A stretch of DNA of 64,000 nt, from positions 186,001 through 250,000 of the forward strand of contig NZ_JALBGD010000003.1 of assembly GCF_023507705.1 (NCBI RefSeq). The letters are read 5' to 3'. Positions 1 through 64,000 of this stretch are shown here, in pieces. The position numbers and the translations under genes were made by a program. The notes beneath the pieces are model-generated. The model did no database searches, was not told where the DNA came from, and saw only the letters and a list, made by a program, of their open reading frames with translations. This stretch comes from Stappia sp. WLB 29. GTDB taxonomy: Bacteria > Pseudomonadota > Alphaproteobacteria > Rhizobiales > Stappiaceae. Position 1 is the stretch's first letter. Each line of letters starts with the position of its first letter.

Positions 1-249
1 CTCCCGGTCGACCTTGATGTTGACGAAGAGACGGTTCATCACCTCCGCGACGCCGGGATCCTCGAAGCTCTCGTGCGCCATGACGTGGCACCAGTGGCAG
101 GCGGCATATCCGACGGAGAGCAGGATCGGCTTGTCGGCGGCGCGGGCTTCCGCCAGCGCTTCCGGTCCCCAGGGCCGCCAGGCGACGGGATTGTCCTTGT
201 GCTGGAGCAGATAAGGGCTGGTGGCGTCGGCCAGACGGTTGTCGGTCAT
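1..249 (-). CDS. DUF255 / thioredoxin-like domain protein, N-terminal part (runs off left edge)
   Basis: Only the first 83 codons are present, and the gene continues beyond base 1. The N-terminus begins [20 protein letters not shown] and carries a CHWCHVM motif at residues 51-57. This is the hallmark of the DUF255 (YyaL, spermatogenesis-associated protein 20) family, a thioredoxin-fold domain that in full-length members is fused to a six-hairpin glycosidase-like domain. The cellular role of the family is poorly defined, and a redox or nucleotide-sugar-related function is only suspected. The ATG at 247-249 fits the family's usual N-terminus. It is transcribed divergently from mnmE, with about 110 bases between the two start codons. 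Completeness cannot be judged here. Confidence 0.9.
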
Positions 250-362
250 GGGCCTCTCCGATATCAGGGCGTGAGCGTGATGCGTCGGAGGTCCGACGCG
301 CAGTCGCCATCTCGTTGTGTGGAAAGCTAGGTCAGTCGATGCCGGGAGCCAAGGGAAAGCCG

Positions 363-1736
363 ATGGATGAGGCGGGGATTCGTACCTTCGCGGCAAAGGG
401 GGGCGGGCGCGACACGATCTTCGCCCTGTCGAGCGGACCGGTGCCGGCAGGCGTCGCGGTGATCCGCCTGTCCGGCCCGCGCACACGATTCGCCCTCGAA
501 ACGATCTGCGGCAGCTGTCCCGCGCCACGCCGGGCATCCCTTCGCGATCTCCGGCGACCGGCGGATGGCGCGGTGATCGACCGGGGCCTGGTGCTCTGGT
601 TTCCGGGGCCGGAAAGCTTCACCGGCGAGGATGTGGCCGAACTCCATTGCCATGGCGGGCGGGCGGTGGTCGCCGCCGTGCTGGAGATGCTCGGCCTGCT
701 GCCCGGATGCCGGATGGCCGAGCAAGGCGAGTTTACCCGCCGGGCCTTCGACAACGACCGGATGGACCTGCTGGAGGTGGAAGGCCTTGCCGACCTCATC
801 GCCGCCGAGACGGAGGCGCAGCGGCGGCTGGCGATGAGTCAGGCCGGCGGCGCCCTGGCGGCGGTCTATGACGGATGGCGCGGGCGGCTGACCCGCGCGC
901 GAGCGCTGGTGGAGGCGGAGTTCGATTTCGCCGACGAGGAAGATGTGCCCGAGGATATCTCGGGGGTGGTGTGGGAGGAGGTCGCGCGGCTGCGCGGAGA
1001 GATCGCCGCACACTTGGAGCGGGCGCAGCGGGCGGAGCGGCTGCGCAGCGGCGTGCAGGTGGTGCTGCTCGGCGCGCCCAATGCCGGTAAGTCGAGCCTG
1101 CTCAATGCGCTGGCGCGGCGCGATGTTGCCATCGTCACCGAGGAGGCGGGGACCACGCGCGACGTGATCGAGGTGCATATGGACCTCGACGGCTATCCGG
1201 TGACGCTGGTCGATACGGCGGGCCTGCGCGAGGAGGCGGGATCGGTCGAGCGCGAGGGCATCCGCCGCGCGCTGGCGCGGGCCGGCGATGCCGACCTGGT
1301 GCTGTGGCTGGTCGCGCCCGAGGGGGAGCCGGATGCGGTGCCGACGACCCGGCCGCAGACCGCACCGGCCCTGTGGCGGATCGAGACCAAGGCCGACAGG
1401 GGAGTGCGCTGGCCGGCCGACGAGACCGGTGAGCGGAGCTTCCGCCTGTCGGTGCGCAGCGGCGAGGGCGTGGAAGACCTGCTGGCCGCGCTGGCCGGTT
1501 TTGCCGCGGCACATGTCGGCGGGCTCGACGAGCCGCTGGCGGCGAGGGAGCGGCACCGGCGACATCTGGAGGACTGTCTGGCGGCTCTGGCCGATGCGCT
1601 GGTCGAGCGGCGGTCGCTGGAAATCCGCGCCGAGGACCTGCGCCGGGCAGGAGAGTCGCTTGGACGGATCGCCGGCCGCATCGGTGTCGAGGACCTGCTG
1701 GACGTGATTTTCCGCGAATTTTGTATCGGGAAGTAA
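363..1736 (+). CDS. mnmE: tRNA uridine-5-carboxymethylaminomethyl(34) synthesis GTPase MnmE
   Basis: MnmE works with MnmG to add the carboxymethylaminomethyl group at C5 of the wobble uridine (U34) of several tRNAs, using a tetrahydrofolate-derived C1 unit. The 457-residue product has the expected order: an N-terminal folate-binding domain starting near [14 protein letters not shown], a helical domain, and an inserted G domain with the P-loop GAPNAGKSS near residue 237 and DTAGLR near 284. It ends in FCIGK, the conserved C-terminus with the catalytic Cys. ATG 363 is chosen because AGGG lies seven bases upstream. A TTG at 315 and an ATG at 339 are in-frame alternatives. A parS site lies seven bases after the stop, and mnmG follows after 247 bases. 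Confidence 0.97.
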
Positions 1737-1742
1737 ACGAGC

Positions 1743-1756
1743 GTTTCACGTGAAAC
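1743..1756. other. parS: parS centromere-like site (ParB-binding), copy 1
   Basis: The perfect palindrome GTTTCACGTGAAAC matches the bacterial parS consensus exactly. It lies just after the mnmE stop codon and about 3.7 kb upstream of parB. ParB-CTP clamps load at such sites, and ParA moves the resulting complex to segregate the origin region. An identical second copy lies at 3960-3973. Confidence 0.93.
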
Positions 1757-1844
1757 AGCAGGAATCGAGGATCGATTCAAAACCGTAATGAAGACTCATC
1801 CGAAACGGATAGCCGAAGCGAGCTTGTATCGCTGCTTGTCTTTG

Positions 1845-1859
1845 ACCGGCGCGCCGGTT
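1845..1859 (+). terminator. possible weak terminator after mnmE
   Basis: The palindrome ACCGGCGCGCCGGT is followed by only a few T residues. It lies in the 247-base gap between mnmE and mnmG and could fold into a short hairpin. The U-tract is poor, so this is a tentative call. A single near-consensus DnaA box (TTATCCACG, 1884-1892) lies nearby but is isolated. Confidence 0.3.
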
Positions 1860-1983
1860 TTCGGGTATCACCGGCCTTACGAGTTATCCACGCACAAGGG
1901 CAATGCCGCGGGGGCCTTCTCCCCCGCTGCCGCCCTGATATCCCGCACCCGATTTTTGCCGGCTCGGGCAGAGGCCAAAACAC

Positions 1984-3900
1984 ATGATTAGGATGAAGGG
2001 CGGCGACGTCGCCGAGCCTGTCTTCGATGTGATCGTCATCGGGGGCGGTCATGCGGGCTGCGAGGCAGCAAGCGCCAGCGCACGGCTTGGCGCGCGCACC
2101 GCCCTGCTCACCCACAGCTTCTCCACAATCGGCGTGATGTCCTGCAACCCGGCCATCGGCGGTTTGGGCAAGGGGCATCTGGTGCGGGAGGTCGATGCGC
2201 TGGACGGATTGATGGGCCGGGTGGCCGATCGGGCCGGCATCCAGTTCCGCTTGCTCAACCGGCGCAAGGGACCGGCCGTGCGCGGGCCGCGGGCCCAGGC
2301 CGACCGCAAGCTCTATCGCCAGGCGATGCAGGACGCGATCCGCGAGACCGCCAATCTGGAGGTCGTCGAAGGGGAGGCGGCCGAGCTGACCGTGACGGAG
2401 GGACGCGTCGGCGGGGTGGTGCTGGCGGACGGGCGGCGCCTCGTCGCCGGGGCGGTGGTGCTGACCACGGGCACGTTCCTGCGCGGCGTCATCCATATCG
2501 GCGAGCGCAAGATCGCGGCCGGCCGCGCCGACGAGGCGCCGTCGAACCTTTTGTCCGCCTCGCTGCTCTCGCACGGGTTCGAGTTGGGACGGCTCAAGAC
2601 GGGAACGCCGGCGCGGCTCGACGGGCGCACGATCCATTGGGACCAGCTGGAAGAGCAGAAGGGCGATTCGGATCCGGAACCATTTTCGGAACTGACCGAA
2701 GCGATCACCACGCCGCAGATCTCGTGCCACATCACCCGCACGACCCTGCGCACCCACGAGATCATCCGCGAGAACCTGCATCGCTCGGCGATGTATTCCG
2801 GCGAGATCGTCGGGCGGGGCCCACGCTACTGCCCCTCCATCGAGGACAAGGTGGTCCGGTTCGGCGACCGCGACGGCCATCAGGTGTTCCTGGAACCGGA
2901 GGGGCTGGACGACCCGACGGTCTATCCCAACGGCATCTCGACCTCGCTGCCGGAAGACGCGCAGCTGGCGTTCCTGCGGACCATACCGGGGCTGGAGGAT
3001 GTCGCCGTGCTGCGGCCGGGCTATGCCATCGAATACGATCACATCGACCCGCGCGAGCTGGGCCGCACGCTGGAGACGCGCCGGGTCGAGGGGCTGTTCC
3101 TGGCCGGCCAGATCAACGGTACGACCGGTTACGAGGAAGCGGCCGCGCAGGGCCTCGTTGCGGGGCTGAATGCGGCCCTGAAGGCAGGCGGGAAGGCGCC
3201 TGTCGTCTTCGGCCGCGACAAGGGCTATCTCGGGGTGATGATCGACGACCTCGTGACCTGCGGCGTCAACGAGCCCTACCGTATGTTCACCTCGCGGGCC
3301 GAGTATCGGCTGTCGCTGCGGGCGGACAATGCGGACCAGCGGCTGACGCCGATGGGCATGGAGATCGGCTGCGTGTCCGCGGACCGGGCTGTGCGGTTCG
3401 AGGCGAAATGCCGGGACCTGGCGCAGGCGCGTGAGGTGCTCTCCAGTCTGGTGGTGACCCCGGAAGAGGGGCGGCGTGCTGGCCTGCCGATCAACCAGGA
3501 CGGCGTGCGGCGCTCGGCCTTCGAGCTTCTGTCCTATCCCGACATCGACCTCGACAAGCTGGCCGCCGTCTGGCCGCAGGAGATCGGTGCGCTCGATCCG
3601 AAGATCGCGGGGCAGGTGGCGATCGACGCGCTCTATGCGGTCTATCTCAAGCGGCAGGAGGCGGATATCGATGCGCTGCGCCGCGACGAGGACTTGATGC
3701 TGCCGGCAAGCCTCGACTACGCGCTGGTCAAGGGCCTCTCCAATGAGGCGCGGCAGAAGCTGGAAGGCGCGCGCCCCGAAACTCTGGGGCAGGCGGCGCG
3801 GATCGACGGGGTGACGCCGGCGGCGCTGACGCTGCTGCTGTCGCATGTGCGTAAGGCGGCAAAAGCGACCTCGCGCGCCGGCGGCGAGGCCGTGGCATGA
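1984..3900 (+). CDS. mnmG: tRNA uridine-5-carboxymethylaminomethyl(34) synthesis enzyme MnmG
   Basis: MnmG (GidA) is the FAD- and NADH-dependent partner of MnmE in wobble-uridine modification. The 638-residue protein has the dinucleotide-binding motif [12 protein letters not shown] near residues 18-29 and the family blocks [11 protein letters not shown] and [19 protein letters not shown]. It also has the C-terminal helical region that contacts MnmE and tRNA. Length is typical. ATG 1984 has AGAGG nine bases upstream, while the next ATG (1993) has no such signal. The stop codon overlaps the start of rsmG in an ATGA, so the two genes are probably translationally coupled. Confidence 0.97.
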
Positions 3901-4580
3901 GCCGGCCGGCACGGCTTGCCGTCGAGGACGGCCCAGAAGTGCTTCACGGAATTTTCGAAGTTTCACGTGAAACAGTGGAGCGCTTGACCACTTACGTGAA
4001 TTTGCTCCTGCACTGGCAGAAGGCGCAAAACCTGGTGGCGCCCTCGACCCTGCCGGAAGCCTGGCGGCGGCATGTGGCCGACAGCCTGCAGGTCGTGGCG
4101 CTGGCTCCCGATGCGGCGCGTTGGGCGGATCTGGGCAGCGGCGCAGGCTTTCCCGGTCTGGTGACGGCGATGGTGCAGATGGAGCGCCTGTCCGGCGCGC
4201 ATGTCCACCTGATCGAGAGCAACAGCCGCAAGGCGGCGTTCCTGCGCACGGTGATCCGCGAGACCGGTTGCCCGGCGACCGTGCATGCCGCGCGCATCGA
4301 GGATGTATCGGAAGAGCTGGCCGGCGAGATCGATGCGGTGTCGGCGCGGGCGCTCGCCGATCTTTCCGAGCTGCTGGCCTATGCAGAGCCCTTTTCGAAT
4401 CACGGCGCGCCTGCGATTTTCCACAAAGGAAAAAATTTCCGCGACGAGGTCGCGCGTGCCGCTCACGCTTGGGAGTTCGATCTGGTAGAAAGGGAGAGCC
4501 TCATCGATCCCGACAGCCGGCTCCTCATGATCTCGGGGCTTCGGCCGCGCGGCGCGACAGGGAAAGGCCAGACCGGATGA
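3897..4580 (+). CDS. rsmG: 16S rRNA (guanine(527)-N(7))-methyltransferase RsmG
   Basis: RsmG (GidB) uses S-adenosylmethionine to methylate N7 of G527 in 16S rRNA. Loss of the enzyme in other bacteria gives low-level streptomycin resistance. The 227-residue product has the SAM-binding motif [10 protein letters not shown] at residues 78-87 and the upstream [20 protein letters not shown] block typical of the family. It overlaps mnmG by four bases (ATGA) and overlaps parA in the same way, so mnmG-rsmG-parA form a tight operon. A perfect parS site is embedded in codons 22-26 and encodes VSRET. Confidence 0.96.
3960..3973. other. parS: parS centromere-like site (ParB-binding), copy 2, inside rsmG
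   Basis: The perfect palindrome GTTTCACGTGAAAC lies within the rsmG coding sequence (codons 22-26), 2.2 kb from the copy after mnmE. parS sites inside or next to gidA/gidB are known from other alphaproteobacteria, so this is probably a functional ParB loading site rather than a chance match. Confidence 0.92.
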
Positions 4581-5404
4581 GCATGCTTCCTCAGTCTCCA
4601 CGCGTCCTCGCGCTTGCCAACCAGAAGGGCGGCGTCGGCAAGACGACCACGGCAATCAACCTGGGGACGGCCCTTGCCGCCATCGGCGAGCGGGTGCTGG
4701 TGATCGATCTCGATCCGCAAGGCAACGCCTCGACCGGCCTGGGTATCGACCGGCGCAACCGCGATCTTTCCACCTACGACGTTCTGATCGGCGATTGTTC
4801 GCTGGCCGAAACGATCCAGGACACGGCGGTGCCGCGCCTGTGGGTGGCGCCGTCGACCATGGACCTGCTCGGCGTCGAGCTGGAGATCGCCAGCCGCTCC
4901 GACCGGGCCCACCGGCTGCGCAAGGCCATCTCCGAGCTGGCAGGGCAGGGACGCCAGGTCGCGCCCACGGATTTCACCTATGTGCTGATCGACTGCCCGC
5001 CCTCGCTGAACCTTTTGACCATCAACGCTCTGTCGGCCAGCCACTCGATCCTGGTGCCGCTGCAATGCGAGTTCTTCGCGCTGGAAGGCCTCAGCCAGCT
5101 GCTCAGCACGGTGGAGCAGGTGAAGGCGGCTCTGAATTCGGAGCTGTCGATCCACGGCATCGTCCTGACCATGTACGACAGCCGCAACAATCTCTCCGCC
5201 CAGGTGGTCGCCGACGTGCGCGAGACCATGGGCGATGCGGTCTACGACACGATCATCCCGCGCAACGTGCGGGTGTCCGAGGCGCCGTCCTATGGCAAGC
5301 CGGCGCTGCTCTACGATCTGAAATGTTCCGGCAGCCAGGCCTATCTGCGGCTGGCCTCGGAAATCATCCAGCGCGAGCGTACGCTGCGCGGCGTTGCGGC
5401 ATGA
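4577..5404 (+). CDS. parA: chromosome partitioning ATPase ParA
   Basis: ParA is a deviant-Walker ATPase that binds nucleoid DNA nonspecifically and moves ParB-parS complexes toward the poles. The 275-residue protein starts [19 protein letters not shown]. It has the Walker A motif KGGVGKTT at residues 17-24 with the signature Lys, the switch block DLDPQGNASTGLG near 45, and the YVLIDCPPSLNLL Walker B region. The start ATG overlaps the rsmG stop (ATGA). Chromosomal rather than plasmid origin is supported by the gid-linked position and by the two parS sites. parB follows after 52 bases. Confidence 0.96.
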   Translation: MSMLPQSPRVLALANQKGGVGKTTTAINLGTALAAIGERVLVIDLDPQGNASTGLGIDRRNRDLSTYDVLIGDCSLAETIQDTAVPRLWVAPSTMDLLGVELEIASRSDRAHRLRKAISELAGQGRQVAPTDFTYVLIDCPPSLNLLTINALSASHSILVPLQCEFFALEGLSQLLSTVEQVKAALNSELSIHGIVLTMYDSRNNLSAQVVADVRETMGDAVYDTIIPRNVRVSEAPSYGKPALLYDLKCSGSQAYLRLASEIIQRERTLRGVAA

Positions 5405-5456
5405 CGATTCGGATGCGCAACGGTTCGGCGGCCGGCAACAACAACAGGCAGTGACG

Positions 5457-6353
5457 ATGGCGGATGACGATAGCGGAAAGAAGAAGCGGCTGGGTCGGGG
5501 GCTCGCCGCGCTGATCGGCGAAGTGGGAACGGAGCCCCCGGCGGACCCGCGGCCGCCCCGCGACACGCGCCGGGTACCGATCGAGTTCCTGACCGCCAAT
5601 CCGCGCAATCCGCGCAAGACCTTCACCGAAAGCGATCTGGAGGACCTGACCAGCTCGGTGCGCGAGAAGGGCATCGTGCAGCCCTTGCTGGTGCGCCCGG
5701 TTGCGGGCCGCGACAACGCCTACGAGATCATCGCCGGCGAGCGCCGCTGGCGGGCGGCGCAGCGGGCCGGCCTGCACATGGTGCCGGTGGTGGTGCGCGA
5801 GGTCACGGACCAGGAAGCGCTGGAGCTGGCGATCATCGAGAACGTCCAGCGCGCCGATCTCAATCCGATCGAGGAGGGGCTCGGCTACGACCAGTTGGTG
5901 CAGGAATTCTCCTACAGCCAGAGCGAGCTGGCCAAGGTCATCGGCAAGAGCCGCAGCCATGTGGCGAACACGCTGCGCCTGCTGAAGCTGCCGAACTCGG
6001 TGAAGGACTATCTGGCGGAGGGCCTGCTGACCGCCGGCCATGCGCGCGCGCTGATCACCGCGCAGGACCCGGCAGCGCTGGCCGAGCTGATCGTCGAGAA
6101 GGGGCTGAACGTCCGCGAGGCGGAGAAGCTGGCACAGGACCCACAGGCGCTGTCGCGCACGAATGCCGGCAAGGCGGCGAAGCCGGAGAAGGATGCGGAT
6201 ACAAAGGCGCTGGAAAAGCGGCTGACGGACACGCTGGGCCTGAAGATCGCCATTGCCCACAAGCAGGACAAGGGCGCGGGCGAGCTCAAGATCAAATATG
6301 CCTCGCTGGAACAGCTCGACGAGATCTGCCGGTTGCTCGGCGTCCAGGGCTGA
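5457..6353 (+). CDS. parB: chromosome partitioning protein ParB (CTPase, parS-binding)
   Basis: ParB binds parS, uses CTP to form sliding clamps that spread along DNA, and recruits ParA and SMC. The 298-residue product starts MADDDSGKKKRLGRGLAALI, the canonical ParB opening. It has the CTP-binding block YEIIAGERRWRAAQRAGL, the helix-turn-helix region QSELAKVIGKSRSHVANTLR, and a C-terminal dimerisation domain ending LDEICRLLGVQG. ATG 5457 is preferred over an upstream in-frame start at 5394, which would overlap parA and add a non-family extension. A charged linker (about residues 225-265) precedes the dimerisation domain. Confidence 0.96.
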   Translation: MADDDSGKKKRLGRGLAALIGEVGTEPPADPRPPRDTRRVPIEFLTANPRNPRKTFTESDLEDLTSSVREKGIVQPLLVRPVAGRDNAYEIIAGERRWRAAQRAGLHMVPVVVREVTDQEALELAIIENVQRADLNPIEEGLGYDQLVQEFSYSQSELAKVIGKSRSHVANTLRLLKLPNSVKDYLAEGLLTAGHARALITAQDPAALAELIVEKGLNVREAEKLAQDPQALSRTNAGKAAKPEKDADTKALEKRLTDTLGLKIAIAHKQDKGAGELKIKYASLEQLDEICRLLGVQG

Positions 6354-6478
6354 CCGATTCGGAAGCGGTCCGATCTGCTCCAGCCTTCCGGAGCGGACGG
6401 ACGTTCTGCAGCTTAAAAAGTAATAAGATATTGAATTTTAAGGGTTAATTACAAGGCGACAGCCCCGCGCAAGCAGGG

Positions 6479-7090
6479 TCAGTTGGTGTCGACCGCATCG
6501 TCGGCTTCCAGGATGCGGCGCAGGCGGGTGAAGGCGAGGCGGATGCGCGACTTTACCGTGCCGAGCGGCAGGCCGGTGTCCTCGGCAATCTGGCTGTGCG
6601 ACAGGCCGGAAAAGAACGCCCGGCGGATCAGGTCTGCCTGCTCTTCCGGCAATTTCTTCATCGCCTCGCGCACCCGCTCCTCGCGCATGCGGGCATCGAG
6701 TTCTTCGTCCTGGTCTTCGGGAGCCGGCGGGCGCAGGCTCGGGTCCTCGGCGTCGAGCAGGGCGGAGCGGTCGCGGCGCAGGGAATCGATGCGGCGGTTG
6801 CGGGCGATGCGGAACAGCCAGGTGGCGGCGGTCGCGCGGGTTGCGTCAAAAAGTCCCGCCTTGCGCCACAGGGTGATCATCACCTCCTGGGTGAGCTCCT
6901 CGGCGGTGGCGCCGTCCGATCCCAGGCGTATCAGATAGGCCTTCAGGCGCGGCGCGAAGTGATCGAACAGTTCGGCAAAGGCCGTCCTGTCGCGATCCTC
7001 CGCAACCTTTGCTATGAGCCGGGAAAAGCGGTCCTCGACAGTCACGCGCACGCTACTCCCGTCCGAATCCGGCCGAAACGCATCCGCCAT
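6479..7090 (-). CDS. ECF sigma factor, RpoE/ChrR-type (ECF11-like)
   Basis: This 203-residue group 4 sigma factor has a region 2 (FAELFDHFAPRLKAYLIRLG, then EELTQEVMITLWRKAGLF and ATWLFRIARNRRIDSLRRD) and a region 4 (LPEEQADLIRRAFFSGLSHS, then GTVKSRIRLAFTRLR). The HFAPRLKAYL and TWLFRIARN blocks resemble the RpoE sigma factors controlled by the zinc anti-sigma ChrR in Rhodobacter, which respond to singlet oxygen. No chrR or other anti-sigma gene is adjacent. Downstream is the convergent parB gene and upstream an unrelated divergent gene. ATG 7090 is chosen because it gives a standard N-terminus. An open frame extends to 7228 but adds unlike sequence. The regulon is unknown. Confidence 0.88.
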   Translation of the reverse strand: MADAFRPDSDGSSVRVTVEDRFSRLIAKVAEDRDRTAFAELFDHFAPRLKAYLIRLGSDGATAEELTQEVMITLWRKAGLFDATRATAATWLFRIARNRRIDSLRRDRSALLDAEDPSLRPPAPEDQDEELDARMREERVREAMKKLPEEQADLIRRAFFSGLSHSQIAEDTGLPLGTVKSRIRLAFTRLRRILEADDAVDTN

Positions 7091-7482
7091 GTCGATTTGG
7101 CCTGCCTCATCTGTCTTTCTTCGTCCGGGTCTGAGTGCTGCGACAGGGTTCTGATAGCTACCGTCCAATAGCGGATGTCGGGCATTGCGTCGATGCGCAT
7201 GTGCCGGGCGGACGCCTCCTCCTAACATCAGACCGGGCAGGGCGGTTTCGTCAATCCCCGGAAGGAGTAAGGACGGCTCGGCAAAAGTGTCACACTCTTG
7301 CCCGATTTGTACGGCCAGCGTGCGCCATCCAGTGATCGTAGCGGGTTTGCGAAGCCGCCTGTCGGCTTTTCGAGTTTATCAACCCTTTCGTAACCTGCTG
7401 GGCGATAACCTTAAGACAAGGTGACGATTGCTCAGCAAATTCGATCCATTCCGGATAGTTAGCAGTAGCGGTTTAGGAGATG
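7091..7482. other. intergenic region between divergent sigma-factor and IalB-like genes
   Basis: About 390 bases separate the two start codons. The region must hold both promoters. I found no convincing autoregulatory TGATC/TAAGA-type promoter for the sigma factor, although TAAGA occurs at 7413-7417. No tRNA, small RNA or repeat is evident. Confidence 0.4.
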
Positions 7483-7989
7483 ATGCAAGCAAGAACGCTC
7501 TTCCCGGCTCTTCTGGCACTCGTCCTCATGGGCGTGTCGGCGCACGCCCAGACGCCGACCCTTGTCAGTCAGCACAATAACTGGGACGCCTACTCCTATG
7601 GCGGTTCCAAGGGCAAGGTTTGCTATGCCTTGTCCAAGCCGACCAAGCTCTCGCCGAGCGATCGCAATCACGGAGATGTGTTCTTCTTCGTGTCGAACCG
7701 GCCTGGCGAGAACGTCAACAACGAACCCAGCGTGATCGTCGGTTACGCCTTCAAGGAACAGTCGTCGGTTTCCGTCGACGTGGACGGTCAGAAGTTCACG
7801 ATGTTCACGAAGAACGACGGCGCCTGGATGGCCAATGCGACCGAGGAGCGTCAGCTCGTCGCCGCGATGAAGGCCGGTCGTGGCATGGTCGTTACCGGCG
7901 TTTCGGCGCGCGGTACGCAGACCACCTACGATTTCTCGCTGTCGGGCATCACGGCGGCGGTCACCGCCGCGGACCGGGCCTGCCAGTAA
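7483..7989 (+). CDS. invasion-associated locus B (IalB) family secreted protein
   Basis: This is a 168-residue periplasmic protein with a clear Sec signal peptide ([20 protein letters not shown], cleavage after AHA). The mature part follows the IalB-like pattern of Hyphomicrobiales, with [20 protein letters not shown] near the N-terminus, a [20 protein letters not shown] segment, and a final Cys just before the stop that probably bonds with the internal Cys. IalB was named for erythrocyte invasion in Bartonella, but in free-living relatives the function is unknown. ATG 7483 is preferred to the ATG at 7480 because AGGAG ends at 7479. A strong hairpin follows at 8133-8170. Confidence 0.85.
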
Positions 7990-8114
7990 GGCCTGCGCGG
8001 CAAGCCAGGAGATCCGGCCCGCGGTCGGATGCCCCAACCAGCCTGCCCTTCGGAGCTGACCCGCTCCGCGCGGGGTGCATGCGCTTTGGGGCTCACAAAC
8101 CGCCCGGCTTGCTG

Positions 8115-8120
8115 TATAAG
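8115..8120 (+). promoter_or_regulatory. possible rlmN promoter (-10 TATAAG)
   Basis: TATAAG is preceded 17 bases upstream by CTCACA (8092-8097), a partial -35. A transcript starting near 8127 would carry the 8133-8170 hairpin at its extreme 5' end. This is an inference from a weak match. Confidence 0.35.
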
Positions 8121-8132
8121 ACCCCCGAAACA

Positions 8133-8170
8133 CGAACCGTCCCGCCCCACCTAAGGGGCGGGACGGTTCG
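8133..8170 (+). terminator. perfect 16-bp GC-rich hairpin between the IalB-like gene and rlmN
   Basis: Bases 8133-8148 are exactly complementary to 8155-8170, leaving a six-base loop (ACCTAA). The stem is very stable, but no U-tract follows on either strand. It could terminate the upstream gene in a Rho-independent-like or Rho-assisted way. It could also be a 5' hairpin on the rlmN mRNA if the TATAAG box at 8115 is the promoter. Which role applies cannot be decided from sequence. Confidence 0.6.
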
Positions 8171-8345
8171 GGCATTTCCGGACTGCGGATCTCCGATTCC
8201 TGCGAAGGGCGGAAGCAGTCACGACCGGACAGCACCGGCGGCAGCCAGATCGGCGCCGCCTTTTCGGCGTTTGCAGGGAAACACGGCGGCAGGCCGCAAT
8301 CCCGCAGGGCGTCGCCGCGAACCCACGTCATCACGGACCGACGAC

Positions 8346-9596
8346 ATGAGCCTGATGCAGCACGATACCGCAACCAGCACGCCCGAGAGCGCCCCGGCAG
8401 CTTCCGTGGCCGTGTCGGCGCGTCCTGTGGCGCAAGCGCCCGCCGACAAGCCCGTCCTGGTCGGCCTCGACCGCACGGAGCTGGCCAAGGCGCTGGCCGG
8501 CATCGGCGTGCCCGAGCGACAGCTGCGCATGCGCGTCGCCCAGCTCTGGCACTGGCTCTATGTGCGCGGGGCGTCCGATTTCGCGGACATGACGAACATC
8601 GCCAAGGACCTGCGCACCAAGATGGCCGAGGCCTTCAGCATCCGCCGCCCGGAGATGGTGTCGGAGCAGATCTCCAGCGACGGCACCCGCAAGTGGTTGT
8701 TCCGCTTTCCCCCGCGCGGCGCCGGGCGTCCGGTCGAGATCGAGACCGTCTACATTCCCGAGGAGGGGCGCGGGACGCTCTGCGTCTCCTCGCAGGTCGG
8801 CTGCACGCTCACCTGCACCTTCTGCCATACGGGTACGCAGCGCCTGGTGCGCAACCTGACGGCGGAGGAGATCCTCGCCCAGATCCTGGTCGCCCGCGAC
8901 CGGCTCGGCGACTTCCCCAAGGGCGAGACGCCTGCCGGGGCGGCGGTGCCGAGCGAGGGGCGCCTGGTCACCAACATCGTGATGATGGGCATGGGCGAGC
9001 CGCTCTACAATTTCGACAACGTCAAGAAGGCGCTTCTGATCGCCTCGGACGGCGAGGGCCTGTCGCTGTCGAAGCGGCGCATCACCCTCTCGACCTCCGG
9101 CGTGGTGCCGATGATCGAGCGCACCGGCGCGGAGATCGGTTGCATGCTGGCGATCTCGCTGCATGCGGTGCGCGACGAACTGCGCGACGAACTGGTACCG
9201 ATCAACAAGAAGTGGAACATCGCCGAGCTGCTGGCCGCCTGCCGGGCCTATCCGGGGCTGAACAATGCCCGCCGCATCACCTTCGAATACGTGATGCTGA
9301 AGGGCGTCAACGACAGTCTCTCGGATGCGCGCGAGCTGGTGCGCCTGCTCAAGGGCATTCCGGCGAAGATCAACCTGATCCCGTTCAACCCCTGGCCGGG
9401 CTCTCCTTACGAGTGCTCCGACTGGGAGCAGATCGAGGCCTTTGCCGAGGTGGTCAACCGGGCGGGCTATGCCTCGCCGATCCGCACGCCGCGCGGCCGC
9501 GACATCTTCGCGGCCTGCGGGCAGCTCAAGTCGGAATCCGAGCGCATGCGCGCCCGCGACCGTGCAGCGGCCGAAACCGCTGCGGCTGCGAGCTAG
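8346..9596 (+). CDS. rlmN: dual-specificity 23S rRNA/tRNA adenine C2-methyltransferase RlmN
   Basis: RlmN is a radical-SAM enzyme that methylates C2 of A2503 in 23S rRNA and A37 in some tRNAs. The 416-residue protein has the [4Fe-4S] motif Cx3Cx2C as GCTLTCTFC (Cys153, 157 and 160). Other family blocks are [29 protein letters not shown] and the C-terminal [11 protein letters not shown] with the methyl-carrying Cys. An extra N-terminal stretch of about 35 Ala/Pro/Val-rich residues precedes the conserved [10 protein letters not shown] segment, as is common in Hyphomicrobiales. ATG 8346 lies at the start of that stretch. A small membrane-protein gene begins three bases after the stop. Confidence 0.96.
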
Positions 9597-9599
9597 GCG

Positions 9600-10064
9600 G
9601 TGGTCGACGGCGGGCGGTTGCTGGCCCAGTCCATCCGTATCGTGCTGGGGCTGATCCTTGCGTTCCTGGCGGCGGCGGCCTTCGTCGCCTTCGGCCTGCT
9701 GCGCGGGCTCGCGGATCCGTCGGGTGACCCGGTGGTGGTCGGCATGACCTTCGGCTGGTCGCTGGTGGGTGCGAGCGTGATCGGCGGGCTGGCCTTCGTG
9801 CCGGCGCTGGTTGCCATTGCCGTTGCGGAGCTGATGCAGCTGCGCGGGATCGTCTTCCACCTGGCGGCGGGCGGGGCTATCGCCACCTTCCTGTGGTGGT
9901 CCGGCGAGGGTCCGGCGGGTCCGCATGCGGATCCGAGGCCGGGCACGCTGATCGCCGCGGCGACCGGCTTCATGGCCGGTTTCGTCTATTGGCTGATCGC
10001 CGGGCGCCAGTCGGGCTGCTGGCGCGTGCCGCCGTCTTCCGGCGCGCCGTCCCCCCGGCCCTGA
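9600..10064 (+). CDS. small integral membrane protein of unknown function, rlmN-linked
   Basis: This encodes 154 residues starting at GTG 9600, only three bases after the rlmN stop, so translational coupling is likely. About four hydrophobic segments can be seen: IVLGLILAFLAAAAFVAFGL, a middle segment around TFGWSLVGASVIGGLAFVPA running into VAIAVAEL, IVFHLAAGGAIATFLWW, and GTLIAAATGFMAGFVYWLIA. The C-terminus is Pro/Ser-rich. I do not recognise a named family. Similar short membrane proteins often follow rlmN in relatives, but no function is known to me. The convergent plsC gene ends seven bases beyond its stop. Confidence 0.7.
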   Translation: MVDGGRLLAQSIRIVLGLILAFLAAAAFVAFGLLRGLADPSGDPVVVGMTFGWSLVGASVIGGLAFVPALVAIAVAELMQLRGIVFHLAAGGAIATFLWWSGEGPAGPHADPRPGTLIAAATGFMAGFVYWLIAGRQSGCWRVPPSSGAPSPRP

Positions 10065-10071
10065 TCACTCC

Positions 10072-10857
10072 TCACGCAGATTGAAGACCGCGCGCGGCGC
10101 GGAGTTCCTGCGCCCTGCGGACGACCGGCGAGGCGGGCGCTTGCGCCGCTGCCTCGTCGAGCAGCCGGTCGGAGGCGGTCTCGATATCCGACACCAGACG
10201 CGCGTGGAAGCTCTCGAGGTCGAGGCCCGGGGCGATCGGCGGCAGGAATTCCACCAAGACGGTGCCCGGGTAGAGGCACCAGCCGCGGCGGGGCCAGAAC
10301 AGGCCGGAATTGAGCGCGACCGGCAGGACCGGTGCCGCAAGCGAGCGATAGAGATGGGCGACGCCGTGCTTGTAGCGCGGCTCCTCGCCGGCGCCCCGCC
10401 GCGTGCCTTCCGGAAAGATCAGGATCTGCCGGCCTTCGGCCACCGCTTCGCGGGCGCGCTGGGTCATGGCGGCGAGGGCGGCCGAGCGCTTGCCGCGATC
10501 GACCGGAATCTGCCGGAACTTCGCCGTATACCAGCCGAAGATCGGGATGTAGCGCAGCTCGCGTTTCAGCACATAGGTGGGCGAGGGGAAGAGCGGCAGC
10601 AGGGCGAAGGTCTCCCAGGCCGACTGGTGCTTGGCGGCGACGATGTAGCCGCCTCGCGGAATGTTTTCCAGGCCGCGGAACTCGACCCTGACGCCGACGA
10701 TCCACTTCAGCAGGAACAGCTCGACCCTTGCCCAGAAGGGCACCAGCGGCCAACCGAGGCGGCGCGGCAGCAGGAAAACCGGCGCGCCGAGGATCATCAG
10801 GACGAAGGTGCTGAGGTAGAACAGGACCTGGAACACAAGCGAGCGAAGAAGCAGCAT
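10072..10857 (-). CDS. plsC: 1-acyl-sn-glycerol-3-phosphate acyltransferase
   Basis: PlsC transfers a second acyl chain to lysophosphatidic acid to make phosphatidic acid, the precursor of membrane phospholipids. The 261-residue protein has an N-terminal membrane anchor (LVFQVLFYLSTFVLMILGAP). The acyltransferase catalytic motif is KHQSAWET near residue 90, and the glycerol-phosphate-binding motif is IFPEGTRR near 145. The usual HX4D motif reads HX4E here (HQSAWE), a conservative change worth noting. ATG 10857 is chosen because it opens directly into the anchor. An upstream ATG at 10944 would add 29 charged residues. It is probably co-transcribed with the ydcF-like gene upstream. Confidence 0.9.
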   Translation of the reverse strand: MLLLRSLVFQVLFYLSTFVLMILGAPVFLLPRRLGWPLVPFWARVELFLLKWIVGVRVEFRGLENIPRGGYIVAAKHQSAWETFALLPLFPSPTYVLKRELRYIPIFGWYTAKFRQIPVDRGKRSAALAAMTQRAREAVAEGRQILIFPEGTRRGAGEEPRYKHGVAHLYRSLAAPVLPVALNSGLFWPRRGWCLYPGTVLVEFLPPIAPGLDLESFHARLVSDIETASDRLLDEAAAQAPASPVVRRAQELRAARGLQSA

Positions 10858-10962
10858 CGATCTCAACCGGTTGCGGGACGGGCTGGCCGGGCCCGCAAGG
10901 GGCTGGTTGCAGCCATGGTGCCGCGCGGACCGCTTCGCTGGCAAGTCGCGAGGGCGGAACCG

Positions 10963-11646
10963 TTAAGGCGCCGAGGTTTCCATAACCGCGATACGCGCCC
11001 AGGCAAGCAGATATTTCAGATGCTCGCGGGCAATCAGCGCTGTGGTGCGAGGATCCTCGTACCAGCGGTCGAAGGCGAGATCCGGCGTCTGCACCGGCAC
11101 GGGAACCAGATCGAAATCCGCCATGGTCGATTTCAGCTCGAGCAGGGCGCGGGGCATGTGATAGGCGCTGGTAACCACGAGAAGGCGGGAGAAATCGTTC
11201 TCTCGCGCCCATTTCGCGGTTTCCGACGCGTTCTCGAGCGTGTTGTTGGCGTTGCGGTCGAGATCGACGCAGCAGGAGAACAGCGACAGGTTGCTGGCCG
11301 TGGAAATGACGATCTGCTGCGGTGTGGTCTCCGGATGGACGCCCGAGATCAGCAGCCGCTCGGCATTGCCGGCCTGCAGCAAGGTGAGTGCGTGCTTCAC
11401 CCGCTCGCTGCCGCCGGTCAGCACGACGATGGCATCGGCACGGGCGGCGTCGTTGTTCTGATAGCCGGCGACAGTGACCGCAAAGCGCAGGAAAGAGCCG
11501 ACATAAAAGGCAAGACCGGCGACTATGAGCCCGGAGAGCAGGATGCGCAGCAGCCGTCGCCCGCGCGAGCGGGAGCGCCCGGCCATTGACCGGTCGGCCC
11601 CGGCCGGTTCCTCGGCCGCGGTGTGCTGGTCGTCCTGCGAACTCAT
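10963..11646 (-). CDS. YdcF/SanA-like DUF218 membrane-anchored protein
   Basis: The 227-residue protein has an N-terminal cytoplasmic segment, one transmembrane helix (LLRILLSGLIVAGLAFYVGS) and a periplasmic DUF218 domain with ADAIVVLTGGSERVKHAL, ISGVHPETT, NNTLENASETA and VVTSAYHMPRAL. This family (YdcF, SanA, ElyC) is linked to cell-envelope integrity, and some members bind SAM or affect undecaprenyl carriers, but no reaction is firmly assigned. In many Hyphomicrobiales it neighbours plsC, as it does here. ATG 11646 is used, and an upstream ATG at 11730 is possible. Confidence 0.85.
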   Translation of the reverse strand: MSSQDDQHTAAEEPAGADRSMAGRSRSRGRRLLRILLSGLIVAGLAFYVGSFLRFAVTVAGYQNNDAARADAIVVLTGGSERVKHALTLLQAGNAERLLISGVHPETTPQQIVISTASNLSLFSCCVDLDRNANNTLENASETAKWARENDFSRLLVVTSAYHMPRALLELKSTMADFDLVPVPVQTPDLAFDRWYEDPRTTALIAREHLKYLLAWARIAVMETSAP

Positions 11647-11907
11647 CGGCTGAGCCTGCCCCTCGGCCTTCCTTTCACACGGTCTGATATCCGCTTGGCG
11701 GGCGGATGCAAGAGGGCGAATCGCTTGCATGCGTCTCTCGGCTAACTAAGGCGCAAGCCGGCCGGTTTTTCCACCCCCGCGCGCTCCGGCCGATGCCGGG
11801 CGGGGGACGGAGCCGAGCCGGCCGGTGCCGACAGTTTTCCATGCCAGAGCTTCGCGGCAGCAAGATGTTGGAAAGGCGGCACCGCCGGCGCAACCGGCAG
11901 ATGCTGC

Positions 11908-12786
11908 TCAGCGCATCATCGCGGCGAAAGCGCGCAGCGAGGCGGTAAGGCGCTGCCGAAGGCCTACGGCGCGGGCGCGGACCGTATCGGCGGCCCGGTC
12001 ATAGCCGTTGCGCCAGCGCGCGGCACGCGCCTCTGCGCCCGGTGCCCGCCAGAGCAGGTATTGGACGCCGAGGATCACCAGCAGCGTCAGGCACCAGGAA
12101 ATCAGCGTGTCGGAGAGGAAGTGGCCGCCGAAGGCGACACGGTTGGCAGACAGGACCAGCGCCAGCGGCAGGACAACGGCGAGGATCGCGCGGCGCCAGC
12201 CCGGCGGGGCCAGGAAAGCCAGCGTCACCAGCCAGAGGCTGGAGGAGGCCTCGCCGGACACGAACGAGCAGTTGGTGTCGCAGTGGTTCGTCATCTGCCA
12301 GACGCGGACGTAAGGCGCATCGCCACCGAACAGGTCCACCGCATTGGGGCGCGGCCGGCCCCAGTTGTTCTTCAGCACCGCATTGACGAGAAGGCCGGGC
12401 CCGAGGATCAGCGTCGACAGCAGGAAGACCGGCGCGCGCAGCGGCAAGCGCCGCGACAGGGGAGCGACGACGAAGGGCCACAGCAGGATCGCGACGCAAA
12501 GGACGGCGATCAGCTTGACCAGGAAGGGGCCGAGCTCGCGCAGCCGCTGCAGGAACGGGGCCTGCGACAGCACGAAGCCGCCCGCCGGATCGTGAAAGAG
12601 ACGCGAGGCGGCGATGTCGACGGCGGGAAAGGCGAGGAAGAAGAGCGACAGGACGAGGAGGCACGCGGTCGCCGCGAGAGCGAGTGCCCGGCTCTCTCCG
12701 CCTGCGAGCCGCGCGGCGAAGCCCGCCCGCTCCGGTGCGGACGAAGAGGCAGGGGCGGGCGCAGGCGAGGGAGGCGTATCTGTCAT
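11908..12786 (-). CDS. PAP2-family membrane phosphatase
   Basis: This is a 292-residue polytopic protein of the PAP2/lipid phosphatase superfamily. The three phosphatase motifs can be read as KNNWGRPRP, FVSGEASSS and NRVAFGGHFLSD, and the conserved Lys, Arg, Ser, Arg and His residues are all present. Several hydrophobic helices surround them. Relatives such as LpxE/LpxF remove phosphates from lipid A, while others act on undecaprenyl pyrophosphate or phosphatidic acid. The substrate cannot be chosen from sequence. The N-terminal 25 residues are Pro/Ala/Ser-rich and probably cytoplasmic, and the C-terminal tail is Arg-rich. About 260 bases without a convincing gene separate it from the ydcF-like gene. 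Confidence 0.88.
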   Translation of the reverse strand: MTDTPPSPAPAPASSSAPERAGFAARLAGGESRALALAATACLLVLSLFFLAFPAVDIAASRLFHDPAGGFVLSQAPFLQRLRELGPFLVKLIAVLCVAILLWPFVVAPLSRRLPLRAPVFLLSTLILGPGLLVNAVLKNNWGRPRPNAVDLFGGDAPYVRVWQMTNHCDTNCSFVSGEASSSLWLVTLAFLAPPGWRRAILAVVLPLALVLSANRVAFGGHFLSDTLISWCLTLLVILGVQYLLWRAPGAEARAARWRNGYDRAADTVRARAVGLRQRLTASLRAFAAMMR

Positions 12787-12915
12787 CGAACCTGCGTTTA
12801 CGATTGTCTTCCGGGGCCGGTTGAGGGGTTATAGCGATCCGGCCCCTTCAGTCCAAGGGTCGGACCCCATGCATGCGGCTGGCGGTCGCAGCCGCATTGA
12901 GGAGAGGACATCGCC

Positions 12916-13536
12916 ATGTCGCGCCCGGTCATTCAGTTCTGGTACGAATTCGCCTCCACCTACAGCTATCCGGCGGCCATCCGGGTCGAGGACATGGCAG
13001 TGCAGCGCGGGGTCGAGCTGCGCTGGCGGCCGTTCCTGCTGGGCCCGATCTTCGCGGAGGCCGGATGGACGACCTCGCCTTTCAATCTGCTGCCCGTGAA
13101 GGGCGCCTATATGTGGCGCGACCTGGAGCGGATCTGCGCGGCCGCCGGCCTGCCCTTCTCCCGGCCCGACCCGTTTCCGCAGAACGGCCTCAAGGCCGCG
13201 CGCATCGCCACCGCCCTTGCACCGGAGCAGGTGCCGTCTTTCTCGCGCGCGGTCTATCTGGCGCAGTTCGGCGAGCGTCGGCAGATCGACGACGAAACGC
13301 TGCTGGCGACGCTGATCGCGCGCGCCGGGGCGGATGCTCAGGAGATGCTGGCCCTGTCGGCAGGCGACGAAGTGAAGACGCGGCTGCGCGAAAGCGTGGC
13401 GGAGGCGAAGGCGCTCGGCATTTTCGGGGCGCCGAGCCTCACCTGCGCCGACGGCGAACTGTTCTGGGGCAACGACCGGCTGGAACAGGCGATGGACCAC
13501 GCGCTGGCGACCCACGCGGCGACTGAGGGGGCGTGA
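12916..13536 (+). CDS. 2-hydroxychromene-2-carboxylate isomerase family protein (DsbA/kappa-GST fold)
   Basis: This encodes 206 residues with the family opening VIQFWYEFASTYSYPAAIR and conserved blocks LRWRPFLLGPIF and LKAARIATAL. The C-terminal GIFGAPSLTCADGELFWGND contains the cis-Pro motif and the WGNDR end typical of the group. Founding members isomerise a naphthalene-degradation intermediate with glutathione, but most homologues lie outside degradation operons, so the true substrate is unknown here. It starts cleanly at ATG 12916 after GAGGAGAGG. The neighbours (PAP2 phosphatase, aminotransferase) give no functional hint. Confidence 0.87.
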   Translation: MSRPVIQFWYEFASTYSYPAAIRVEDMAVQRGVELRWRPFLLGPIFAEAGWTTSPFNLLPVKGAYMWRDLERICAAAGLPFSRPDPFPQNGLKAARIATALAPEQVPSFSRAVYLAQFGERRQIDDETLLATLIARAGADAQEMLALSAGDEVKTRLRESVAEAKALGIFGAPSLTCADGELFWGNDRLEQAMDHALATHAATEGA

Positions 13537-13656
13537 GCGGAATGGCTGGCCAAGGGGGCGCGGGCTTCCTATTGTCGTGACACGGTCGGGGCCGGCCTCT
13601 CTCCGGGCCATGCTGCCACGCCGCATTCGGGATCGATCCGCCGGGAACGCCTTGCC

Positions 13657-14982
13657 ATGTCTCACATTTTCCCCCGCCATACCGCCATGCGTCCGCCGCG
13701 CGCCGTTGCCGGCGACGGTTGCTACATCATCGACGAGACCGGCAAGCGCTATCTCGACGCCTCGGGCGGGGCGGCCGTCTCCTGCCTCGGCCATTCGGAC
13801 CGCGAAGTGACGGAGGCGGTCAAGGCGCAGCTCGACGCCATCGCCTTTGCCCATACCGGCTTCTTCACCAGCGAGCCGGCGGAGAAGCTTGCGGATCTCC
13901 TGATTGCCCATGCACCGGCAGGGTTGGAGCGGGTCTATCTCGTCTCGGGCGGGTCGGAGGCGACGGAAGCGGCGATCAAGCTGGCGCGGCAGTTCCACAT
14001 CGAGAACGGCGAGCCGTCGCGGGCGCGCATCATCGCCCGCCGGCAGAGCTATCACGGCAACACGCTGGGCGCGCTGTCGGCCGGCGGCAACATGTGGCGC
14101 CGGGAGCCTTTCGCCCCGCTGCTGGTCGACATGTCGCATATCTCCCCCTGCTACGCCTATCGCGGCCAGCAGGAAGGCGAGAGCGAGGAGGCTTACGGCC
14201 TGCGCGTTGCCGACGAGCTCGAGGCGGAGATCCTGGCGCGCGGGCCCGAGACGGTGGCGGCCTTCATCGCCGAGCCGGTGGTGGGCGCGACGCTCGGTGC
14301 GGTTCCGGCGGTCCCGGGCTATTTCCGCCGCATCCGCGAGATCTGCGACCGCTACGGCGTGCTCCTGATCCTCGACGAGGTGATGTGCGGCATGGGCCGT
14401 ACGGGACACCTGTTCGCCTGCGAGGCGGACGGGGTTGCGCCCGACATCCTGTGTATCGCCAAGGGGCTCGGCGCCGGCTACCAGCCGATCGGCGCGATGC
14501 TGGCGAGCGGGCGCATCTACCGCGCCATCGAGGAGGGCTCCGGCTTCTTCCAGCATGGGCATACCTATATCGGCCATCCGGCCGCCGCCGCCGCGGGACA
14601 CGCGGTGGTCAGCGCACTGGTCGACCGGGGGCTCGTCGCCCGCTCGGCCGAGATGGGCGAGCAGCTCAAGGGCGCGCTCGTCGACCGGTTCGGCCAGCAT
14701 CCCCATGTCGGCGACATTCGTGGGCGCGGGTTGTTTCTGGGTCTCGAACTGGTCGAGGACCGGGAAAGCAAGACGCCCTTCGCCCCGGAGCGGCGGCTCA
14801 ATGCGGTGCTGAAGAAGGCGGCCTTCGCGCGCGGGCTCGTCTGCTATCCGATGGGCGGGACGCTGGACGGCCGCCGGGGCGACCATGTGCTGCTGGCGCC
14901 GCCCTTCATCCTGGAGGAGGCGCAGATCGGCGAGATCGTCGACAAGCTCTCCGGTGCGCTGGAGGATGCGCTGGCGGCGTGA
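13657..14982 (+). CDS. class III (PLP-dependent) aminotransferase
   Basis: This is a 441-residue fold-type I aminotransferase. Visible class III features are YLDASGGAAVSCLGHSD at the N-terminus, LVSGGSEATEAAIKLARQF for phosphate binding, the RRQSYHGNTLGALS block, and LILDEVMCGMGRTG. ILCIAKGLGAGYQPIGAM contains the Schiff-base lysine near residue 269. The fold type covers omega-amino-acid, taurine and putrescine transaminases, and I cannot fix the substrate. It stands alone, with about 120 bases upstream and 95 downstream. Length is normal. Confidence 0.9.
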   Translation: MSHIFPRHTAMRPPRAVAGDGCYIIDETGKRYLDASGGAAVSCLGHSDREVTEAVKAQLDAIAFAHTGFFTSEPAEKLADLLIAHAPAGLERVYLVSGGSEATEAAIKLARQFHIENGEPSRARIIARRQSYHGNTLGALSAGGNMWRREPFAPLLVDMSHISPCYAYRGQQEGESEEAYGLRVADELEAEILARGPETVAAFIAEPVVGATLGAVPAVPGYFRRIREICDRYGVLLILDEVMCGMGRTGHLFACEADGVAPDILCIAKGLGAGYQPIGAMLASGRIYRAIEEGSGFFQHGHTYIGHPAAAAAGHAVVSALVDRGLVARSAEMGEQLKGALVDRFGQHPHVGDIRGRGLFLGLELVEDRESKTPFAPERRLNAVLKKAAFARGLVCYPMGGTLDGRRGDHVLLAPPFILEEAQIGEIVDKLSGALEDALAA

Positions 14983-15076
14983 GGGCAAGGCCTGCGACAT
15001 CTTCCCGCCACCATTTGCGGCAAGATGAAACCAATCCGGCGACGGGATCAAGGATCGGGAGAAACGCCCCGCAACC

Positions 15077-15931
15077 ATGGCGATGCGCAGCGACAGTGCA
15101 AGTGCGGCATGGCCTGCGTCACACGGCGCGGGAGCCTTCCTGCGCGCCTTGATGCTTGGGGCGGCCGTCAGTGCCGGGGCAGCCATGCCGGCGGCGGTTG
15201 CCGGCGAAAGCGGGCTTCCCGACACCTGTCTGAACGCTGCGCCGGTGGAGGGGGCGGAAGCGCGCGCCGAACCGGGCGAGCCGCATGTGTGGCGCACCGC
15301 GACCGGCGGGCTGCTGCGCCAGGCGGAGCTGGTGTCCCTGGCCGTCGATGATCCTGCAAGCGTCGGTCCCAACGCCGAGACCGGCGCGGCGGGCGTGCGG
15401 TTTGTGGCGCTGGGCGAAGAGATGGACCGCTGGCAGCGCCGCCCCGGACACGTGATGCTGTCTCCCGGCGATCGCTGGCTGGCCCGCGAACTGGTGCGAC
15501 AGGGGCGGGCAATCGTCGCCCCGAGGCTTGCCGCGCGCGACTGCCTTGCCCACCTTTTGAAGGAAGAGGCCCTTGCGCGCTGGCGCAAGGCCGGCCTGTG
15601 GGCCCATGAGCGGGTGTGGTCGGCGCACGACCCGGAGGCGCTGTCCGAGCGCACTGGCCGTTACACGCTGGTGGCGGGCCGGGTGATTTCTGTCGGAGAG
15701 ACCCGTTCGATGGTCTACCTGAATTTCGGCGGCCGCTGGAGCCGCGACTTCACTGCGACAATCAGCGCCGAGCGCAAGGCAGCCTTCGCAGATGCCGGGC
15801 TTGACGTCACGTCCCTTGACGGGGCAGCTATTCGCCTGCGCGGCATGGTGCGGCAGGCGGGCGGTCCGTCCATCGAATTGGTGCATCCCGCGCAGATCGA
15901 GCGGCTCGACAGGAATGGCGATCAGCGGTGA
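15077..15931 (+). CDS. exported thermonuclease-like (SNase-type) protein
   Basis: The 284-residue product has a Sec-type signal region (LMLGAAVSAGAAMPAAVAGE) after a longer than usual N-terminus, then a domain resembling staphylococcal-nuclease-like proteins of alphaproteobacteria. The C-terminal part (SERTGRYTLVAGRVISVGET, then YLNFGGRWSRDFTATIS, ending with IRLRGMVRQAGGPSIELVHP) forms the characteristic second OB-like module. The classical catalytic Arg/Glu cluster of SNase is not obvious, so nuclease activity is uncertain. An ATG at 15083 is an equally possible start. The stop codon overlaps the GTG start of the M48 protease gene, suggesting an operon. Confidence 0.75.
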   Translation: MAMRSDSASAAWPASHGAGAFLRALMLGAAVSAGAAMPAAVAGESGLPDTCLNAAPVEGAEARAEPGEPHVWRTATGGLLRQAELVSLAVDDPASVGPNAETGAAGVRFVALGEEMDRWQRRPGHVMLSPGDRWLARELVRQGRAIVAPRLAARDCLAHLLKEEALARWRKAGLWAHERVWSAHDPEALSERTGRYTLVAGRVISVGETRSMVYLNFGGRWSRDFTATISAERKAAFADAGLDVTSLDGAAIRLRGMVRQAGGPSIELVHPAQIERLDRNGDQR

Positions 15932-17421
15932 AGAGCTTGTCCAGAACAGCAGCACGTCCGGTTCGGCGCCGGGCGGCGCGCCCTCTCCGGCTCGTGGCGG
16001 TTTTCGCTGCGGCGCTGACGATCTCCGCTTGCCAGTTTTCCGGGTCCTCGCCGATCGAGATCGGCACGCCGGCGCCCGGCACCCTGCGGCCCGGCATTTC
16101 CAACGATCTGGGCGCGCGCGAGCATCCGCGCGTGGTGGCGACCTATGGCGGCGTCTATGAGGATCGCGGGGCGGAACGCGCCGTGGCGCAGGTGGTCGGC
16201 CGGCTGGTCGAGGCCTCCGACGACCCCTCGCAGAGCTACCGCATCACCATCCTGAACTCGCCGGCGGTCAACGCCTTCGCCTTGCCGGGCGGCTATCTCT
16301 ATGTGACGCGCGGCCTCTTGGCGCTGGCGACCGACACGTCCGAAGTGGCGGCGGTGCTGGCGCACGAGATGGCGCATGTCACGGCGAGCCATGCGATCAA
16401 GCGCCAGCAGCGGGCCGAGGCGACGGAGCTTGCCGGCCGGGTGCTGGGCAATGTGGTGCGCGACCCGGACCAGCAGCGGGCGGCCATCGTTTCTTCGCAG
16501 TTGTCCTTCGCCCGTTTCTCTCAGATCCAGGAGCTGGAGGCGGATGCCGTCGGCGTGCGCACGCTCGCCAAGGCGCGCTACGATCCCTTTGCCGCCGCAC
16601 GGTTCCTTACCGCCATGGGCCAGTTCGCGGCCTTCCAGTCGGCGCAGGGCGCGGGCAAGGGCGCGCCCGACTTCCTGTCCTCGCATCCGACCACGCCTGA
16701 GCGCGTGCAGACGGCGGTGCGTGCCGCACGGCAGATCGGCGCGCCGGGCCTCGGCGAGCGCGACCGCGATGCGTATCTGACCAAGATCGACGGCATGCTC
16801 TACGGCGACGACCCGCTGGAGGGCTATATCCGCGGCCGGTCGTTCCTGCACAAGGCGCTGGGCATCAGCTTCACCGCACCGCCGGGCTACGTGCTGGAGA
16901 ACTCGCCGGAAGCGGTGCTTGCCAGCAATCCGAACGGCACGGCACTGCGTTTCGACGGCGCGGACCTGACCGATTTCCCGTCGCTCACCGCCTATATGAC
17001 CAGCGGCTGGATCAACGGGCTCATCCGCGACAGCGTGCGCGAGGAAACGGTGAACGGCCTGGCCGCGGTGACGGCATCCGCGGTGACCGAGGGCTGGTCC
17101 TTCCGCATCGCAGTGGTGCGCATCGGGCGCACCGGCTACCGCTTCATCTTCGCGTCCCGCTCGGGCGGCGAGGAATTCACCCGCGACTACGAGGCGACGG
17201 TGAAGAGCTTCCGCCAGCTGACGCCGACGGAGATCGCCCGGCTGCGGCCGCTGCGCATCAAGGTGATCCGGGCCGATGCGGGCGACACGCCGGAACGGCT
17301 GGCCGTCGGCATGAGCGGGGTGGAGCCGGCCCGCCGGTTGGAGCTTTTCTCGATCCTCAACCAGACGCCTCCGGGCCAGATCATTCCGGCCGGTACGCCG
17401 CTGAAGCTGGTGGTCGACTAG
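15928..17421 (+). CDS. M48-family metalloprotease lipoprotein (LoiP/BepA-like)
   Basis: This encodes 497 residues starting at GTG 15928, which overlaps the previous stop. It has a lipoprotein signal with the lipobox ALTISAC near residue 35 and the zinc motif HEMAHV preceded by AAVLA near residue 150. EADAVGVRTL supplies the third metal ligand, and FLSSHPTTPERV is a typical M48 block. A C-terminal region ending PGQIIPAGTPLKLVVD resembles the LysM-like tail seen in many alphaproteobacterial members. By analogy with BepA/LoiP it probably degrades or matures outer-membrane proteins in the periplasm. Confidence 0.92.
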   Translation: MKSLSRTAARPVRRRAARPLRLVAVFAAALTISACQFSGSSPIEIGTPAPGTLRPGISNDLGAREHPRVVATYGGVYEDRGAERAVAQVVGRLVEASDDPSQSYRITILNSPAVNAFALPGGYLYVTRGLLALATDTSEVAAVLAHEMAHVTASHAIKRQQRAEATELAGRVLGNVVRDPDQQRAAIVSSQLSFARFSQIQELEADAVGVRTLAKARYDPFAAARFLTAMGQFAAFQSAQGAGKGAPDFLSSHPTTPERVQTAVRAARQIGAPGLGERDRDAYLTKIDGMLYGDDPLEGYIRGRSFLHKALGISFTAPPGYVLENSPEAVLASNPNGTALRFDGADLTDFPSLTAYMTSGWINGLIRDSVREETVNGLAAVTASAVTEGWSFRIAVVRIGRTGYRFIFASRSGGEEFTRDYEATVKSFRQLTPTEIARLRPLRIKVIRADAGDTPERLAVGMSGVEPARRLELFSILNQTPPGQIIPAGTPLKLVVD

Positions 17422-17461
17422 AAGAACCGGCGCAGAGCAGGCCGGATAACAGGAGACGGCG

Positions 17462-17854
17462 ATGGAACAGCACACCGGCGGATGCCTTTGCGGCAATGTG
17501 CGGTTTGCGGCAAGGGGGCGCCCCTATCGCGTCGGTCTGTGCCATTGTCTCGACTGTCGCAAGAACCACGGCGCGCTGTTTCACGCCTCGGCGATCTTTC
17601 CCGCCGATGCGGTGACCACCGACGGCGAAACCGGCGACTATCAGGGCCGGTTCTTCTGCCCGCGCTGCGGGTCGCCGGTCTTCGGGCGCAGCGAAGACGA
17701 AGTGATGATCAATCTCGGCGCGCTCGACGCGCCGGACCAGTTCACCCCGACCTACGAATTGTGGACCGTGCGACGGGAAGCCTGGTTGCCGGAGTTTCCG
17801 CTGAAATATCGTTACGAGCACGACCGTCCGGACGACAGCCGCACCGAGGACTAG
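17462..17854 (+). CDS. GFA (glutathione-dependent formaldehyde-activating/CENP-V-like) family protein
   Basis: This 130-residue zinc-binding protein has Cys pairs at GGCLCGNVRF, GLCHCLDCRK and FFCPRCGSPVF, the typical ligands of the GFA fold. Family members are annotated after a Paracoccus enzyme once thought to speed S-hydroxymethylglutathione formation, but a catalytic role is doubtful and most homologues are uncharacterised. ATG 17462 follows AGGAGACGGCG. It lies between the M48 protease and a DCC-family gene, all on the same strand and closely spaced. Confidence 0.88.
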   Translation: MEQHTGGCLCGNVRFAARGRPYRVGLCHCLDCRKNHGALFHASAIFPADAVTTDGETGDYQGRFFCPRCGSPVFGRSEDEVMINLGALDAPDQFTPTYELWTVRREAWLPEFPLKYRYEHDRPDDSRTED

Positions 17855-17874
17855 CGGAAAGTGGGGCGTAGCGG

Positions 17875-18339
17875 ATGACGGTGCGACAGGAGAGAGTTCC
17901 GTTTTCCTTCCGCAGCGATCCTCGCGTGCCGCCGTTCGACGATTTGGATCCGCTTGCAGTGATGGATGCCGAATGCGCCGTCTGCAGCTGGGGCGCGCGG
18001 ATGATCCATCGGCTCGACCGGTCCGGACGGGTTCGCATCTGCCCGGTGCAGACCCCGCTCGGCGCGGCCCTGCTTGAGCATTACGAGCTTGCGCCCGATG
18101 ACCCTTCGACATGGCTTTTCATCGACCGGGGCGTCGCGCATGCGGATTTCGACGCCATCATCCACGCCGGGCGCTGCTTCGGCGGCTGGGGACGGCTGAC
18201 GGCGGTCTTCCTGCTGCTGCCCCGACCGCTGCGCGACCGGCTCTACGGATGGCTTGCGCGCAATCGCTATGCCCTGTTCGGCCGCGGCGACATGTGCGCC
18301 CTGCCGGACCCTGCCTTCCGCAAACGGCTGCTGAGGTAG
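17875..18339 (+). CDS. DCC-family (DUF393) thiol-disulfide oxidoreductase-like protein
   Basis: The 154-residue protein contains DAECAVCSWGARMIHRLDR near residue 33, matching the DxxCxxC motif of DUF393. Downstream are the family pattern RVRICPVQTPLGAALL and FGGWGRLTAVFLLLPRPLRD. Members are predicted thioredoxin-like redox proteins without established substrates. ATG 17875 lies 20 bases after the GFA gene, so co-transcription with it is likely. Confidence 0.83.
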   Translation: MTVRQERVPFSFRSDPRVPPFDDLDPLAVMDAECAVCSWGARMIHRLDRSGRVRICPVQTPLGAALLEHYELAPDDPSTWLFIDRGVAHADFDAIIHAGRCFGGWGRLTAVFLLLPRPLRDRLYGWLARNRYALFGRGDMCALPDPAFRKRLLR

Positions 18340-18357
18340 ACAAGAGCCTGCTGACGG

Positions 18358-19308
18358 CTAGCCGCCGTCGACCTTGGCGTAGGGCTGCTGCTGGTGGCCG
18401 GCGAGATAGGCGAGGGAGCCGAGGCCGGAGGCTATCTGTTTGGCCGCCTTGAAGGCGCGGCGGCGCCCGCCCTCGGGCGAGACGGCGAAGCTTGCGGCGG
18501 CGGGCAGGAACAGGAAGGTGCCGCCGACAATCCGGCCAAGGCCCTTCAGCAGGCTGCGCAGGGCGGCCTTCTGCCTACCGGCGCGCTTTTCATGCAGGCG
18601 CGAAATGTTGCCGGCGACGCGGAAGGTGCGGTTCAGCTGCCAGCGCAGGGTCGTGCGGTTGACCGGGACGAGCTCCTCGACCAGCGCATCCGGGATCCAG
18701 ACGATGCGCCCGCCCGCATCGTGGACGCGGGTGAAGAAATCCGTGTCGCTGCCGCCGGTAAAGCGCATGGAGCCGTCGAAATGCAGGCCGAAACCGCCCG
18801 CCTCGCGCGCCCGGAACACCTTCGTCTCGACCAGGGTGTTATGGCCCTCGGCCTTGGTCAAAACGGTGCCGGACGGGCGCTTGTTGACCTGGTCGGGAAC
18901 CATCCAGGAGGGGGTCTCGGGCGGCCAGGTGTAGAGAACGCGGCCGTAGTGGACCTCGGCCGGGAGTGTGCGGGTCGCCTCGACCATGGTTTCCAGCCAG
19001 CCGGGATGGGCGATCTCGTCGTCGTCGATATAGAGCACCCGGTCGAAACCGGCACTCTCGGCAAAGGTGCCGCAGCGATCGCGGGCGAAGGGAATGCCGA
19101 GCTCGGGCTCCAGCACGTAGTGGATGGCCCAGCCGGTCTCCGCCGCCACCTCTTGCGCAACGTGGCGCGAAGTCTCGCGGTCGTGGTTCTCCACCACGAC
19201 GATCTCTGCCTGCACCCAGTCCGGAACCGACTGCGCGCAGACGGAGGCAAGGCACTCCCGCAACATCTTCGGCCGTTCTCTCGTGCAGATGGCGACGCAG
19301 AGTTTCAT
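18358..19308 (-). CDS. family 2 glycosyltransferase
   Basis: This 316-residue GT-A enzyme starts MKLCVAICTRERPKMLRECL. It has the nucleotide-sugar-binding acidic block VLYIDDDEIAHPGWLE (DxD-like) near residue 95 and the later segment GGSDTDFFTRVHDAGGRIVW. The C-terminal 80 residues are basic and include a possible membrane-associated stretch (LGRIVGGTFLFLPAAASFAV). It lies downstream of the GT11 fucosyltransferase on the same strand with 63 bases between, so the two may act on the same surface glycan. The donor sugar is not predictable. An upstream start at 19338 is possible. Confidence 0.9.
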   Translation of the reverse strand: MKLCVAICTRERPKMLRECLASVCAQSVPDWVQAEIVVVENHDRETSRHVAQEVAAETGWAIHYVLEPELGIPFARDRCGTFAESAGFDRVLYIDDDEIAHPGWLETMVEATRTLPAEVHYGRVLYTWPPETPSWMVPDQVNKRPSGTVLTKAEGHNTLVETKVFRAREAGGFGLHFDGSMRFTGGSDTDFFTRVHDAGGRIVWIPDALVEELVPVNRTTLRWQLNRTFRVAGNISRLHEKRAGRQKAALRSLLKGLGRIVGGTFLFLPAAASFAVSPEGGRRRAFKAAKQIASGLGSLAYLAGHQQQPYAKVDGG

Positions 19309-19371
19309 GAGCGCGCGGCTCCCTGTCCTGGCCCGCAAGCGGCCTGTTTCCGTCAGGGGAGTACCTGTTTC

Positions 19372-20289
19372 TCAGACGAGAATCCAGCCGGCGGGGAAGA
19401 GTTCGTCGACATAGACCCGGCGCAGCTCGTCGCGGGCGAACCACTTTCGCGGGGCGATAACATGGCGGTCCGGGTTGCGGCCGAGCCAGGCGCCCCACCA
19501 GCTGAAGCTGGAATTGGCGATGACGTGGTGGGCGCAGCGGCTCATCAGGTAGAGATCCTGCTCGCGGGTCTGGCCCTCGACCAGGGTGCGGCGGGGCAAC
19601 TTGCGCGTCAACTCGTCGGCGGCTGCGATGTCGTCGGAAAAGACCAGCCAGGTCGCGTCCGGCACCAGCTGCGCCATCAGCTCGGCCGCGCGCATGTAAT
19701 GCTCCGCACCGAGCAGGCCATGGGTAGCGGTGGTCTTGGCGTTGGCGGCATAGTCGCCGCGCCGCACATGCAGCGAGACGCTGGTCGGGGCGTCGGCGAG
19801 CGCAAGGCGGGCAGGATCGATGGTCGCGGCCACATGGTCGAGGGAGAAGAGGGCGCGGATCTCGTCGCGGCAGTCGGCAAAGAACTGCTCGGACTGGAAA
19901 TAGCCGGCGAGATAGGTGCCGGCACGAAGCGAGAAGAATTCGTCGCCGTGGCAAAAATCCTTCTGGAAGTAGCTCGGTCCCGGCCAGAGCTTCTGCCGTT
20001 TCTTGCCCTCGCCGCGCCCCAGCGCACCGAGCAGCCGCGCCTTCAGCGAACTCGTGTCCGGCTGCCAGATGCGCGGAGACAGGCCGAACAGGTCGAGGCC
20101 GAAGGCGGCATGGGCGAAATCGAGATCGAGAGGGTCGACGAGCAGGTTGACGCCGAGGCGCTTCGCCAGTGCGTGGCCGGCGGCATACTGGAACATCTGG
20201 TTGCCGAGCCCGCCCCAGATCCGCATGCAGACCGGATCGTCGCCGTCCGCGTTGCCCGTTTCCGCCTGCTGCCCGTTTCCGGCTGCCAT
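19372..20289 (-). CDS. alpha-1,2-fucosyltransferase (GT11 family)
   Basis: GT11 enzymes transfer L-fucose from GDP-L-fucose to galactose. Diagnostic motifs are present: GGLGNQMFQYAAG near residue 27, SLHVRRGDYA (the GDP-fucose-binding HxRRGDY) near 172, and VIANSSFSWWGAWLG near the C-terminus. ATG 20289 (AAGGA eleven bases upstream) gives 305 residues. ATG 20331 would add 14. The donor would come from Gmd and Fcl, encoded at 39.9-42.0 kb. The gene probably forms a pair with the GT2 gene that follows. GT11 genes are patchily distributed, so horizontal acquisition is possible. Confidence 0.9.
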   Translation of the reverse strand: MAAGNGQQAETGNADGDDPVCMRIWGGLGNQMFQYAAGHALAKRLGVNLLVDPLDLDFAHAAFGLDLFGLSPRIWQPDTSSLKARLLGALGRGEGKKRQKLWPGPSYFQKDFCHGDEFFSLRAGTYLAGYFQSEQFFADCRDEIRALFSLDHVAATIDPARLALADAPTSVSLHVRRGDYAANAKTTATHGLLGAEHYMRAAELMAQLVPDATWLVFSDDIAAADELTRKLPRRTLVEGQTREQDLYLMSRCAHHVIANSSFSWWGAWLGRNPDRHVIAPRKWFARDELRRVYVDELFPAGWILV

Positions 20290-20482
20290 CGCTCGCCCCG
20301 TCCTTGCTGATCCGCTCTTGTTAGTCGGCATCGCTGCAGCGGACAAGCACGGCCACAAAGCCGCATGGATGCTTGAGCAAGGTCAAGGTCGCTCCGGTAC
20401 CCTCGATGTATTCATTGATACGAGGCAAACACCCTGCATTCGGCGGCCCGGCAGGCCACCGGCGTTTCCTGAGCGGGGTGCT

Positions 20483-21190
20483 CTACCAGGAGTGCTCTTC
20501 GCCGTTCCACTGCAGGAAGCGGCCGGTATCGGCGAGAGTGAGGCCGGTCGCGACGGAGAAGATGCCGGCGGCGCTTTCCTGCGGATCGATCTCGGCGCTG
20601 CTGCCGCCCATGTCGGTGCGCACCCAGCCCGGATGCATGACGACGACGCAGATGCCTTCGTCCTGAAGGTCGACGGCAAGGCCCTGCATGGCCTTGTTCA
20701 CCGCCGCCTTGGAGCTGCGATAGGCGTAGCTGCCGCTGCGCGGACGGGCGAGCGAGCCCATCTGGCTGGAAATCGTGACGATGCGCGGGGTGGCGGCGCG
20801 CCGCAGCTGCGGCCGCAGGGCCAGCGCCATGCGCATGGGGGCGAGGGTGTTCACCTGCAATTCGTGCTCCCAGGCCGCGAAGTCGAGATCGTCGAGCGAC
20901 TGGTGCGGATTGAGGACGCCGGCATTGTTGAGCAGCACATCGACGGGAGTTTCCCCAAGAGCCTGCGCGAGTGCGGCGACGGACGCCCCGTCCGTCACGT
21001 CGAGAGCATGGATGGTCAGCCGGTCCGGATGGGCGGCAGCGAGGTCCGCAAGCGCTTCGGCGTGTCCGGGCGCGCGGCAGCCGGCATGGATGCGCCATCC
21101 GCCTGCAGCGAGGAAGCGGCGTGCGAGCTCCAGCCCGATGCCGCGATTGGCACCGGTGAGCACGAGCGTGGAGGTGGCAGGCGAGGTCAT
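20483..21190 (-). CDS. short-chain dehydrogenase/reductase
   Basis: This 235-residue classical SDR has the cofactor motif TGANRGIGLELA at residues 10-21, LDVTD, NNAGV, and the catalytic Ser-Tyr-Lys set as ISSQMGSL followed by YAYRSSKAAVNKA. The HPGWVRTDMGG block is typical of the C-factor/sniffer-like carbonyl reductase subgroup. The substrate is unknown. It starts at ATG 21190 and stands alone, transcribed divergently from the small hypothetical gene at 21332. Confidence 0.92.
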   Translation of the reverse strand: MTSPATSTLVLTGANRGIGLELARRFLAAGGWRIHAGCRAPGHAEALADLAAAHPDRLTIHALDVTDGASVAALAQALGETPVDVLLNNAGVLNPHQSLDDLDFAAWEHELQVNTLAPMRMALALRPQLRRAATPRIVTISSQMGSLARPRSGSYAYRSSKAAVNKAMQGLAVDLQDEGICVVVMHPGWVRTDMGGSSAEIDPQESAAGIFSVATGLTLADTGRFLQWNGEEHSW

Positions 21191-21331
21191 GGGACGGCTC
21201 CGGCAGGAGAGGCTCCGCGGCGGCGGCGGAGGGGCGGGGCGATGACAGGCTTGGTAAACGCGGCTACAAGGTCGCGCAAGCGGTCGCCGGGTCACGATCC
21301 GGTGCGAAACGTCACAATGCGGAATGCAGCG

Positions 21332-21751
21332 ATGAGCAGCGAGCAGATTGGCCCCTTCCTGGGAACCTGGATCCTCGACCTGGACGAGAGCGAGTTCGAC
21401 CAGAGCGACCTGCCGCAGGCGGCGACCTGCCGGATCGAGGAGGAATTCGGCCTGGTGACGATCCGCATGTCGATCATCTCGTCGAGCGGCGAGGAGATCT
21501 CCGGCGAGATCACCGGCGTGCCGGGAGCGCCGGGGGCGCGGCTGTCGGAAAGCGGGCTGGCCGACCGGCTGCTGCTCTATTTCGAGGACGAGCACACGCT
21601 CACCTCGGAGGCCAAGCGCGGCAATCTCACCCTGATGACGGCGCGGCGGCGCCTGTCCGACGACGGGCAGAGCCTGGAAGTGGAGCAGAGTGTCGAGGTA
21701 CCGGGGCAGGGGTCGGTGGTGAACACCGGCATCTATCGTCGCGCTCAGTAG
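21332..21751 (+). CDS. conserved hypothetical protein, probably beta-rich
   Basis: This encodes 139 acidic residues starting MSSEQIGPFLGTWILDLDES. There is no signal peptide, membrane segment or recognised motif. The pattern of short alternating strands (GTWILDLDES, LVTIRMSIISSSGEEISGEI, DRLLLYFEDEHTL, GNLTLMTARRRL, GQSLEVEQSVEVP) resembles lipocalin-like or other beta-barrel ligand-binding folds, but I cannot name a family. ATG 21317 is an alternative start five codons upstream. Confidence 0.68.
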   Translation: MSSEQIGPFLGTWILDLDESEFDQSDLPQAATCRIEEEFGLVTIRMSIISSSGEEISGEITGVPGAPGARLSESGLADRLLLYFEDEHTLTSEAKRGNLTLMTARRRLSDDGQSLEVEQSVEVPGQGSVVNTGIYRRAQ

Positions 21752-21769
21752 GGCCTGCCTTTTCGCCCC

Positions 21770-22258
21770 TCAGATCAGGTTTGGCCAGCGCATCAGGGCC
21801 AGCACGCCGCCCCACAGGACGAGCGACAGCACCCCGGCCAGGCGGAAGCGCGAGATGGTGCCGCGCGAATCGACCTGATCCAGCAGGCGCCAGGCCGGAA
21901 CCAGCCGCAGCAGCAAGGCATTGACGGCGAGTGCGGCAAGAAGGACGGTCTTCGCCTGGAAGGCAGGATCGCCGGCAATCGCGACGGGGCGCGTCGACAT
22001 CAGGGCGATGCCGCTGGCAAGCGCGATCAGCAGGCCGACAAAGGCCGTCTGGCCGAGCACGCGCGCAAGGTCCGCAAGCGGGGCGGAGCGCCAGAACCCG
22101 ATCAGCCGCAGGTTGAGCGGCAGGACCGCGCCGACCAGCATCAATGTCCCGAACAGATGGGCGGCGGCGGCGGCTTCGCGCAGGTCCGCTGAGCCGGCCA
22201 TCATGCGGGCGAGCTGCGATCCGGCGAGGAATTCGAGGAGCGGGGTGATATCCGGCAT
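21770..22258 (-). CDS. four-helix integral membrane protein (DUF6644-like)
   Basis: The 162-residue protein has about four hydrophobic helices, including AAAAAHLFGTLMLVGAVLPL, VLGQTAFVGLLIALASGIAL, KTVLLAALAVNALLLRLVPA and LAGVLSLVLWGGVLALM. The spacing of the HLFGTLMLVGA and LRLIGF blocks resembles DUF6644-type proteins, but that match is from memory. The function is unknown. ATG 22258 is used because the longer frame to 22369 adds only charged, unlike sequence. It is transcribed divergently from the GNAT gene. Confidence 0.7.
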   Translation of the reverse strand: MPDITPLLEFLAGSQLARMMAGSADLREAAAAAHLFGTLMLVGAVLPLNLRLIGFWRSAPLADLARVLGQTAFVGLLIALASGIALMSTRPVAIAGDPAFQAKTVLLAALAVNALLLRLVPAWRLLDQVDSRGTISRFRLAGVLSLVLWGGVLALMRWPNLI

Positions 22259-22448
22259 ATCCCGACAGGCTTGCGAACGATGATCGTCCCTTCCCCGATA
22301 GCCTGATTCTCTTTGCTGCGGGGCGCAAGTCCTGCGGTTTTGCGCCTGGAGGGGCGATTTTTCTTGCAAGGCCCGGCAAGGCGATTACGTCTCGAACTGT
22401 CCGATCAACCTGAGGGTGAAATTGCGGGGGCAACGACAGGAGCTGGCG

Positions 22449-23045
22449 ATGAACGTGCTTTCTCATGTGCGTCCTGGCGACGAGATGGCGGCGACGCGGA
22501 TCTATTGCGAGGCGCTGATCCAGAAACTGCGGCCGTTCTTCGGCACGGCGGATGCGGCAGCAGAGTTCCTCGCGCCACATCTGCGCCATGACCGCGGCGT
22601 CTGCGCCGTCATCGATGGCCGGCTCGTCGGCATTGCCGGGTATCGTCTCGACGGGCATGGACTGTTCGAGCCGAAGTGGCGGCATTTCCGTGAGCGTTTC
22701 AGCCTGATGGGAACGGCGATCCGGGTTGCGGGCCTCGCTCTGCTCGACAAGGAGGAAGACGAGGACGTGCTGCCGATGGATGGAATTGCGGTCAGACAAG
22801 GGGCGCGCGGTGCCGGCGTCGGCAGCGCGCTGCTGGCCGAGATCGTCGCGATGGCCCGGCGCGCCGGCAAGCGGGCGGTAAGGCTCGACGTCGTCGATAC
22901 CAATCCGCGGGCCAAGGCGCTCTATCTGCGCTGCGGCTTCGTCGAGGAGGGGCGACGCCGGCTCGACCTGCTGCGGCCGGTCTTCGGCTTTGCTTCGGTC
23001 ACGACCATGCGACACTACCTCACGGACGCGGCAGGGAGTGCATGA
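22449..23045 (+). CDS. GNAT-family N-acetyltransferase
   Basis: This 198-residue protein has the acetyl-CoA-binding motif A as DGIAVRQGARGAGVGSALL and the C-terminal motif B region NPRAKALYLRCGFVEEGRRR. The acceptor substrate is unknown. ATG 22449 is chosen because AGGAG lies six bases upstream. The stop overlaps the start of the MFS transporter gene by four bases (ATGA), so the two are translated together, and the acetyltransferase may modify or detoxify a compound exported by the transporter. Confidence 0.88.
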   Translation: MNVLSHVRPGDEMAATRIYCEALIQKLRPFFGTADAAAEFLAPHLRHDRGVCAVIDGRLVGIAGYRLDGHGLFEPKWRHFRERFSLMGTAIRVAGLALLDKEEDEDVLPMDGIAVRQGARGAGVGSALLAEIVAMARRAGKRAVRLDVVDTNPRAKALYLRCGFVEEGRRRLDLLRPVFGFASVTTMRHYLTDAAGSA

Positions 23046-24283
23046 GCGAGACCGGGGAGAGGGTCGAGACCGGACAGCTGCCGTCGCCGACCGCGCCGGT
23101 GCCCGACCGGCCGCAGGTGGCAGAGGTGGCGGAGCACGTGCCCGGCGCGCCGCAGACGCTCGACCGCGCGGCGATTGCAGTGGTGCTGATGCTTGTCGGC
23201 GTGTTCGGCCTGGCGCAGGGGCTCACCTATCCGCTGCTCTCCTTCATCCTGGAGCGGCAGGGAACGCCGGCCTGGCTGATCGGCAGCAATGCCGCCATGA
23301 TGGCGCTGGGCTTGATCCTGTCCGCGCCCCTGGTGCCGCAGCTGGCGATCCGTTTCGGTGCGGCACGGCTGGCCATTGCCAGTGCGCTGCTGCTGGCGGT
23401 GCTGTTCGCGCTGATCGGCACGGTGCAGTCGCTGTGGCTGTGGTTTCCGGCGCGTTTCCTGCTCGGCGTCGGCATCAACGGGCTCTACATTTCCAGCGAG
23501 ACCTGGGTGAACCAGCTGGCCCCCGACCGGATCCGCGGCCGCATGCTCGGCCTCTATGCGACGGCGCTTGCCGCCGGCTTTGCGCTCGGCCCGGCGACGT
23601 TGACGGTGACCGGCACGCGAACGCTCACGCCGTTCCTTCTTTGTATCGCGGTCTGTCTGGTCTGTGCGCTGCTGATTGCCTCGATCCGCCATCGGCTGCC
23701 GCGGTTTGCCGCCGGCGAAAGCGGGTCGATCCGCGCCGTTGCGCCGCTGATCCCGTTCCTGCTGGTGGTGACCGGCATCGCCGCCGCCTTCGACCAGGCG
23801 ATTCTGACGCTGTTCCCGGTCTACGGCCTCGGTCACGGCCTCGACGAGGCGGCGGTGGCAACGGCGCTTGCCGTGCTGATCGTCGGCAACATCGTCTTCC
23901 AGGTGCCGATCGGCACGATGGCCGACCGCTGGGGTCCGCGCCTCGTTATGGTCGTTCTGTGTCTGCTGACCATTGCCGGCGCCGCGTTGCTGCCGGTGCT
24001 GATCGAGACGAAATGGCCGCTCTGGGCGATGCTTTTCGTCTGGGGATCCTCGGCCTATGGCGTCTACACCATCGCACTGATGGAGCTCGGCCGCCGTTTC
24101 ACCGGCGCCATGCTGATCGCCGGCAATGCCGGCTTTGCGGTAATGTGGGGCGTGGGCGGCTTTACGGGGCCGGCGATCTCCGGTCTTGCCATCGATCTCG
24201 CCGGCCTCTCCGGCCTGCCGATGCTGCTCGGCGGCGTCTACGTGCTGCTGCTGGCGGCGACCCTGCTTCGTCGGCGAGGCTGA
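23042..24283 (+). CDS. MFS transporter
   Basis: This is a 413-residue major facilitator with about twelve hydrophobic segments after a 40-residue acidic/Pro-rich cytoplasmic N-terminus. The motif-A region between helices 2 and 3 reads APLVPQLAIRFGAARLAI, and the central loop is basic. SETWVNQLAPDRIRGRMLGL is typical of the YcaD/UMF-like MFS group. The substrate is unknown. It is translationally coupled to the upstream GNAT gene and converges on the gamma-glutamyltransferase gene, with a small GATCCT/AGGATC hairpin (24291-24306) between them. Confidence 0.92.
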   Translation: MSETGERVETGQLPSPTAPVPDRPQVAEVAEHVPGAPQTLDRAAIAVVLMLVGVFGLAQGLTYPLLSFILERQGTPAWLIGSNAAMMALGLILSAPLVPQLAIRFGAARLAIASALLLAVLFALIGTVQSLWLWFPARFLLGVGINGLYISSETWVNQLAPDRIRGRMLGLYATALAAGFALGPATLTVTGTRTLTPFLLCIAVCLVCALLIASIRHRLPRFAAGESGSIRAVAPLIPFLLVVTGIAAAFDQAILTLFPVYGLGHGLDEAAVATALAVLIVGNIVFQVPIGTMADRWGPRLVMVVLCLLTIAGAALLPVLIETKWPLWAMLFVWGSSAYGVYTIALMELGRRFTGAMLIAGNAGFAVMWGVGGFTGPAISGLAIDLAGLSGLPMLLGGVYVLLLAATLLRRRG

Positions 24284-24304
24284 GCCCGCCGATCCTTTGC
24301 AGGA

Positions 24305-26080
24305 TCAGTTGCCGGCGGCCAGTGCACCCTGCACCCGCGGGTCCGAGGCGCCGGCCAAGCCATTCTCGACCGCCATCACCGACTGGGTGGAGCCCATGGT
24401 GGCGCGCTCCTCCACCGTATGGCCGAGCCCGCGCAGGATCGCCAGCGTGTCCGGCGAGAAGCCGTCCTCGATGCGGATCTCGTCCGGCAGCCACTGATGG
24501 TGCATGCGCGGTGCGGCGGTCGCCTCGGCGATGTTCATGCCGTGGTCGACCACGTTGAGGATGATCTGCAACACGGTGGTGATGATGCGGCTGCCGCCGG
24601 GAGAGCCGGTGGCCAATACCAGCCGGCCGTCGCGAAACACCAGCGTCGGGCTCATCGAGGAGAGCGGCCGCTTGCGCGGCGCGACGGCGTTGGCATCGCC
24701 GCCGATGAGGCCGTAGGCGTTCGGCACGCCGGGCTTGGCGGAGAAGTCGTCGAGCTCGTTGTTGAGCAGGATGCCTGTGTCGCCGGCCATCATGCCGACG
24801 CCGTAGGAGAAGTTGAGCGTGTAGGTGTTGGAGACCGCATTGCCCTCACCGTCCACCACCGAATAATGCGTGGTCTCCTCGCTTTCGTAAGGCGCCGGCT
24901 TGCCGGGAGAGAGCCCGTCGGCGGGCGTCGCCTTTTCTGTGTCGAAATCGGCCATTCGCGAGGTGGCATAGGCCTTGGATGTCAGGCCCTTTACCGGAAT
25001 ATCGACGAAGTCGGGATCGCCGAGGAACTCCGAGCGGTCCGCATAGGCCCGCTTCATCGCCTCGGCCATGACATGGAGCGTTGCTGCCGAACCGGAGCCG
25101 GATGCGGCAAGGTCGAAGGGCTCCAGCATGTTGAGGATCTCCACGAGATGCACGCCGCCGGAGGAGGGGGGCGGCATGGAGACGACCTCGTAGCCGCGAT
25201 AGGTGCCCGAGACGGGCTCGCGCCATTTCGCCTCGTAGGCGGCAAGGTCGTCGGCGGTCATGTCGCCGCCGCCTTCGCGGACGCGTGCCGCGATCGCTTC
25301 TGCGACCGTTCCCTTGTAGAAGCCGTCCGGGCCTTCGTCGGCGATCTTCTGCAGCGTTGCGGCGAGCTGCGGCTGGCGCAGGGTCTCGCCGGGCTCGTAG
25401 AAGCCGCCGTCGGCCTTGTAGAAGGTCGCGAGCGCCGCAGGATCCTTCGACAGGCGGGGCAGGGCCTGTTTTAAGGAGCCGGAAAGATCGTCGGAGACGG
25501 GAAAGCCGTCGCGGGCAAGCGCGATGGCGGGGGCGAGCAGCTCCGCGAAGCTGAAGCGGCCGCTGCCATGGCGGGCATGGGCGGCATGTAAACCGGCGAC
25601 CGTTCCCGGAACGCCGACGGCAAGGCCGGAATAGCGGGATTTCTCGCTGTCGGCATTTCCCTCGGCATCGAGGAACATGTCCCGGCTGGCCGCGGCAGGG
25701 GCGAGCTCGCGATAGTCGAGAGCCAGCGTCTCCCCGCTCTCGGCCATGTGGACCAGCATGAAGCCGCCGCCGCCGATATTGCCGGCGCGCGGCAGGGTTA
25801 CGGCAAGGGCGAAGCCGACCGCCACCGCCGCATCGACCGCATTGCCGCCGGCAGCGAGGATGTCGCGGCCGACGCGGGTCGCGGTCGCTTCCTGGCTGGC
25901 GACCATGCCGCTGCGGGCAAGCACCGGGTGGAAGCGGTCCGAGCCGGAGAGGATCGGCGCCGGCTGGGGCGCGGCTGGAGCGGCTGTCTGGGCAAGGCCG
26001 GGTCCTGCCCACAAGAGGCAGGCGGCAAGGGCGGCGCTGGCGATCCTGCGCGCCGGTGCCCGCTTGGGTGTCCTGTTCAT
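24305..26080 (-). CDS. ggt: gamma-glutamyltransferase, periplasmic
   Basis: This 591-residue Ntn-hydrolase has a Sec signal peptide (ARRIASAALAACLLWAGPGL, then AQ). It cleaves gamma-glutamyl bonds such as that of glutathione and is made as a proenzyme that self-cleaves before a Thr. The cleavage region reads EETTHYSVVDGEGNAVSNTY, with the nucleophile Thr near residue 403. The substrate-binding SSMSPTLVF, GSPGGSRIITTVLQ and the N-terminal GGNAVDAAVAVGFAL are also seen. ATG 26080 is preferred, with GTG 26092 four codons upstream possible. A second, cytosolic-looking paralogue lies at 59852-61444. Confidence 0.94.
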   Translation of the reverse strand: MNRTPKRAPARRIASAALAACLLWAGPGLAQTAAPAAPQPAPILSGSDRFHPVLARSGMVASQEATATRVGRDILAAGGNAVDAAVAVGFALAVTLPRAGNIGGGGFMLVHMAESGETLALDYRELAPAAASRDMFLDAEGNADSEKSRYSGLAVGVPGTVAGLHAAHARHGSGRFSFAELLAPAIALARDGFPVSDDLSGSLKQALPRLSKDPAALATFYKADGGFYEPGETLRQPQLAATLQKIADEGPDGFYKGTVAEAIAARVREGGGDMTADDLAAYEAKWREPVSGTYRGYEVVSMPPPSSGGVHLVEILNMLEPFDLAASGSGSAATLHVMAEAMKRAYADRSEFLGDPDFVDIPVKGLTSKAYATSRMADFDTEKATPADGLSPGKPAPYESEETTHYSVVDGEGNAVSNTYTLNFSYGVGMMAGDTGILLNNELDDFSAKPGVPNAYGLIGGDANAVAPRKRPLSSMSPTLVFRDGRLVLATGSPGGSRIITTVLQIILNVVDHGMNIAEATAAPRMHHQWLPDEIRIEDGFSPDTLAILRGLGHTVEERATMGSTQSVMAVENGLAGASDPRVQGALAAGN

Positions 26081-26175
26081 CGTCTCACTCACTTCCGGTA
26101 TGCTGTTCTGGACGGGCAGTCTGTCGGCTTTTGGCCGGCGCGGCCAGCCCTGTCAGGATTGCTGGGAGCGGACGC

Positions 26176-26212
26176 AAAAAAAACGGCGCGGCCCGCAAGG
26201 GACCGCGCCGCG
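26176..26212 (-). terminator. Rho-independent terminator of asd
   Basis: Read on the minus strand, GGCGCGG and CCGCGCC flank a CCC/GGG extension with a one-base bulge and a TTGC loop, followed at once by eight T residues. It lies just after the asd stop and before the ggt gene. Confidence 0.92.
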
Positions 26213-26240
26213 CAGCATACGGATTGGGAAAGGAGGTGCC

Positions 26241-27275
26241 TCAGGCAGCGGCCTTCTTCGGAGTGATCAGGCCGCGATTGACCAGAACTTCCGCGATCTG
26301 CACGGCGTTCAGCGCCGCGCCCTTGCGCAGGTTGTCGGCGACGACCCACATGTTGAGGCCATTCTCGATGGTCGCGTCCTCGCGGATGCGGCTGACATAG
26401 GTCGCATCCTCGCCGGCGCTCTCGTAAGGCGTGACGTAGCCGCCGTCCTCGTGCTTGTCGACGACGAGCACGCCCGGCGCCTCGCGCAGGATGTCACGGG
26501 CCTCCTCGGCCGTGATCGGGCGCTCGAACTCGATGTTGACGCTCTCCGAATGGCCGATGAACACCGGCACGCGCACGGCGGTGCAGGTGACCTTGATCTT
26601 CGGGTCGAGCATCTTCTTGGTCTCGGCCAGCACCTTCCACTCTTCCTTGGTGTAGCCGTCCTCCATGAAGACATCGATATGGGGGATGACGTTGAAGGCG
26701 ATGCGCTTGGTGAACTTCTCCGGGGTGATCGGGTCGTTCACGAAGATCGAGCGGGTCTGGTTGAACAGCTCGTCCATGCCGTCCTTGCCGGCGCCGGAGA
26801 CCGACTGGTAGGTGGACACGACGACGCGCCGGATGGTGGCCGCATCGTGCAGCGGCTTCAGCGCGACGACCAGCTGGGCGGTCGAGCAGTTCGGATTGGC
26901 GATGATGTTCTTCCGGGTGAAGCCGGTGATGGCGTCGGCGTTCACTTCCGGAACGATCAGCGGCACGTCGGCGTCGTAGCGCCAGGCCGAGGAGTTGTCG
27001 ATGACGACGCAGCCCTTGGCGGCGATCTTCGGCGACCACTCCTTGGATACGGTCCCGCCGGCGGACATCAGGCAGATGTCGACATCCGAGAAGTCGAAAT
27101 GGTCGATGGCCTGGCAGGTCAGCGTGCGGTCGCCGAAGGACACCTCGACGCCCTGCGACCGGCGGGAGGCAACAGGCACGACTTCGCTGGCCGGAAAGCC
27201 GCGTTCGTCCAGGATGTCGAGCATCTCGCGGCCGACATTGCCGGTCGCGCCGACCACTGCGATCTTGTAAGCCAT
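26241..27275 (-). CDS. asd: aspartate-semialdehyde dehydrogenase
   Basis: Asd reduces aspartyl phosphate to aspartate semialdehyde with NADPH. This is the branch point toward threonine, methionine, lysine and diaminopimelate. The 344-residue protein has the NADP motif VVGATGNVGREML at residues 7-19, the catalytic Cys in NPNCSTAQLVVAL near 130, and the C-terminal catalytic His region. The gene is preceded by 116 bases of structured leader and a 36-codon Thr-rich reading frame (27392-27502), then a TTGACA promoter. Its own ribosome binding site (GAGAGGA, 27286-27292) may be hidden by pairing with the leader. A strong terminator follows. Confidence 0.97.
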   Translation of the reverse strand: MAYKIAVVGATGNVGREMLDILDERGFPASEVVPVASRRSQGVEVSFGDRTLTCQAIDHFDFSDVDICLMSAGGTVSKEWSPKIAAKGCVVIDNSSAWRYDADVPLIVPEVNADAITGFTRKNIIANPNCSTAQLVVALKPLHDAATIRRVVVSTYQSVSGAGKDGMDELFNQTRSIFVNDPITPEKFTKRIAFNVIPHIDVFMEDGYTKEEWKVLAETKKMLDPKIKVTCTAVRVPVFIGHSESVNIEFERPITAEEARDILREAPGVLVVDKHEDGGYVTPYESAGEDATYVSRIREDATIENGLNMWVVADNLRKGAALNAVQIAEVLVNRGLITPKKAAA

Positions 27276-27286
27276 TGGTATTCAGT

Positions 27287-27387
27287 CCTCTCTTGCCGCT
27301 CCCCGCCAACCCGAAGCCGCCATCCCTGCGGGAGCCTCAGGTCCGTTCGGTCCCCCGTCGGACCCGGGGGGAGCGCGGGTCGAGAGG
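27287..27387 (-). promoter_or_regulatory. candidate sequestering helix over the asd ribosome binding site
   Basis: Two blocks just after the leader-peptide stop (CCTCTC, 27382-27387, and CGCTCCCC, 27368-27375) are exact, correctly nested complements of GAGAGG (27287-27292) and GGGGAGCG (27297-27304). GAGAGG is the Shine-Dalgarno region of asd. The helix would total 14 base pairs with one internal loop. A competing block (GGCTCCCGC, 27328-27336) and the hairpin arms GGTCCG/CGGACC lie between. No U-tract is present, so control would act on translation or through Rho rather than an intrinsic terminator. This is a sequence inference only. Confidence 0.45.
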
Positions 27388-27391
27388 GCCG

Positions 27392-27502
27392 TCAGGCGGT
27401 CGTTTTGCGGGTCGTCGTCGTGGTCGTGCCGGCGCACGCGACACCGTTCGCGGCTTTCGTCGCGGTGAACGGGGCGTTGAAAAGGGCGCACGGCTTCGGC
27501 AT
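27392..27502 (-). CDS. candidate threonine-rich leader peptide of asd (36 aa)
   Basis: The reading frame starts at ATG 27502 with GAGG six bases upstream and encodes a 36-residue peptide beginning MPKPCALFNAPFTATKAANG. Residues 26-31 are six consecutive Thr (ACG and ACC codons), followed by RKTTA and a TGA stop. In total 10 of 36 residues are Thr. It lies between a TTGACA promoter (27575-27580) and asd, 116 bases before the asd start. Runs of codons for the pathway's end product are the hallmark of ribosome-mediated attenuation (as in E. coli thrL), and asd feeds threonine synthesis. I infer a regulatory peptide. The alternative is a chance frame across a short GC-rich trinucleotide repeat. 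Confidence 0.6.
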   Translation of the reverse strand: MPKPCALFNAPFTATKAANGVACAGTTTTTTRKTTA

Positions 27503-27551
27503 GGGATCCCTCGCGGATCCGGACGGGAACTGTCCGGACCTCGACGGCGAC

Positions 27552-27580
27552 TAGATGACGTCATGCGCGGCCAATGTCAA
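27552..27580 (-). promoter_or_regulatory. putative sigma-70 promoter of the asd leader
   Basis: On the minus strand a perfect TTGACA (27575-27580) is followed after 17 bases by CATCTA (27552-27557), a weak -10 of the kind common in alphaproteobacteria. Transcription would begin near 27545, about 43 bases before the leader-peptide ATG. The intervening UTR has a TCCGGAC/GTCCGGA hairpin. Confidence 0.55.
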
Positions 27581-27612
27581 CATGGCCTTGCGGATGCCGC
27601 CTTGCTGCGGGA

Positions 27613-28677
27613 TCAGCCGTCGATGCGGAAGCGCAGCAGCAGCGTGCGCTGGAGGATCGAGCGGTTGTCGTCGGAGACGATGGTCAGGATGGTCTCGCCG
27701 GCGGCATTCCGATGCACGGCAACGCCTTCCATGTTGTCGATCTGCTCGGAAAAGCCGGCCTCAAGCAGCACGCGGCCGACGACCATTGCGCCGGGCTTCA
27801 GCTCGGTTGCAGGGAGCAGGCGCACCCGCATGCCGATGCCGTGGCGCAGGGTGAAGCGGCGCTCCAGCAGCACCATATCGCCGTTGTCCAGGAAGGTTGC
27901 GTCGGTGGCGTCGTAGGAGTCCTGCCGCAGAACGGTGAAGGTGCCGGGCGACGGTCCGCCCAGCAGGTAACCCGGCAGGTTCGAGTTGAAGGTTTGTCCG
28001 CGTTCGGAGACCACGACCAGCGTGCCGGCGAGCGGACCGGAGTTGGCGAAGGCGACAGCCTCCATGCCTTTGTTGTGCCGCAGGTTGCCGGTCATCGCGA
28101 CGGGCAGGTCCAGCGCCCGACCTGGGGTCCGCAGGTCGGTCAGCGGATAGGGGAAGGCGTAGATCGCGTGGTAGCGCTCGGTCGCCATGTAGAGCTCGCC
28201 GGTGCCGTCCGGATTGCGGCGCAGGGTCAGGGCCTCCGCATCGCCGCGGCCACGGTCCATCAGCGGCCTGCCGCTGGGGTCGATGATGGCGCTGAGGCGG
28301 GCGTCGCGCACCGCGAGCGGCCGTCCGTTCGGGTCCGCGTCGATGGTTGCGGTGAGCCAGAGACCATTGTCGGAGATTGCCACCATCTCGCGGCCGTCGG
28401 CGCTCAGGACCAGGCCGGACAGGCCGCCCATATGGCGGTTACCGGACAAGAGCTCCAGCCCGCCGAGAAAAGTCAGCCCGCCAAAGCGCGGCTCGTCGGC
28501 ACGGCCGATGCGGAACGCGTCGATCTGCTTGCTGCGGATCGTCACGTCCTGAAGGGGAACGTCGATGACCGCGCGGGCCGGGGCCGGCATCAGCAGCAGC
28601 ACTGCCGTCAGCACGACGGCGGCCAGCGCGGCAGCGCGCCGCGTCCGGAGCCGCAGGGTCGGCAGGAGCCGGGTCAT
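27613..28677 (-). CDS. secreted esterase-like/phytase-like beta-propeller protein
   Basis: The 354-residue protein has an N-terminal Arg-rich signal peptide (AAALAAVVLTAVLLLMPAPA, then RA). Its domain resembles the 'esterase-like activity of phytase' family, with LGGLELLSGNRHMGGLSGLV, DGREMVAISDNGLW, GDAEALTLRRNPDGTGELY, NKGMEAVAFANSG, and QIDNMEGVAVHRN. These proteins are periplasmic beta-propellers common in Hyphomicrobiales, and their true substrate is not established. The ATG lies four bases after the cobT stop on the same strand, so the gene probably ends the cobS-cobT transcript. The asd promoter follows its stop codon closely. Confidence 0.85.
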   Translation of the reverse strand: MTRLLPTLRLRTRRAAALAAVVLTAVLLLMPAPARAVIDVPLQDVTIRSKQIDAFRIGRADEPRFGGLTFLGGLELLSGNRHMGGLSGLVLSADGREMVAISDNGLWLTATIDADPNGRPLAVRDARLSAIIDPSGRPLMDRGRGDAEALTLRRNPDGTGELYMATERYHAIYAFPYPLTDLRTPGRALDLPVAMTGNLRHNKGMEAVAFANSGPLAGTLVVVSERGQTFNSNLPGYLLGGPSPGTFTVLRQDSYDATDATFLDNGDMVLLERRFTLRHGIGMRVRLLPATELKPGAMVVGRVLLEAGFSEQIDNMEGVAVHRNAAGETILTIVSDDNRSILQRTLLLRFRIDG

Positions 28678-28681
28678 GGCG

Positions 28682-30574
28682 TCAGCGTGCCGCGCGGCGC
28701 CGTCCGCGGCTCCCGCGCGACAGTGCTTGCGTCTGCTCGTCGAAGAGGTCGGCGAGCTGGTCGGTCATCGCGCCGGCAAGCTCCTCCGCGTCGACGATGG
28801 TGACGGCGCGGCGATAGTAGCGAGTGACATCGTGGCCGATGCCGATGGCTATGAGCTCCACCGGCGAGCGGGTCTCGATTTCCTCGATGATGTAGCGCAG
28901 GTGCCGCTCGAGATAATTGCCCGGGTTGACCGACAGGGTGCAGTCGTCGACCGGGGCGCCGTCCGAGATCATCATCAGGATCTTGCGGGCCTCGGGACGG
29001 CCGAGCAGGCGCTTGTGCGCCCAGTCCAGCGCCTCGCCGTCGATGTTTTCCTTCAGCAGGCCCTCGCGCATCATCAGGCCGAGATTGCGCCGCGCCCGGC
29101 GCCAGGGCGCATCTGCGGACTTGTAGATGATGTGACGCAGGTCGTTGAGGCGGCCGGGCTGGGCCGGCTTGCCGGCGGCGAGCCACGCTTCGCGCGACTG
29201 CCCACCCTTCCAGGCGCGGGTGGTGAAGCCGAGGATCTCGACCTTCACGCCGCAGCGCTCCAGCGTGCGGGCCAGAATGTCGGCGCAGGTTGCGGCAACC
29301 GTGATCGGCCGGCCGCGCATGGAGCCGGAATTGTCCAGCAGCAGCGTCACCACGGTGTCGCGGAAGTTGGTGTCGCTCTCCTGCTTGAAGGCGAGCGGCT
29401 GCATCGGGTCGGTGACGACGCGGGTCAGGCGGGCCGTGTCCAGCATGCCTTCCTCCAGGTCGAAGGACCAGGAGCGGTTCTGTTGGGCCAGCAGCTTGCG
29501 TTGCAGCCGGTTGGCCAGCCGGGCGACCGCGCCCTGCAGGTTGAGCAGCTGCTTGTCGAGATGGCTGCGCAGGCGGTCGAGCTCGGCGGTGTCGCACAGC
29601 TCCTCGGCCGGCACCGTCTCGTCGAAGCGGCTGGTGAAGACCTTGTAGTCCGAGGTCGGCGGCAGGTTGGAGAACGGCAGCTCGCGGCGCCGGCTTTCGC
29701 CGGGCTCCTCGGCCTGGTCTGCCTGGTCGTCCTGGGTGAGTTCCTGGAGGTCACCGTCGAGGCCTTCGGTCTCGCCCGCCTCGGTCTCCTCGCCGGAGAG
29801 CTCCATCTCCTGCGGCGCGCCCTCGTCCTCGCCGCTTTCCTCCTCGCCGTCGGCGGAGGTCTCGCCGCGCTCGTTGCGGCCTTCGGCGTCGTCGTTCTCG
29901 GCGTTCTCGTCCTCGCTCTCCTGGCCGATATCCTCGTCCATCTCGAGCGATGTCAGCACCTTGCGCAGGCGCTTGGCGAAATCCTGCTGATCCTCGATCC
30001 GGTCGGCGAGCAGGTCGAGCGCGTTGCCCGCCTTTTCCTCGATCCAGCCGCGCCATTGGGCGATCATCGGCTCGGCGCTCCTGGGCGCAGGTCGGCCGGT
30101 CAGGCGCTCGCGCACCATGTAGGCGATCGCCTCCTCCAGCGGAGCATCCTCGCGGCTGGCCACGTCCGCATAGGCTGCCTTGCGGCTGCGCTCCTCCAGC
30201 ATGGCGGAGAGATTGTCGGAAACGCCCGGCATGCGGTTGGCGCCGACCGCCTCGCAGCGCGCCTGCTCGACCGCGTCGAAGATGGCGCGGGCCGTCTCGC
30301 CCTGCGGCACCAGCTTGCGGTGCAGGCCGGGGTCATGACAGGCGAGCTTGAGCGCCATAGCATCGCCGAGGCCGCGCGTGACGGCGATCTCGTCGGCGGT
30401 GAGGCGCCGAGAGGGCTCCGGCAGGCGGGCCGTATGGCCCGACAGCGACGGCTTGTCGGAGGAGAACAGCACCTCGAGCTCGGCATCGGCGGCGATGGCG
30501 CGCATCGTGTCGCCGATCGCCCGCTTCAGCGGCTCGCTCGAAGGCTTGCTCTTCTCGGAAGGCGGATTGCGCAT
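28682..30574 (-). CDS. cobT: cobaltochelatase subunit CobT
   Basis: CobT and CobS form the AAA+ chaperone-like ring that works with CobN to insert cobalt into hydrogenobyrinate a,c-diamide in aerobic vitamin B12 synthesis. The 630-residue protein has an N-terminal helical domain and a long acidic, low-complexity linker (about residues 210-300, rich in Glu, Asp and Gly). It also has a C-terminal VWA domain with the metal-site motif DNSGSM near residue 411 and [12 protein letters not shown] near 545. Length is typical. ATG 30574 fits the family start ([10 protein letters not shown]). cobS lies 11 bases upstream. cobN is not in the window. Confidence 0.95.
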
Positions 30575-30585
30575 GGGACTGCCGG

Positions 30586-31572
30586 TCAGCTCATCACCAC
30601 GTTGGCGGCGGACTCGGGCAGCTCCTCGCCGAAGCAGCGCTGGTAGAACTCGGCCACCAGCGTGCGCTCCATCTCGTCGCACTTGTTGAGGAAGGTGAGG
30701 CGGAAGGCGAAGCCGAGATCCTTGAAGATATCGGCGTTCTCGGCCCAAGTGATCACCGTACGCGGGCTCATGACCGTCGACAGATCGCCGTTGATGAAGG
30801 CGTTGCGGGTCATGTCGGCGAGGCGGACCATGCGCGAGACGATCTTGCGACCCTCGTCGGTCTGGTAGTGCTTCGACTTCGCCAGGACGATCTCGACCTC
30901 GTTGTCGTGCGGCAGGTAGTTCAGCGTGGTGACGATCGACCAGCGGTCCATCTGGCCCTGGTTGATCTGCTGCGTGCCGTGATAGAGGCCCGAGGTGTCG
31001 CCGAGGCCGACCGTGTTGGCGGTGGCGAACAGGCGGAAGGCCGGATGCGGGCGAATCACCCGATTCTGGTCGAGCAGGGTCAGGCGACCGGACACTTCCA
31101 GCACGCGCTGGATGACGAACATCACGTCCGGACGACCGGCGTCGTACTCGTCGAACACCAGCGCGATGTTGTTCTGCAGGGCCCAGGGCAGGATGCCGTC
31201 CCGGAACTCGGTGACCTGGCGGCCGTCCTTGAGAACGATGGCGTCCTTGCCGACCAGGTCGATCCGCGAGATGTGGCTGTCCAGGTTGACGCGCACGCAG
31301 GGCCAGTTCAGCCGCGCCGCGACTTGCTCGATATGGGTCGATTTGCCGGTGCCATGATAGCCGGTGACCATGACGCGACGATTGTGGGCGAAGCCGGCGA
31401 GGATCGCCAGGGTGGTCTGCCGGTCGAAGAGATAGTCGGGATCGAGATCGGGCGTGTGAGCGGTCGGTTCCTTATAGGCGGGAACCGTCAGGTCGCTGTC
31501 GATGCCGAAGGTCTCGCGCACGGACACGGTGGTGTCCGGCAGGTTTTCGACGGGCAGGGTCTTGTCAGTCAT
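30586..31572 (-). CDS. cobS: cobaltochelatase subunit CobS
   Basis: CobS is the AAA+ ATPase of the cobaltochelatase complex. The 328-residue product has Walker [10 protein letters not shown] at residues 71-79, Walker [15 protein letters not shown] near 140, and sensor regions [19 protein letters not shown] and [17 protein letters not shown] 31572 is used because the open frame continues upstream without family sequence. The gene leads a cobS-cobT-phytase-like gene string. About 300 bases upstream are free of genes, and no cobalamin riboswitch box was recognised there. Confidence 0.95.
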
Positions 31573-31869
31573 CTTTCCTCCGCTGGCCCGCCGCCGGCGG
31601 GATCCGCGATGTCGTGCAAAGCGCCGCGCGTGTCGACACGGCGCGAAATTCGAACCAGACCCTATTGCCAGAGCCTCGTTCGGCCAAGTGAAAACGCCTC
31701 GTCGCTGGCGGCGCTGGCGCGAATTGCGCCGGGAAAGGACCCCCCCTGCGACGGGAGACCGCAGGCCGGCCACTGCCGGACACGATCCTCAAACACGGGA
31801 GACCTACGATTTCATAGCCGATCCGGACCAACTGGCAAGCCTGCTTAAGGACAAGGCAGCCAGGTCGGT

Positions 31870-32496
31870 TCAGCAGAAGCCGGCCTTTTTCAGCAAGGAG
31901 TAGGCGTTGATGATCTCGCGCAGCCGGTCTTCCAGCGACCGATCGCCGCCATTGGCATCAGGATGCAGCCGCTTCACCAGCTCCTTGTAGCGGCCCTTGA
32001 TCTCGGCGTCGCGGGCGTGATGCGGCAGGCCGAGCGTGTCGAAAGCGCGCGCTTCCAGCTGCTTCAGCTTGGGCGCTCGGGCGCCGCTTCCTTCCGTCCG
32101 GCCGCCGCGTCCGGCGCGCTTGCGCGCCTCCGCGCGGGCCCGGGCCGCCTGGCGCGGGTCGACATCCGACCAGGCCTGGGCACTTTCGCCGACCGCCTTG
32201 GCGTTGACGCCCATCTTCCAGGTGGGGCGATGACCGGTCAGGGCATCACGCTGGTAGGCGCGCGTCTCGTCGTCGTCCATGCCGGCGAAATAGTTGTAGG
32301 ACTTGTTGTAGTCCCGCACATGGGCGAGGCAGAAATGATGATACTCGCCGTCGGCATGGCGCCCCTTCGGCGCCCGGTGGGTGCCGGGCTCGTCGCAGCC
32401 CTCCCAGTCGCAGGCCCGCTCGCACACGAACTCCTCCTCCGCAGCGCGGCTGCGCTTCGGGCTGATGCGAATGCGGTCGAAGATGTCCGAAGTCAC
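31870..32496 (-). CDS. J-domain (DnaJ-like) protein of alphaproteobacterial type
   Basis: This encodes 208 residues with an N-terminal cysteine-containing part (CERACDWEGCDEPGTHRAPK and HFCLAHVRDYNKSYNYFAGM), a conserved TGHRPTWKMG block, a basic linker and a C-terminal J domain. The J domain includes FDTLGLPHHARDAEIKGRYK and the loop motif LHPDAN, a variant of HPD. The J domain should stimulate DnaK ATPase, and the N-terminal Cys/His residues could bind metal. GTG 32496 is preferred over ATG 32592 because homologues begin near SDIFDRIRI. It also leaves room for promoters between this gene and divergent bolA. Start confidence is moderate. Confidence 0.83.
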   Translation of the reverse strand: MTSDIFDRIRISPKRSRAAEEEFVCERACDWEGCDEPGTHRAPKGRHADGEYHHFCLAHVRDYNKSYNYFAGMDDDETRAYQRDALTGHRPTWKMGVNAKAVGESAQAWSDVDPRQAARARAEARKRAGRGGRTEGSGARAPKLKQLEARAFDTLGLPHHARDAEIKGRYKELVKRLHPDANGGDRSLEDRLREIINAYSLLKKAGFC

Positions 32497-32621
32497 CGGT
32501 CCTGGTCCAGTTTCCGTGATCTGCGGGGCGGGAATGCGCAGCTCTTGCCGCGGCGATCCGCATAAATAGGGGGAGGGGGGCGCCTTCGGCAAGGTCTTGA
32601 CGGCGGCGAAAAGTCTGTCAC

Positions 32622-32933
32622 ATGGAAGGCATGAGTATCCGGAACCTGATCGAACAGCGCCTGCGCGAGGCTTTTGCCCCGCAGAGCCTCGAGGTTATCG
32701 ACGAATCCGAGCGGCACCGCGGACACGGCGGCTGGCGCGAGGGCGGCGAAACCCACTTCCGAATCCGCATGGTGGCGAACACGCTTGCCGGCCAGAGCCG
32801 CGTCGCGCGCCACAGGGCGGTCAACGACTGCCTGAAGCCCGCATTCGACGCCGGCCTTCATGCGCTGGCAATCGAGGTGCGCACGCCCGACGAGCGCGAC
32901 CCCCGCGGCGGCGGGCCGGCCTCTCTCTCTTGA
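32622..32933 (+). CDS. BolA-family protein
   Basis: This is a 103-residue (or 100, if ATG 32631 is used) BolA-like protein: SIRNLIEQRLREAFAPQSLE, then HFRIRMVANTLAGQSRVARH, and the NDCLKPAFDAGLHALAIEV block. BolA proteins pair with monothiol glutaredoxins to handle iron-sulphur clusters and also influence transcription and cell shape in some bacteria. Neither start has a good ribosome binding site. The gene is divergent from the J-protein gene, an arrangement common in Hyphomicrobiales. Confidence 0.9.
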   Translation: MEGMSIRNLIEQRLREAFAPQSLEVIDESERHRGHGGWREGGETHFRIRMVANTLAGQSRVARHRAVNDCLKPAFDAGLHALAIEVRTPDERDPRGGGPASLS

Positions 32934-32954
32934 ACTCGCTTCCGCTTCGTCCGA

Positions 32955-34310
32955 TCAGCCGGGCTGCACCGTCGGGGCAGGGGCCTGCGCAGTCGCGGCC
33001 GCCTGGCCGGCGAAAACGGCCTTGACCGATCCGGCGACTTCCTTCGAAAGCGGTGTGATCTTCAGGCGCGTCACGCGGTTCTTCTCTCGCTTGAGCACGG
33101 TGAACCGGTAGCCGTGGAAGGTGAAGGCCTGCCGCTCCTCGGGGATCATGCGGGCCTCGTGGATCACCAGTCCGGCGATCGTCGTGGCCTCGTCGTCCGG
33201 CAGGCGCCAGTCGACCGCGCGGTTGAGATCGCGGATGGGAACCCCGCCGTCGACGATGATCGACCCGTCTGGCTGCGGGCGGACGCCGGCAAGTTCCACG
33301 TCGTGCTCGTCCGAGATCTCGCCGACGATCTCCTCCAGGATGTCTTCCAGCGTCACCAGGCCCATCACCTCGCCATACTCGTCGATGACGAGGGCGAAAT
33401 GCGCCTTGCGCTTGAGGAAGGCATTGAGCTGGTCCTGCAGGCTGGTCGTGTCCGGCACGAACCAGGGCGGGGAGACGATCTGCTCGATATCGATGCTCGA
33501 GGCGTCGCCGCCGGCGGCTGCCAGCGCGCGCAGCAGGTCCTTGGCATGCAGTACGCCGATATAGTTGTCGGTCTGCCCGCGCCACAGGGGCAGGCGGGTG
33601 TGCGGGCTCGCCAGCGCGTCCTGGATCAGCCTGTCGACCGGCTCGTCTGCGTTCAGCGTGTTCATCTTGGTGCGGTGGACCATCACGTCCGACACTTCCA
33701 GGTCAGCGAGATCGAGAAGGCCGCCGATGCGATCGCGCTCGGCCTTCACCAGGCCGCCTTCCAGATGCTGCAGGTCGACGGTGCCGCGCAGCTCCTCATG
33801 GGCGGACAGGATGTTGCGGTTTTCCGACACGTCGATACCGAACAGGCGCAGCAGGGCACGCACGATCATCTCGACGGCGCTGACGACCGGCCCGAAGACG
33901 ATCACGACGATGCGCACCGCCGGGGAGACGGCGATGGCGAAGCTGTCCGGATTGGAGATCGCCCAGGTCTTGGGCAGCACCTCGGAAAAGATCAGCACGA
34001 GGGCGGTCATCACCAGCGTCGCATAGACAACGCCGGCATCGCCGAACAGGCTCAGCAGCACATTGGTGGCGAGCGCCGAGGCGAGAATGTTGACCAGATT
34101 GTTGCCGAGCAGAAGCGCACCAATCAGCCGCTCGCGGACCATGATCAGACGGCTGACGACGGCCGCACGCCGGTCGCCGGTCTTTTCTAGCTGCAGCATG
34201 CGCGCCCGTGAGGCGGCAGTCAGCGCGGTCTCCGAGCCGGAGAAGAAACCCGACATGACCAGCAGGACAATGATCGCGAGGATGGAAAGCCAGAGGCTTG
34301 CGTCACTCAT
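32955..34310 (-). CDS. CNNM/CorC-type membrane protein with DUF21, CBS pair and CorC domain
   Basis: The 451-residue protein has an N-terminal DUF21 domain with about four helices, starting LWLSILAIIVLLVMSGFFSG with the SETALTAASRARM signature. Two CBS domains follow (VMVHRTKMNTLNADEPVDRL and AHFALVIDEYGEVMGLVTLE) and then a C-terminal CorC/HlyC domain (VDGGVPIRDLNRAVDWRLPD). Family members handle Mg2+/Co2+ efflux or resistance, and the 'hemolysin' label is historical. It lies downstream of aroK-aroB on the same strand with a 57-base gap, an order often seen in Hyphomicrobiales, although a shared function is not evident. Confidence 0.92.
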   Translation of the reverse strand: MSDASLWLSILAIIVLLVMSGFFSGSETALTAASRARMLQLEKTGDRRAAVVSRLIMVRERLIGALLLGNNLVNILASALATNVLLSLFGDAGVVYATLVMTALVLIFSEVLPKTWAISNPDSFAIAVSPAVRIVVIVFGPVVSAVEMIVRALLRLFGIDVSENRNILSAHEELRGTVDLQHLEGGLVKAERDRIGGLLDLADLEVSDVMVHRTKMNTLNADEPVDRLIQDALASPHTRLPLWRGQTDNYIGVLHAKDLLRALAAAGGDASSIDIEQIVSPPWFVPDTTSLQDQLNAFLKRKAHFALVIDEYGEVMGLVTLEDILEEIVGEISDEHDVELAGVRPQPDGSIIVDGGVPIRDLNRAVDWRLPDDEATTIAGLVIHEARMIPEERQAFTFHGYRFTVLKREKNRVTRLKITPLSKEVAGSVKAVFAGQAAATAQAPAPTVQPG

Positions 34311-34367
34311 CTGTTGTCGTCTCGCTCGTGTTGGTGCCGAATATGCGACCGTAGCGGCCGCTGTCGA

Positions 34368-35522
34368 TCAGGACCGGGCGGCCAGTTCGTCCGTCAGGAA
34401 GTCGCGCAGCGCGGCAGGGTCGACGCCGCGCTCGATGAAGGCTTCGCCGATGCCGCGAACCAGGATGAAGGTCAGCGCGCCGCGGCTCACCTTCTTGTCC
34501 TGCGCCATGATGTCGAGGAAGCTCTCGGCCGGCGGCATCTGTCCCGGGATATCACCGATATGGGTGGGCAGGCCGACGCTGGCAAGGTGCGCGGCGACGC
34601 GATCCCGGTCCTGCGGCGGGCACAGACCTAGACGGACGGAAAAGTCGAAGGCAAGACGCATGCCGATGGCGACGCCCTCGCCATGGACGAGGCGCGTGCC
34701 GTCATAGGCGACGATCGCTTCCAGCGCATGACCGAAGGTGTGGCCGAGATTGAGCAGCGCTCGTGCGCCCGTCTCGAACTCGTCCTCGGCGACGATGGCG
34801 GCCTTGGCGCGGCAGGAGACCGCGATCGCCTCCTCGCGCTCCGCCCCGCCGGCAAAGACTGCGGCGTGGTTTTTCTCCAGCCAGTCGAAGAAGCCGGCAT
34901 CGCCGAGCAGTCCGTATTTGACGGTTTCGGCATAGCCGGCGCGGAATTCGCGCAGCGACAGCGTGTCGAGCGTCGCCGTATCGGCAAGCACCAGCGCGGG
35001 CTGGTGGAAGGCGCCGATGAGGTTCTTGCCGTGGCGCACGTTGATGCCGGTCTTGCCACCGACGGAGGAATCCACCTGGGCGAGGAGCGTCGTCGGCATC
35101 TGCACGAAGGGCATGCCGCGGCGGACGCTGGCCGCGACGAAGCCGGCAAGGTCGCCGACCACGCCGCCGCCGAGCGCGACGATGGCGTCGTTGCGCTCCA
35201 GCCGGGCTTCCAGCACGCGGTCGCAGACCGTCTCATAGACGGTAAAGCGCTTGCTGGCCTCGCCGGGCGGCAGCAGGATGGTCGCAAAGCCGATCCCGGC
35301 GGCCTCGAGCGAGGTCTGCAGGCGCTCCAGATGATGGGTGGCGACGGTTTCGTCGCTGACGATGGCGACCCGGGAGTGCGGCAGCCGCTCGGCAATGCGT
35401 GCGCCGGCTTCCTCCACCAGCCCGCGGCCGATCAGGATGTCGTAAGAGCGTTCGCCGAGAGCGACCGGAACACGCAAGGGGTCCCCGGCCCGGGTTTCGG
35501 CCGTCACGGTCTCGGATGTCAT
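34368..35522 (-). CDS. aroB: 3-dehydroquinate synthase
   Basis: AroB converts DAHP to 3-dehydroquinate in the shikimate pathway using NAD+ and a divalent metal. The 384-residue protein has DAIVALGGGVVGDLAGFVAA for NAD binding, PTTLLAQVDSSVGGKTGIN, and the metal-site blocks RAGYAETVKYGL and LNLGHTFGHALEA, with later HGEGVAIGM. ATG 35522 overlaps the aroK stop by four bases, so the two genes are translationally coupled, as in many bacteria. Confidence 0.96.
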   Translation of the reverse strand: MTSETVTAETRAGDPLRVPVALGERSYDILIGRGLVEEAGARIAERLPHSRVAIVSDETVATHHLERLQTSLEAAGIGFATILLPPGEASKRFTVYETVCDRVLEARLERNDAIVALGGGVVGDLAGFVAASVRRGMPFVQMPTTLLAQVDSSVGGKTGINVRHGKNLIGAFHQPALVLADTATLDTLSLREFRAGYAETVKYGLLGDAGFFDWLEKNHAAVFAGGAEREEAIAVSCRAKAAIVAEDEFETGARALLNLGHTFGHALEAIVAYDGTRLVHGEGVAIGMRLAFDFSVRLGLCPPQDRDRVAAHLASVGLPTHIGDIPGQMPPAESFLDIMAQDKKVSRGALTFILVRGIGEAFIERGVDPAALRDFLTDELAARS

Positions 35523-36139
35523 GGGCGCGATGCTCCTTCAGCCTGTTCGCTCACGGTGGGGGCGAAACCGAAATGCGCTTCGAGCGCGGCAACGATCTCG
35601 GCGACGACAGCTTCGTGCGGGACGTCGCGCGACTGGATGGTGAGATCGGCTTGCGCATAAACCGGCTCGCGCTCGGCGAGCAGCCGGCGCATCACCGCTT
35701 CCGGATCCGGATCGTTGAGCAGCGGCCGGTTCGGCTTGCGGCGCACCCGGTTCATCACCAGCGCGAAGTCCGCCTTCAGCCAGATCGAAAGGCCCATCTC
35801 GCGCACTGCCGCGCGGGTCTCGGCGTTCATGTAGGCGCCGCCGCCGGTAGCCAGGATCTGCGGCCCGTTCTTCAGCAGGCGGGCAATGACCCGCTGCTCG
35901 CCGGCGCGGAAATAGGCCTCGCCATGCTGGGCGAAGATTTCCGGGATGGTCAGGTTCGCCGCCGCCTCGATCTCCGTGTCCGCATCGACGAAAGGCAGCG
36001 AGAGGGTCTGAGCAAGGCGGCGGCCGACGCTCGACTTGCCGCAGCCCATGATCCCGACAAGCACGACGGAGCGCGTGCCAAGTCCGGTCACGAGGCGGGC
36101 AGCACGCTCTTCCTCGACGAGATTCGGCAGGACGGACAT
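35519..36139 (-). CDS. aroK: shikimate kinase
   Basis: AroK phosphorylates shikimate at O3 with ATP. The 206-residue protein has Walker A GIMGCGKSS at residues 29-37, the shikimate-binding DADTEIEAAANLTIPEIF, GEAYFRAGEQRVI and LATGGGAYMNAETR, and the lid-region RRKPNRPLL. It is slightly longer than the E. coli enzyme because of N- and C-terminal extensions, as in other alphaproteobacteria. It is the first gene of aroK-aroB and is transcribed divergently from the small membrane peptide and xerD. Confidence 0.95.
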   Translation of the reverse strand: MSVLPNLVEEERAARLVTGLGTRSVVLVGIMGCGKSSVGRRLAQTLSLPFVDADTEIEAAANLTIPEIFAQHGEAYFRAGEQRVIARLLKNGPQILATGGGAYMNAETRAAVREMGLSIWLKADFALVMNRVRRKPNRPLLNDPDPEAVMRRLLAEREPVYAQADLTIQSRDVPHEAVVAEIVAALEAHFGFAPTVSEQAEGASRP

Positions 36140-36301
36140 GTGATGGCACTCTCCCCTTGTGACCCATCGCTTTGCCCTTGTCCTGCCCGCCTAGTCAAGC
36201 CTGCTTGCGGTGCCTCGTGCCATCGGGCACTTGCATCGCAGGCGGAGACTGGCCGATAAGGAACCCAACCGCTGGCCGTTCCTCAGTCCGATACGACGCC
36301 G

Positions 36302-36445
36302 ATGCCCACGATCTTCCGACTGCTGTTCGTCCTTCTGGTGCTGACCGGCGCGGTCGCCGGAGCGATCTTCGCATTGGGCACCTTCATCGAGCCGGAACCG
36401 CACGAGATCACGGTGCGCCTGCCGATGGACGGCTTCGGCCGATAG
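36302..36445 (+). CDS. 47-residue single-pass membrane peptide upstream of xerD
   Basis: This short frame encodes a product starting [20 protein letters not shown], with one hydrophobic helix (about residues 5-27) followed by [20 protein letters not shown]. The EPEPHE..VRLP tail resembles small proteins found just ahead of xerD in other Hyphomicrobiales, so I believe it is a real gene, although function and family name are unknown. The start is ATG 36302, and the stop lies 19 bases before xerD, suggesting co-transcription. The product should sit in the inner membrane with its C-terminus outside or act as a regulatory micropeptide. Confidence 0.6.
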
Positions 36446-36464
36446 GCCGCGGCGGGAGGACGGG

Positions 36465-37400
36465 ATGGCACGCGATGACCTGCTGATCGAGAGCTTTCTG
36501 GAGATGCTGTCGGCCGAACGCGGGGCGGCCGACAACACGCTCGAAAGCTATCGCCGGGATCTCGACGACTTTGCCGGCTTCCTGAATGCGCGAGAGGCGT
36601 CCGCGGCAACCGCCTCGCGCGAGGAGGTCACCGCCTATCTCTCCGAACTCACCCGGCGAGGCTATGCGGCAAGCTCGCAGGCCCGGCGGCTGTCTGCCCT
36701 TCGTCAGTTCTACCGGCACCTTTTCGCGGACGGGCTGCGGGGAGACGATCCGACGCGGACCGTTGCCACGCCGAAACGCCGCCCTGCCCTGCCCAAGATA
36801 CTCGGCGAGGAGGAGGTCGACCGGTTGCTCGGCGCTGCACGCGAGGCCAGCGAGGTCGAGGGCCTGTCGCCGGCCGCCCGGCTGAGGGCGCTGCGCATGC
36901 ATGCCCTGCTGGAGGTGCTCTATGCCACGGGCCTGCGCGTGTCCGAACTGGTGTCGCTGCCGCTCTCGGCGGCGCTGCGCGACGAGCGGCTGATCGCGGT
37001 GACCGGCAAGGGCAACAAGGAGCGGCTGGTGCCGCTCGGCCCGGCGGCGCGCGAGGCGATGCGCGCCTATGTGGCGTGCCGACGAGCGGAGGGCGTCTAT
37101 CCGGCCAGCCGATGGCTGTTTCCCTCGCATGGAGAGAGCGGACATTTCACCCGCCAGGCCTTTGCGCGCGACCTCAAGGACCTTGCGGTGTCGGCGGGGC
37201 TCGATCCTTCGGCACTCTCGCCGCATGTGCTGCGGCACGCCTTCGCCTCGCATCTTTTGCAGAACGGTGCGGACCTGCGTGTCGTGCAGCAGCTGCTGGG
37301 GCATGCCGACATCTCGACGACGCAGATCTACACCCATGTGCTGGACGAACGGTTGGCGGCCCTTGTCGAAGGCCACCACCCGCTGGCGCGGCGCGACTGA
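36465..37400 (+). CDS. xerD: site-specific tyrosine recombinase XerD
   Basis: XerD resolves chromosome dimers at dif with XerC, under FtsK control. The 311-residue protein has an N-terminal SAM-like core-binding domain and a catalytic domain with Arg in [13 protein letters not shown] near residue 157, Lys in [25 protein letters not shown] near 253, GH in [16 protein letters not shown], and the nucleophile Tyr near 288. Length and sequence fit the housekeeping XerD rather than a phage integrase, and no attachment site or mobile element is nearby. ATG 36465 follows GGGAGGACGGG. Confidence 0.94.
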
Positions 37401-37404
37401 GATC

Positions 37405-38463
37405 TCAGCGCGGCATCAGCACCCAGATGTCGAAGTCGAGGATGACGCTCGGGTCGTAGGCGCCGTCCGGCCCGGTCAGCGGGAAGTCGTGACACGGGCG
37501 GTCCTTCGTCGCGATCATCCGCAGGCGCAGGGCTCCGACGTCGTGGCGGCCGGAGATCTCGGCCTTCTCCAGGACTTGCGACCAGGCGAAGACCGTGTTT
37601 CCGGCAAACAGTGGCGCGACATGGCGTCCGGCATTGATGCCGGCGATATGGAAGGCGTTGCCGAGCCCGTTGAAGGACAGGGCGCGGGCGAGCGAGATGA
37701 CGTGGCCGCCATAGACCAGCCGCCGGCCGAAGCGGCCCTGGCCTTCCGTGACCTGGTTGAAATGGACGCGCGCGGTGTTTTGGTAGAGGCGGGTGGCGAT
37801 CTGGTGCTCGGCCTCCTCGACGGTGATGCCGTCTACATGGTCGATGCGCTCACCGACCGTGTAGTTGCCGAAGCGGTGAGGGGAGCCGGCAAGATCGTCG
37901 TCCCAGGCCTCTCCATCGATCAGCGGGCAGGCGTCGCCCAGGGCGTCCGACGCAATCGCGTCGGGCAGTTCCGGCACCACCGCGTCCGGCGCCGGGCTGG
38001 CCGGATCGCGCTTGTTGACCATCACCCAGCGGACATAGTCCAGCACCTCGGTGCCGTCCTGATTGTAGCCGGTGGAGCGAACATAGACGACGCCGGTGCG
38101 CCCGTTGGAATTTTCCTTGAGGCCGATCACCTCGGAGACCGCGGAGAGCGTGTCGCCGGGATAGACGGGGGCGAGGAAGCGGCCGCCGGCATAGCCGAGA
38201 TTGGCGACGGCGTTGAGCGAGATGTCCGGAACGGTCTTGCCGAAGACGATATGAAACACCAGCAGGTCGTCGACCGGCGCCTCGGGATAGCGGATGCGCT
38301 GGGCGAAATCATCGGAAGACTGCACTGCGAAGCGGGAGCCGTAGAGGGCGTTGTAGAGGGAGACGTCCCCCCGGGTCACGGTGCGGGGCGTGGCGTGGCG
38401 CAGAACCTGGCCGACGCGGAAATCCTCGAAATAGTTGCCCGGACTGGTCTTACTCTTGGTCAT
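37405..38463 (-). CDS. mesaconyl-CoA hydratase (beta-methylmalyl-CoA dehydratase), MaoC family
   Basis: The 352-residue protein consists of two hot-dog (MaoC-like) halves: GNYFEDFRVGQVLRHATPRT with VTRGDVSLYNALYGSRFAVQ at the N-terminus, and a second half with RVHFNQVTEGQGRFGRRLVY and GGHVISLARALSFNGLGNAF. This length and pattern match mesaconyl-CoA hydratase of Rhodobacter and Methylobacterium, which acts in the ethylmalonyl-CoA pathway for acetyl-CoA assimilation. The assignment beyond the MaoC family is from memory. It converges on xerD, four bases apart, and is divergent from carbonic anhydrase. ATG 38463 is preferred. Confidence 0.83.
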   Translation of the reverse strand: MTKSKTSPGNYFEDFRVGQVLRHATPRTVTRGDVSLYNALYGSRFAVQSSDDFAQRIRYPEAPVDDLLVFHIVFGKTVPDISLNAVANLGYAGGRFLAPVYPGDTLSAVSEVIGLKENSNGRTGVVYVRSTGYNQDGTEVLDYVRWVMVNKRDPASPAPDAVVPELPDAIASDALGDACPLIDGEAWDDDLAGSPHRFGNYTVGERIDHVDGITVEEAEHQIATRLYQNTARVHFNQVTEGQGRFGRRLVYGGHVISLARALSFNGLGNAFHIAGINAGRHVAPLFAGNTVFAWSQVLEKAEISGRHDVGALRLRMIATKDRPCHDFPLTGPDGAYDPSVILDFDIWVLMPR

Positions 38464-38645
38464 GCCGCATCCTCCCTCGTCGCTTTTCGCGGTGCAATAA
38501 GACAGGCTGGAGGGAGGCTGCGCAAGCACGACCTTGGGCGCGTGCCAGGTTCACGAGCAGGTTGCCGGCGCGACGACAAGGGCTTAACAAGGCTGATGCT
38601 CCCGGAAGCCATGTTTCCGGCGCCGCAAACCAGAGGGACCAAATC

Positions 38646-39359
38646 ATGGCAGACGAGCAGCACGAGCCGGAAGGCGGCAGGCCGGAGTCGTTTCCCGCCT
38701 TCCCCAAGGAGTTGCTGACGGGATATCGCAGCTACCGCGAGCATTCGCACAAGCCGCATCGCACCGACTACGAGCGCCTGGCGCTCTACGGGCAGCAACC
38801 CGAGGTTATGGTGATTTCGTGCTGCGACAGCCGCGTCACACCGGAGGGTGTTTTCGCCGCCGGACCGGGCGAACTCTTCGTGGTGCGCAACGTCGCCAAT
38901 CTCGTCCCGCCCTACGCGCCCGACAACGACTACCATTCGACCAGCGCAGCGCTCGAATTCGCGGTCCAGGCCCTGAAGGTCCGGCATATCGTGGTGCTCG
39001 GCCATGGCCAGTGCGGCGGCGTCAAGGCGTTCCTGAACCAGGATGCCGTGCCGCTGTCGCCGGGCGACTTCATCGGCAAGTGGATGACCCTGCTCGAGCC
39101 GGCGGCCGAGTTCCGGTGCCTGAAGCTGGAGCGCGACGAGGATCCGCAGCTGGCGATGGAATATGCCGGCATCCGCCAGTCGCTGGTGAACCTGCGTAGC
39201 TTCCCTTGCGTCCAGATCCTGGAAGAGAGAGGACGCCTTGCCCTGCACGGCGCCTGGTTCGACATCGGCTCGGGCGAGCTGCGCGTGCTCGATCAGGTAA
39301 GCGAGCGCTTCGTTGCCGCGCCGACCATCTTCGCCTCCGGCTTTGCGCCCGGAGGCTGA
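38646..39359 (+). CDS. beta-class carbonic anhydrase
   Basis: This is a 237-residue beta-carbonic anhydrase that interconverts CO2 and bicarbonate. Zinc ligands are visible as the Cys and Asp of VISCCDSRVTPE near residue 60 and the His and Cys of LGHGQCGGVKAF near 120. There is no signal peptide, so it is cytoplasmic. It could supply bicarbonate to the pyruvate carboxylase encoded at 49.4 kb and to the carboxylations of an ethylmalonyl-CoA pathway. ATG 38646 is used, since the frame upstream to 38562 shows no family sequence. Confidence 0.94.
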   Translation: MADEQHEPEGGRPESFPAFPKELLTGYRSYREHSHKPHRTDYERLALYGQQPEVMVISCCDSRVTPEGVFAAGPGELFVVRNVANLVPPYAPDNDYHSTSAALEFAVQALKVRHIVVLGHGQCGGVKAFLNQDAVPLSPGDFIGKWMTLLEPAAEFRCLKLERDEDPQLAMEYAGIRQSLVNLRSFPCVQILEERGRLALHGAWFDIGSGELRVLDQVSERFVAAPTIFASGFAPGG

Positions 39360-39364
39360 GAGGC

Positions 39365-39913
39365 TTACTTCACGCCTTCCAGATTGAGGCTGACGAGGCG
39401 GCCGGTGTCCTTGGCCATGTGCGGCAGATAGGCCTGCGAATAGTCGTCGAGGCCGCTGTGCTCGGTCGTGCGCCAGTCCCAGCGGCGGGTGGACGAGAAG
39501 CCGACCTCGATCAGCGCCGCCGACAGGGTTTCCTCGTCGAAGACCATCTTGTGATAGTCGTACTGGTCGCGCTGGCCGCCGACCAACAGGCCGAGAACCT
39601 GCGGCAGGGCAAAGTCGTTCGACGTGTCGAGATAAAGCTCCGCGGCGGCCCGGAAGTCCGGCACGGCGATGCGCAGCACGCCGCCAGGGGCCAGAACCCG
39701 GCACCACTCGGCGAGCACGTCGCGGTACTCCTTGCGGCCGAAATGCTCCAGCACGTGGCAGGCATAGATCAGCTCTACGCTGCCGTCGGCGATGAAGGAC
39801 AGGTCCTCGACCGGCCCGATGCGGTCGACATGCGGATAGTCGAGCGCATCGACATGGTAGAAGCCGGGAATGTGCTTCACGCCGCAGCCGAGGTGAAGTT
39901 TCTCGATTTTCAT
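39365..39913 (-). CDS. class I SAM-dependent methyltransferase, fcl-linked
   Basis: This 182-residue methyltransferase has the SAM motif KLHLGCGVKHIPGFYHVD at the N-terminus, IYACHVLEHF (motif II-like), and LAPGGVLRIAVPDF (motif III). The pattern is that of small methyltransferases found in polysaccharide loci, which often methylate sugars or lipid-linked intermediates. The start overlaps the end of fcl by four bases, so it is coupled to GDP-fucose synthesis and probably modifies the same glycan. Confidence 0.87.
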   Translation of the reverse strand: MKIEKLHLGCGVKHIPGFYHVDALDYPHVDRIGPVEDLSFIADGSVELIYACHVLEHFGRKEYRDVLAEWCRVLAPGGVLRIAVPDFRAAAELYLDTSNDFALPQVLGLLVGGQRDQYDYHKMVFDEETLSAALIEVGFSSTRRWDWRTTEHSGLDDYSQAYLPHMAKDTGRLVSLNLEGVK

Positions 39914-40890
39914 TGGGTGCTGCCCGTCCTGCCGTCGGCGCCGAGAGCGGCGCGGTTGTCCAAGTACCAGCGGATCGTCTGCCGGATGCCGTCTTCGAGC
40001 GCCACGCGTGGACGCCAGCCGAGCGCGTGCAGGCGATGGGAATCCATCAGCTTGCGCGGCGTGCCGTCCGGCTTGCTGGCGTCGAAACGCAGTTCGCCAC
40101 CGAAGCCGGCCTCGCTGGCGATGAGAGTCGCAAGGTCGCGGATCGAGACTTCCTGCCCCGAGCCGACATTGATCGGCTCGTCGCCGTCATAGGCGTCCAG
40201 CAGGAAGACGATGGCGTCCGCGAGATCGTCGACATGCATGAACTCGCGCAGCGGCGTGCCGCTGCCCCAGATCTCGACCGTCTCGGCGCCGGTTTCGGCG
40301 GCTTCGACGAACTTGCGGATCAGGGCCGGCAGTACGTGGCTGGTGGCGAGGTCGAAATTGTCGTTGGGACCGTAGAGGTTGGTCGGCATCGCCGAGACAT
40401 AGGAGAGGCCGTGCTGCCGGCGATAGGCCTGACAGAGATAGACGCCGGCGATCTTGGCGATCGCGTACCACTGGTTGGTCGGCTCCAGGGGCCCCGTCAT
40501 CAGCGCGTCCTCGCGGATCGGCTGTTCTGCGAACTTCGGGTAGATGCAGGAGGAGCCGAGAAAGACGAGGCGGCGGACGCCGTGATCGGCGGCGGCGGCG
40601 ATCACATTGGTCTGGATCTGCAGGTTGTCCTGCAGGAAGTCGACGGGTTGCCGGTCGTTGGCCAGAATGCCGCCGACGCGCGCCGCCGCCAGGATCACCG
40701 CGTCGGGCCGTTCGCTGGCGAAGAACTCGGCGACCGCGCGCTGGTCGGTCAGGTCCAGCTGCGCACGGGTGCGGGTGATGCTCTCCACGTTCTCGCGCGC
40801 CAGGCGCCGGCAGATTGCCGAGCCGACCATGCCGCGATGGCCGGCGACGAAGATCCGGCGCGATGCGCCGGCGGTGCTCTCGGCCGTCAT
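39910..40890 (-). CDS. fcl: GDP-L-fucose synthase
   Basis: Fcl (WcaG) is the bifunctional 3,5-epimerase/4-reductase that converts GDP-4-keto-6-deoxy-D-mannose into GDP-L-fucose with NADPH. The 326-residue SDR-extended protein has FVAGHRGMVGSAICRRL near residues 14-30, LGSSCIYPKFAEQPI, the catalytic YAIAK motif in TNQWYAIAKIAG, and MPTNLYGPNDNFD. It lies between gmd (four bases upstream) and the methyltransferase (overlapping), forming a compact operon. The fucosyltransferase at 19.4 kb is a likely user of the product. Confidence 0.95.
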   Translation of the reverse strand: MTAESTAGASRRIFVAGHRGMVGSAICRRLARENVESITRTRAQLDLTDQRAVAEFFASERPDAVILAAARVGGILANDRQPVDFLQDNLQIQTNVIAAAADHGVRRLVFLGSSCIYPKFAEQPIREDALMTGPLEPTNQWYAIAKIAGVYLCQAYRRQHGLSYVSAMPTNLYGPNDNFDLATSHVLPALIRKFVEAAETGAETVEIWGSGTPLREFMHVDDLADAIVFLLDAYDGDEPINVGSGQEVSIRDLATLIASEAGFGGELRFDASKPDGTPRKLMDSHRLHALGWRPRVALEDGIRQTIRWYLDNRAALGADGRTGSTQ

Positions 40891-40893
40891 CGC

Positions 40894-41973
40894 CTAGTCC
40901 TCGCGGCCATAGGCGCGGCGGGCATGGCGCTCGACGCGCAGCAACTCGAGATCCGCATCGACCATTTCGTCGACCAGTTCGGCAAAGCCGGTCGTGTGGC
41001 TCCAGCCGAGGCGCGCGCGCGCCTTGGACGGATCGCCGAGCAGAAGGTCGACTTCGGTCGGGCGGAAATATGCGGGATCGATGGCGACCAGCGTCTCTCC
41101 ACTTGCCCGGTCGCGGCCCGTCTCTTCCACGCCCTCGCCGGACCAGACGATCTCGCGGCCGACGCGGGCGAAGGCGCGCTCGACGAACTCGCGCACCGTA
41201 TGGGTCTCGCCGGTCGCCAGCACATAGTCGTCGGGCTCGGGCTGCTGCAGGATGCGCCACATGCCCTCGGCATAGTCGCGGGCATGGCCCCAGTCGCGGC
41301 GGGCGTCGAGATTGCCGAGATAGAGCTGCTTCTGAAGGCCGAGCTCGATCGCAGCGACCGCGCGGGTGATCTTGCGGGTGACGAAGGTCTCGCCGCGCAG
41401 CGGGCTCTCGTGATTGAACAGGATGCCGTTGCTGGCGTGGATGCCGTAGGCCTCGCGGTAGTTCACCGCGATCCAGTAGCCATAGAGCTTGGCGACGGCA
41501 TAGGGCGAGCGCGGGTAGAAGGGCGTGGTCTCGCTTTGCGGCGTCTCGCGGACCTTGCCGAATAGCTCCGAGGTGGAAGCCTGGTAGAAGCGGCAGGACT
41601 TTTCCATGCCGAGGATGCGCAGGGCCTCAAGCAGGCGCAGCACGCCGGTCGCGTCGGCATTCGCCGTGTATTCCGGCGTTTCGAAGCTGACCATCACATG
41701 GCTCTGGGCGGCGAGATTGTAGATCTCGGCCGGCTGGATCTCCGCCACGAGACGGATCAGCGAAGAGCTGTCGGTGAGGTCGCCGTAGTGGAGAAAGAAG
41801 CGTCCGTCTCCCTCGTGCCGGTCGTGGATCAGGGGGTCGATCCGCCCGGTGTTGAAGGAAGAGGAACGACGCTTCAGCCCATGCACCTCGTAGCCCTTGT
41901 CGAGCAGGATGCGGGCGAGATAGGCGCCGTCCTGGCCGGTCACGCCGGTGATGAGCGCGCGGGGTGCGGTCAT
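40894..41973 (-). CDS. gmd: GDP-mannose 4,6-dehydratase
   Basis: Gmd makes GDP-4-keto-6-deoxy-D-mannose, the first step from GDP-mannose to GDP-L-fucose. The 359-residue protein shows [20 protein letters not shown] at the N-terminus, [16 protein letters not shown] for NADP/GDP binding, and [13 protein letters not shown] with the catalytic Thr/Ser and Glu. [20 protein letters not shown] holds the Tyr-Lys pair. It leads the gmd-fcl-methyltransferase operon. The 152 bases upstream, between it and rpoH, include two strong inverted repeats. Confidence 0.96.
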
Positions 41974-42049
41974 GTGAAGTCCCTGTGCGGATGCTTGAAG
42001 AACGGCTTGTCAGTCGTTCCTCCTACTGCACGCGAGGGACAAGGGCAAC

Positions 42050-42082
42050 CGCCGCCGCTGTCCCGGCGGACGTGCGGCGGCG
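42050..42082. repeat. nine-base inverted repeat between gmd and rpoH
   Basis: CGCCGCCGC (42050-42058) pairs with GCGGCGGCG (42074-42082) around a 15-base loop. It lies 24 bases beyond the larger hairpin at the end of rpoH and could add to termination or act in the gmd leader. There is no U-tract. Confidence 0.4.
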
Positions 42083-42105
42083 GGCACCGGCTTCGCCTGG
42101 AAGAC

Positions 42106-42135
42106 TTGCGGCTGACGCGTGCGCGTCAGCCGCAA
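42106..42135 (-). terminator. perfect 14-bp hairpin spanning the rpoH stop codon
   Basis: TTGCGGCTGACGCG (42106-42119) is the exact reverse complement of 42122-42135 with only two bases between, so the last rpoH codons and the stop lie inside the stem. The arms could act as a transcript end or an mRNA 3' stabiliser. No T-run follows on the minus strand, so intrinsic termination is doubtful. Confidence 0.55.
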
Positions 42136-42995
42136 TAGGCGAGCTTGTCCGGCTGGACCTTGAGTAAGGCGTCGCGCAGCTTGTCGAGAGCGCGGCTCTC
42201 GATCTGGCGGACGCGCTCCTTGGAGATACCGAGCTTCTGCCCGAGAGCCTCCAGGGTCTCGCCTTCCTCGCTCAGCCGGCGTTCGCGGACGATGCGCAGT
42301 TCTCGCTCGCTCAAGACCCCGAGCGCGGTCTCCAGCCAGCGCGTGCGCCGCTCGGTGTCGATGACGACGCCGACGGTTTCCTCCGGCAGGGGATCTTCGC
42401 TGACCAGGAAATCCTGCCGGTCGGCGCCCGATCCGTCGGATTCCAGCACGGGTGCGTTGAGCGAGGTGTCGGGGCCCGACAGCCGGGCGCTCATCGTCGC
42501 CACGTCCTGCACCTTGACGCCCATCGTTTCGGCGATCTTCTCCACCAACTCGCTTTCGCTGATGCGAGTCGTGCCGCTGGAGAGTTTCGCTCGCAGGCGG
42601 CGCAGGTTGAAGAACAGGGCCTTCTGCGTCGACGATGTTCCGCCGCGAACGATGGACCAGTTCCGTAGGATGTAATCCTGGATCGACGCGCGGATCCACC
42701 ATGTGGCATAGGTGGAGAAGCGCACTTCGCGCTCCGGCTCGAACCGGGAGGCAGCCTCCAGAAGGCCGATATGGCCCTCCTGGATAAGGTCGCTCATAGA
42801 TAATCCGAAATTGCGGTATTTCGCTGCGACCGCGATCACGAGGCGCATATGCGCCAGGCTGAGACGGTCGAGCGCGGCCTGGTTGCCTTCGTTGCGCCAT
42901 GCAACGGCAAGCTGCTGTTCTTCCCCACGGCTGAGATAGGGCGCATTCATAGCGGCCCTGACAATCTGACGCCGGTTGCCCGAAAGATAACTCAC
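42126..42995 (-). CDS. rpoH: RNA polymerase heat-shock sigma factor RpoH (RpoH2-type)
   Basis: This sigma-32-family factor has region 2 as MRLVIAVAAKYRNFG, SDLIQEGHIGLLEAASRFEP and FSTYATWWIRASIQDYILRN. The RpoH box is QKALFFNLRRLRAKL, and region 4 is LGQKLGISKERVRQIESRAL. The NWSIVRGGTSS block resembles the second heat-shock sigma (RpoH2) of rhizobia. GTG 42995 is preferred because GGAGG lies eight bases upstream. It gives 289 residues, while the next ATG (42941) is less well placed. A GGAAC/CGTA motif pair at 43177-43201 suggests control by the general stress sigma EcfG, as known for rpoH2 in Sinorhizobium. Confidence 0.92.
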   Translation of the reverse strand: MSYLSGNRRQIVRAAMNAPYLSRGEEQQLAVAWRNEGNQAALDRLSLAHMRLVIAVAAKYRNFGLSMSDLIQEGHIGLLEAASRFEPEREVRFSTYATWWIRASIQDYILRNWSIVRGGTSSTQKALFFNLRRLRAKLSSGTTRISESELVEKIAETMGVKVQDVATMSARLSGPDTSLNAPVLESDGSGADRQDFLVSEDPLPEETVGVVIDTERRTRWLETALGVLSERELRIVRERRLSEEGETLEALGQKLGISKERVRQIESRALDKLRDALLKVQPDKLAYCG

Positions 42996-43176
42996 GGTGT
43001 GTCCCTCCGCGTCCCGCCTCCTGTCCGGAGGCTTGGCCCCGGTGGCGATGCGGCCGCCACGTCGGTGCCCTGGTCTGCTATCGTCATATGATACGCAGCT
43101 ACCGCGATATCGGTTCAGCCCGCCGGCTTCCGCGAAATCGGTAACAGCGGTTCTTGGTGCAAGCATGACCCCTGCA

Positions 43177-43201
43177 TACGATCAGGACCAATAGAAGTTC
43201 C
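43177..43201 (-). promoter_or_regulatory. EcfG-like (general stress sigma) promoter upstream of rpoH
   Basis: On the minus strand GGAAC (43197-43201) is followed after 16 bases by CGTAT (43176-43180). The consensus for EcfG/RpoE2 promoters is GGAAC, 16-17 bases, then CGTT, so only the last base of the -10 differs. The transcript would have a 5' UTR of about 170 bases before the GTG start. Confidence 0.5.
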
Positions 43202-43277
43202 TCAAGATCGCGATAAGTTTACCTGATTGATCGGGCCGCAACATGGCACGCTGAGTCCCGAGGCCGCGGGCCAAACG

Positions 43278-43307
43278 AAAACGCCCGGCGCTTGGGAGCG
43301 CCGGGCG
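43278..43307 (-). terminator. Rho-independent terminator of carD
   Basis: An 11-bp perfect stem (CGCCCGGCGCT, 43282-43292, with 43297-43307) and a four-base loop are followed on the minus strand by TTTTCGTTT. It lies 30 bases after the carD stop codon. Confidence 0.93.
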
Positions 43308-43337
43308 TCGAAGCATCGGACGGTGCCGTTGTCGCGG

Positions 43338-43919
43338 TCAGGCGGCTTCGGTCTGTTCCCCGTCCTCGTCTTCGGTCGCTGCGGCGGCGGCCTTGCGGCT
43401 GGCCGACTTGGCGAGATTCTGTTCGATCTGGCGGATCGCCTCGGTGTCCGAGCACTTGTTCACGGCAGCGATCTCGCGCGACATGCGGTCGAGGGCGGCC
43501 TCGTAGAGCTGACGCTCGGAGTAGGACTGCTCGGGTTGGCTCTCGGACCGGTAGAGGTCGCGAACCACCTCGGCAATGGCGATCAGGTCGCCGGAATTGA
43601 TCTTCGCCTCGTATTCCTGGGCGCGGCGGCTCCACATGGTGCGCTTGACGCGCGGACGGCCGCGTACGGTCTCCAGCGCCTTCTTCACGGCGGGAGCATC
43701 GGCCAGCTTGCGCATGCCCACGGATGCGATCTTCGCGACCGGGACGCGCAACGTCATCTTGTCCTGCTCGAAATTGATCACCAGAAGTTCAAGCGCATAT
43801 CCCGCGACATTCTGTTCCTCGATCGCAGTGATCTGTCCGACGCCGTGGGACGGATAGACAATGAACTCACCAGTCTTGAAACCCTGTCTCTGCGCGGTCT
43901 TCTTCATCGTTGTTGCCAT
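43338..43919 (-). CDS. CarD-family transcriptional regulator (CdnL-like)
   Basis: CarD/CdnL proteins bind the RNA polymerase beta subunit and stabilise open promoter complexes, especially at rRNA promoters. The 193-residue protein has an N-terminal Tudor-like RNA polymerase-interacting domain (FKTGEFIVYPSHGVGQITAI, and LVINFEQDKMTLRVPVAKI) and a helical DNA-binding domain (RPRVKRTMWSRRAQEYEAKI and LYRSESQPEQSYSERQLYEA). The C-terminal tail is Ala/Glu-rich. ATG 43919 is used. It is followed by its own strong terminator, so it is probably monocistronic. Confidence 0.94.
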   Translation of the reverse strand: MATTMKKTAQRQGFKTGEFIVYPSHGVGQITAIEEQNVAGYALELLVINFEQDKMTLRVPVAKIASVGMRKLADAPAVKKALETVRGRPRVKRTMWSRRAQEYEAKINSGDLIAIAEVVRDLYRSESQPEQSYSERQLYEAALDRMSREIAAVNKCSDTEAIRQIEQNLAKSASRKAAAAATEDEDGEQTEAA

Positions 43920-44102
43920 ACGCCTATGCTACTCCTGCGCAGTTGCGGCCAGAAGCCGGGGCGGCGCCTGAACGTCGCCCGTCCATGGAGAAAACGCACG
44001 TCCATCGGGCTTGTGGCTTCGCCACAACCCGTCGGAGTTCGTTATTCGATGATCAGCCGACCGAACTCTGGTCCCGGATCAGTTCTAGGAGGGATGCCGC
44101 CC

Positions 44103-44123
44103 CCCTTCGCATGCGGCGAAGGG
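44103..44123. repeat. eight-base inverted repeat in the fdxA-carD intergenic region
   Basis: CCCTTCGC (44103-44110) and GCGAAGGG (44116-44123) can form a hairpin with a five-base loop. It sits in the 411-base gap between fdxA and carD, close to the fdxA terminator. Otherwise that gap shows no gene. The carD promoter must lie between here and 43920. Confidence 0.45.
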
Positions 44124-44134
44124 TTCGCAACCAT

Positions 44135-44155
44135 AAAAAAACCTCCGCGTGGAGG
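44135..44155 (-). terminator. intrinsic terminator downstream of fdxA
   Basis: On the minus strand CCTCC, ACGC and GGAGG form a short stem-loop followed by seven T residues. It lies about 175 bases after the fdxA stop codon. The stem is short but the U-tract is good. Confidence 0.7.
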
Positions 44156-44330
44156 GGGAGACCACTGGTTCGATTACTGAGGAAAAGACTATATCACAAA
44201 ACTTGTGGATTTCAAAACATGAGCCGGCAGCCGGAAGATTCCGGCGCCGTCGTCGTTGGCGGTTGCTTGCCGCGGGCGTGCCATGCCGGGGATTGGCCGT
44301 GCCAAGGGACACGGCGAAACCGCCCCGGCT

Positions 44331-44669
44331 TCAGTCGCCCGAGCCCGGTTCCGGCGAGAAATAGGCCTCGAGCTTGTTCGGCTTGCCGTCGAACTCCTCG
44401 GCTTCGGGCAAAGCGTCCTTCTTGACTGTCAGGTTCGGCCATTTGGACGCATATTCGGTATTCAGCTCCAGCCACTTCTCCAGGCCCGGCTCTGTGTCCG
44501 GCTTGATGGCATCGGCCGGGCATTCCGGCTCGCAGACGCCGCAATCGATGCACTCGTCCGGGTGGATGACGAGCATGTTCTCGCCTTCGTAGAAGCAGTC
44601 GACCGGACAGACTTCGACACAGTCGGTGTACTTGCACTTGATGCAGTTGTCCGTGACGATATAGGTCAT
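44331..44669 (-). CDS. fdxA: 7Fe ferredoxin FdxA
   Basis: This 112-residue ferredoxin starts [20 protein letters not shown], with Cys residues placed for one [3Fe-4S] and one [4Fe-4S] cluster (Cys9, 17 and 21, then [12 protein letters not shown] near residues 40-51). It has the C-terminal extension ([20 protein letters not shown]) of the Azotobacter FdI type. It is a cytoplasmic electron carrier with partners unknown. It is part of the conserved helicase, S4 protein, fdxA and carD neighbourhood of Hyphomicrobiales, though 325 bases separate it from the S4 gene, so it probably has its own promoter. Confidence 0.96.
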
Positions 44670-44994
44670 CGCAATCCTCTCGCGGCGCCATTCCTGCCGC
44701 CGACCGGCGGGCACTGCCGCACTCGTGTCGCGGCCCTTTGGGTCAAGGCCCGGTCTCCGTTCCGCGGGGGCAGTCCGATGCGGGGTTCCGGCTTCCGGCC
44801 CGGACCCAAGGCCGGTCGGGCACCGGCCGGTGTGCGGGCGGTTCTTGCTGCCTGCGTACCGGGTTTGGCGATGGGCTTCAAGTTCGGAATATGTTGCCGA
44901 TGATAGCTCCCGGAGAAGATTTTTCTCCACACTGGGCGCATCTCGTGCGCGGACCATCTGTGGCAGGGTCGTGCGCGCAAGCAGCGGAGATGTT
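44670..44994. other. 325-base gap between the S4-domain gene and fdxA
   Basis: No convincing reading frame is seen. A GGAGAA/TTCTCC inverted repeat (44912-44928) and a GGCCGGT/ACCGGCC repeat near 44809-44827 could be RNA structures ending the S4 transcript. The fdxA promoter should lie here, but I cannot pick it out. Confidence 0.35.
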
Positions 44995-45483
44995 TCAGCC
45001 CTTGTCGGTGAGCCGGTCGATCTGACGTCGCTGCCGTTTGGTCGGGCGGCCGCTGCCGCGCTCGCGCCGGCCGGGTGCCGGACCCTCGCGGCCGACAGGA
45101 GCCGCGCCGGCCGCGCCCTGGCCTCCGGCGTCCTCGTCCGCATCCTCCCCGTCATCGGAAATGGGCGGGGAGCTCGGCGAAGGAGCCAGATCTTCGTAGA
45201 GAAGGCGGGCTTCGGGTGCTGGCCCGCGCCGTGTGCCGGGCGCCAGAACCTTCAGAACGAGGATCCGGTTCGCCACGGCGATCGTGAGCACGTCGCCGTG
45301 GCGGATCGCCTTGGCCGGTGCCTGCGCCTTGTCGCGGTTCACCCGCACGTGGCCGCCGTTCACCAGCTTCTGGGCAAGGCTGCGCGACTTCACGATCCGG
45401 GCGAACCAAAGCCACTTGTCGAGCCGTTGCGGTGTCATGTCCGCAGGCGGTGTGGCCGATTCGCTGGTCGTCGTGTCGCTCAC
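44995..45483 (-). CDS. S4-domain RNA-binding protein (Hsp15-like)
   Basis: This 162-residue protein has an S4 RNA-binding domain ([20 protein letters not shown], then [20 protein letters not shown] and [20 protein letters not shown]) at residues 19-85. An unstructured tail rich in Asp/Glu and then Arg/Gly ([19 protein letters not shown]) follows. Hsp15 in E. coli rescues 50S subunits that carry a stalled nascent chain, and this protein may do likewise. It lies 38 bases downstream of the helicase gene on the same strand, so the two are probably co-transcribed. Confidence 0.9.
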
Positions 45484-45521
45484 TCTTGCCGCTGTCCTCC
45501 GTCAGTCCTGCCGCCGGCCGG

Positions 45522-48500
45522 TCAGGAGCGTGGTTTCTTCTCCAGGTCGGCCTTGAGAGCCGCCAGTTTCGCAAACGGCGAATCCGGGTCAATCTCGCGC
45601 GCCGGACGTTCGGGCCGGGTGCCGCGCGGACGCTGGGCGTCGGGACGCGAGCCCTCGTTCCGGCCCTTGCCGCCGCCGCCGCGTGGCTGGTCGGGCCGGC
45701 CTTGCTGGCGATTGCCGCCCTTGCCGAAGCCGCGGCCCTTGGTCCGCTGCTTCTGGGCCTGACCTTCCGAGGCGTCGCCGCCGGCTGCGTCACCGCGCCG
45801 ACCGCCACGTTGGCCATCGCGCTGGCCGCCCTGCGGCCGGCGATCGCGCCGGCCAGGTCGCCAGATCTCGATGGTGACCGTTTCCGTGGCCCCCTCTGCC
45901 GGGGCTGCCTCTGTGGCGGCAGCGTCCGCCGGGGCAGCAGAAGCGTCGGCCTCGCCTGCCTTGACCACCGGCTCTGCGGCAGCCTCTTCTGTGACCGGTT
46001 CGGCCTCAACCGCAACTGCTTGCGCGTCGGCAGGCGCTTCCGCCGGAGCCTCGACCGCGGGGGCCTCGACTGCGGGCACCTCGGGCGCTGCGGCTTCCGA
46101 AGTGGCGGCCACCGGACGGGTGACCTCGCGGATCTCGGGGCGATAGCCCAGCGACTTCAGCACCGCGGAGAAGTCCTCGCCGGCACAGCCGAGCAGCGAG
46201 GTCATCGCCACCGTGACGGTGAACGCACCGCCTTCGGCAACGGCCCCCTCGGGCGGAGACACGTCCGCATCGAGCGGCTTCCATGCCAGTAGCGGGCGGA
46301 TCAGGTCGGCCAAGCGCTCGAGAATGTCGATACGCACGGCGCGCGGTCCGCAGACACGGAAACCGACGACCTTGTAGAGCGCCTTGGAAATCTCGGGGTC
46401 GACCGTGATGGAGGTGCGACCCGAGGCCGAGAGTTGCGGCAGCTCGGAAAGGCCGGGCATGTCCGGCTCGCCGTGCTTCAGCGCCCAGAGTTGGGCGATC
46501 AGGCGACTCGGTGCAGGCTTCAGCAGCGCCGGCACGAAGATGTGGTAGGCGCCGAAACGCACGCCGAGGCGGCGCAGTCCGGCCCGCATCGTCTGGTCCA
46601 GCTGGCGGACATCTTCCGCGATCTCGGACCGCTCGAGAATACCGAGGGCCTCGATCAGGCGGAAGGCGATCCCGCGAGCAAGTCCCTCGAGGCCTTCGCC
46701 GATCTCCAGATCGCGCAGCGGCTTCAGCACCGAGTCGATATGGGTGCGCAGCCACAGGACGAGGCGCGCCTCGACCTTTTCGCGGTCGGCAACGTCGAGG
46801 GTGTCCTCGCACAGGACGATGATACCCGGGGTCAGCACCGTGTCGCCGGCGATCACGCGGCCGACGATCTCGCCCTGCCAGCGCAGGGCGCCGTCCGAGG
46901 CAAGCGCGAAGTCGTCGTTGGCGGCGCGCGACAGACGGTCGGCGCGCTGGGTCAACTCGTTGGCCAGAGCCTTCTGGGCCGCAGCACGCAGAGCCTTGAC
47001 GTCAGGGCCGTCGGCCGAGGGGTCCGGTGCAAAGCGGAAGCCCTGCAGTTGTCCGACATGCTGTCCTTCGACCAGCACGTCCCCTGCCGATGTTATTTCC
47101 GCTTCAAGCATGGCGTTCTCTCTCAGCCGTCGCATCAATACGCTTGTCCGCCGGTCGACGAAGCGCTGGGTGAGCCTGTCGTGCAATGCGTCGGACAGAC
47201 GGTCTTCTACGCCGCGCGTCACGCCTTGCCAATGGGCGGGATCCGCAAGCCAGTCGCCACGGTTGGCGACGAAGGTCCAGGTGCGGATGTGGGCAATGCG
47301 GTTCGCCAGCGTGTCGATGTCGCCGTCGACCCGGTCGGCGAAGGCAACCTGGCGGGCGAACCAGTCGTCGGGAACGACCCCGTTGCGGGTCAGATGCGCA
47401 TACAGCCCGGCGATCAGGTCGGCATGGTTCGCCGGTGCGATCTTGCGGTAGTCGGGAACCTGGCACACGTCCCAGAGCAGGCGCACCCGCTCCGGCGTTG
47501 CCGCGACCCGGCGGATGGCCTCGTCGCGCAGGGCATGGTCGAAGGCGGTCTCGTCGGCCGAGGGGGGCGCGCGGGTCAGGCCCTGTTCGCGAGGCGGCTC
47601 GTCCAGCGTGCGGCGCAGGCTCTCGACGCTGTCGAAGTCGAGCGCGCGATTGCGCCACTGGAAGACCTTGAGCGCGTCGAAACGGTGGCTTTCCAGCGCC
47701 TCGATCAGCTCCTCGTCGAACGGATCGACCCGGCCGGTGACGCCGAAGGTGCCGTCTCGGGTATGGCGGCCGGCGCGTCCGCCGATCTGGCCCATCTCGG
47801 CCGGCGTCAGCATGCGGTACTGGTAGCCGTCGAACTTGCGGATGCCGGCAAAGGCGATGTGGTCGACGTCGAGATTGAGGCCCATGCCGATCGCGTCGGT
47901 GGCGATCAGGTGCTCCACGTCGCCGTTCTGGAACAGCTCCACCTGGGCATTGCGGGTGCGCGGGCTGAGCGAGCCGAGGACGACGGCGGCGCCGCCATGC
48001 TGGCGGCGAAGCAGCTCGGCGATCGCATAAACCTCCGAGGAGGAGAAGGCGACCACGGCCGAGCGAGCGGGCAGGCGGGTGATCTTCTTCTGGCCCGAAT
48101 ACGCCAGGATCGACATGCGCGGCCGGGTGACCACGTTGAGACCCGGCAGCAGGCGCTCCAGCAGCGGGCGCGCCGTCGCGGAGCCGAGAAGAAGCGTCTC
48201 CAGCGTCCCGCGCATGTTGAGGATGCGGTCGGTGAAAACATGGCCGCGTTCCAGATCGCCTGCGAGCTGAACCTCGTCGATGGCAACGAAGTCGACGACG
48301 AGATCGAGCGGCATAGCCTCCACCGTCGACACCCAGTAGCGGGTATCGGGGGGGATGATCTTTTCCTCGCCGGTGACCAGCGCCACCTTGTCGGTGCCGA
48401 CGCGCTCGGTGATGCGGCCATAGACCTCTCGCGCAAGAAGGCGCAGCGGCAGGCCGATGACACCCGTTTCGCGGGCGATCATCCGCTCGATGGCCAGATG

Positions 48501-48632
48501 GGTCTTGCCGGTATTGGTCGGGCCGAGCACCGCCGTGACCGTGCGCGCCCGCGCCTGCGGCGGCAGCGTGGTCCAGGTCGGGGCGGAGTAGCCCCCGGCC
48601 GAAAACGGCCTCGGTTTTCCGGAATGAAGCAT
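45522..48632 (-). CDS. SUV3-like helicase with long disordered RG-rich C-terminus
   Basis: The 1036-residue protein is a superfamily 2 helicase like mitochondrial SUV3. It has Walker A in AVLGPTNTGKTHLAIERM near residues 34-51, the DEAD-box variant VAIDEVQLAGD near 117, LLGSATARPLLERLL, and the motif VI block QIGGRAGRHTRDGTFG near 285. The first 760 residues hold the helicase and helical domains. From about residue 860 the chain is low complexity, first Ala/Pro/Glu repeats (PAVEAPAVEAPAEAPADAQA) and then an Arg/Gly/Gln-rich stretch. It probably acts on RNA or RNA:DNA. It is transcribed with the S4 gene and divergently from pyc. Confidence 0.9.
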   Translation of the reverse strand: MLHSGKPRPFSAGGYSAPTWTTLPPQARARTVTAVLGPTNTGKTHLAIERMIARETGVIGLPLRLLAREVYGRITERVGTDKVALVTGEEKIIPPDTRYWVSTVEAMPLDLVVDFVAIDEVQLAGDLERGHVFTDRILNMRGTLETLLLGSATARPLLERLLPGLNVVTRPRMSILAYSGQKKITRLPARSAVVAFSSSEVYAIAELLRRQHGGAAVVLGSLSPRTRNAQVELFQNGDVEHLIATDAIGMGLNLDVDHIAFAGIRKFDGYQYRMLTPAEMGQIGGRAGRHTRDGTFGVTGRVDPFDEELIEALESHRFDALKVFQWRNRALDFDSVESLRRTLDEPPREQGLTRAPPSADETAFDHALRDEAIRRVAATPERVRLLWDVCQVPDYRKIAPANHADLIAGLYAHLTRNGVVPDDWFARQVAFADRVDGDIDTLANRIAHIRTWTFVANRGDWLADPAHWQGVTRGVEDRLSDALHDRLTQRFVDRRTSVLMRRLRENAMLEAEITSAGDVLVEGQHVGQLQGFRFAPDPSADGPDVKALRAAAQKALANELTQRADRLSRAANDDFALASDGALRWQGEIVGRVIAGDTVLTPGIIVLCEDTLDVADREKVEARLVLWLRTHIDSVLKPLRDLEIGEGLEGLARGIAFRLIEALGILERSEIAEDVRQLDQTMRAGLRRLGVRFGAYHIFVPALLKPAPSRLIAQLWALKHGEPDMPGLSELPQLSASGRTSITVDPEISKALYKVVGFRVCGPRAVRIDILERLADLIRPLLAWKPLDADVSPPEGAVAEGGAFTVTVAMTSLLGCAGEDFSAVLKSLGYRPEIREVTRPVAATSEAAAPEVPAVEAPAVEAPAEAPADAQAVAVEAEPVTEEAAAEPVVKAGEADASAAPADAAATEAAPAEGATETVTIEIWRPGRRDRRPQGGQRDGQRGGRRGDAAGGDASEGQAQKQRTKGRGFGKGGNRQQGRPDQPRGGGGKGRNEGSRPDAQRPRGTRPERPAREIDPDSPFAKLAALKADLEKKPRS

Positions 48633-48919
48633 TGGCTGCAGCTGTGCTGTGCGATCCGTGCCACGGCGGAACCCGCCGAGATCCGTTGCTAAGTAGAACC
48701 GCGCGACGGGAAGGCGTCCGGGTCCGGAGAGGTCTTGCGGCGGAAGCTTCGGGCGACCGCAAACCCGTTACCCCGAGAGGTAGCACAGTCCGCGCGGGGC
48801 TGTCGCCTTCTGTTTTCTGCAAGGACGAGCGGTTGCGAATCGCCCGGTGTTTCGCGGTGCGGCTGTTGCCGAACGGGGCCGGAGCGAAGTCTGCGAACCG
48901 GCTTCCGAAAGGGTGAACA

Positions 48920-48934
48920 GAACGAGTCCTGAAC
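48920..48934. promoter_or_regulatory. LexA-type SOS box (GAAC-N7-GAAC)
   Basis: GAAC at 48920-48923 and at 48931-48934, separated by seven bases, match the alphaproteobacterial LexA operator. It lies 288 bases upstream of the helicase start. No clear promoter is visible next to it. Confidence 0.45.
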
Positions 48935-49186
48935 AAAGCCGGACCGAATCGACGACTCCGCGAGATTCAGGTTTCGTTCCCTACGAGATGTTGTGGATGG
49001 CGTCGATGGCAGGGCGAAATCGTGAATCTGCTCAAGGATTTGCGCCGGTCGATTCGGATCCGGACGGATTAGGGTCGAGTGTTTCAAAGCTTTCGATATC
49101 ATTAATCGAATCATTAAAATTCACCAGGTAAAATTTACGCTCCGACGAACCGCGAACGAAGCCTGCCCGAATCGCTGACTTGACAT

Positions 49187-49214
49187 TGTTCCCGATATGT
49201 TCTTCGCGTATATT
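49187..49214 (+). promoter_or_regulatory. LexA-type SOS box (GTTC-N7-GTTC) overlapping a putative promoter
   Basis: GTTC at 49188-49191 and 49199-49202 match the alphaproteobacterial LexA operator. TTGTTC (49187-49192), 16 bases, then TATATT (49209-49214) reads as a plausible promoter that LexA binding would block. Transcription would run toward pyc, which starts 240 bases further on. Confidence 0.5.
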
Positions 49215-49455
49215 GTGGTTCGGCGCGGCTATGGAGCTGGATGGTGATGCGCCATCCTGTGGTGTTCTGTAGCCTGCTGGAATGCGATTAACGGCTTCGT
49301 TTCATTCCGGGACGGTTTTCAGATTGCTAGTTGCCGGGCCTATCGGACCTCTTGCTCCCGCCGTCTTCCCTTGTTGCGGTGCAACAGCTAGAACGCGGTG
49401 ACGCTAAGGCATGGACGGCGGCTCTGCGGGTCGTCCATCAGGAGGAGGGGCTGAC

Positions 49456-52400
49456 TTGGCTATTCGGAAGATTCTCGTCGCCAACCGCTCGGAGATCGCG
49501 ATCCGCATTTTCCGCGCGGCGAACGAACTGGGCATGCGCACCGTTGCTGTCTATGCGGAGCAGGACAAGCTCGCACTGCACCGGTTCAAGGCCGACGAGG
49601 CTTACCAGATCGGTCGCGGTCCGCATCTTGCGGAACCGCTCGGCCCGATCGAGGCCTATCTGTCCATCCCGGAGATCCTGCGTGTCGCGAAGGCGGCCGG
49701 GGTCGATGCCATCCATCCCGGCTACGGCTTCCTGTCGGAAAGCCCCGAATTCGCCGAAGCCTGCGCCGAGGCGGGAATCATCTTCATTGGCCCTTCGCCA
49801 GAGACCATGCGCCGGCTCGGCAACAAGGTCGCGGCTCGGAATCTGGCCATCGAGGCCGGGGTGCCGGTGATGCCGGCAACCGACCCGCTGCCCGACGATA
49901 TGGACGAGGTGCGCCGGCTCGCCGCCGAAATCGGCTATCCGGTGATGCTCAAGGCCTCCTGGGGCGGCGGCGGCCGCGGCATGCGCGTCATCCGCGACGA
50001 GGAGGCTCTGCTGCGCGATGTGGCGGCGGCCAAGCGCGAGGCCAAGGCCGCCTTCGGCAAGGACGAGATCTATCTCGAGAAGCTGGTGGAGCGGGCGCGG
50101 CATGTCGAAGTGCAGATCCTCGGCGATGCGCATGGCAAGCTGGTGCATCTGTTCGAGCGAGACTGCTCGATCCAGCGTCGCCACCAGAAGGTCGTCGAGA
50201 GGGCGCCTGCTCCTTATCTCGATGCCGATCAACGCGCGGAGCTGAGCGAGTATGGCCTGAGGATCGGCCGGGCGGCGCATTATCGCGGTGCGGGCACCGT
50301 CGAGTTCCTGATGGATTCCGACACTGGCCGCTTCTATTTCATCGAGGTGAATCCGCGCGTGCAGGTCGAGCACACGGTGACCGAGGAGGTCACCGGCATC
50401 GACATCGTCAAGGCGCAGATCCGCATCGCGGCAGGCGCTATGATCGGCGAGCCGGCCTCAGGCGTGCCGGTACAGGAAGAGATCCGGCTGAACGGCCACG
50501 CCCTCCAGTGCCGCATCACCACTGAGGATCCGGAGCAGAATTTCATCCCCGACTACGGCCGGATCACCGCCTATCGCGGGGCCACCGGTTTCGGCATCCG
50601 GCTCGACGGCGGCACGGCCTATTCGGGTGCGGTGATCACGCGCTTCTATGATCCCTTGCTGGAAAAGGTAACGGCCTGGGCGCCGACGGCGGAAGAGGCC
50701 GCGCAGCGCATGGACCGTGCCTTGCGCGAGTTCCGTATCCGCGGCGTCGCGACCAATCTGGTGTTCCTGGAAAACGTGATCGGGCACCCGGATTTCCGGG
50801 CCAACAGCTACACGACGCGCTTCATCGACGAGACGCCGGCCCTGTTCCATCAGGTCACCCGTCGGGATAGGGCGACCAAGCTGCTCACCTATATCGCCGA
50901 TGTCACCGTCAACGGCCATCCGGAGACCCGCAACCGGCCGCAGCCCCTCGCGGATGCTCCGGCGCCTGTCGCACCGGTCTATGAGGGCGAGATCCGCAAG
51001 GGCACCAAACAGCTCCTCGACGAGCTCGGCCCGCAGGGCTTCGCCGACTGGATGAAGGCGGAGCGACGGGCGCTGGTCACCGACACGACGATGCGCGATG
51101 CGCACCAGTCGCTGCTCGCGACCCGTATGCGCAGCTTCGACATTGTCGCGGTGGCGGATGCCTATGCCCGCGGCCTGCCGCAGCTCTTCTCGCTGGAATG
51201 CTGGGGCGGGGCGACCTTCGACGTGGCCATGCGCTTCCTCACCGAGGACCCGTGGGAGCGGCTGAGAGCCGTGCGCGAGCGCGTGCCCAACATCCTGCTG
51301 CAGATGCTGCTGCGCGGGGCGAATGGCGTCGGCTACACCAACTATCCCGACAACGTGGTGCGCGACTTCGTCGCCCGCGCAGCGGAGAACGGTGTCGACC
51401 TGTTCCGCGTCTTCGACTGCCTCAACTGGGTGGAGAACATGCGCGTCTCGCTCGATGCGGTGATCGAGGCGGACAAGCTGTGCGAGGGAACGATCTGCTA
51501 CACGGGCGATCTGCTGGATGCGGCGCGGCCGAAATACGATCTTGCCTATTACGTGAAGCTGGCGAAGGAGCTGGAGCGGGCCGGCTGCCACATCCTCGGC
51601 GTCAAGGACATGGCCGGCCTGATGAAGCCGGAGGCGGCACGCCGCCTGTTCTCCGCCTTGAGGCAGGAGGTCGGCCTGCCGATCCACTTCCACACCCACG
51701 ATACGTCCGGCATTTCCGCCGCGACCGTGCTGGCCGCGGTGGAGGCGGGCGTCGATGCCGTCGATGCCGCCATGGATGCCTTCTCGGGACTGACCTCGCA
51801 GCCGGCGCTGGGCTCACTTGCCGCGGCCCTTCGCGACGGGCCGCGCGACACCGGGCTCGATGCGCGCGCCATTCGTGAGATCTCCTTCTATTGGGAGGCG
51901 GCGCGCGCGCAGTACCGGGCGTTCGAGAGCGACCTCAAGGCGCCGGCCTCCGAGGTCTATCTGCACGAGATGCCGGGCGGCCAGTTTACCAACCTGAAGG
52001 AGCAGGCACGCTCGCTCGGCCTCGAGACCCGCTGGCACGAGGTGGCGCAGGCCTATCACGATGTCAACATGATGTTCGGCGACATCGTCAAGGTGACGCC
52101 GTCGTCGAAGGTGGTCGGCGATATGGCGCTGATGATGGTGGCGCAGGGGCTGTCGGTGGCTGATGTGATGACGCCGGAAAAGGACGTTGCCTTCCCCGAG
52201 AGCGTCGTCCAGATGATGCGCGGCGATCTCGGCCAGTCGCCCGGCGGATGGCCGAAGGACATCCAGTCCAAGGTGCTGAAGGGCGAGACGCCGATCACGG
52301 TGCGTCCCGGCTCGCTGCTTGCAGCCGATGATCTCGCCGCCCGTCGCAAGGAAGCGGCGGAAAAGACCGGCGGCGAGATCTCCGATACCGACCTTGCCTC

Positions 52401-52923
52401 CTACCTAATGTATCCGAAGGTCTTCACCGACTTTGCCGCCGCCCGCGACCGCTACGGCCCGGTCGACGTGCTGCCGACGCCGGTCTATTTCTACGGCCTG
52501 CCGGCGGGCGAGGAGATGATGATCGACTTGGAGCCAGGCAAGACACTCGTCGTACGGACCCAGGCGATCGGCGAGACGGATGAGACCGGCGAATGCAAGG
52601 TGTTCTTCGAGCTTAACGGCCAGCCGCGCATCATCAAGGTGCCGGACCGGGCGCATGGAGCGGCAGGAGCTGCGGCGCGTCGCAAGGTCGAGGACGGCAA
52701 TGCCGCCCATGTCGGGGCGCCGATGCCGGGGGTCATCTCCACCGTTGCGGTGAAGGCGGGGCAAAGCGTGTCGCCGGGCGACGTGCTGGTGTCCATCGAG
52801 GCGATGAAGATGGAGACGGCGCTCCACGCCGACCGCGCGGGAACGGTGGCGGAGGTGCTGGCGAGCCCCGGCCAGCAGGTCGATGCCAAGGACTTGCTGG
52901 TGGTCTTCGCGGCGGAGGGCTGA
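49456..52923 (+). CDS. pyc: pyruvate carboxylase
   Basis: Pyc makes oxaloacetate from pyruvate, bicarbonate and ATP, replenishing the TCA cycle. The 1155-residue protein has a biotin carboxylase domain (residues 1-450, with KASWGGGGRGMRVI and FIEVNPRVQVEHTVTEEV), a carboxyltransferase domain (about 530-820, TDTTMRDAHQSLLATRMRS, with the metal-binding HTHDTSG), the central domain, and a C-terminal biotinyl domain with EAMKMETAL (biotinylated Lys1118). TTG 49456 is chosen because AGGAGGAGGGG lies just upstream and the product then starts MAIRKILVANRSE. An ATG at 49411 would add 15 unlike residues. It may share a transcript with the YcaQ-like gene eight bases downstream. Confidence 0.96.
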   Translation: MAIRKILVANRSEIAIRIFRAANELGMRTVAVYAEQDKLALHRFKADEAYQIGRGPHLAEPLGPIEAYLSIPEILRVAKAAGVDAIHPGYGFLSESPEFAEACAEAGIIFIGPSPETMRRLGNKVAARNLAIEAGVPVMPATDPLPDDMDEVRRLAAEIGYPVMLKASWGGGGRGMRVIRDEEALLRDVAAAKREAKAAFGKDEIYLEKLVERARHVEVQILGDAHGKLVHLFERDCSIQRRHQKVVERAPAPYLDADQRAELSEYGLRIGRAAHYRGAGTVEFLMDSDTGRFYFIEVNPRVQVEHTVTEEVTGIDIVKAQIRIAAGAMIGEPASGVPVQEEIRLNGHALQCRITTEDPEQNFIPDYGRITAYRGATGFGIRLDGGTAYSGAVITRFYDPLLEKVTAWAPTAEEAAQRMDRALREFRIRGVATNLVFLENVIGHPDFRANSYTTRFIDETPALFHQVTRRDRATKLLTYIADVTVNGHPETRNRPQPLADAPAPVAPVYEGEIRKGTKQLLDELGPQGFADWMKAERRALVTDTTMRDAHQSLLATRMRSFDIVAVADAYARGLPQLFSLECWGGATFDVAMRFLTEDPWERLRAVRERVPNILLQMLLRGANGVGYTNYPDNVVRDFVARAAENGVDLFRVFDCLNWVENMRVSLDAVIEADKLCEGTICYTGDLLDAARPKYDLAYYVKLAKELERAGCHILGVKDMAGLMKPEAARRLFSALRQEVGLPIHFHTHDTSGISAATVLAAVEAGVDAVDAAMDAFSGLTSQPALGSLAAALRDGPRDTGLDARAIREISFYWEAARAQYRAFESDLKAPASEVYLHEMPGGQFTNLKEQARSLGLETRWHEVAQAYHDVNMMFGDIVKVTPSSKVVGDMALMMVAQGLSVADVMTPEKDVAFPESVVQMMRGDLGQSPGGWPKDIQSKVLKGETPITVRPGSLLAADDLAARRKEAAEKTGGEISDTDLASYLMYPKVFTDFAAARDRYGPVDVLPTPVYFYGLPAGEEMMIDLEPGKTLVVRTQAIGETDETGECKVFFELNGQPRIIKVPDRAHGAAGAAARRKVEDGNAAHVGAPMPGVISTVAVKAGQSVSPGDVLVSIEAMKMETALHADRAGTVAEVLASPGQQVDAKDLLVVFAAEG

Positions 52924-52930
52924 CGGGCCG

Positions 52931-54139
52931 ATGGTGCTGAGGATTGCCGCTGCCGACCTGCGCCGGGTGTTCCTGCATCTGCAGGGCCTGTCCGATACGC
53001 CGTCGCGGCGCCTCGGGCAGGCGGAGCTGTGCGACCTGATCGACCGGCTCGGTTTCGTTCAGGTCGACAGCATCAATACGGTAACGCGCGCCCACCACCA
53101 GATCCTGTTCTCCCGCAACCAGACCTACCGGGAACCGCAGCTTACCCGGCTGCTGGAACGGGACCGGGTGCTGTTCGAGAACTGGACCCACGATGCGGCG
53201 GTGATCCCTTCGAGCGCCTATCCCTACTGGCGCCACCGCTTCGCGCGCCAGAAGGAGCGGCTGAAGGCGCGCTGGACCAATTGGCACGGGCACGACTTCC
53301 ATGAGGAGATCGACCGGGTGCGCGACCATGTGCGGGTGAACGGTCCTTCGCGCGCTCGCGATTTCGATGGAGATCGTGCGCGCAAGGAGCCCGGCTGGTG
53401 GAACTGGCAGCCGGGAAAGACGGCGCTCGAGTACCTTTGGCGAACCGGCGAGATCGCGGTTACCGCACGGGACAATTTCGCCAAGATCTACGACCTGTCG
53501 GAGCGCGTGATCCCGCGCGAGCATTTGGAGCAGGACGTCACCCACACGGCCTTCGTCGATTGGGCGTGCCGCGAGGCCTTGCAGCGGCTGGGCGTCGGTA
53601 CCTCCGGCGAGATCGCCGCCTTCTACGATCTCGTTTCGCCGGACGAGGCGAAGGCCTGGTGCGCGCGTGAAGCCGGCAGGTCCATCCTGCCGGTGGAGAT
53701 CGATTTCGGACCTGGCCAGCCGAAGCGCGCGAGCGTTGCGCGGCCGGACATCGCCTCCCTGCTTGAGGAGGCCCCGGAGCCACCAGCGCGGATCCGCGCC
53801 TTGAGCCCGTTCGATCCCGTGTTACGGGACCGAAAGCGTGCCGAGCGGCTGTTCGGCTTCTTCTACCGGATCGAGGTTTTCGTGCCGGCGCCCAAGCGCA
53901 CCTACGGCTACTATGTTTATCCCTTGATGGAGAAGGACCGGATGATCGGCCGGGCCGACCTGATCTGCCGGCGCGCGGAAGGGGAGTTGCTCGTGACGGC
54001 GTTCTGGCCGGAGCCGGGGGTGCGGCTCGGCGAAGGACGGCTCGCCCGTCTCGAAGCGGAGTTCGCTCGCATGGCGCGCTTCACCGGCATGGAGCGGGTG
54101 GTTTTCGCCGACGGCTGGCGGCGCGAGCTCCCGGGCTGA
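52931..54139 (+). CDS. YcaQ-like DNA glycosylase (winged-helix, interstrand crosslink repair family)
   Basis: This 402-residue protein of the HTH_42/YcaQ (AlkX/AlkZ) family has the catalytic QxD motif at Gln44-Val-Asp46 in FVQVDSINTVTRAHHQILFS. Other family blocks are FENWTHDAAVIPSSAYPYWR, LEYLWRTGEIAVTARDNFAK, LSPFDPVLRDRKRAERLFGF and YGYYVYPLMEKDRMIGRADL. E. coli YcaQ opens interstrand crosslinks by removing alkylated bases. ATG 52931 is eight bases after the pyc stop, so co-expression is likely. The LexA-type box upstream of pyc would then make a DNA repair gene part of an SOS transcript, but this is an inference. Confidence 0.88.
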   Translation: MVLRIAAADLRRVFLHLQGLSDTPSRRLGQAELCDLIDRLGFVQVDSINTVTRAHHQILFSRNQTYREPQLTRLLERDRVLFENWTHDAAVIPSSAYPYWRHRFARQKERLKARWTNWHGHDFHEEIDRVRDHVRVNGPSRARDFDGDRARKEPGWWNWQPGKTALEYLWRTGEIAVTARDNFAKIYDLSERVIPREHLEQDVTHTAFVDWACREALQRLGVGTSGEIAAFYDLVSPDEAKAWCAREAGRSILPVEIDFGPGQPKRASVARPDIASLLEEAPEPPARIRALSPFDPVLRDRKRAERLFGFFYRIEVFVPAPKRTYGYYVYPLMEKDRMIGRADLICRRAEGELLVTAFWPEPGVRLGEGRLARLEAEFARMARFTGMERVVFADGWRRELPG

Positions 54140-54169
54140 CGCGCCGCTGCCGCTATCGGTTCTTGCCGA

Positions 54170-54622
54170 TCAGTTTTTGGTGGAGAGGATCCGCTCGATC
54201 TCGTCCGGCGGATGGCCCGTCAGCGTTTTGTCGACCTCGGCAACGACGCGGCTTGCCACTTCCTTGTGAAAGGCCTTGCGCAGGTCGCCGAGAGTTCCCG
54301 GAGGAGCTACCACGATGAGCTTGGAGAAGCGGCCCTTGTGCGCCTCCTTGTAGAGCGTGTCGGCGATGCGGCTGGCGAAACGGTGCTTCTCGATCATGTG
54401 CCAGTCGGTGGGCTCCATGGCGCTGCGATGCGGGCCGGGGCCGTCGCTGCGCCGTCCGGGCGCGTCCGTTCCTTGATCCGAGGTCGAGGGATTGTCCTGC
54501 TCCAGGACCCTCAGGACCTCGAGATTGGGGTAATCCGCGTCGCCCTGGTTGCGGAAGAACAGTGCCTTCTCGCCATCTCCGACCAGAACCCAACTGTCGT
54601 GCTCGATGCGCAGACCGCTCAT
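54170..54622 (-). CDS. host attachment family protein
   Basis: The 150-residue cytoplasmic-looking protein begins MSGLRIEHDSWVLVGDGEKA and contains FFRNQGDADYPNLEVLRVLE and DWHMIEKHRFASRIADTLYK. A C-terminal block reads FSKLIVVAPPGTLGDLRKAF, VVAEVDKTLTGHPPDEIERI. This is the 'host attachment protein' family named after an Agrobacterium attachment-region gene. The fold resembles eRF1/Pelota-like release-factor relatives, and its true function is unknown. ATG 54622 follows AGGAGG in the right position. It is convergent with the YcaQ-like gene. Confidence 0.82.
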   Translation of the reverse strand: MSGLRIEHDSWVLVGDGEKALFFRNQGDADYPNLEVLRVLEQDNPSTSDQGTDAPGRRSDGPGPHRSAMEPTDWHMIEKHRFASRIADTLYKEAHKGRFSKLIVVAPPGTLGDLRKAFHKEVASRVVAEVDKTLTGHPPDEIERILSTKN

Positions 54623-54748
54623 CGCAGGCCTCCTTTCGTGACGTGTCGGTCCGTTCATGCGGTGGCCGACCATTTGCCGACCCTGAACGGGATTTTCGCC
54701 CCAAGAGACACGTAGGTACGCGGGCTTCCGGTTTTAATGGGTGCAGCG

Positions 54749-55198
54749 TCAAGGGCGCTCAGAAAGTTCGGCGACAAGGGCGGCGCACCCCTCGTCCAGC
54801 ATGCGAAACACATGGTCGAATCCTTCCGGCCCGCCGTAATAGGGGTCGGGCACGTCGCGGCAGAGAAAGCGGCGGATTTCAGCATGCGAACCGGCAGGCT
54901 TGCGGGCGCGAAGCTCGGCGAGATTGGCCGCATCCATGGCCAGGATCATGTCGAAGGTGTTAAAGTCGGCTGTCGCCACCTGCCGCGCGCGCTGCTCCGT
55001 CAGGTCGATGCCGTTGCGGGCGGCGACCGCGATGGAGCGCGGGTCCGGCGTCTTGCCGGTGTGCCAGGAGGCCGTGCCGGCACTGTCGACCGACACGGCG
55101 CGCTCGAGACCGGCGGCCCGGATGCGGTGGCGAAGAATACCCTCGGCCAGCGGCGAGCGGCAGATATTGCCAAGACAGACGAACAGGATCGCGCTCAC
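54749..55198 (-). CDS. low-molecular-weight protein-tyrosine phosphatase
   Basis: This 149-residue phosphatase has the catalytic loop CLGNICRS (nucleophile Cys8, Arg14) at the N-terminus and the general-acid loop DVPDPYYGG near residue 115. Bacterial members often dephosphorylate tyrosine kinases that control capsule or exopolysaccharide export, but some act as arsenate reductases or on other substrates. No kinase gene is adjacent. It is divergent from the pterin dehydratase gene. Confidence 0.93.
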
Positions 55199-55327
55199 TC
55201 ATCCTCCTTACCGGTCGGATTTCTTTCCGGCGGTCTTTTGATCGGGCGGTTGTCATGCACCGCCGAGCGTGATCCCTTTATAGCAGCGCATGAAGGCGTG
55301 CAGTCGCCACACCTGCAGGAGATCGCC

Positions 55328-55621
55328 ATGACCGAAAAACTGTCGCCGGAGGCTCGAACCGATGCTCTTGCCGGGCTGCCGGACTGGCGCGAGGTGGATG
55401 GGCGCGATGCGATCACCCGGACGTTTGCGTTCAAGGATTTCAACGAGGCCTTCGGCTTCATGATGCGGGTCGCTCTTGTCGCCGAGAAGCTGAACCACCA
55501 TCCCGAATGGTCCAATGTATACCGGACGGTGGAAGTGGTGCTGTCGACCCATGATGCCGGCGGTCTCACCGATCTCGACATCCGACTTGCGCGGAAGATG
55601 GATGCGTTTGCGCAGGGGTGA
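55328..55621 (+). CDS. 4a-hydroxytetrahydrobiopterin dehydratase (pterin-4-alpha-carbinolamine dehydratase)
   Basis: This 97-residue PCD/PhhB-type protein contains [20 protein letters not shown] and the catalytic-site block [20 protein letters not shown] with its two His residues. It recycles the pterin cofactor of aromatic amino acid hydroxylases, or in bacteria lacking these it may serve in other pterin or molybdopterin metabolism. No hydroxylase gene is seen nearby. ATG 55328 gives the standard length. Confidence 0.95.
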
Positions 55622-55633
55622 CCGGCACGCGCT

Positions 55634-55867
55634 TCAGGCGCGTTCCAGCAGGAAGACGTGGACCTCGTCGCCGTCTGTCTCGCGCGAGAGCAGTTTGTGT
55701 CCGGCCTCCTGGCAGAAATGCGGGATGTCGATGACGGACATCGGATCGGTGGACAGCACGCGCACCCGTGCACCTGCCGTCAGCCCGGCGATGGCCTTGC
55801 GGGTCTTGAGGACCGGCAGCGGGCATTTCAGCCCCTTGAGATCCAGTTCCAGATCAACCTTGTCCAA
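55634..55867 (-). CDS. TusA-family sulfur carrier protein
   Basis: This is a small protein of 77 residues if translation starts at TTG 55867, which has GGAG six bases upstream. It reads DKVDLELDLKGLKCPLPVLK, with the single conserved Cys of the CPxP motif that carries persulfide, then GARVRVLSTDPMSVIDIPHF. TusA relays sulfur for tRNA thiolation or molybdenum cofactor synthesis. The open frame to 55939 has no ATG-based family start. It converges on the pterin dehydratase gene. Confidence 0.92.
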   Translation of the reverse strand: MDKVDLELDLKGLKCPLPVLKTRKAIAGLTAGARVRVLSTDPMSVIDIPHFCQEAGHKLLSRETDGDEVHVFLLERA

Positions 55868-55981
55868 TGTGCACTCCCCCCGATATGAGGGGCGGGCCGG
55901 CTCGGCGCCGGCGCGACCCCAGCTTTTCGCCCATCCCAAGCCTGCGGCCGGGTGGGCGGATTTTCAACCAGACAGGAGAAT

Positions 55982-56542
55982 ATGCCCGTGACCAGTAGCG
56001 GCAAGCCCGAGGCAATCGACATTCTGGATTTCTGGTGGACGGCGGGGCCTGCAAGGTGGTTCGCCCGCGACGATGGCTTCGACGCGAAGATCCGGGAAAA
56101 TTTTGCGCCGCTTGTCGAGCAGGCCCGGGACGGGGCATTGGACGGCTGGGCCGAGACACCGCATGGCGCGCTCGCCCTGCTTCTTCTGCTCGACCAGTTT
56201 CCGCGCAACCTGTTTCGCGGCGATGCGCTGGCCTTTGCTTCGGACGCCAGGGCACGGCGCATTGCGGGAGCCGCCCTTGCCCAGGGGTTCGACCGTGCAT
56301 TCCCGAAGGCGGCGCGCCCCTTTTTCTACCTGCCCTTCGAGCATTCCGAGGATATGGCGGACCAGGAACGCAGCGTCGACATGTTCCGCCGTCTCGGCGA
56401 CGAGCAGTCCTATCTCTACGCCCTGATTCATCTGGACGTGATCCGGCGGTTCGGCCGTTTCCCCCATCGCAACGCGGCCCTGGGACGTGAGAGCACGCCC
56501 GCGGAAGCGGCCTTTCTGAAGGATGGCGGATTCAGCGCCTGA
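55982..56542 (+). CDS. DUF924 family protein
   Basis: The 186-residue alpha-helical protein shows the DUF924 pattern: DILDFWWTAGPARWFARDDG near the start, LLLLDQFPRNLFRGDALAFA, FFYLPFEHSEDMADQERSVD, and a terminal RFGRFPHRNAALGRES with TPAEAAFL. The fold is TPR-like, and no biochemical role is established. ATG 55982 has AGGAG just upstream. A clear intrinsic terminator follows the stop codon. Confidence 0.9.
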   Translation: MPVTSSGKPEAIDILDFWWTAGPARWFARDDGFDAKIRENFAPLVEQARDGALDGWAETPHGALALLLLLDQFPRNLFRGDALAFASDARARRIAGAALAQGFDRAFPKAARPFFYLPFEHSEDMADQERSVDMFRRLGDEQSYLYALIHLDVIRRFGRFPHRNAALGRESTPAEAAFLKDGGFSA

Positions 56543-56572
56543 GCTGCCTGCCTAAAACTTGTGCACATAATT

Positions 56573-56607
56573 TAGCCACATTCGCTTGCCGGATGTGGCT
56601 ATTTTTT
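56573..56607 (+). terminator. Rho-independent terminator of the DUF924 gene
   Basis: TAGCCACAT (56573-56581) pairs perfectly with ATGTGGCTA (56593-56601) around an 11-base loop and is followed by six T residues. Confidence 0.93.
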
Positions 56608-56747
56608 GTGCAGACCTGACAGGCTTGGAAGGTCCCGGCCGCCTCGTGGAGGATAGTGTCTCAGACGATATACATCCCTTTGTAATTGTTCACTTTTCTA
56701 ATTCTTTCGAGAGTGCATATCCGCGCGTTTTTGCGCCGCAACACGAG

Positions 56748-57237
<490 letters not shown>

Positions 57238-57260
57238 TCCATTCGAGCAGGGGAATTCCA

Positions 57261-58601
<1,341 letters not shown>

Positions 58602-58654
58602 GCCCTGCCGACCTATCTCCCGAAGCAGCCGCCGTGACCGACGGTTGCACCTTG

Positions 58655-58686
58655 AAGCCCGGGGCCCGTGCCCCGGGCTTTTTTTG
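58655..58686 (+). terminator. Rho-independent terminator of glnK-amtB
   Basis: AGCCCGGGGC (58656-58665) and GCCCCGGGCT (58670-58679) form a 10-bp perfect stem with a CCGT loop, followed by a long T-run. Confidence 0.96.
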
Positions 58687-58840
58687 TTCTCGATTGCGAG
58701 GGGCTGTTGCCGATTGCCTGCAAGGTGCCGGGCGGCCATCCTCGTTCGCCTGCGACCGCGATTCGCCTGGCGGTCTGCCGCGCCGTGGCCGTTGTTCGAG
58801 AGCCCGCTCGGATCTTCGTCCGGCACAACGAGGACTTGTC

Positions 58841-59266
58841 ATGCCGCTGATCGCTTCGATTCCGCTTACCGTGTTGCCGCTGATCGCCTACAACATCGTC
58901 GCTTTCGGCCTGTTCGGTGCCGGCGGCAACCCTTGGCTCGTTCCTGTCGTCACGCTCGACCTTGTGTCGGGGACGAGCTTTTCGTTGCTGGGCGGCGACC
59001 TGATGATCCTTTGCGCCCTGCTGCTGCTTTTCCTCGAATTGCTGAAAGCAACCCGCACCGGGGTCTCGGCGCTTGCGGACCACATCTTCTCGACGCTGGT
59101 CTTCATCGCCTACCTCGTGGAGTTTCTCACGGTGGGCAAGGCCGCAACGTCGGTGTTCTTCATCCTGATGTGCGTGTCGTTGGTCGACGTGATCGCGGGC
59201 TTTTCGATCACCATCACCGGCGCTCGCCGCGATTTCGGCGTGTCCAACGGCGATCAGTATCGTTGA
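58841..59266 (+). CDS. four-helix membrane protein of unknown function
   Basis: The 141-residue protein has four hydrophobic helices: LIASIPLTVLPLIAYNIVAF, TSFSLLGGDLMILCALLLLF, IFSTLVFIAYLVEFLTVGKA and SVFFILMCVSLVDVIAGFSI. It has a hydrophilic loop (LLKATRTGVSALADH) and a short polar tail. AGGA lies six bases before ATG 58841. I recognise no named family with certainty. It lies after the amtB terminator, so it has its own promoter. Confidence 0.75.
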   Translation: MPLIASIPLTVLPLIAYNIVAFGLFGAGGNPWLVPVVTLDLVSGTSFSLLGGDLMILCALLLLFLELLKATRTGVSALADHIFSTLVFIAYLVEFLTVGKAATSVFFILMCVSLVDVIAGFSITITGARRDFGVSNGDQYR

Positions 59267-59367
59267 CGGCCGCGCGGGGTCGTTGCCGACCTAACGCTCC
59301 TGAAAAGCGGGGACAAGGACGCGCTGCTGTCTTCCCCTGCGTCAAAAGTTAACAAAAGGTTATCGAC

Positions 59368-59382
59368 TGGCACGGCATTTGC
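59368..59382 (+). promoter_or_regulatory. sigma-54-type promoter upstream of a small conserved gene
   Basis: TGGCAC, five bases, TTGC is a perfect match to the sigma-54 core consensus and lies 57 bases upstream of the ATG at 59440. A near-CtrA motif (TTAA, seven bases, TTAT, 59349-59363) overlaps its upstream side. Confidence 0.6.
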
Positions 59383-59439
59383 GCTAAATTCCCTAGGAAC
59401 AACGCCAATGTATCAAATTGGCACGCCTGGGAGGCGGAA

Positions 59440-59775
59440 ATGCGGATCGAGCAGGGCAGACGTCCCGCGGCAGGACCAGGAGAGTACCGTAGGGTCACCA
59501 GCACGGTGTCCTCGACGGGCGATGGGCCACCTGCGTCTGCCGCCCGTGCCGTCGTCCCGGTCGCGCCGGTCAGCGAGCCGCGCAGCGATCGTTTTGCCCG
59601 TCTCTACCGACCGAATGCCGCCTTTCTCGCTCAGCTGATCGCCATGCGCGAGTACGTTCCGCAAATGCGGGTGCGGCGACGGGCGGCTCCCGATCAGGCG
59701 GTGGATGCTTATCGGGTCGCGGAGCGTCAGCCGCGTCTGGCCGTTCCCGGCCGGGTCCTGGCCGTCAGCCGCTGA
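59440..59775 (+). CDS. small conserved hypothetical protein (111 aa)
   Basis: The soluble, basic product starts MRIEQGRRPAAGPGEYRRVT. After a Ser/Ala/Pro-rich middle it has the segment YRPNAAFLAQLIAMREYVPQ followed by MRVRRRAAPDQAVDAYRVAE. That pattern of A-F-x-A-Q/H-L-(I/L)-A-x-R with a following RRR block recurs in small Hyphomicrobiales proteins that I remember, all of unknown function. A strong ribosome binding site (GGAGG, five bases) precedes ATG 59440. The upstream region carries a sigma-54-type motif. A bidirectional terminator follows. Confidence 0.72.
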   Translation: MRIEQGRRPAAGPGEYRRVTSTVSSTGDGPPASAARAVVPVAPVSEPRSDRFARLYRPNAAFLAQLIAMREYVPQMRVRRRAAPDQAVDAYRVAERQPRLAVPGRVLAVSR

Positions 59776-59809
59776 CGCGTACTCTTTCAGTTCTTGATGC
59801 CGTGAAGGA

Positions 59810-59836
59810 AAGGGCCCGCGCGTTGCGCGGGCCTTT
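59810..59836. terminator. terminator between convergent genes
   Basis: GGCCCGCGC (59813-59821) pairs with GCGCGGGCC (59825-59833) around a GTT loop. TTT follows on the plus strand and the preceding bases provide CTTT on the minus strand, so it may serve both flanking genes. Confidence 0.8.
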
Positions 59837-59851
59837 GGCTTGCCTGCAGGC

Positions 59852-61444
59852 TCAATAGCCGATGGCGCATCCGTCCTTGCGCGGATCGGAGCCGCCGACC
59901 AGCACGCCGCGGCTGCGGTCGATCAGGATCGCCTGTCCGCCGCCGATGGCTTCCTGGACGATGTCGACCTGATGGCCGAGCTTGCGCAGGCCTTCCACGG
60001 TGTCCTGCGGCACGTGACGCTCGGCCTGGAGCACGTGCGTGGTCTCGTCGAAGAACATGCGCGGGGCGTCGATGGCCTCCTGCGGGTCCATGCCGAAATC
60101 GACGATGTTGCTTAGCACATGGGCATGGCCGCAGGGCTGGTAGCCGCCTCCCATCACGCCGAAGGAGAGATAGGGGCGGCCGTCCTTCAGCGCCATGGCC
60201 GGGATGATGGTGTGCAAAGGCCGCTTGCCGCCATCGATGCAGTTCGGATGCCCCGGCTCCAGGCGGAAACAGGCGCCGCGGTTCTGCAGCATGACGCCGC
60301 TTTTCGGTGCGCAGATGCCGGACCCGAAGCTCTTGTAAACGGAGTTGATGAAGGAGACGGCCGTGCCTTCGCCGTCGACCACCGTCAGGTAGATCGTGTC
60401 CGACGAGGGGCCGAGCAGGGCAGGCGGGATCTCCGGGATGCGGGCCGACGGGGAGATCCTGCTCGCCAGCTTGTCGAGATAGGCGGAGGCGAGAAAGGCG
60501 TCCGGCCCGTGCTGCATGTGGTCCGGATCGGCGAGGAACAGGTCGCGTACCGAATAGGCGAGGCGGCCGGCCTCCAGTTCGAGATGGAAGCGGGTGGCAC
60601 TGAGCGGATCGAGAGAGGCGAGGTCGAAACGCTCCAGCAGGCCCAGCATGACAAGCGCGATGAACCCCTGGCCGTTGGGCGGGAGCTCGGCGACGTCGAT
60701 GCCGCGATAGGAGCGGATCACCGGCGGCATCGGCAAGGTGGTCATGCCGGCGAGATCATCGAGGCTCATCAAACCGCCGCGGGCTGCCAGCGTGTCGACG
60801 ATATCGCGGGCGACCTCGCCCTCGTAGAAGCCGGAGGGGCCTTCCGAGGCGATCTTCTGCAGCGTGCGTGCCAGGGCCGGCTGGCGGACGATGTCGCCGG
60901 CCTTGGGCGCGGCGCCGCCGAAGAGATAGCTGTCGCGCGCACCCGGGTCGGCGGCAAGCTTGGGAACCGCCAGCGCCCAGTCATGGGCAACGCGCGGGGC
61001 GACCGGGTAGCCGTCCCTGGCATAGGAGATCGCGCGCTTGAGCACTTCGGCGAAGCCGCGGCGGCCGTGAGCGGCAAGAAGGTCGTGCCAGGCGCGAATG
61101 GCTCCCGGCACGGTGACCGAATGGGGTCCCTGTGCGTCGATGCTCGTTACGCCGAGTTCGGCAAGCCGCGCGAGCGTTGCCGCCTTGGGTGCGGGGCCTG
61201 AGCCGTTGATCCCGTGGACCGACCCGTCGGGCCGGGCGACGATGGCGAAACAGTCGCCACCGATGCCGGTCATCTGCGGCTCGACGACCGCAAGCACCGC
61301 CGAGGCGGCCACGGCGGCGTCGACGGCGTTGCCCCCGGCCTGCAGCATTTCCAGTGCGGCCGCGCTTGCCAGCGGATGCGAGGTTGCCGCCATCGCGGTG
61401 GTGGCATGGACGCAGGAGCGTCCCGGTGCATGGAAGTCGCGCAT
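59852..61444 (-). CDS. gamma-glutamyltransferase family protein, cytosolic type
   Basis: This is a 530-residue paralogue of the secreted enzyme at 24305-26080. It lacks a signal peptide and begins MRDFHAPGRSCVHATTAMAA. Conserved features are LQAGGNAVDAAVAASAVLAV, TGIGGDCFAIVARPDGSVHG, GPHSVTVPGAIRAWHDLLAA and SDTIYLTVVDGEGTAVSFIN, with the catalytic Thr near residue 350. MGGGYQPCGHAHVLSNIVDF follows. This subgroup (YwrD-like) may act on other gamma-glutamyl or amide compounds, so glutathione as substrate is not assured. Confidence 0.9.
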   Translation of the reverse strand: MRDFHAPGRSCVHATTAMAATSHPLASAAALEMLQAGGNAVDAAVAASAVLAVVEPQMTGIGGDCFAIVARPDGSVHGINGSGPAPKAATLARLAELGVTSIDAQGPHSVTVPGAIRAWHDLLAAHGRRGFAEVLKRAISYARDGYPVAPRVAHDWALAVPKLAADPGARDSYLFGGAAPKAGDIVRQPALARTLQKIASEGPSGFYEGEVARDIVDTLAARGGLMSLDDLAGMTTLPMPPVIRSYRGIDVAELPPNGQGFIALVMLGLLERFDLASLDPLSATRFHLELEAGRLAYSVRDLFLADPDHMQHGPDAFLASAYLDKLASRISPSARIPEIPPALLGPSSDTIYLTVVDGEGTAVSFINSVYKSFGSGICAPKSGVMLQNRGACFRLEPGHPNCIDGGKRPLHTIIPAMALKDGRPYLSFGVMGGGYQPCGHAHVLSNIVDFGMDPQEAIDAPRMFFDETTHVLQAERHVPQDTVEGLRKLGHQVDIVQEAIGGGQAILIDRSRGVLVGGSDPRKDGCAIGY

Positions 61445-61648
61445 GGTCCATCCTTGTTCTGGTCTTGCACCGGTTCGCGAACCTTGAGGATCGGCCGGCC
61501 GTCAGGCGGGAAGGTCCGCCGGTCGGCGGGAGGATTTTCGTCTCTGGGGAACGAGTGCTTGTCGTTCTTGTCCGTTGGTGGCAAGCGGTGACGCTGCTAG
61601 CCATGGACTGGCAAAGATTATCGGATGCCGGCACGGAGACCATAGAAA

Positions 61649-62083
61649 ATGAGCAAACTGACCCTTTCCAGCGCGGAAAAGATTGTCGATACGGCGCTCG
61701 CCAAGGGCGCTGAACTCGGCCTCAAGCCGCTCACCGTCGCCGTGCTCGACGCCGGCGGCCATCTTGTCGCGCTGAAGCGCCAGGACGGATCCTCGATCCT
61801 GCGGCCCCAGGTGGCGAGCGGCAAGGCCTACGGGGCGATTGCGGTGGGGGCCGGTTCGCGCTGGCTCGACGAGAATGCAAAGACACGCCCGCATTTCGTG
61901 CAGGCCCTGAATGGCGTCGCGGGCGGCGCCATCGTTCCGGTGCCGGGCGGCGTGCTGATTCGCGCAGGCGAAGGTGGCGAGATTCTCGGTGCCGTGGGCA
62001 TCAGCGGCGACACCTCGGACAATGATGAGGCCTGCGCGGTGGCGGGCATCGAAGCGGTCGGCTTCGGCGCCGACCGCGGCTGA
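61649..62083 (+). CDS. GlcG/HbpS family heme-binding-type protein
   Basis: This 144-residue protein of the DUF336/GlcG-HbpS family has ALAKGAELGLKPLTVAVLDA, GHLVALKRQDGSSILRPQVA, SGKAYGAIAVGAGSRWLDEN and PVPGGVLIRAGEGGEILGAV, followed by GISGDTSDNDEACAVAGI. HbpS binds heme in Streptomyces, and GlcG sits in glycolate operons, but the role of most homologues is unknown. There is no signal peptide. Its position next to the cytosolic gamma-glutamyltransferase gene (divergent) gives no clear clue. Confidence 0.88.
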   Translation: MSKLTLSSAEKIVDTALAKGAELGLKPLTVAVLDAGGHLVALKRQDGSSILRPQVASGKAYGAIAVGAGSRWLDENAKTRPHFVQALNGVAGGAIVPVPGGVLIRAGEGGEILGAVGISGDTSDNDEACAVAGIEAVGFGADRG

Positions 62084-62110
62084 CGTCGGAATCCGGCGGC
62101 CGGCTGCGAA

Positions 62111-62710
62111 CTACTCGCGGCTGCCGCCGGCGATGGCGTCGATTTTCTTCTGCATGTCGGCGAGCTGCTTCTTCAGCGCGTCGAGATCGTCGGCGCTCGC
62201 AGGTCCGGCGCCTTTCGCAGGGTCTGCCGCCCGTGCCTGGGCTTCCCCTTCCTTTCCCGTGCCGAAGGGCAGGAACATGCGCATGGCGCGATCGAAGATC
62301 TCCGCGTTGCGCTTCACCTGGTCCTCGATCGCATCGAAGGCTGTGGAGCCGAAGGCGTTGGCCATCTGCTCGCGCAGCTTGTCCTGCTCCCTGGTGAGCG
62401 AGGATATCGAGAAGTCGAGATAGGACGGCACCACGTTCTGCATGCTGTCGCCATAGAAGCGGATCAGCTGACGCAGGAACGTGATCGGCAGCAGGTTCTG
62501 CCCCTTGTTCTCTTGCTCGAAGATGATCTGGGTGAGCACGGAGCGGGTGATGTCGTCGCCCGTCTTCGCGTCGTAGACGACGAAATCTTCCTCGTCCTTC
62601 ACCATCAGGGCGAGGTCTTCCAGCGTTACGTATGTGCTTGTCCCGGTGTTGTAGAGACGCCGGTTTGCGTATTTCTTGATGATGGTCGGCTCGTTGCTTT
62701 TTGTAGCCAT
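62111..62710 (-). CDS. phaR: polyhydroxyalkanoate synthesis repressor PhaR
   Basis: PhaR binds PHB granules and DNA and represses phasin and other PHA genes when little polymer is present. The 199-residue protein has the N-terminal DNA-binding domain (IIKKYANRRLYNTGTSTYVT, then LALMVKDEEDFVVYDAKTGD) and the PHB-accumulation repeats (ITFLRQLIRFYGDSMQNVVP and FSISSLTREQDKLREQMANA). An Ala/Gly-rich linker and a C-terminal coiled coil (DLDALKKQLADMQKKIDAIA) follow. It is divergent from the thiolase gene, the usual arrangement in alphaproteobacteria. ATG 62710 is used. Confidence 0.95.
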   Translation of the reverse strand: MATKSNEPTIIKKYANRRLYNTGTSTYVTLEDLALMVKDEEDFVVYDAKTGDDITRSVLTQIIFEQENKGQNLLPITFLRQLIRFYGDSMQNVVPSYLDFSISSLTREQDKLREQMANAFGSTAFDAIEDQVKRNAEIFDRAMRMFLPFGTGKEGEAQARAADPAKGAGPASADDLDALKKQLADMQKKIDAIAGGSRE

Positions 62711-62944
62711 GTCGATTTTCGGATCCCGGCTTCGCGCCCCGGCCCGCAAGCCGTTGCGGCATTCCTCCCTGGGTCGCGGCCGGCAGATCAACCTGCACCT
62801 TCCGCGACTTTGTCCTGTCGCACGATAAGCCAATCGTGGGCGGGCGCACCACCGTTTTGTCAAACTTGTCAGGCGGCACCCGAACTGCACCGAAAGGATG
62901 ACCCGGCGAGCGGGAAAATTGCCGATGGCTACGGGGTGTTGCGG

Positions 62945-62973
62945 TTGACACTTGGCGGGCGGGCGTCTCTAGT
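62945..62973 (+). promoter_or_regulatory. putative sigma-70 promoter of the thiolase gene
   Basis: A perfect TTGACA (62945-62950), 17 bases, then TCTAGT (62968-62973) lies in the 347-base phaR-phaA intergenic region. Transcription would start near 62980, about 80 bases before the ATG. No other gene is seen in this region. Confidence 0.6.
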
Positions 62974-63057
62974 TTGCGAGAAACGCGCAGGCAGCCGAAC
63001 AATAACCAAGGGGATTGCTCGCGCCACGGGAGGTCCGGTTTTTCGGGAGATCATGAA

Positions 63058-64000
63058 ATGAGCGCATCCAACGACGTCGTCATCGTCAGCGCAACGCGTA
63101 CCGCTGTCGGATCCTTCAACGGCGCCTTCGCAAACACGCCCGCCCATGAGCTCGGGGCTGCGGCGATCCGCTCGGCACTCGAGCGCGCCTCGGTTGCTGC
63201 CGCCGATGTCGACGAGGTCGTGTTCGGCCAGGTGTTGACGGCCGGCCAGGGCCAGAACCCGGCGCGCCAGGCCGCCATTCTTGCCGGTATCCCCGACAGC
63301 GCGACCGCCTGGGTGCTGAACCAGGTCTGCGGTTCGGGCCTGCGCACCGTCGCCATCGCCATGCAGCAGATCGCTGCCGGAGATGCCTCCATCATCGTTG
63401 CCGGCGGCCAGGAGAACATGTCCCTGTCGCCGCACTGCGCCCATATGCGCGCCGGCTACAAGATGGGCGACTACAAGATGATCGACACGATGATCAAGGA
63501 TGGCCTGTGGGACGCCTTCAACGGCTACCACATGGGCCAGACGGCCGAGAATGTCGCACAGAAGTGGCAGATCTCCCGCGAGCAGCAGGACGAGTTTGCG
63601 GTCGCCTCGCAGAACAAGGCGGAAGCCGCACAGAAGGCCGGCCGCTTCAAGGACGAGATCACGCCGGTGACGATCAAGGAGCGCAAGGGAGACCGGATCG
63701 TCGAGGACGACGAGTATATCCGCCACGGCGCCAGCCTCGACAGCATGGCCAAGCTGCGCCCGGCCTTCGCTAAGGAAGGCTCGGTGACGGCGGGCAATGC
63801 GTCCGGTATCAACGACGGCGCGGCCGCGCTGGTGGTGATGAGCGCGGCAGAGGCTGCGCGCCGCGGCCTGACTCCTCTGGCGCGGGTCGCCTCCTGGGCA
63901 ACCGCCGGCGTCGATCCGACGATCATGGGCTCCGGCCCGATCCCGGCCTCGCGCAAGGCGCTGGCCAAGGCCGGCTGGAAGGTCGAGGACCTCGATCTCG
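63058..64000 (+). CDS. phaA: acetyl-CoA C-acetyltransferase (beta-ketothiolase), truncated by window end
   Basis: The first 314 codons of a thiolase are present, and the gene runs past base 64000. It condenses two acetyl-CoA to acetoacetyl-CoA, the first step of PHB synthesis and a source for the ethylmalonyl-CoA pathway. Visible blocks are VVIVSATRTAVGSFNGAFAN, NQVCGSGLRTVAIAMQQIAA with the acylated Cys91, and GQENMSLSPHCAHMRAGYKM. VTAGNASGINDGAAALVVMS and GPIPASRKALAKAGW follow. ATG 63058 has GGGAG eight bases upstream. An overlapping ATG at 63053 gives only two codons. Linkage to phaR supports phaA, though atoB is possible. Confidence 0.94.
   Translation, partial: MSASNDVVIVSATRTAVGSFNGAFANTPAHELGAAAIRSALERASVAAADVDEVVFGQVLTAGQGQNPARQAAILAGIPDSATAWVLNQVCGSGLRTVAIAMQQIAAGDASIIVAGGQENMSLSPHCAHMRAGYKMGDYKMIDTMIKDGLWDAFNGYHMGQTAENVAQKWQISREQQDEFAVASQNKAEAAQKAGRFKDEITPVTIKERKGDRIVEDDEYIRHGASLDSMAKLRPAFAKEGSVTAGNASGINDGAAALVVMSAAEAARRGLTPLARVASWATAGVDPTIMGSGPIPASRKALAKAGWKVEDLDL

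Follow-up and report, generated by a model that had tools for sequence, protein, structure and literature searches.

In Escherichia coli, the thrL leader places a run of threonine codons ahead of a threonine-pathway gene. Aspartate-semialdehyde dehydrogenase (Asd) supplies lysine synthesis as well as threonine synthesis, and both of these amino acids are products downstream of it. The accessible text of earlier reports describes two leader-peptide attenuators from the same bacterial class, Alphaproteobacteria, that sense other amino acids: a transcription attenuator with a Rho-independent terminator at Caulobacter ilvBN (PMC4117421) and the leader-peptide transcription attenuator trpL/peTrpL of Sinorhizobium (PMC10117765). 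The Corynebacterium ilvB uORF is also described as transcription attenuation in the accessible part of its report (PMC10272879). In the LEU element of actinobacterial leuA, a codon-run leader peptide is combined with RNA pairing to the Shine-Dalgarno sequence of the biosynthetic gene (PMC1262725). As far as the accessible text of that report goes, the LEU element is the nearest precedent found for a codon-run leader that touches a Shine-Dalgarno sequence, but in leuA it is the codon run that pairs with this sequence, with a pseudoknot, whereas in the asd leader a separate post-stop segment is predicted to do so.

For asd itself, the relevant description is that of SEP5 in Sinorhizobium meliloti, which has six threonine and three lysine codons near its 3' end and sits in the 5'-UTR of a gene called aspartate dehydrogenase (PMC10117765). 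SEP5 is translated, as judged by Ribo-seq and by Western blotting of a tagged fusion driven by another promoter, PsinI; the same report suggests that it is a leader peptide 'conserved only in Sinorhizobium' (PMC10117765). The accessible text of that account limits the conservation to Sinorhizobium and gives neither RNA structure nor mechanism, whereas this study traces the leader through much of an order and describes alternative folds. In the open-access literature, with most subscription papers outside the scope of the search, no description of an asd leader mechanism was found, and 'asd' does not occur in the accessible text of a report on alphaproteobacterial RNA motifs (PMC1273637).

The DNA analysed here is a stretch of 64,000 nucleotides from Stappia sp. 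WLB 29 (the window). A first-pass annotation had proposed a threonine leader upstream of asd and was aware of no described asd leader in Alphaproteobacteria, but SEP5 had been suggested before in Sinorhizobium (PMC10117765). Stappia is placed by NCBI in the Stappiaceae, Hyphomicrobiales, and these are "the family" and "the order" in all counts below.

The asd locus and its leader frame

The asd product of the window scores 476.8 bits against TIGR01296 (cut-off 324.2) and 524.6 bits against NF011456 (cut-off 223). Ahead of the gene lies a short ORF with a codon run for a product of the downstream pathway (Table 1), which translates as MPKPCALFNAPFTATKAANGVACAGTTTTTTRKTTA*. Threonine accounts for 10 of its 36 residues, with a run at positions 26-31 (27427-27410) that lysine adjoins. 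The control codons are followed by one further threonine and an alanine before the stop, and the gap from the stop to the asd ATG is 116 nt. Direct reading confirmed the 36-codon frame, the GAGG six bases 5' of its ATG and the run of six threonines among ten that the first-pass annotation had given. Its TTGACA promoter was borne out in part. The hexamer is present, TTGAC is invariant in 11 of 11 aligned genus sequences and CATNTA follows 17 bases past it in 9 of the 11, but a scan of 27200-27700 with a strict sigma-70 consensus found no promoter.

Table 1. Coordinates of the asd leader region in the window.
Feature	Coordinates	Strand	Basis
asd, aspartate-semialdehyde dehydrogenase, 344 aa, start codon ATG at 27275	26241..27275	-	matches to TIGR01296 and NF011456
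Leader ORF, 36 codons, ATG at 27502	27392..27502	-	read from sequence; codon-position entropy in relatives
Control codons TTTTTTRKT (Thr x6, Arg, Lys, Thr)	27401..27427	-	read from sequence; tails of relatives
Predicted antisequestor hairpin (regions 2 and 3), directly past the leader stop	27348..27391	-	fold of transcript ended before arm 4; arm-exchange test
Sequestor 5' arm (CCTCTC ... CGCTCCCC), sharing bases with the antisequestor	27368..27387	-	read from sequence; folds
Sequestor 3' arm (GGGGAGCG plus asd Shine-Dalgarno GAGAGG)	27287..27304	-	minimum-energy fold of full leader; arm co-variation
-35 element TTGACA, probable promoter, with -10-like CATCTA at 27557-27552	27575..27580	-	read from sequence; genus alignment

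Two side observations concern the same genome and genus. Elsewhere in the 4.75 Mb genome there is one further run of six or more threonine codons, inside a 608-codon open frame on contig C35 (L300, 973-2799) that, judged by eye, looks like a phage prohead protease/head protein. In one genome of the same genus (G007:C1:3814962-3815994) the asd match is in two pieces in different frames, reflecting a frameshift or a sequencing error.

Conservation of the leader

A leader was counted where at least 5 threonines stood among the last 16 codons before a stop and the stop lay at most 300 nt from asd. Such tails precede asd at 70 of 70 family loci, at 65 of 80 named Hyphomicrobiales loci and at 48 of 83 loci belonging to the order's other families (47 of 82 in the control-matched count, the larger count admitting one locus with a shorter upstream stretch), and at 6 of 69 loci outside Hyphomicrobiales (4 GTDB families); since the loci are related and the counts not independent, these figures measure spread and not probability. 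Order-1 Markov resamples gave 5 of 350 for the family, 6 of 400 for the named loci and 3 of 410 for the other families of the order, and stretches 600-1200 nt upstream gave 0 of 58, 0 of 160 and 0 of 48. The control outside the order covered 29 of the 69 loci, three of them positive, and found 0 of 145 resamples and 0 of 58 upstream stretches. No Thr-rich leader was found by the same threshold at 35 of the 83 loci from other families. Among the 15 named loci that fall below it, nine have four threonines with two or three lysines (e.g. Agrobacterium RITAKTTIKTV*), three from Aurantimonas and Aureimonas have three threonines with isoleucine or serine (LTKTTIII*), and in the last three (two Ancylobacter and one Beijerinckiaceae MAG) nothing was found. 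The distance from stop to asd has a median of 110 nt in 186 leaders, with a range of 69-162 that is partly set by a 65-165 filter.

Mean entropy over the last nine codons of 55 family sequences is 0.33, 0.57 and 1.22 bits at the first, second and third codon positions. In the same 55 tails all four threonine codons are in use and TGA exchanges with TAA as the stop; the L003 leader has one additional in-frame threonine codon. Between families the Thr/Lys tail is kept and the remainder of the peptide diverges. This comparison of relatives shows that the leader ORF is under purifying selection. Checks that the first-pass annotation had proposed turned out in favour of a leader, in that the frame, the threonine run and the nested helix are kept far beyond close relatives and the third codon positions are the most variable.

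Codon signature of the leader

The leaders were selected on threonine only, and at least one lysine codon is found among the last 14 codons in 186 of 186 distinct leaders, drawn from 214 entries, three of these outside the order. Across 46 representatives there are 103 lysine codons, 0 for asparagine, 2 for histidine or glutamine and 13 for proline, while the ratio of lysine to asparagine in the other frames of the same DNA is 64:15 (+1 frame) and 12:69 (+2 frame). The near absence of asparagine, glutamine and histidine codons speaks against composition alone as the explanation of the lysines, and an A/C-rich composition was therefore judged an unlikely source. By these codon counts lysine is as constant as threonine, and the label 'threonine leader' is too narrow: the threonine run of the original claim is conserved, but threonine does not act as the only constant residue. 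Mixed threonine and lysine codons fit the gene because Asd supplies both lysine and threonine synthesis. Isoleucine occurs in 15 and methionine in 9 of the 46 representatives. Isoleucine-bearing tails were seen in Pseudohoeflea (L079, MTTIKTKTTI*), Hoeflea (L090, RTTIKTKTTI*) and Aureimonas (L104, LTKTTIII*), suggesting that the amino-acid set may have shifted in these genera.

The asd leaders of Sinorhizobium (L047, L056 and L080) end in SKTTAKTTTKTV, with 6 threonines and 3 lysines, matching the SEP5 counts exactly. From these codon counts the two are very probably the same element, and the arrangement that SEP5 probably has, a small ORF in the asd 5'-UTR with its threonine and lysine codons clustered towards the 3' end, is found at the locus studied here as well. 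E. coli thrL and Rfam Thr_leader resemble it in having a threonine run before a threonine-pathway gene. It differs from thrL in that the gene is asd, the usual partner of threonine is lysine and not isoleucine, and the window has no terminator. A search of six loci including the window against Rfam 15, Thr_leader included, found no family over the leader at E <= 1, which ruled out a known RNA family; three sub-gathering matches to unrelated families all lie away from the leader.

A wider threonine regulon was considered and ruled out by a scan of the regions upstream of hom, lysC and thrC (16 loci in five family genomes), where no comparable leader was found. The only tail with at least 5 threonines there is a stretch with 6 threonines and no lysine about 800 nt upstream in L349, which looks accidental.

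Alternative RNA folds

Just past the leader stop, CCTCTC (27387-27382) is the exact complement of the asd GAGAGG (27292-27287) and CGCTCCCC (27375-27368) that of GGGGAGCG (27304-27297). Both nested complements had been noted in the first-pass annotation and are exact as described there, but the gap between GGGGAGCG and GAGAGG is 4 bases (GCAA) and not the 5 it had given. Seven sequences were folded for display. When the transcript is ended before the 3' arm, the expected local hairpin is predicted in five of them (the window, L009, L023, L047 and L054) and a local hairpin in another register in L018 and L038; in the full leader, long-range pairing is predicted in six, and L023 retains the local hairpin. 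The two folds are thus predicted to be mutually exclusive, since they share the 5' arm, and both co-vary.

Because the Shine-Dalgarno arm is poorly aligned both in the 74-sequence family alignment, for which RNAalifold gave a weak consensus only, and in a further alignment (A2), co-variation was assessed by comparing cognate with exchanged arms. Across the order, the antisequestor gave z-scores of -5.8 to -9.1, with 0 of 5000 permutations at each of three levels of redundancy; for the sequestor the counts were 1, 15 and 7 of 5000 (z about -3). An unrelated control pairing of the tail with arm 4 gave 140, 315 and 673 of 5000; it leans the same way, and relatedness therefore inflates the arm-exchange z-scores. 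The alternative folds predicted for short and full transcripts appear to co-vary across relatives, the order-wide sequestor signal being moderate and only moderately above the control pairing. Taken by itself, the Shine-Dalgarno sub-arm does not reach significance in the order-wide test (653, 1344 and 536 of 5000). Within the family it reached 0 of 5000 for 49 distinct arm pairs from 83 loci, with arms cut out by pattern and at least one (L161) mis-cut, and three control pairings gave 236, 803 and 1008 of 5000, not clearly significant. Double changes in the family include CUCGUCC:GGACGAG versus CUCAUCC:GGAUGAG and CUUCUC:GAGAAG versus CCUCUC:GAGAGG, so that the compensatory changes which the first-pass annotation had proposed to look for in the 27368-27387/27287-27304 helix are present. 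In a clade including an uncultured Roseibium (L034) the Shine-Dalgarno pairing is weak, about -5 kcal/mol.

The stability of the window leader is not unusual for its own composition (z -0.35), and arm pairing compared with shuffled arms has a mean z of -1.1, with 12 of 51 below -2. The cost of losing the 2:4 pairs, calculated by splitting the transcript and without a random control, has a median of 7.8 kcal/mol in 33 sequences and is 15.0 in the window and slightly negative in L007 and L020. The 1:2 helix (tail with post-stop segment) of the classic scheme is weak, with 35, 862 and 2555 of 5000 in successively less redundant sets.

Discussion

The Thr/Lys leader before asd is real and conserved, and it very likely has a regulatory role. 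It is probably a ribosome-mediated attenuator that responds to threonine, and probably also to lysine, and acts on asd translation initiation. That it senses the charging of threonine and/or lysine tRNA can be held with high confidence, and that in Hyphomicrobiales it acts mainly on translation initiation is likely. The exact order of folding events proposed here has about an even chance of being right. While the transcript is still short, the post-stop segment would pair with the adjacent downstream segment (the antisequestor); alternatively, in the full leader, its partner would be the asd Shine-Dalgarno region, about 60-95 nt farther downstream (the sequestor). With ample charged tRNA-Thr (and tRNA-Lys), ribosomes would reach the stop and sit over the beginning of the post-stop segment, which would block the antisequestor and leave CGCUCCCC free to capture GGGGAGCG, so that the Shine-Dalgarno sequence would be closed and asd expression low. 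When tRNA-Thr or tRNA-Lys is short, the ribosome would halt in the Thr/Lys run, and the post-stop segment, free early, would be trapped by the antisequestor and asd would be translated.

Equilibrium folding bears on the last of these steps. Free 5' ends were tested between -60 and +3, counted from the stop, and each of them left the window Shine-Dalgarno sequence closed, at 0.13-0.17 unpaired; the value rose to 0.42 and then 0.74 only when the cover extended 9 to 12 nt from the stop. Since the sequence stays closed up to +3, opening by a ribosome at the early threonine codons needs a kinetic trap. In these models, folding would have to be kinetic, or else ribosomes at the last codons would have to contribute by direct masking. 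In the second case, as in erm-like systems, a ribosome at the last threonine codons or the stop would cover the 5' arm of the sequestor and open the Shine-Dalgarno sequence, the antisequestor being secondary; the sensor would be the same and the folding step would differ. The rise in the window from 0.17 as cover reaches +9 and +12 speaks for such masking, as does the climb in mean accessibility between +3 and +12 in 26 family sequences (0.45 to 0.63) and 35 others (0.45 to 0.52), and at codons -2 and -3 threonine is found more often than any other residue (31 and 36 of 48 representatives). However, a ribosome stalled at the first threonine codons falls short of the arm, and masking leaves the strong co-variation of the antisequestor unexplained, so that it is put forward here only tentatively. 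Several relatives (e.g. L023 and L029) are predicted to have a mostly open Shine-Dalgarno sequence whatever the state. Stalling-based folding and direct masking both predict more Asd when threonine or lysine is short.

Transcription attenuation, intrinsic or Rho-dependent, in place of translational control is improbable for the window, where a scan of 27200-27700 found no terminator-like site. The intrinsic terminator that a classic thrL-type leader has between leader and gene is thus absent from the window, in agreement with the first-pass annotation, which had reported no U-tract and took the control to be translational or Rho-linked; the missing U-tract fits control of translation better than an intrinsic terminator. 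Of the 177 distinct leaders scanned in the order, 171 are likewise free of a terminator-like site, and the 3' arm includes the Shine-Dalgarno sequence. In favour of transcription attenuation, there are six leaders outside the order (L182, L183, L196, L308, L311 and L322) whose Thr/Lys tails lie 110-140 nt ahead of asd. In all six a hairpin followed by a T-run lies between leader and asd, by a criterion without a shuffled control; they are probably a transcription-attenuation version. By the same ad hoc criterion, also without a shuffled control, a terminator-like hairpin and T-run were seen in 6 of the 177 leaders within the order (L063, L071, L105, L109, L226 and L169), which comprise Brucella, Mesorhizobium, Phyllobacterium and Aminobacter loci, one family locus and one further locus, and mixed control is possible there. 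The simplest reading of this distribution suggests one sensor with two output modules that may have been exchanged between orders. The evidence is evenly poised on a broader version of this, in which an old alphaproteobacterial Thr+Lys leader would control the branch-point enzyme Asd and its output module would have been exchanged: some orders would use transcription terminators, Hyphomicrobiales would sequester the Shine-Dalgarno sequence, and a few loci resembling those of Brucella, Mesorhizobium and Phyllobacterium may do both, with isoleucine codons joining in some clades (LTKTTIII*, MTTIKTKTTI*).

It is very unlikely that the peptide acts in trans after its release, as proposed for peTrpL, or that translation of the leader aids asd by coupling. 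Tagged SEP5 can be detected as a protein (PMC10117765), but a conserved Thr/Lys tail on a peptide that otherwise diverges between families fits a role of the codons and not of the product, and the median stop-to-asd distance is long for coupling. It is hardly credible that the open frame arose by chance in GC-rich DNA and that the complementarity to a purine-rich Shine-Dalgarno sequence is fortuitous too. GC-rich arms do pair well even when shuffled, but conservation, codon signature and co-variation contradict this reading, and the counts against resamples and upstream stretches rule out a chance frame.

New in this study are the spread of the leader through the order, its Thr+Lys signature, the alternative folds reaching the Shine-Dalgarno sequence and the apparent exchange with terminators in other orders. 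The leader as such is partly foreshadowed by SEP5; the arrangement is widespread in a large bacterial group and yet hardly described. If ribosome-mediated control of asd holds, it would be a regulatory switch on the shared step of lysine, threonine and methionine synthesis in much of the order, including Rhizobium, Sinorhizobium, Mesorhizobium, Stappia and others. The leader would be bivalent, with two end products of the aspartate pathway read by one codon string, and with its relatives it would form a natural series, the same ribosome sensor controlling transcription termination in some members and translation initiation in others. SEP5, a small protein already known to be translated, also gains a testable role.
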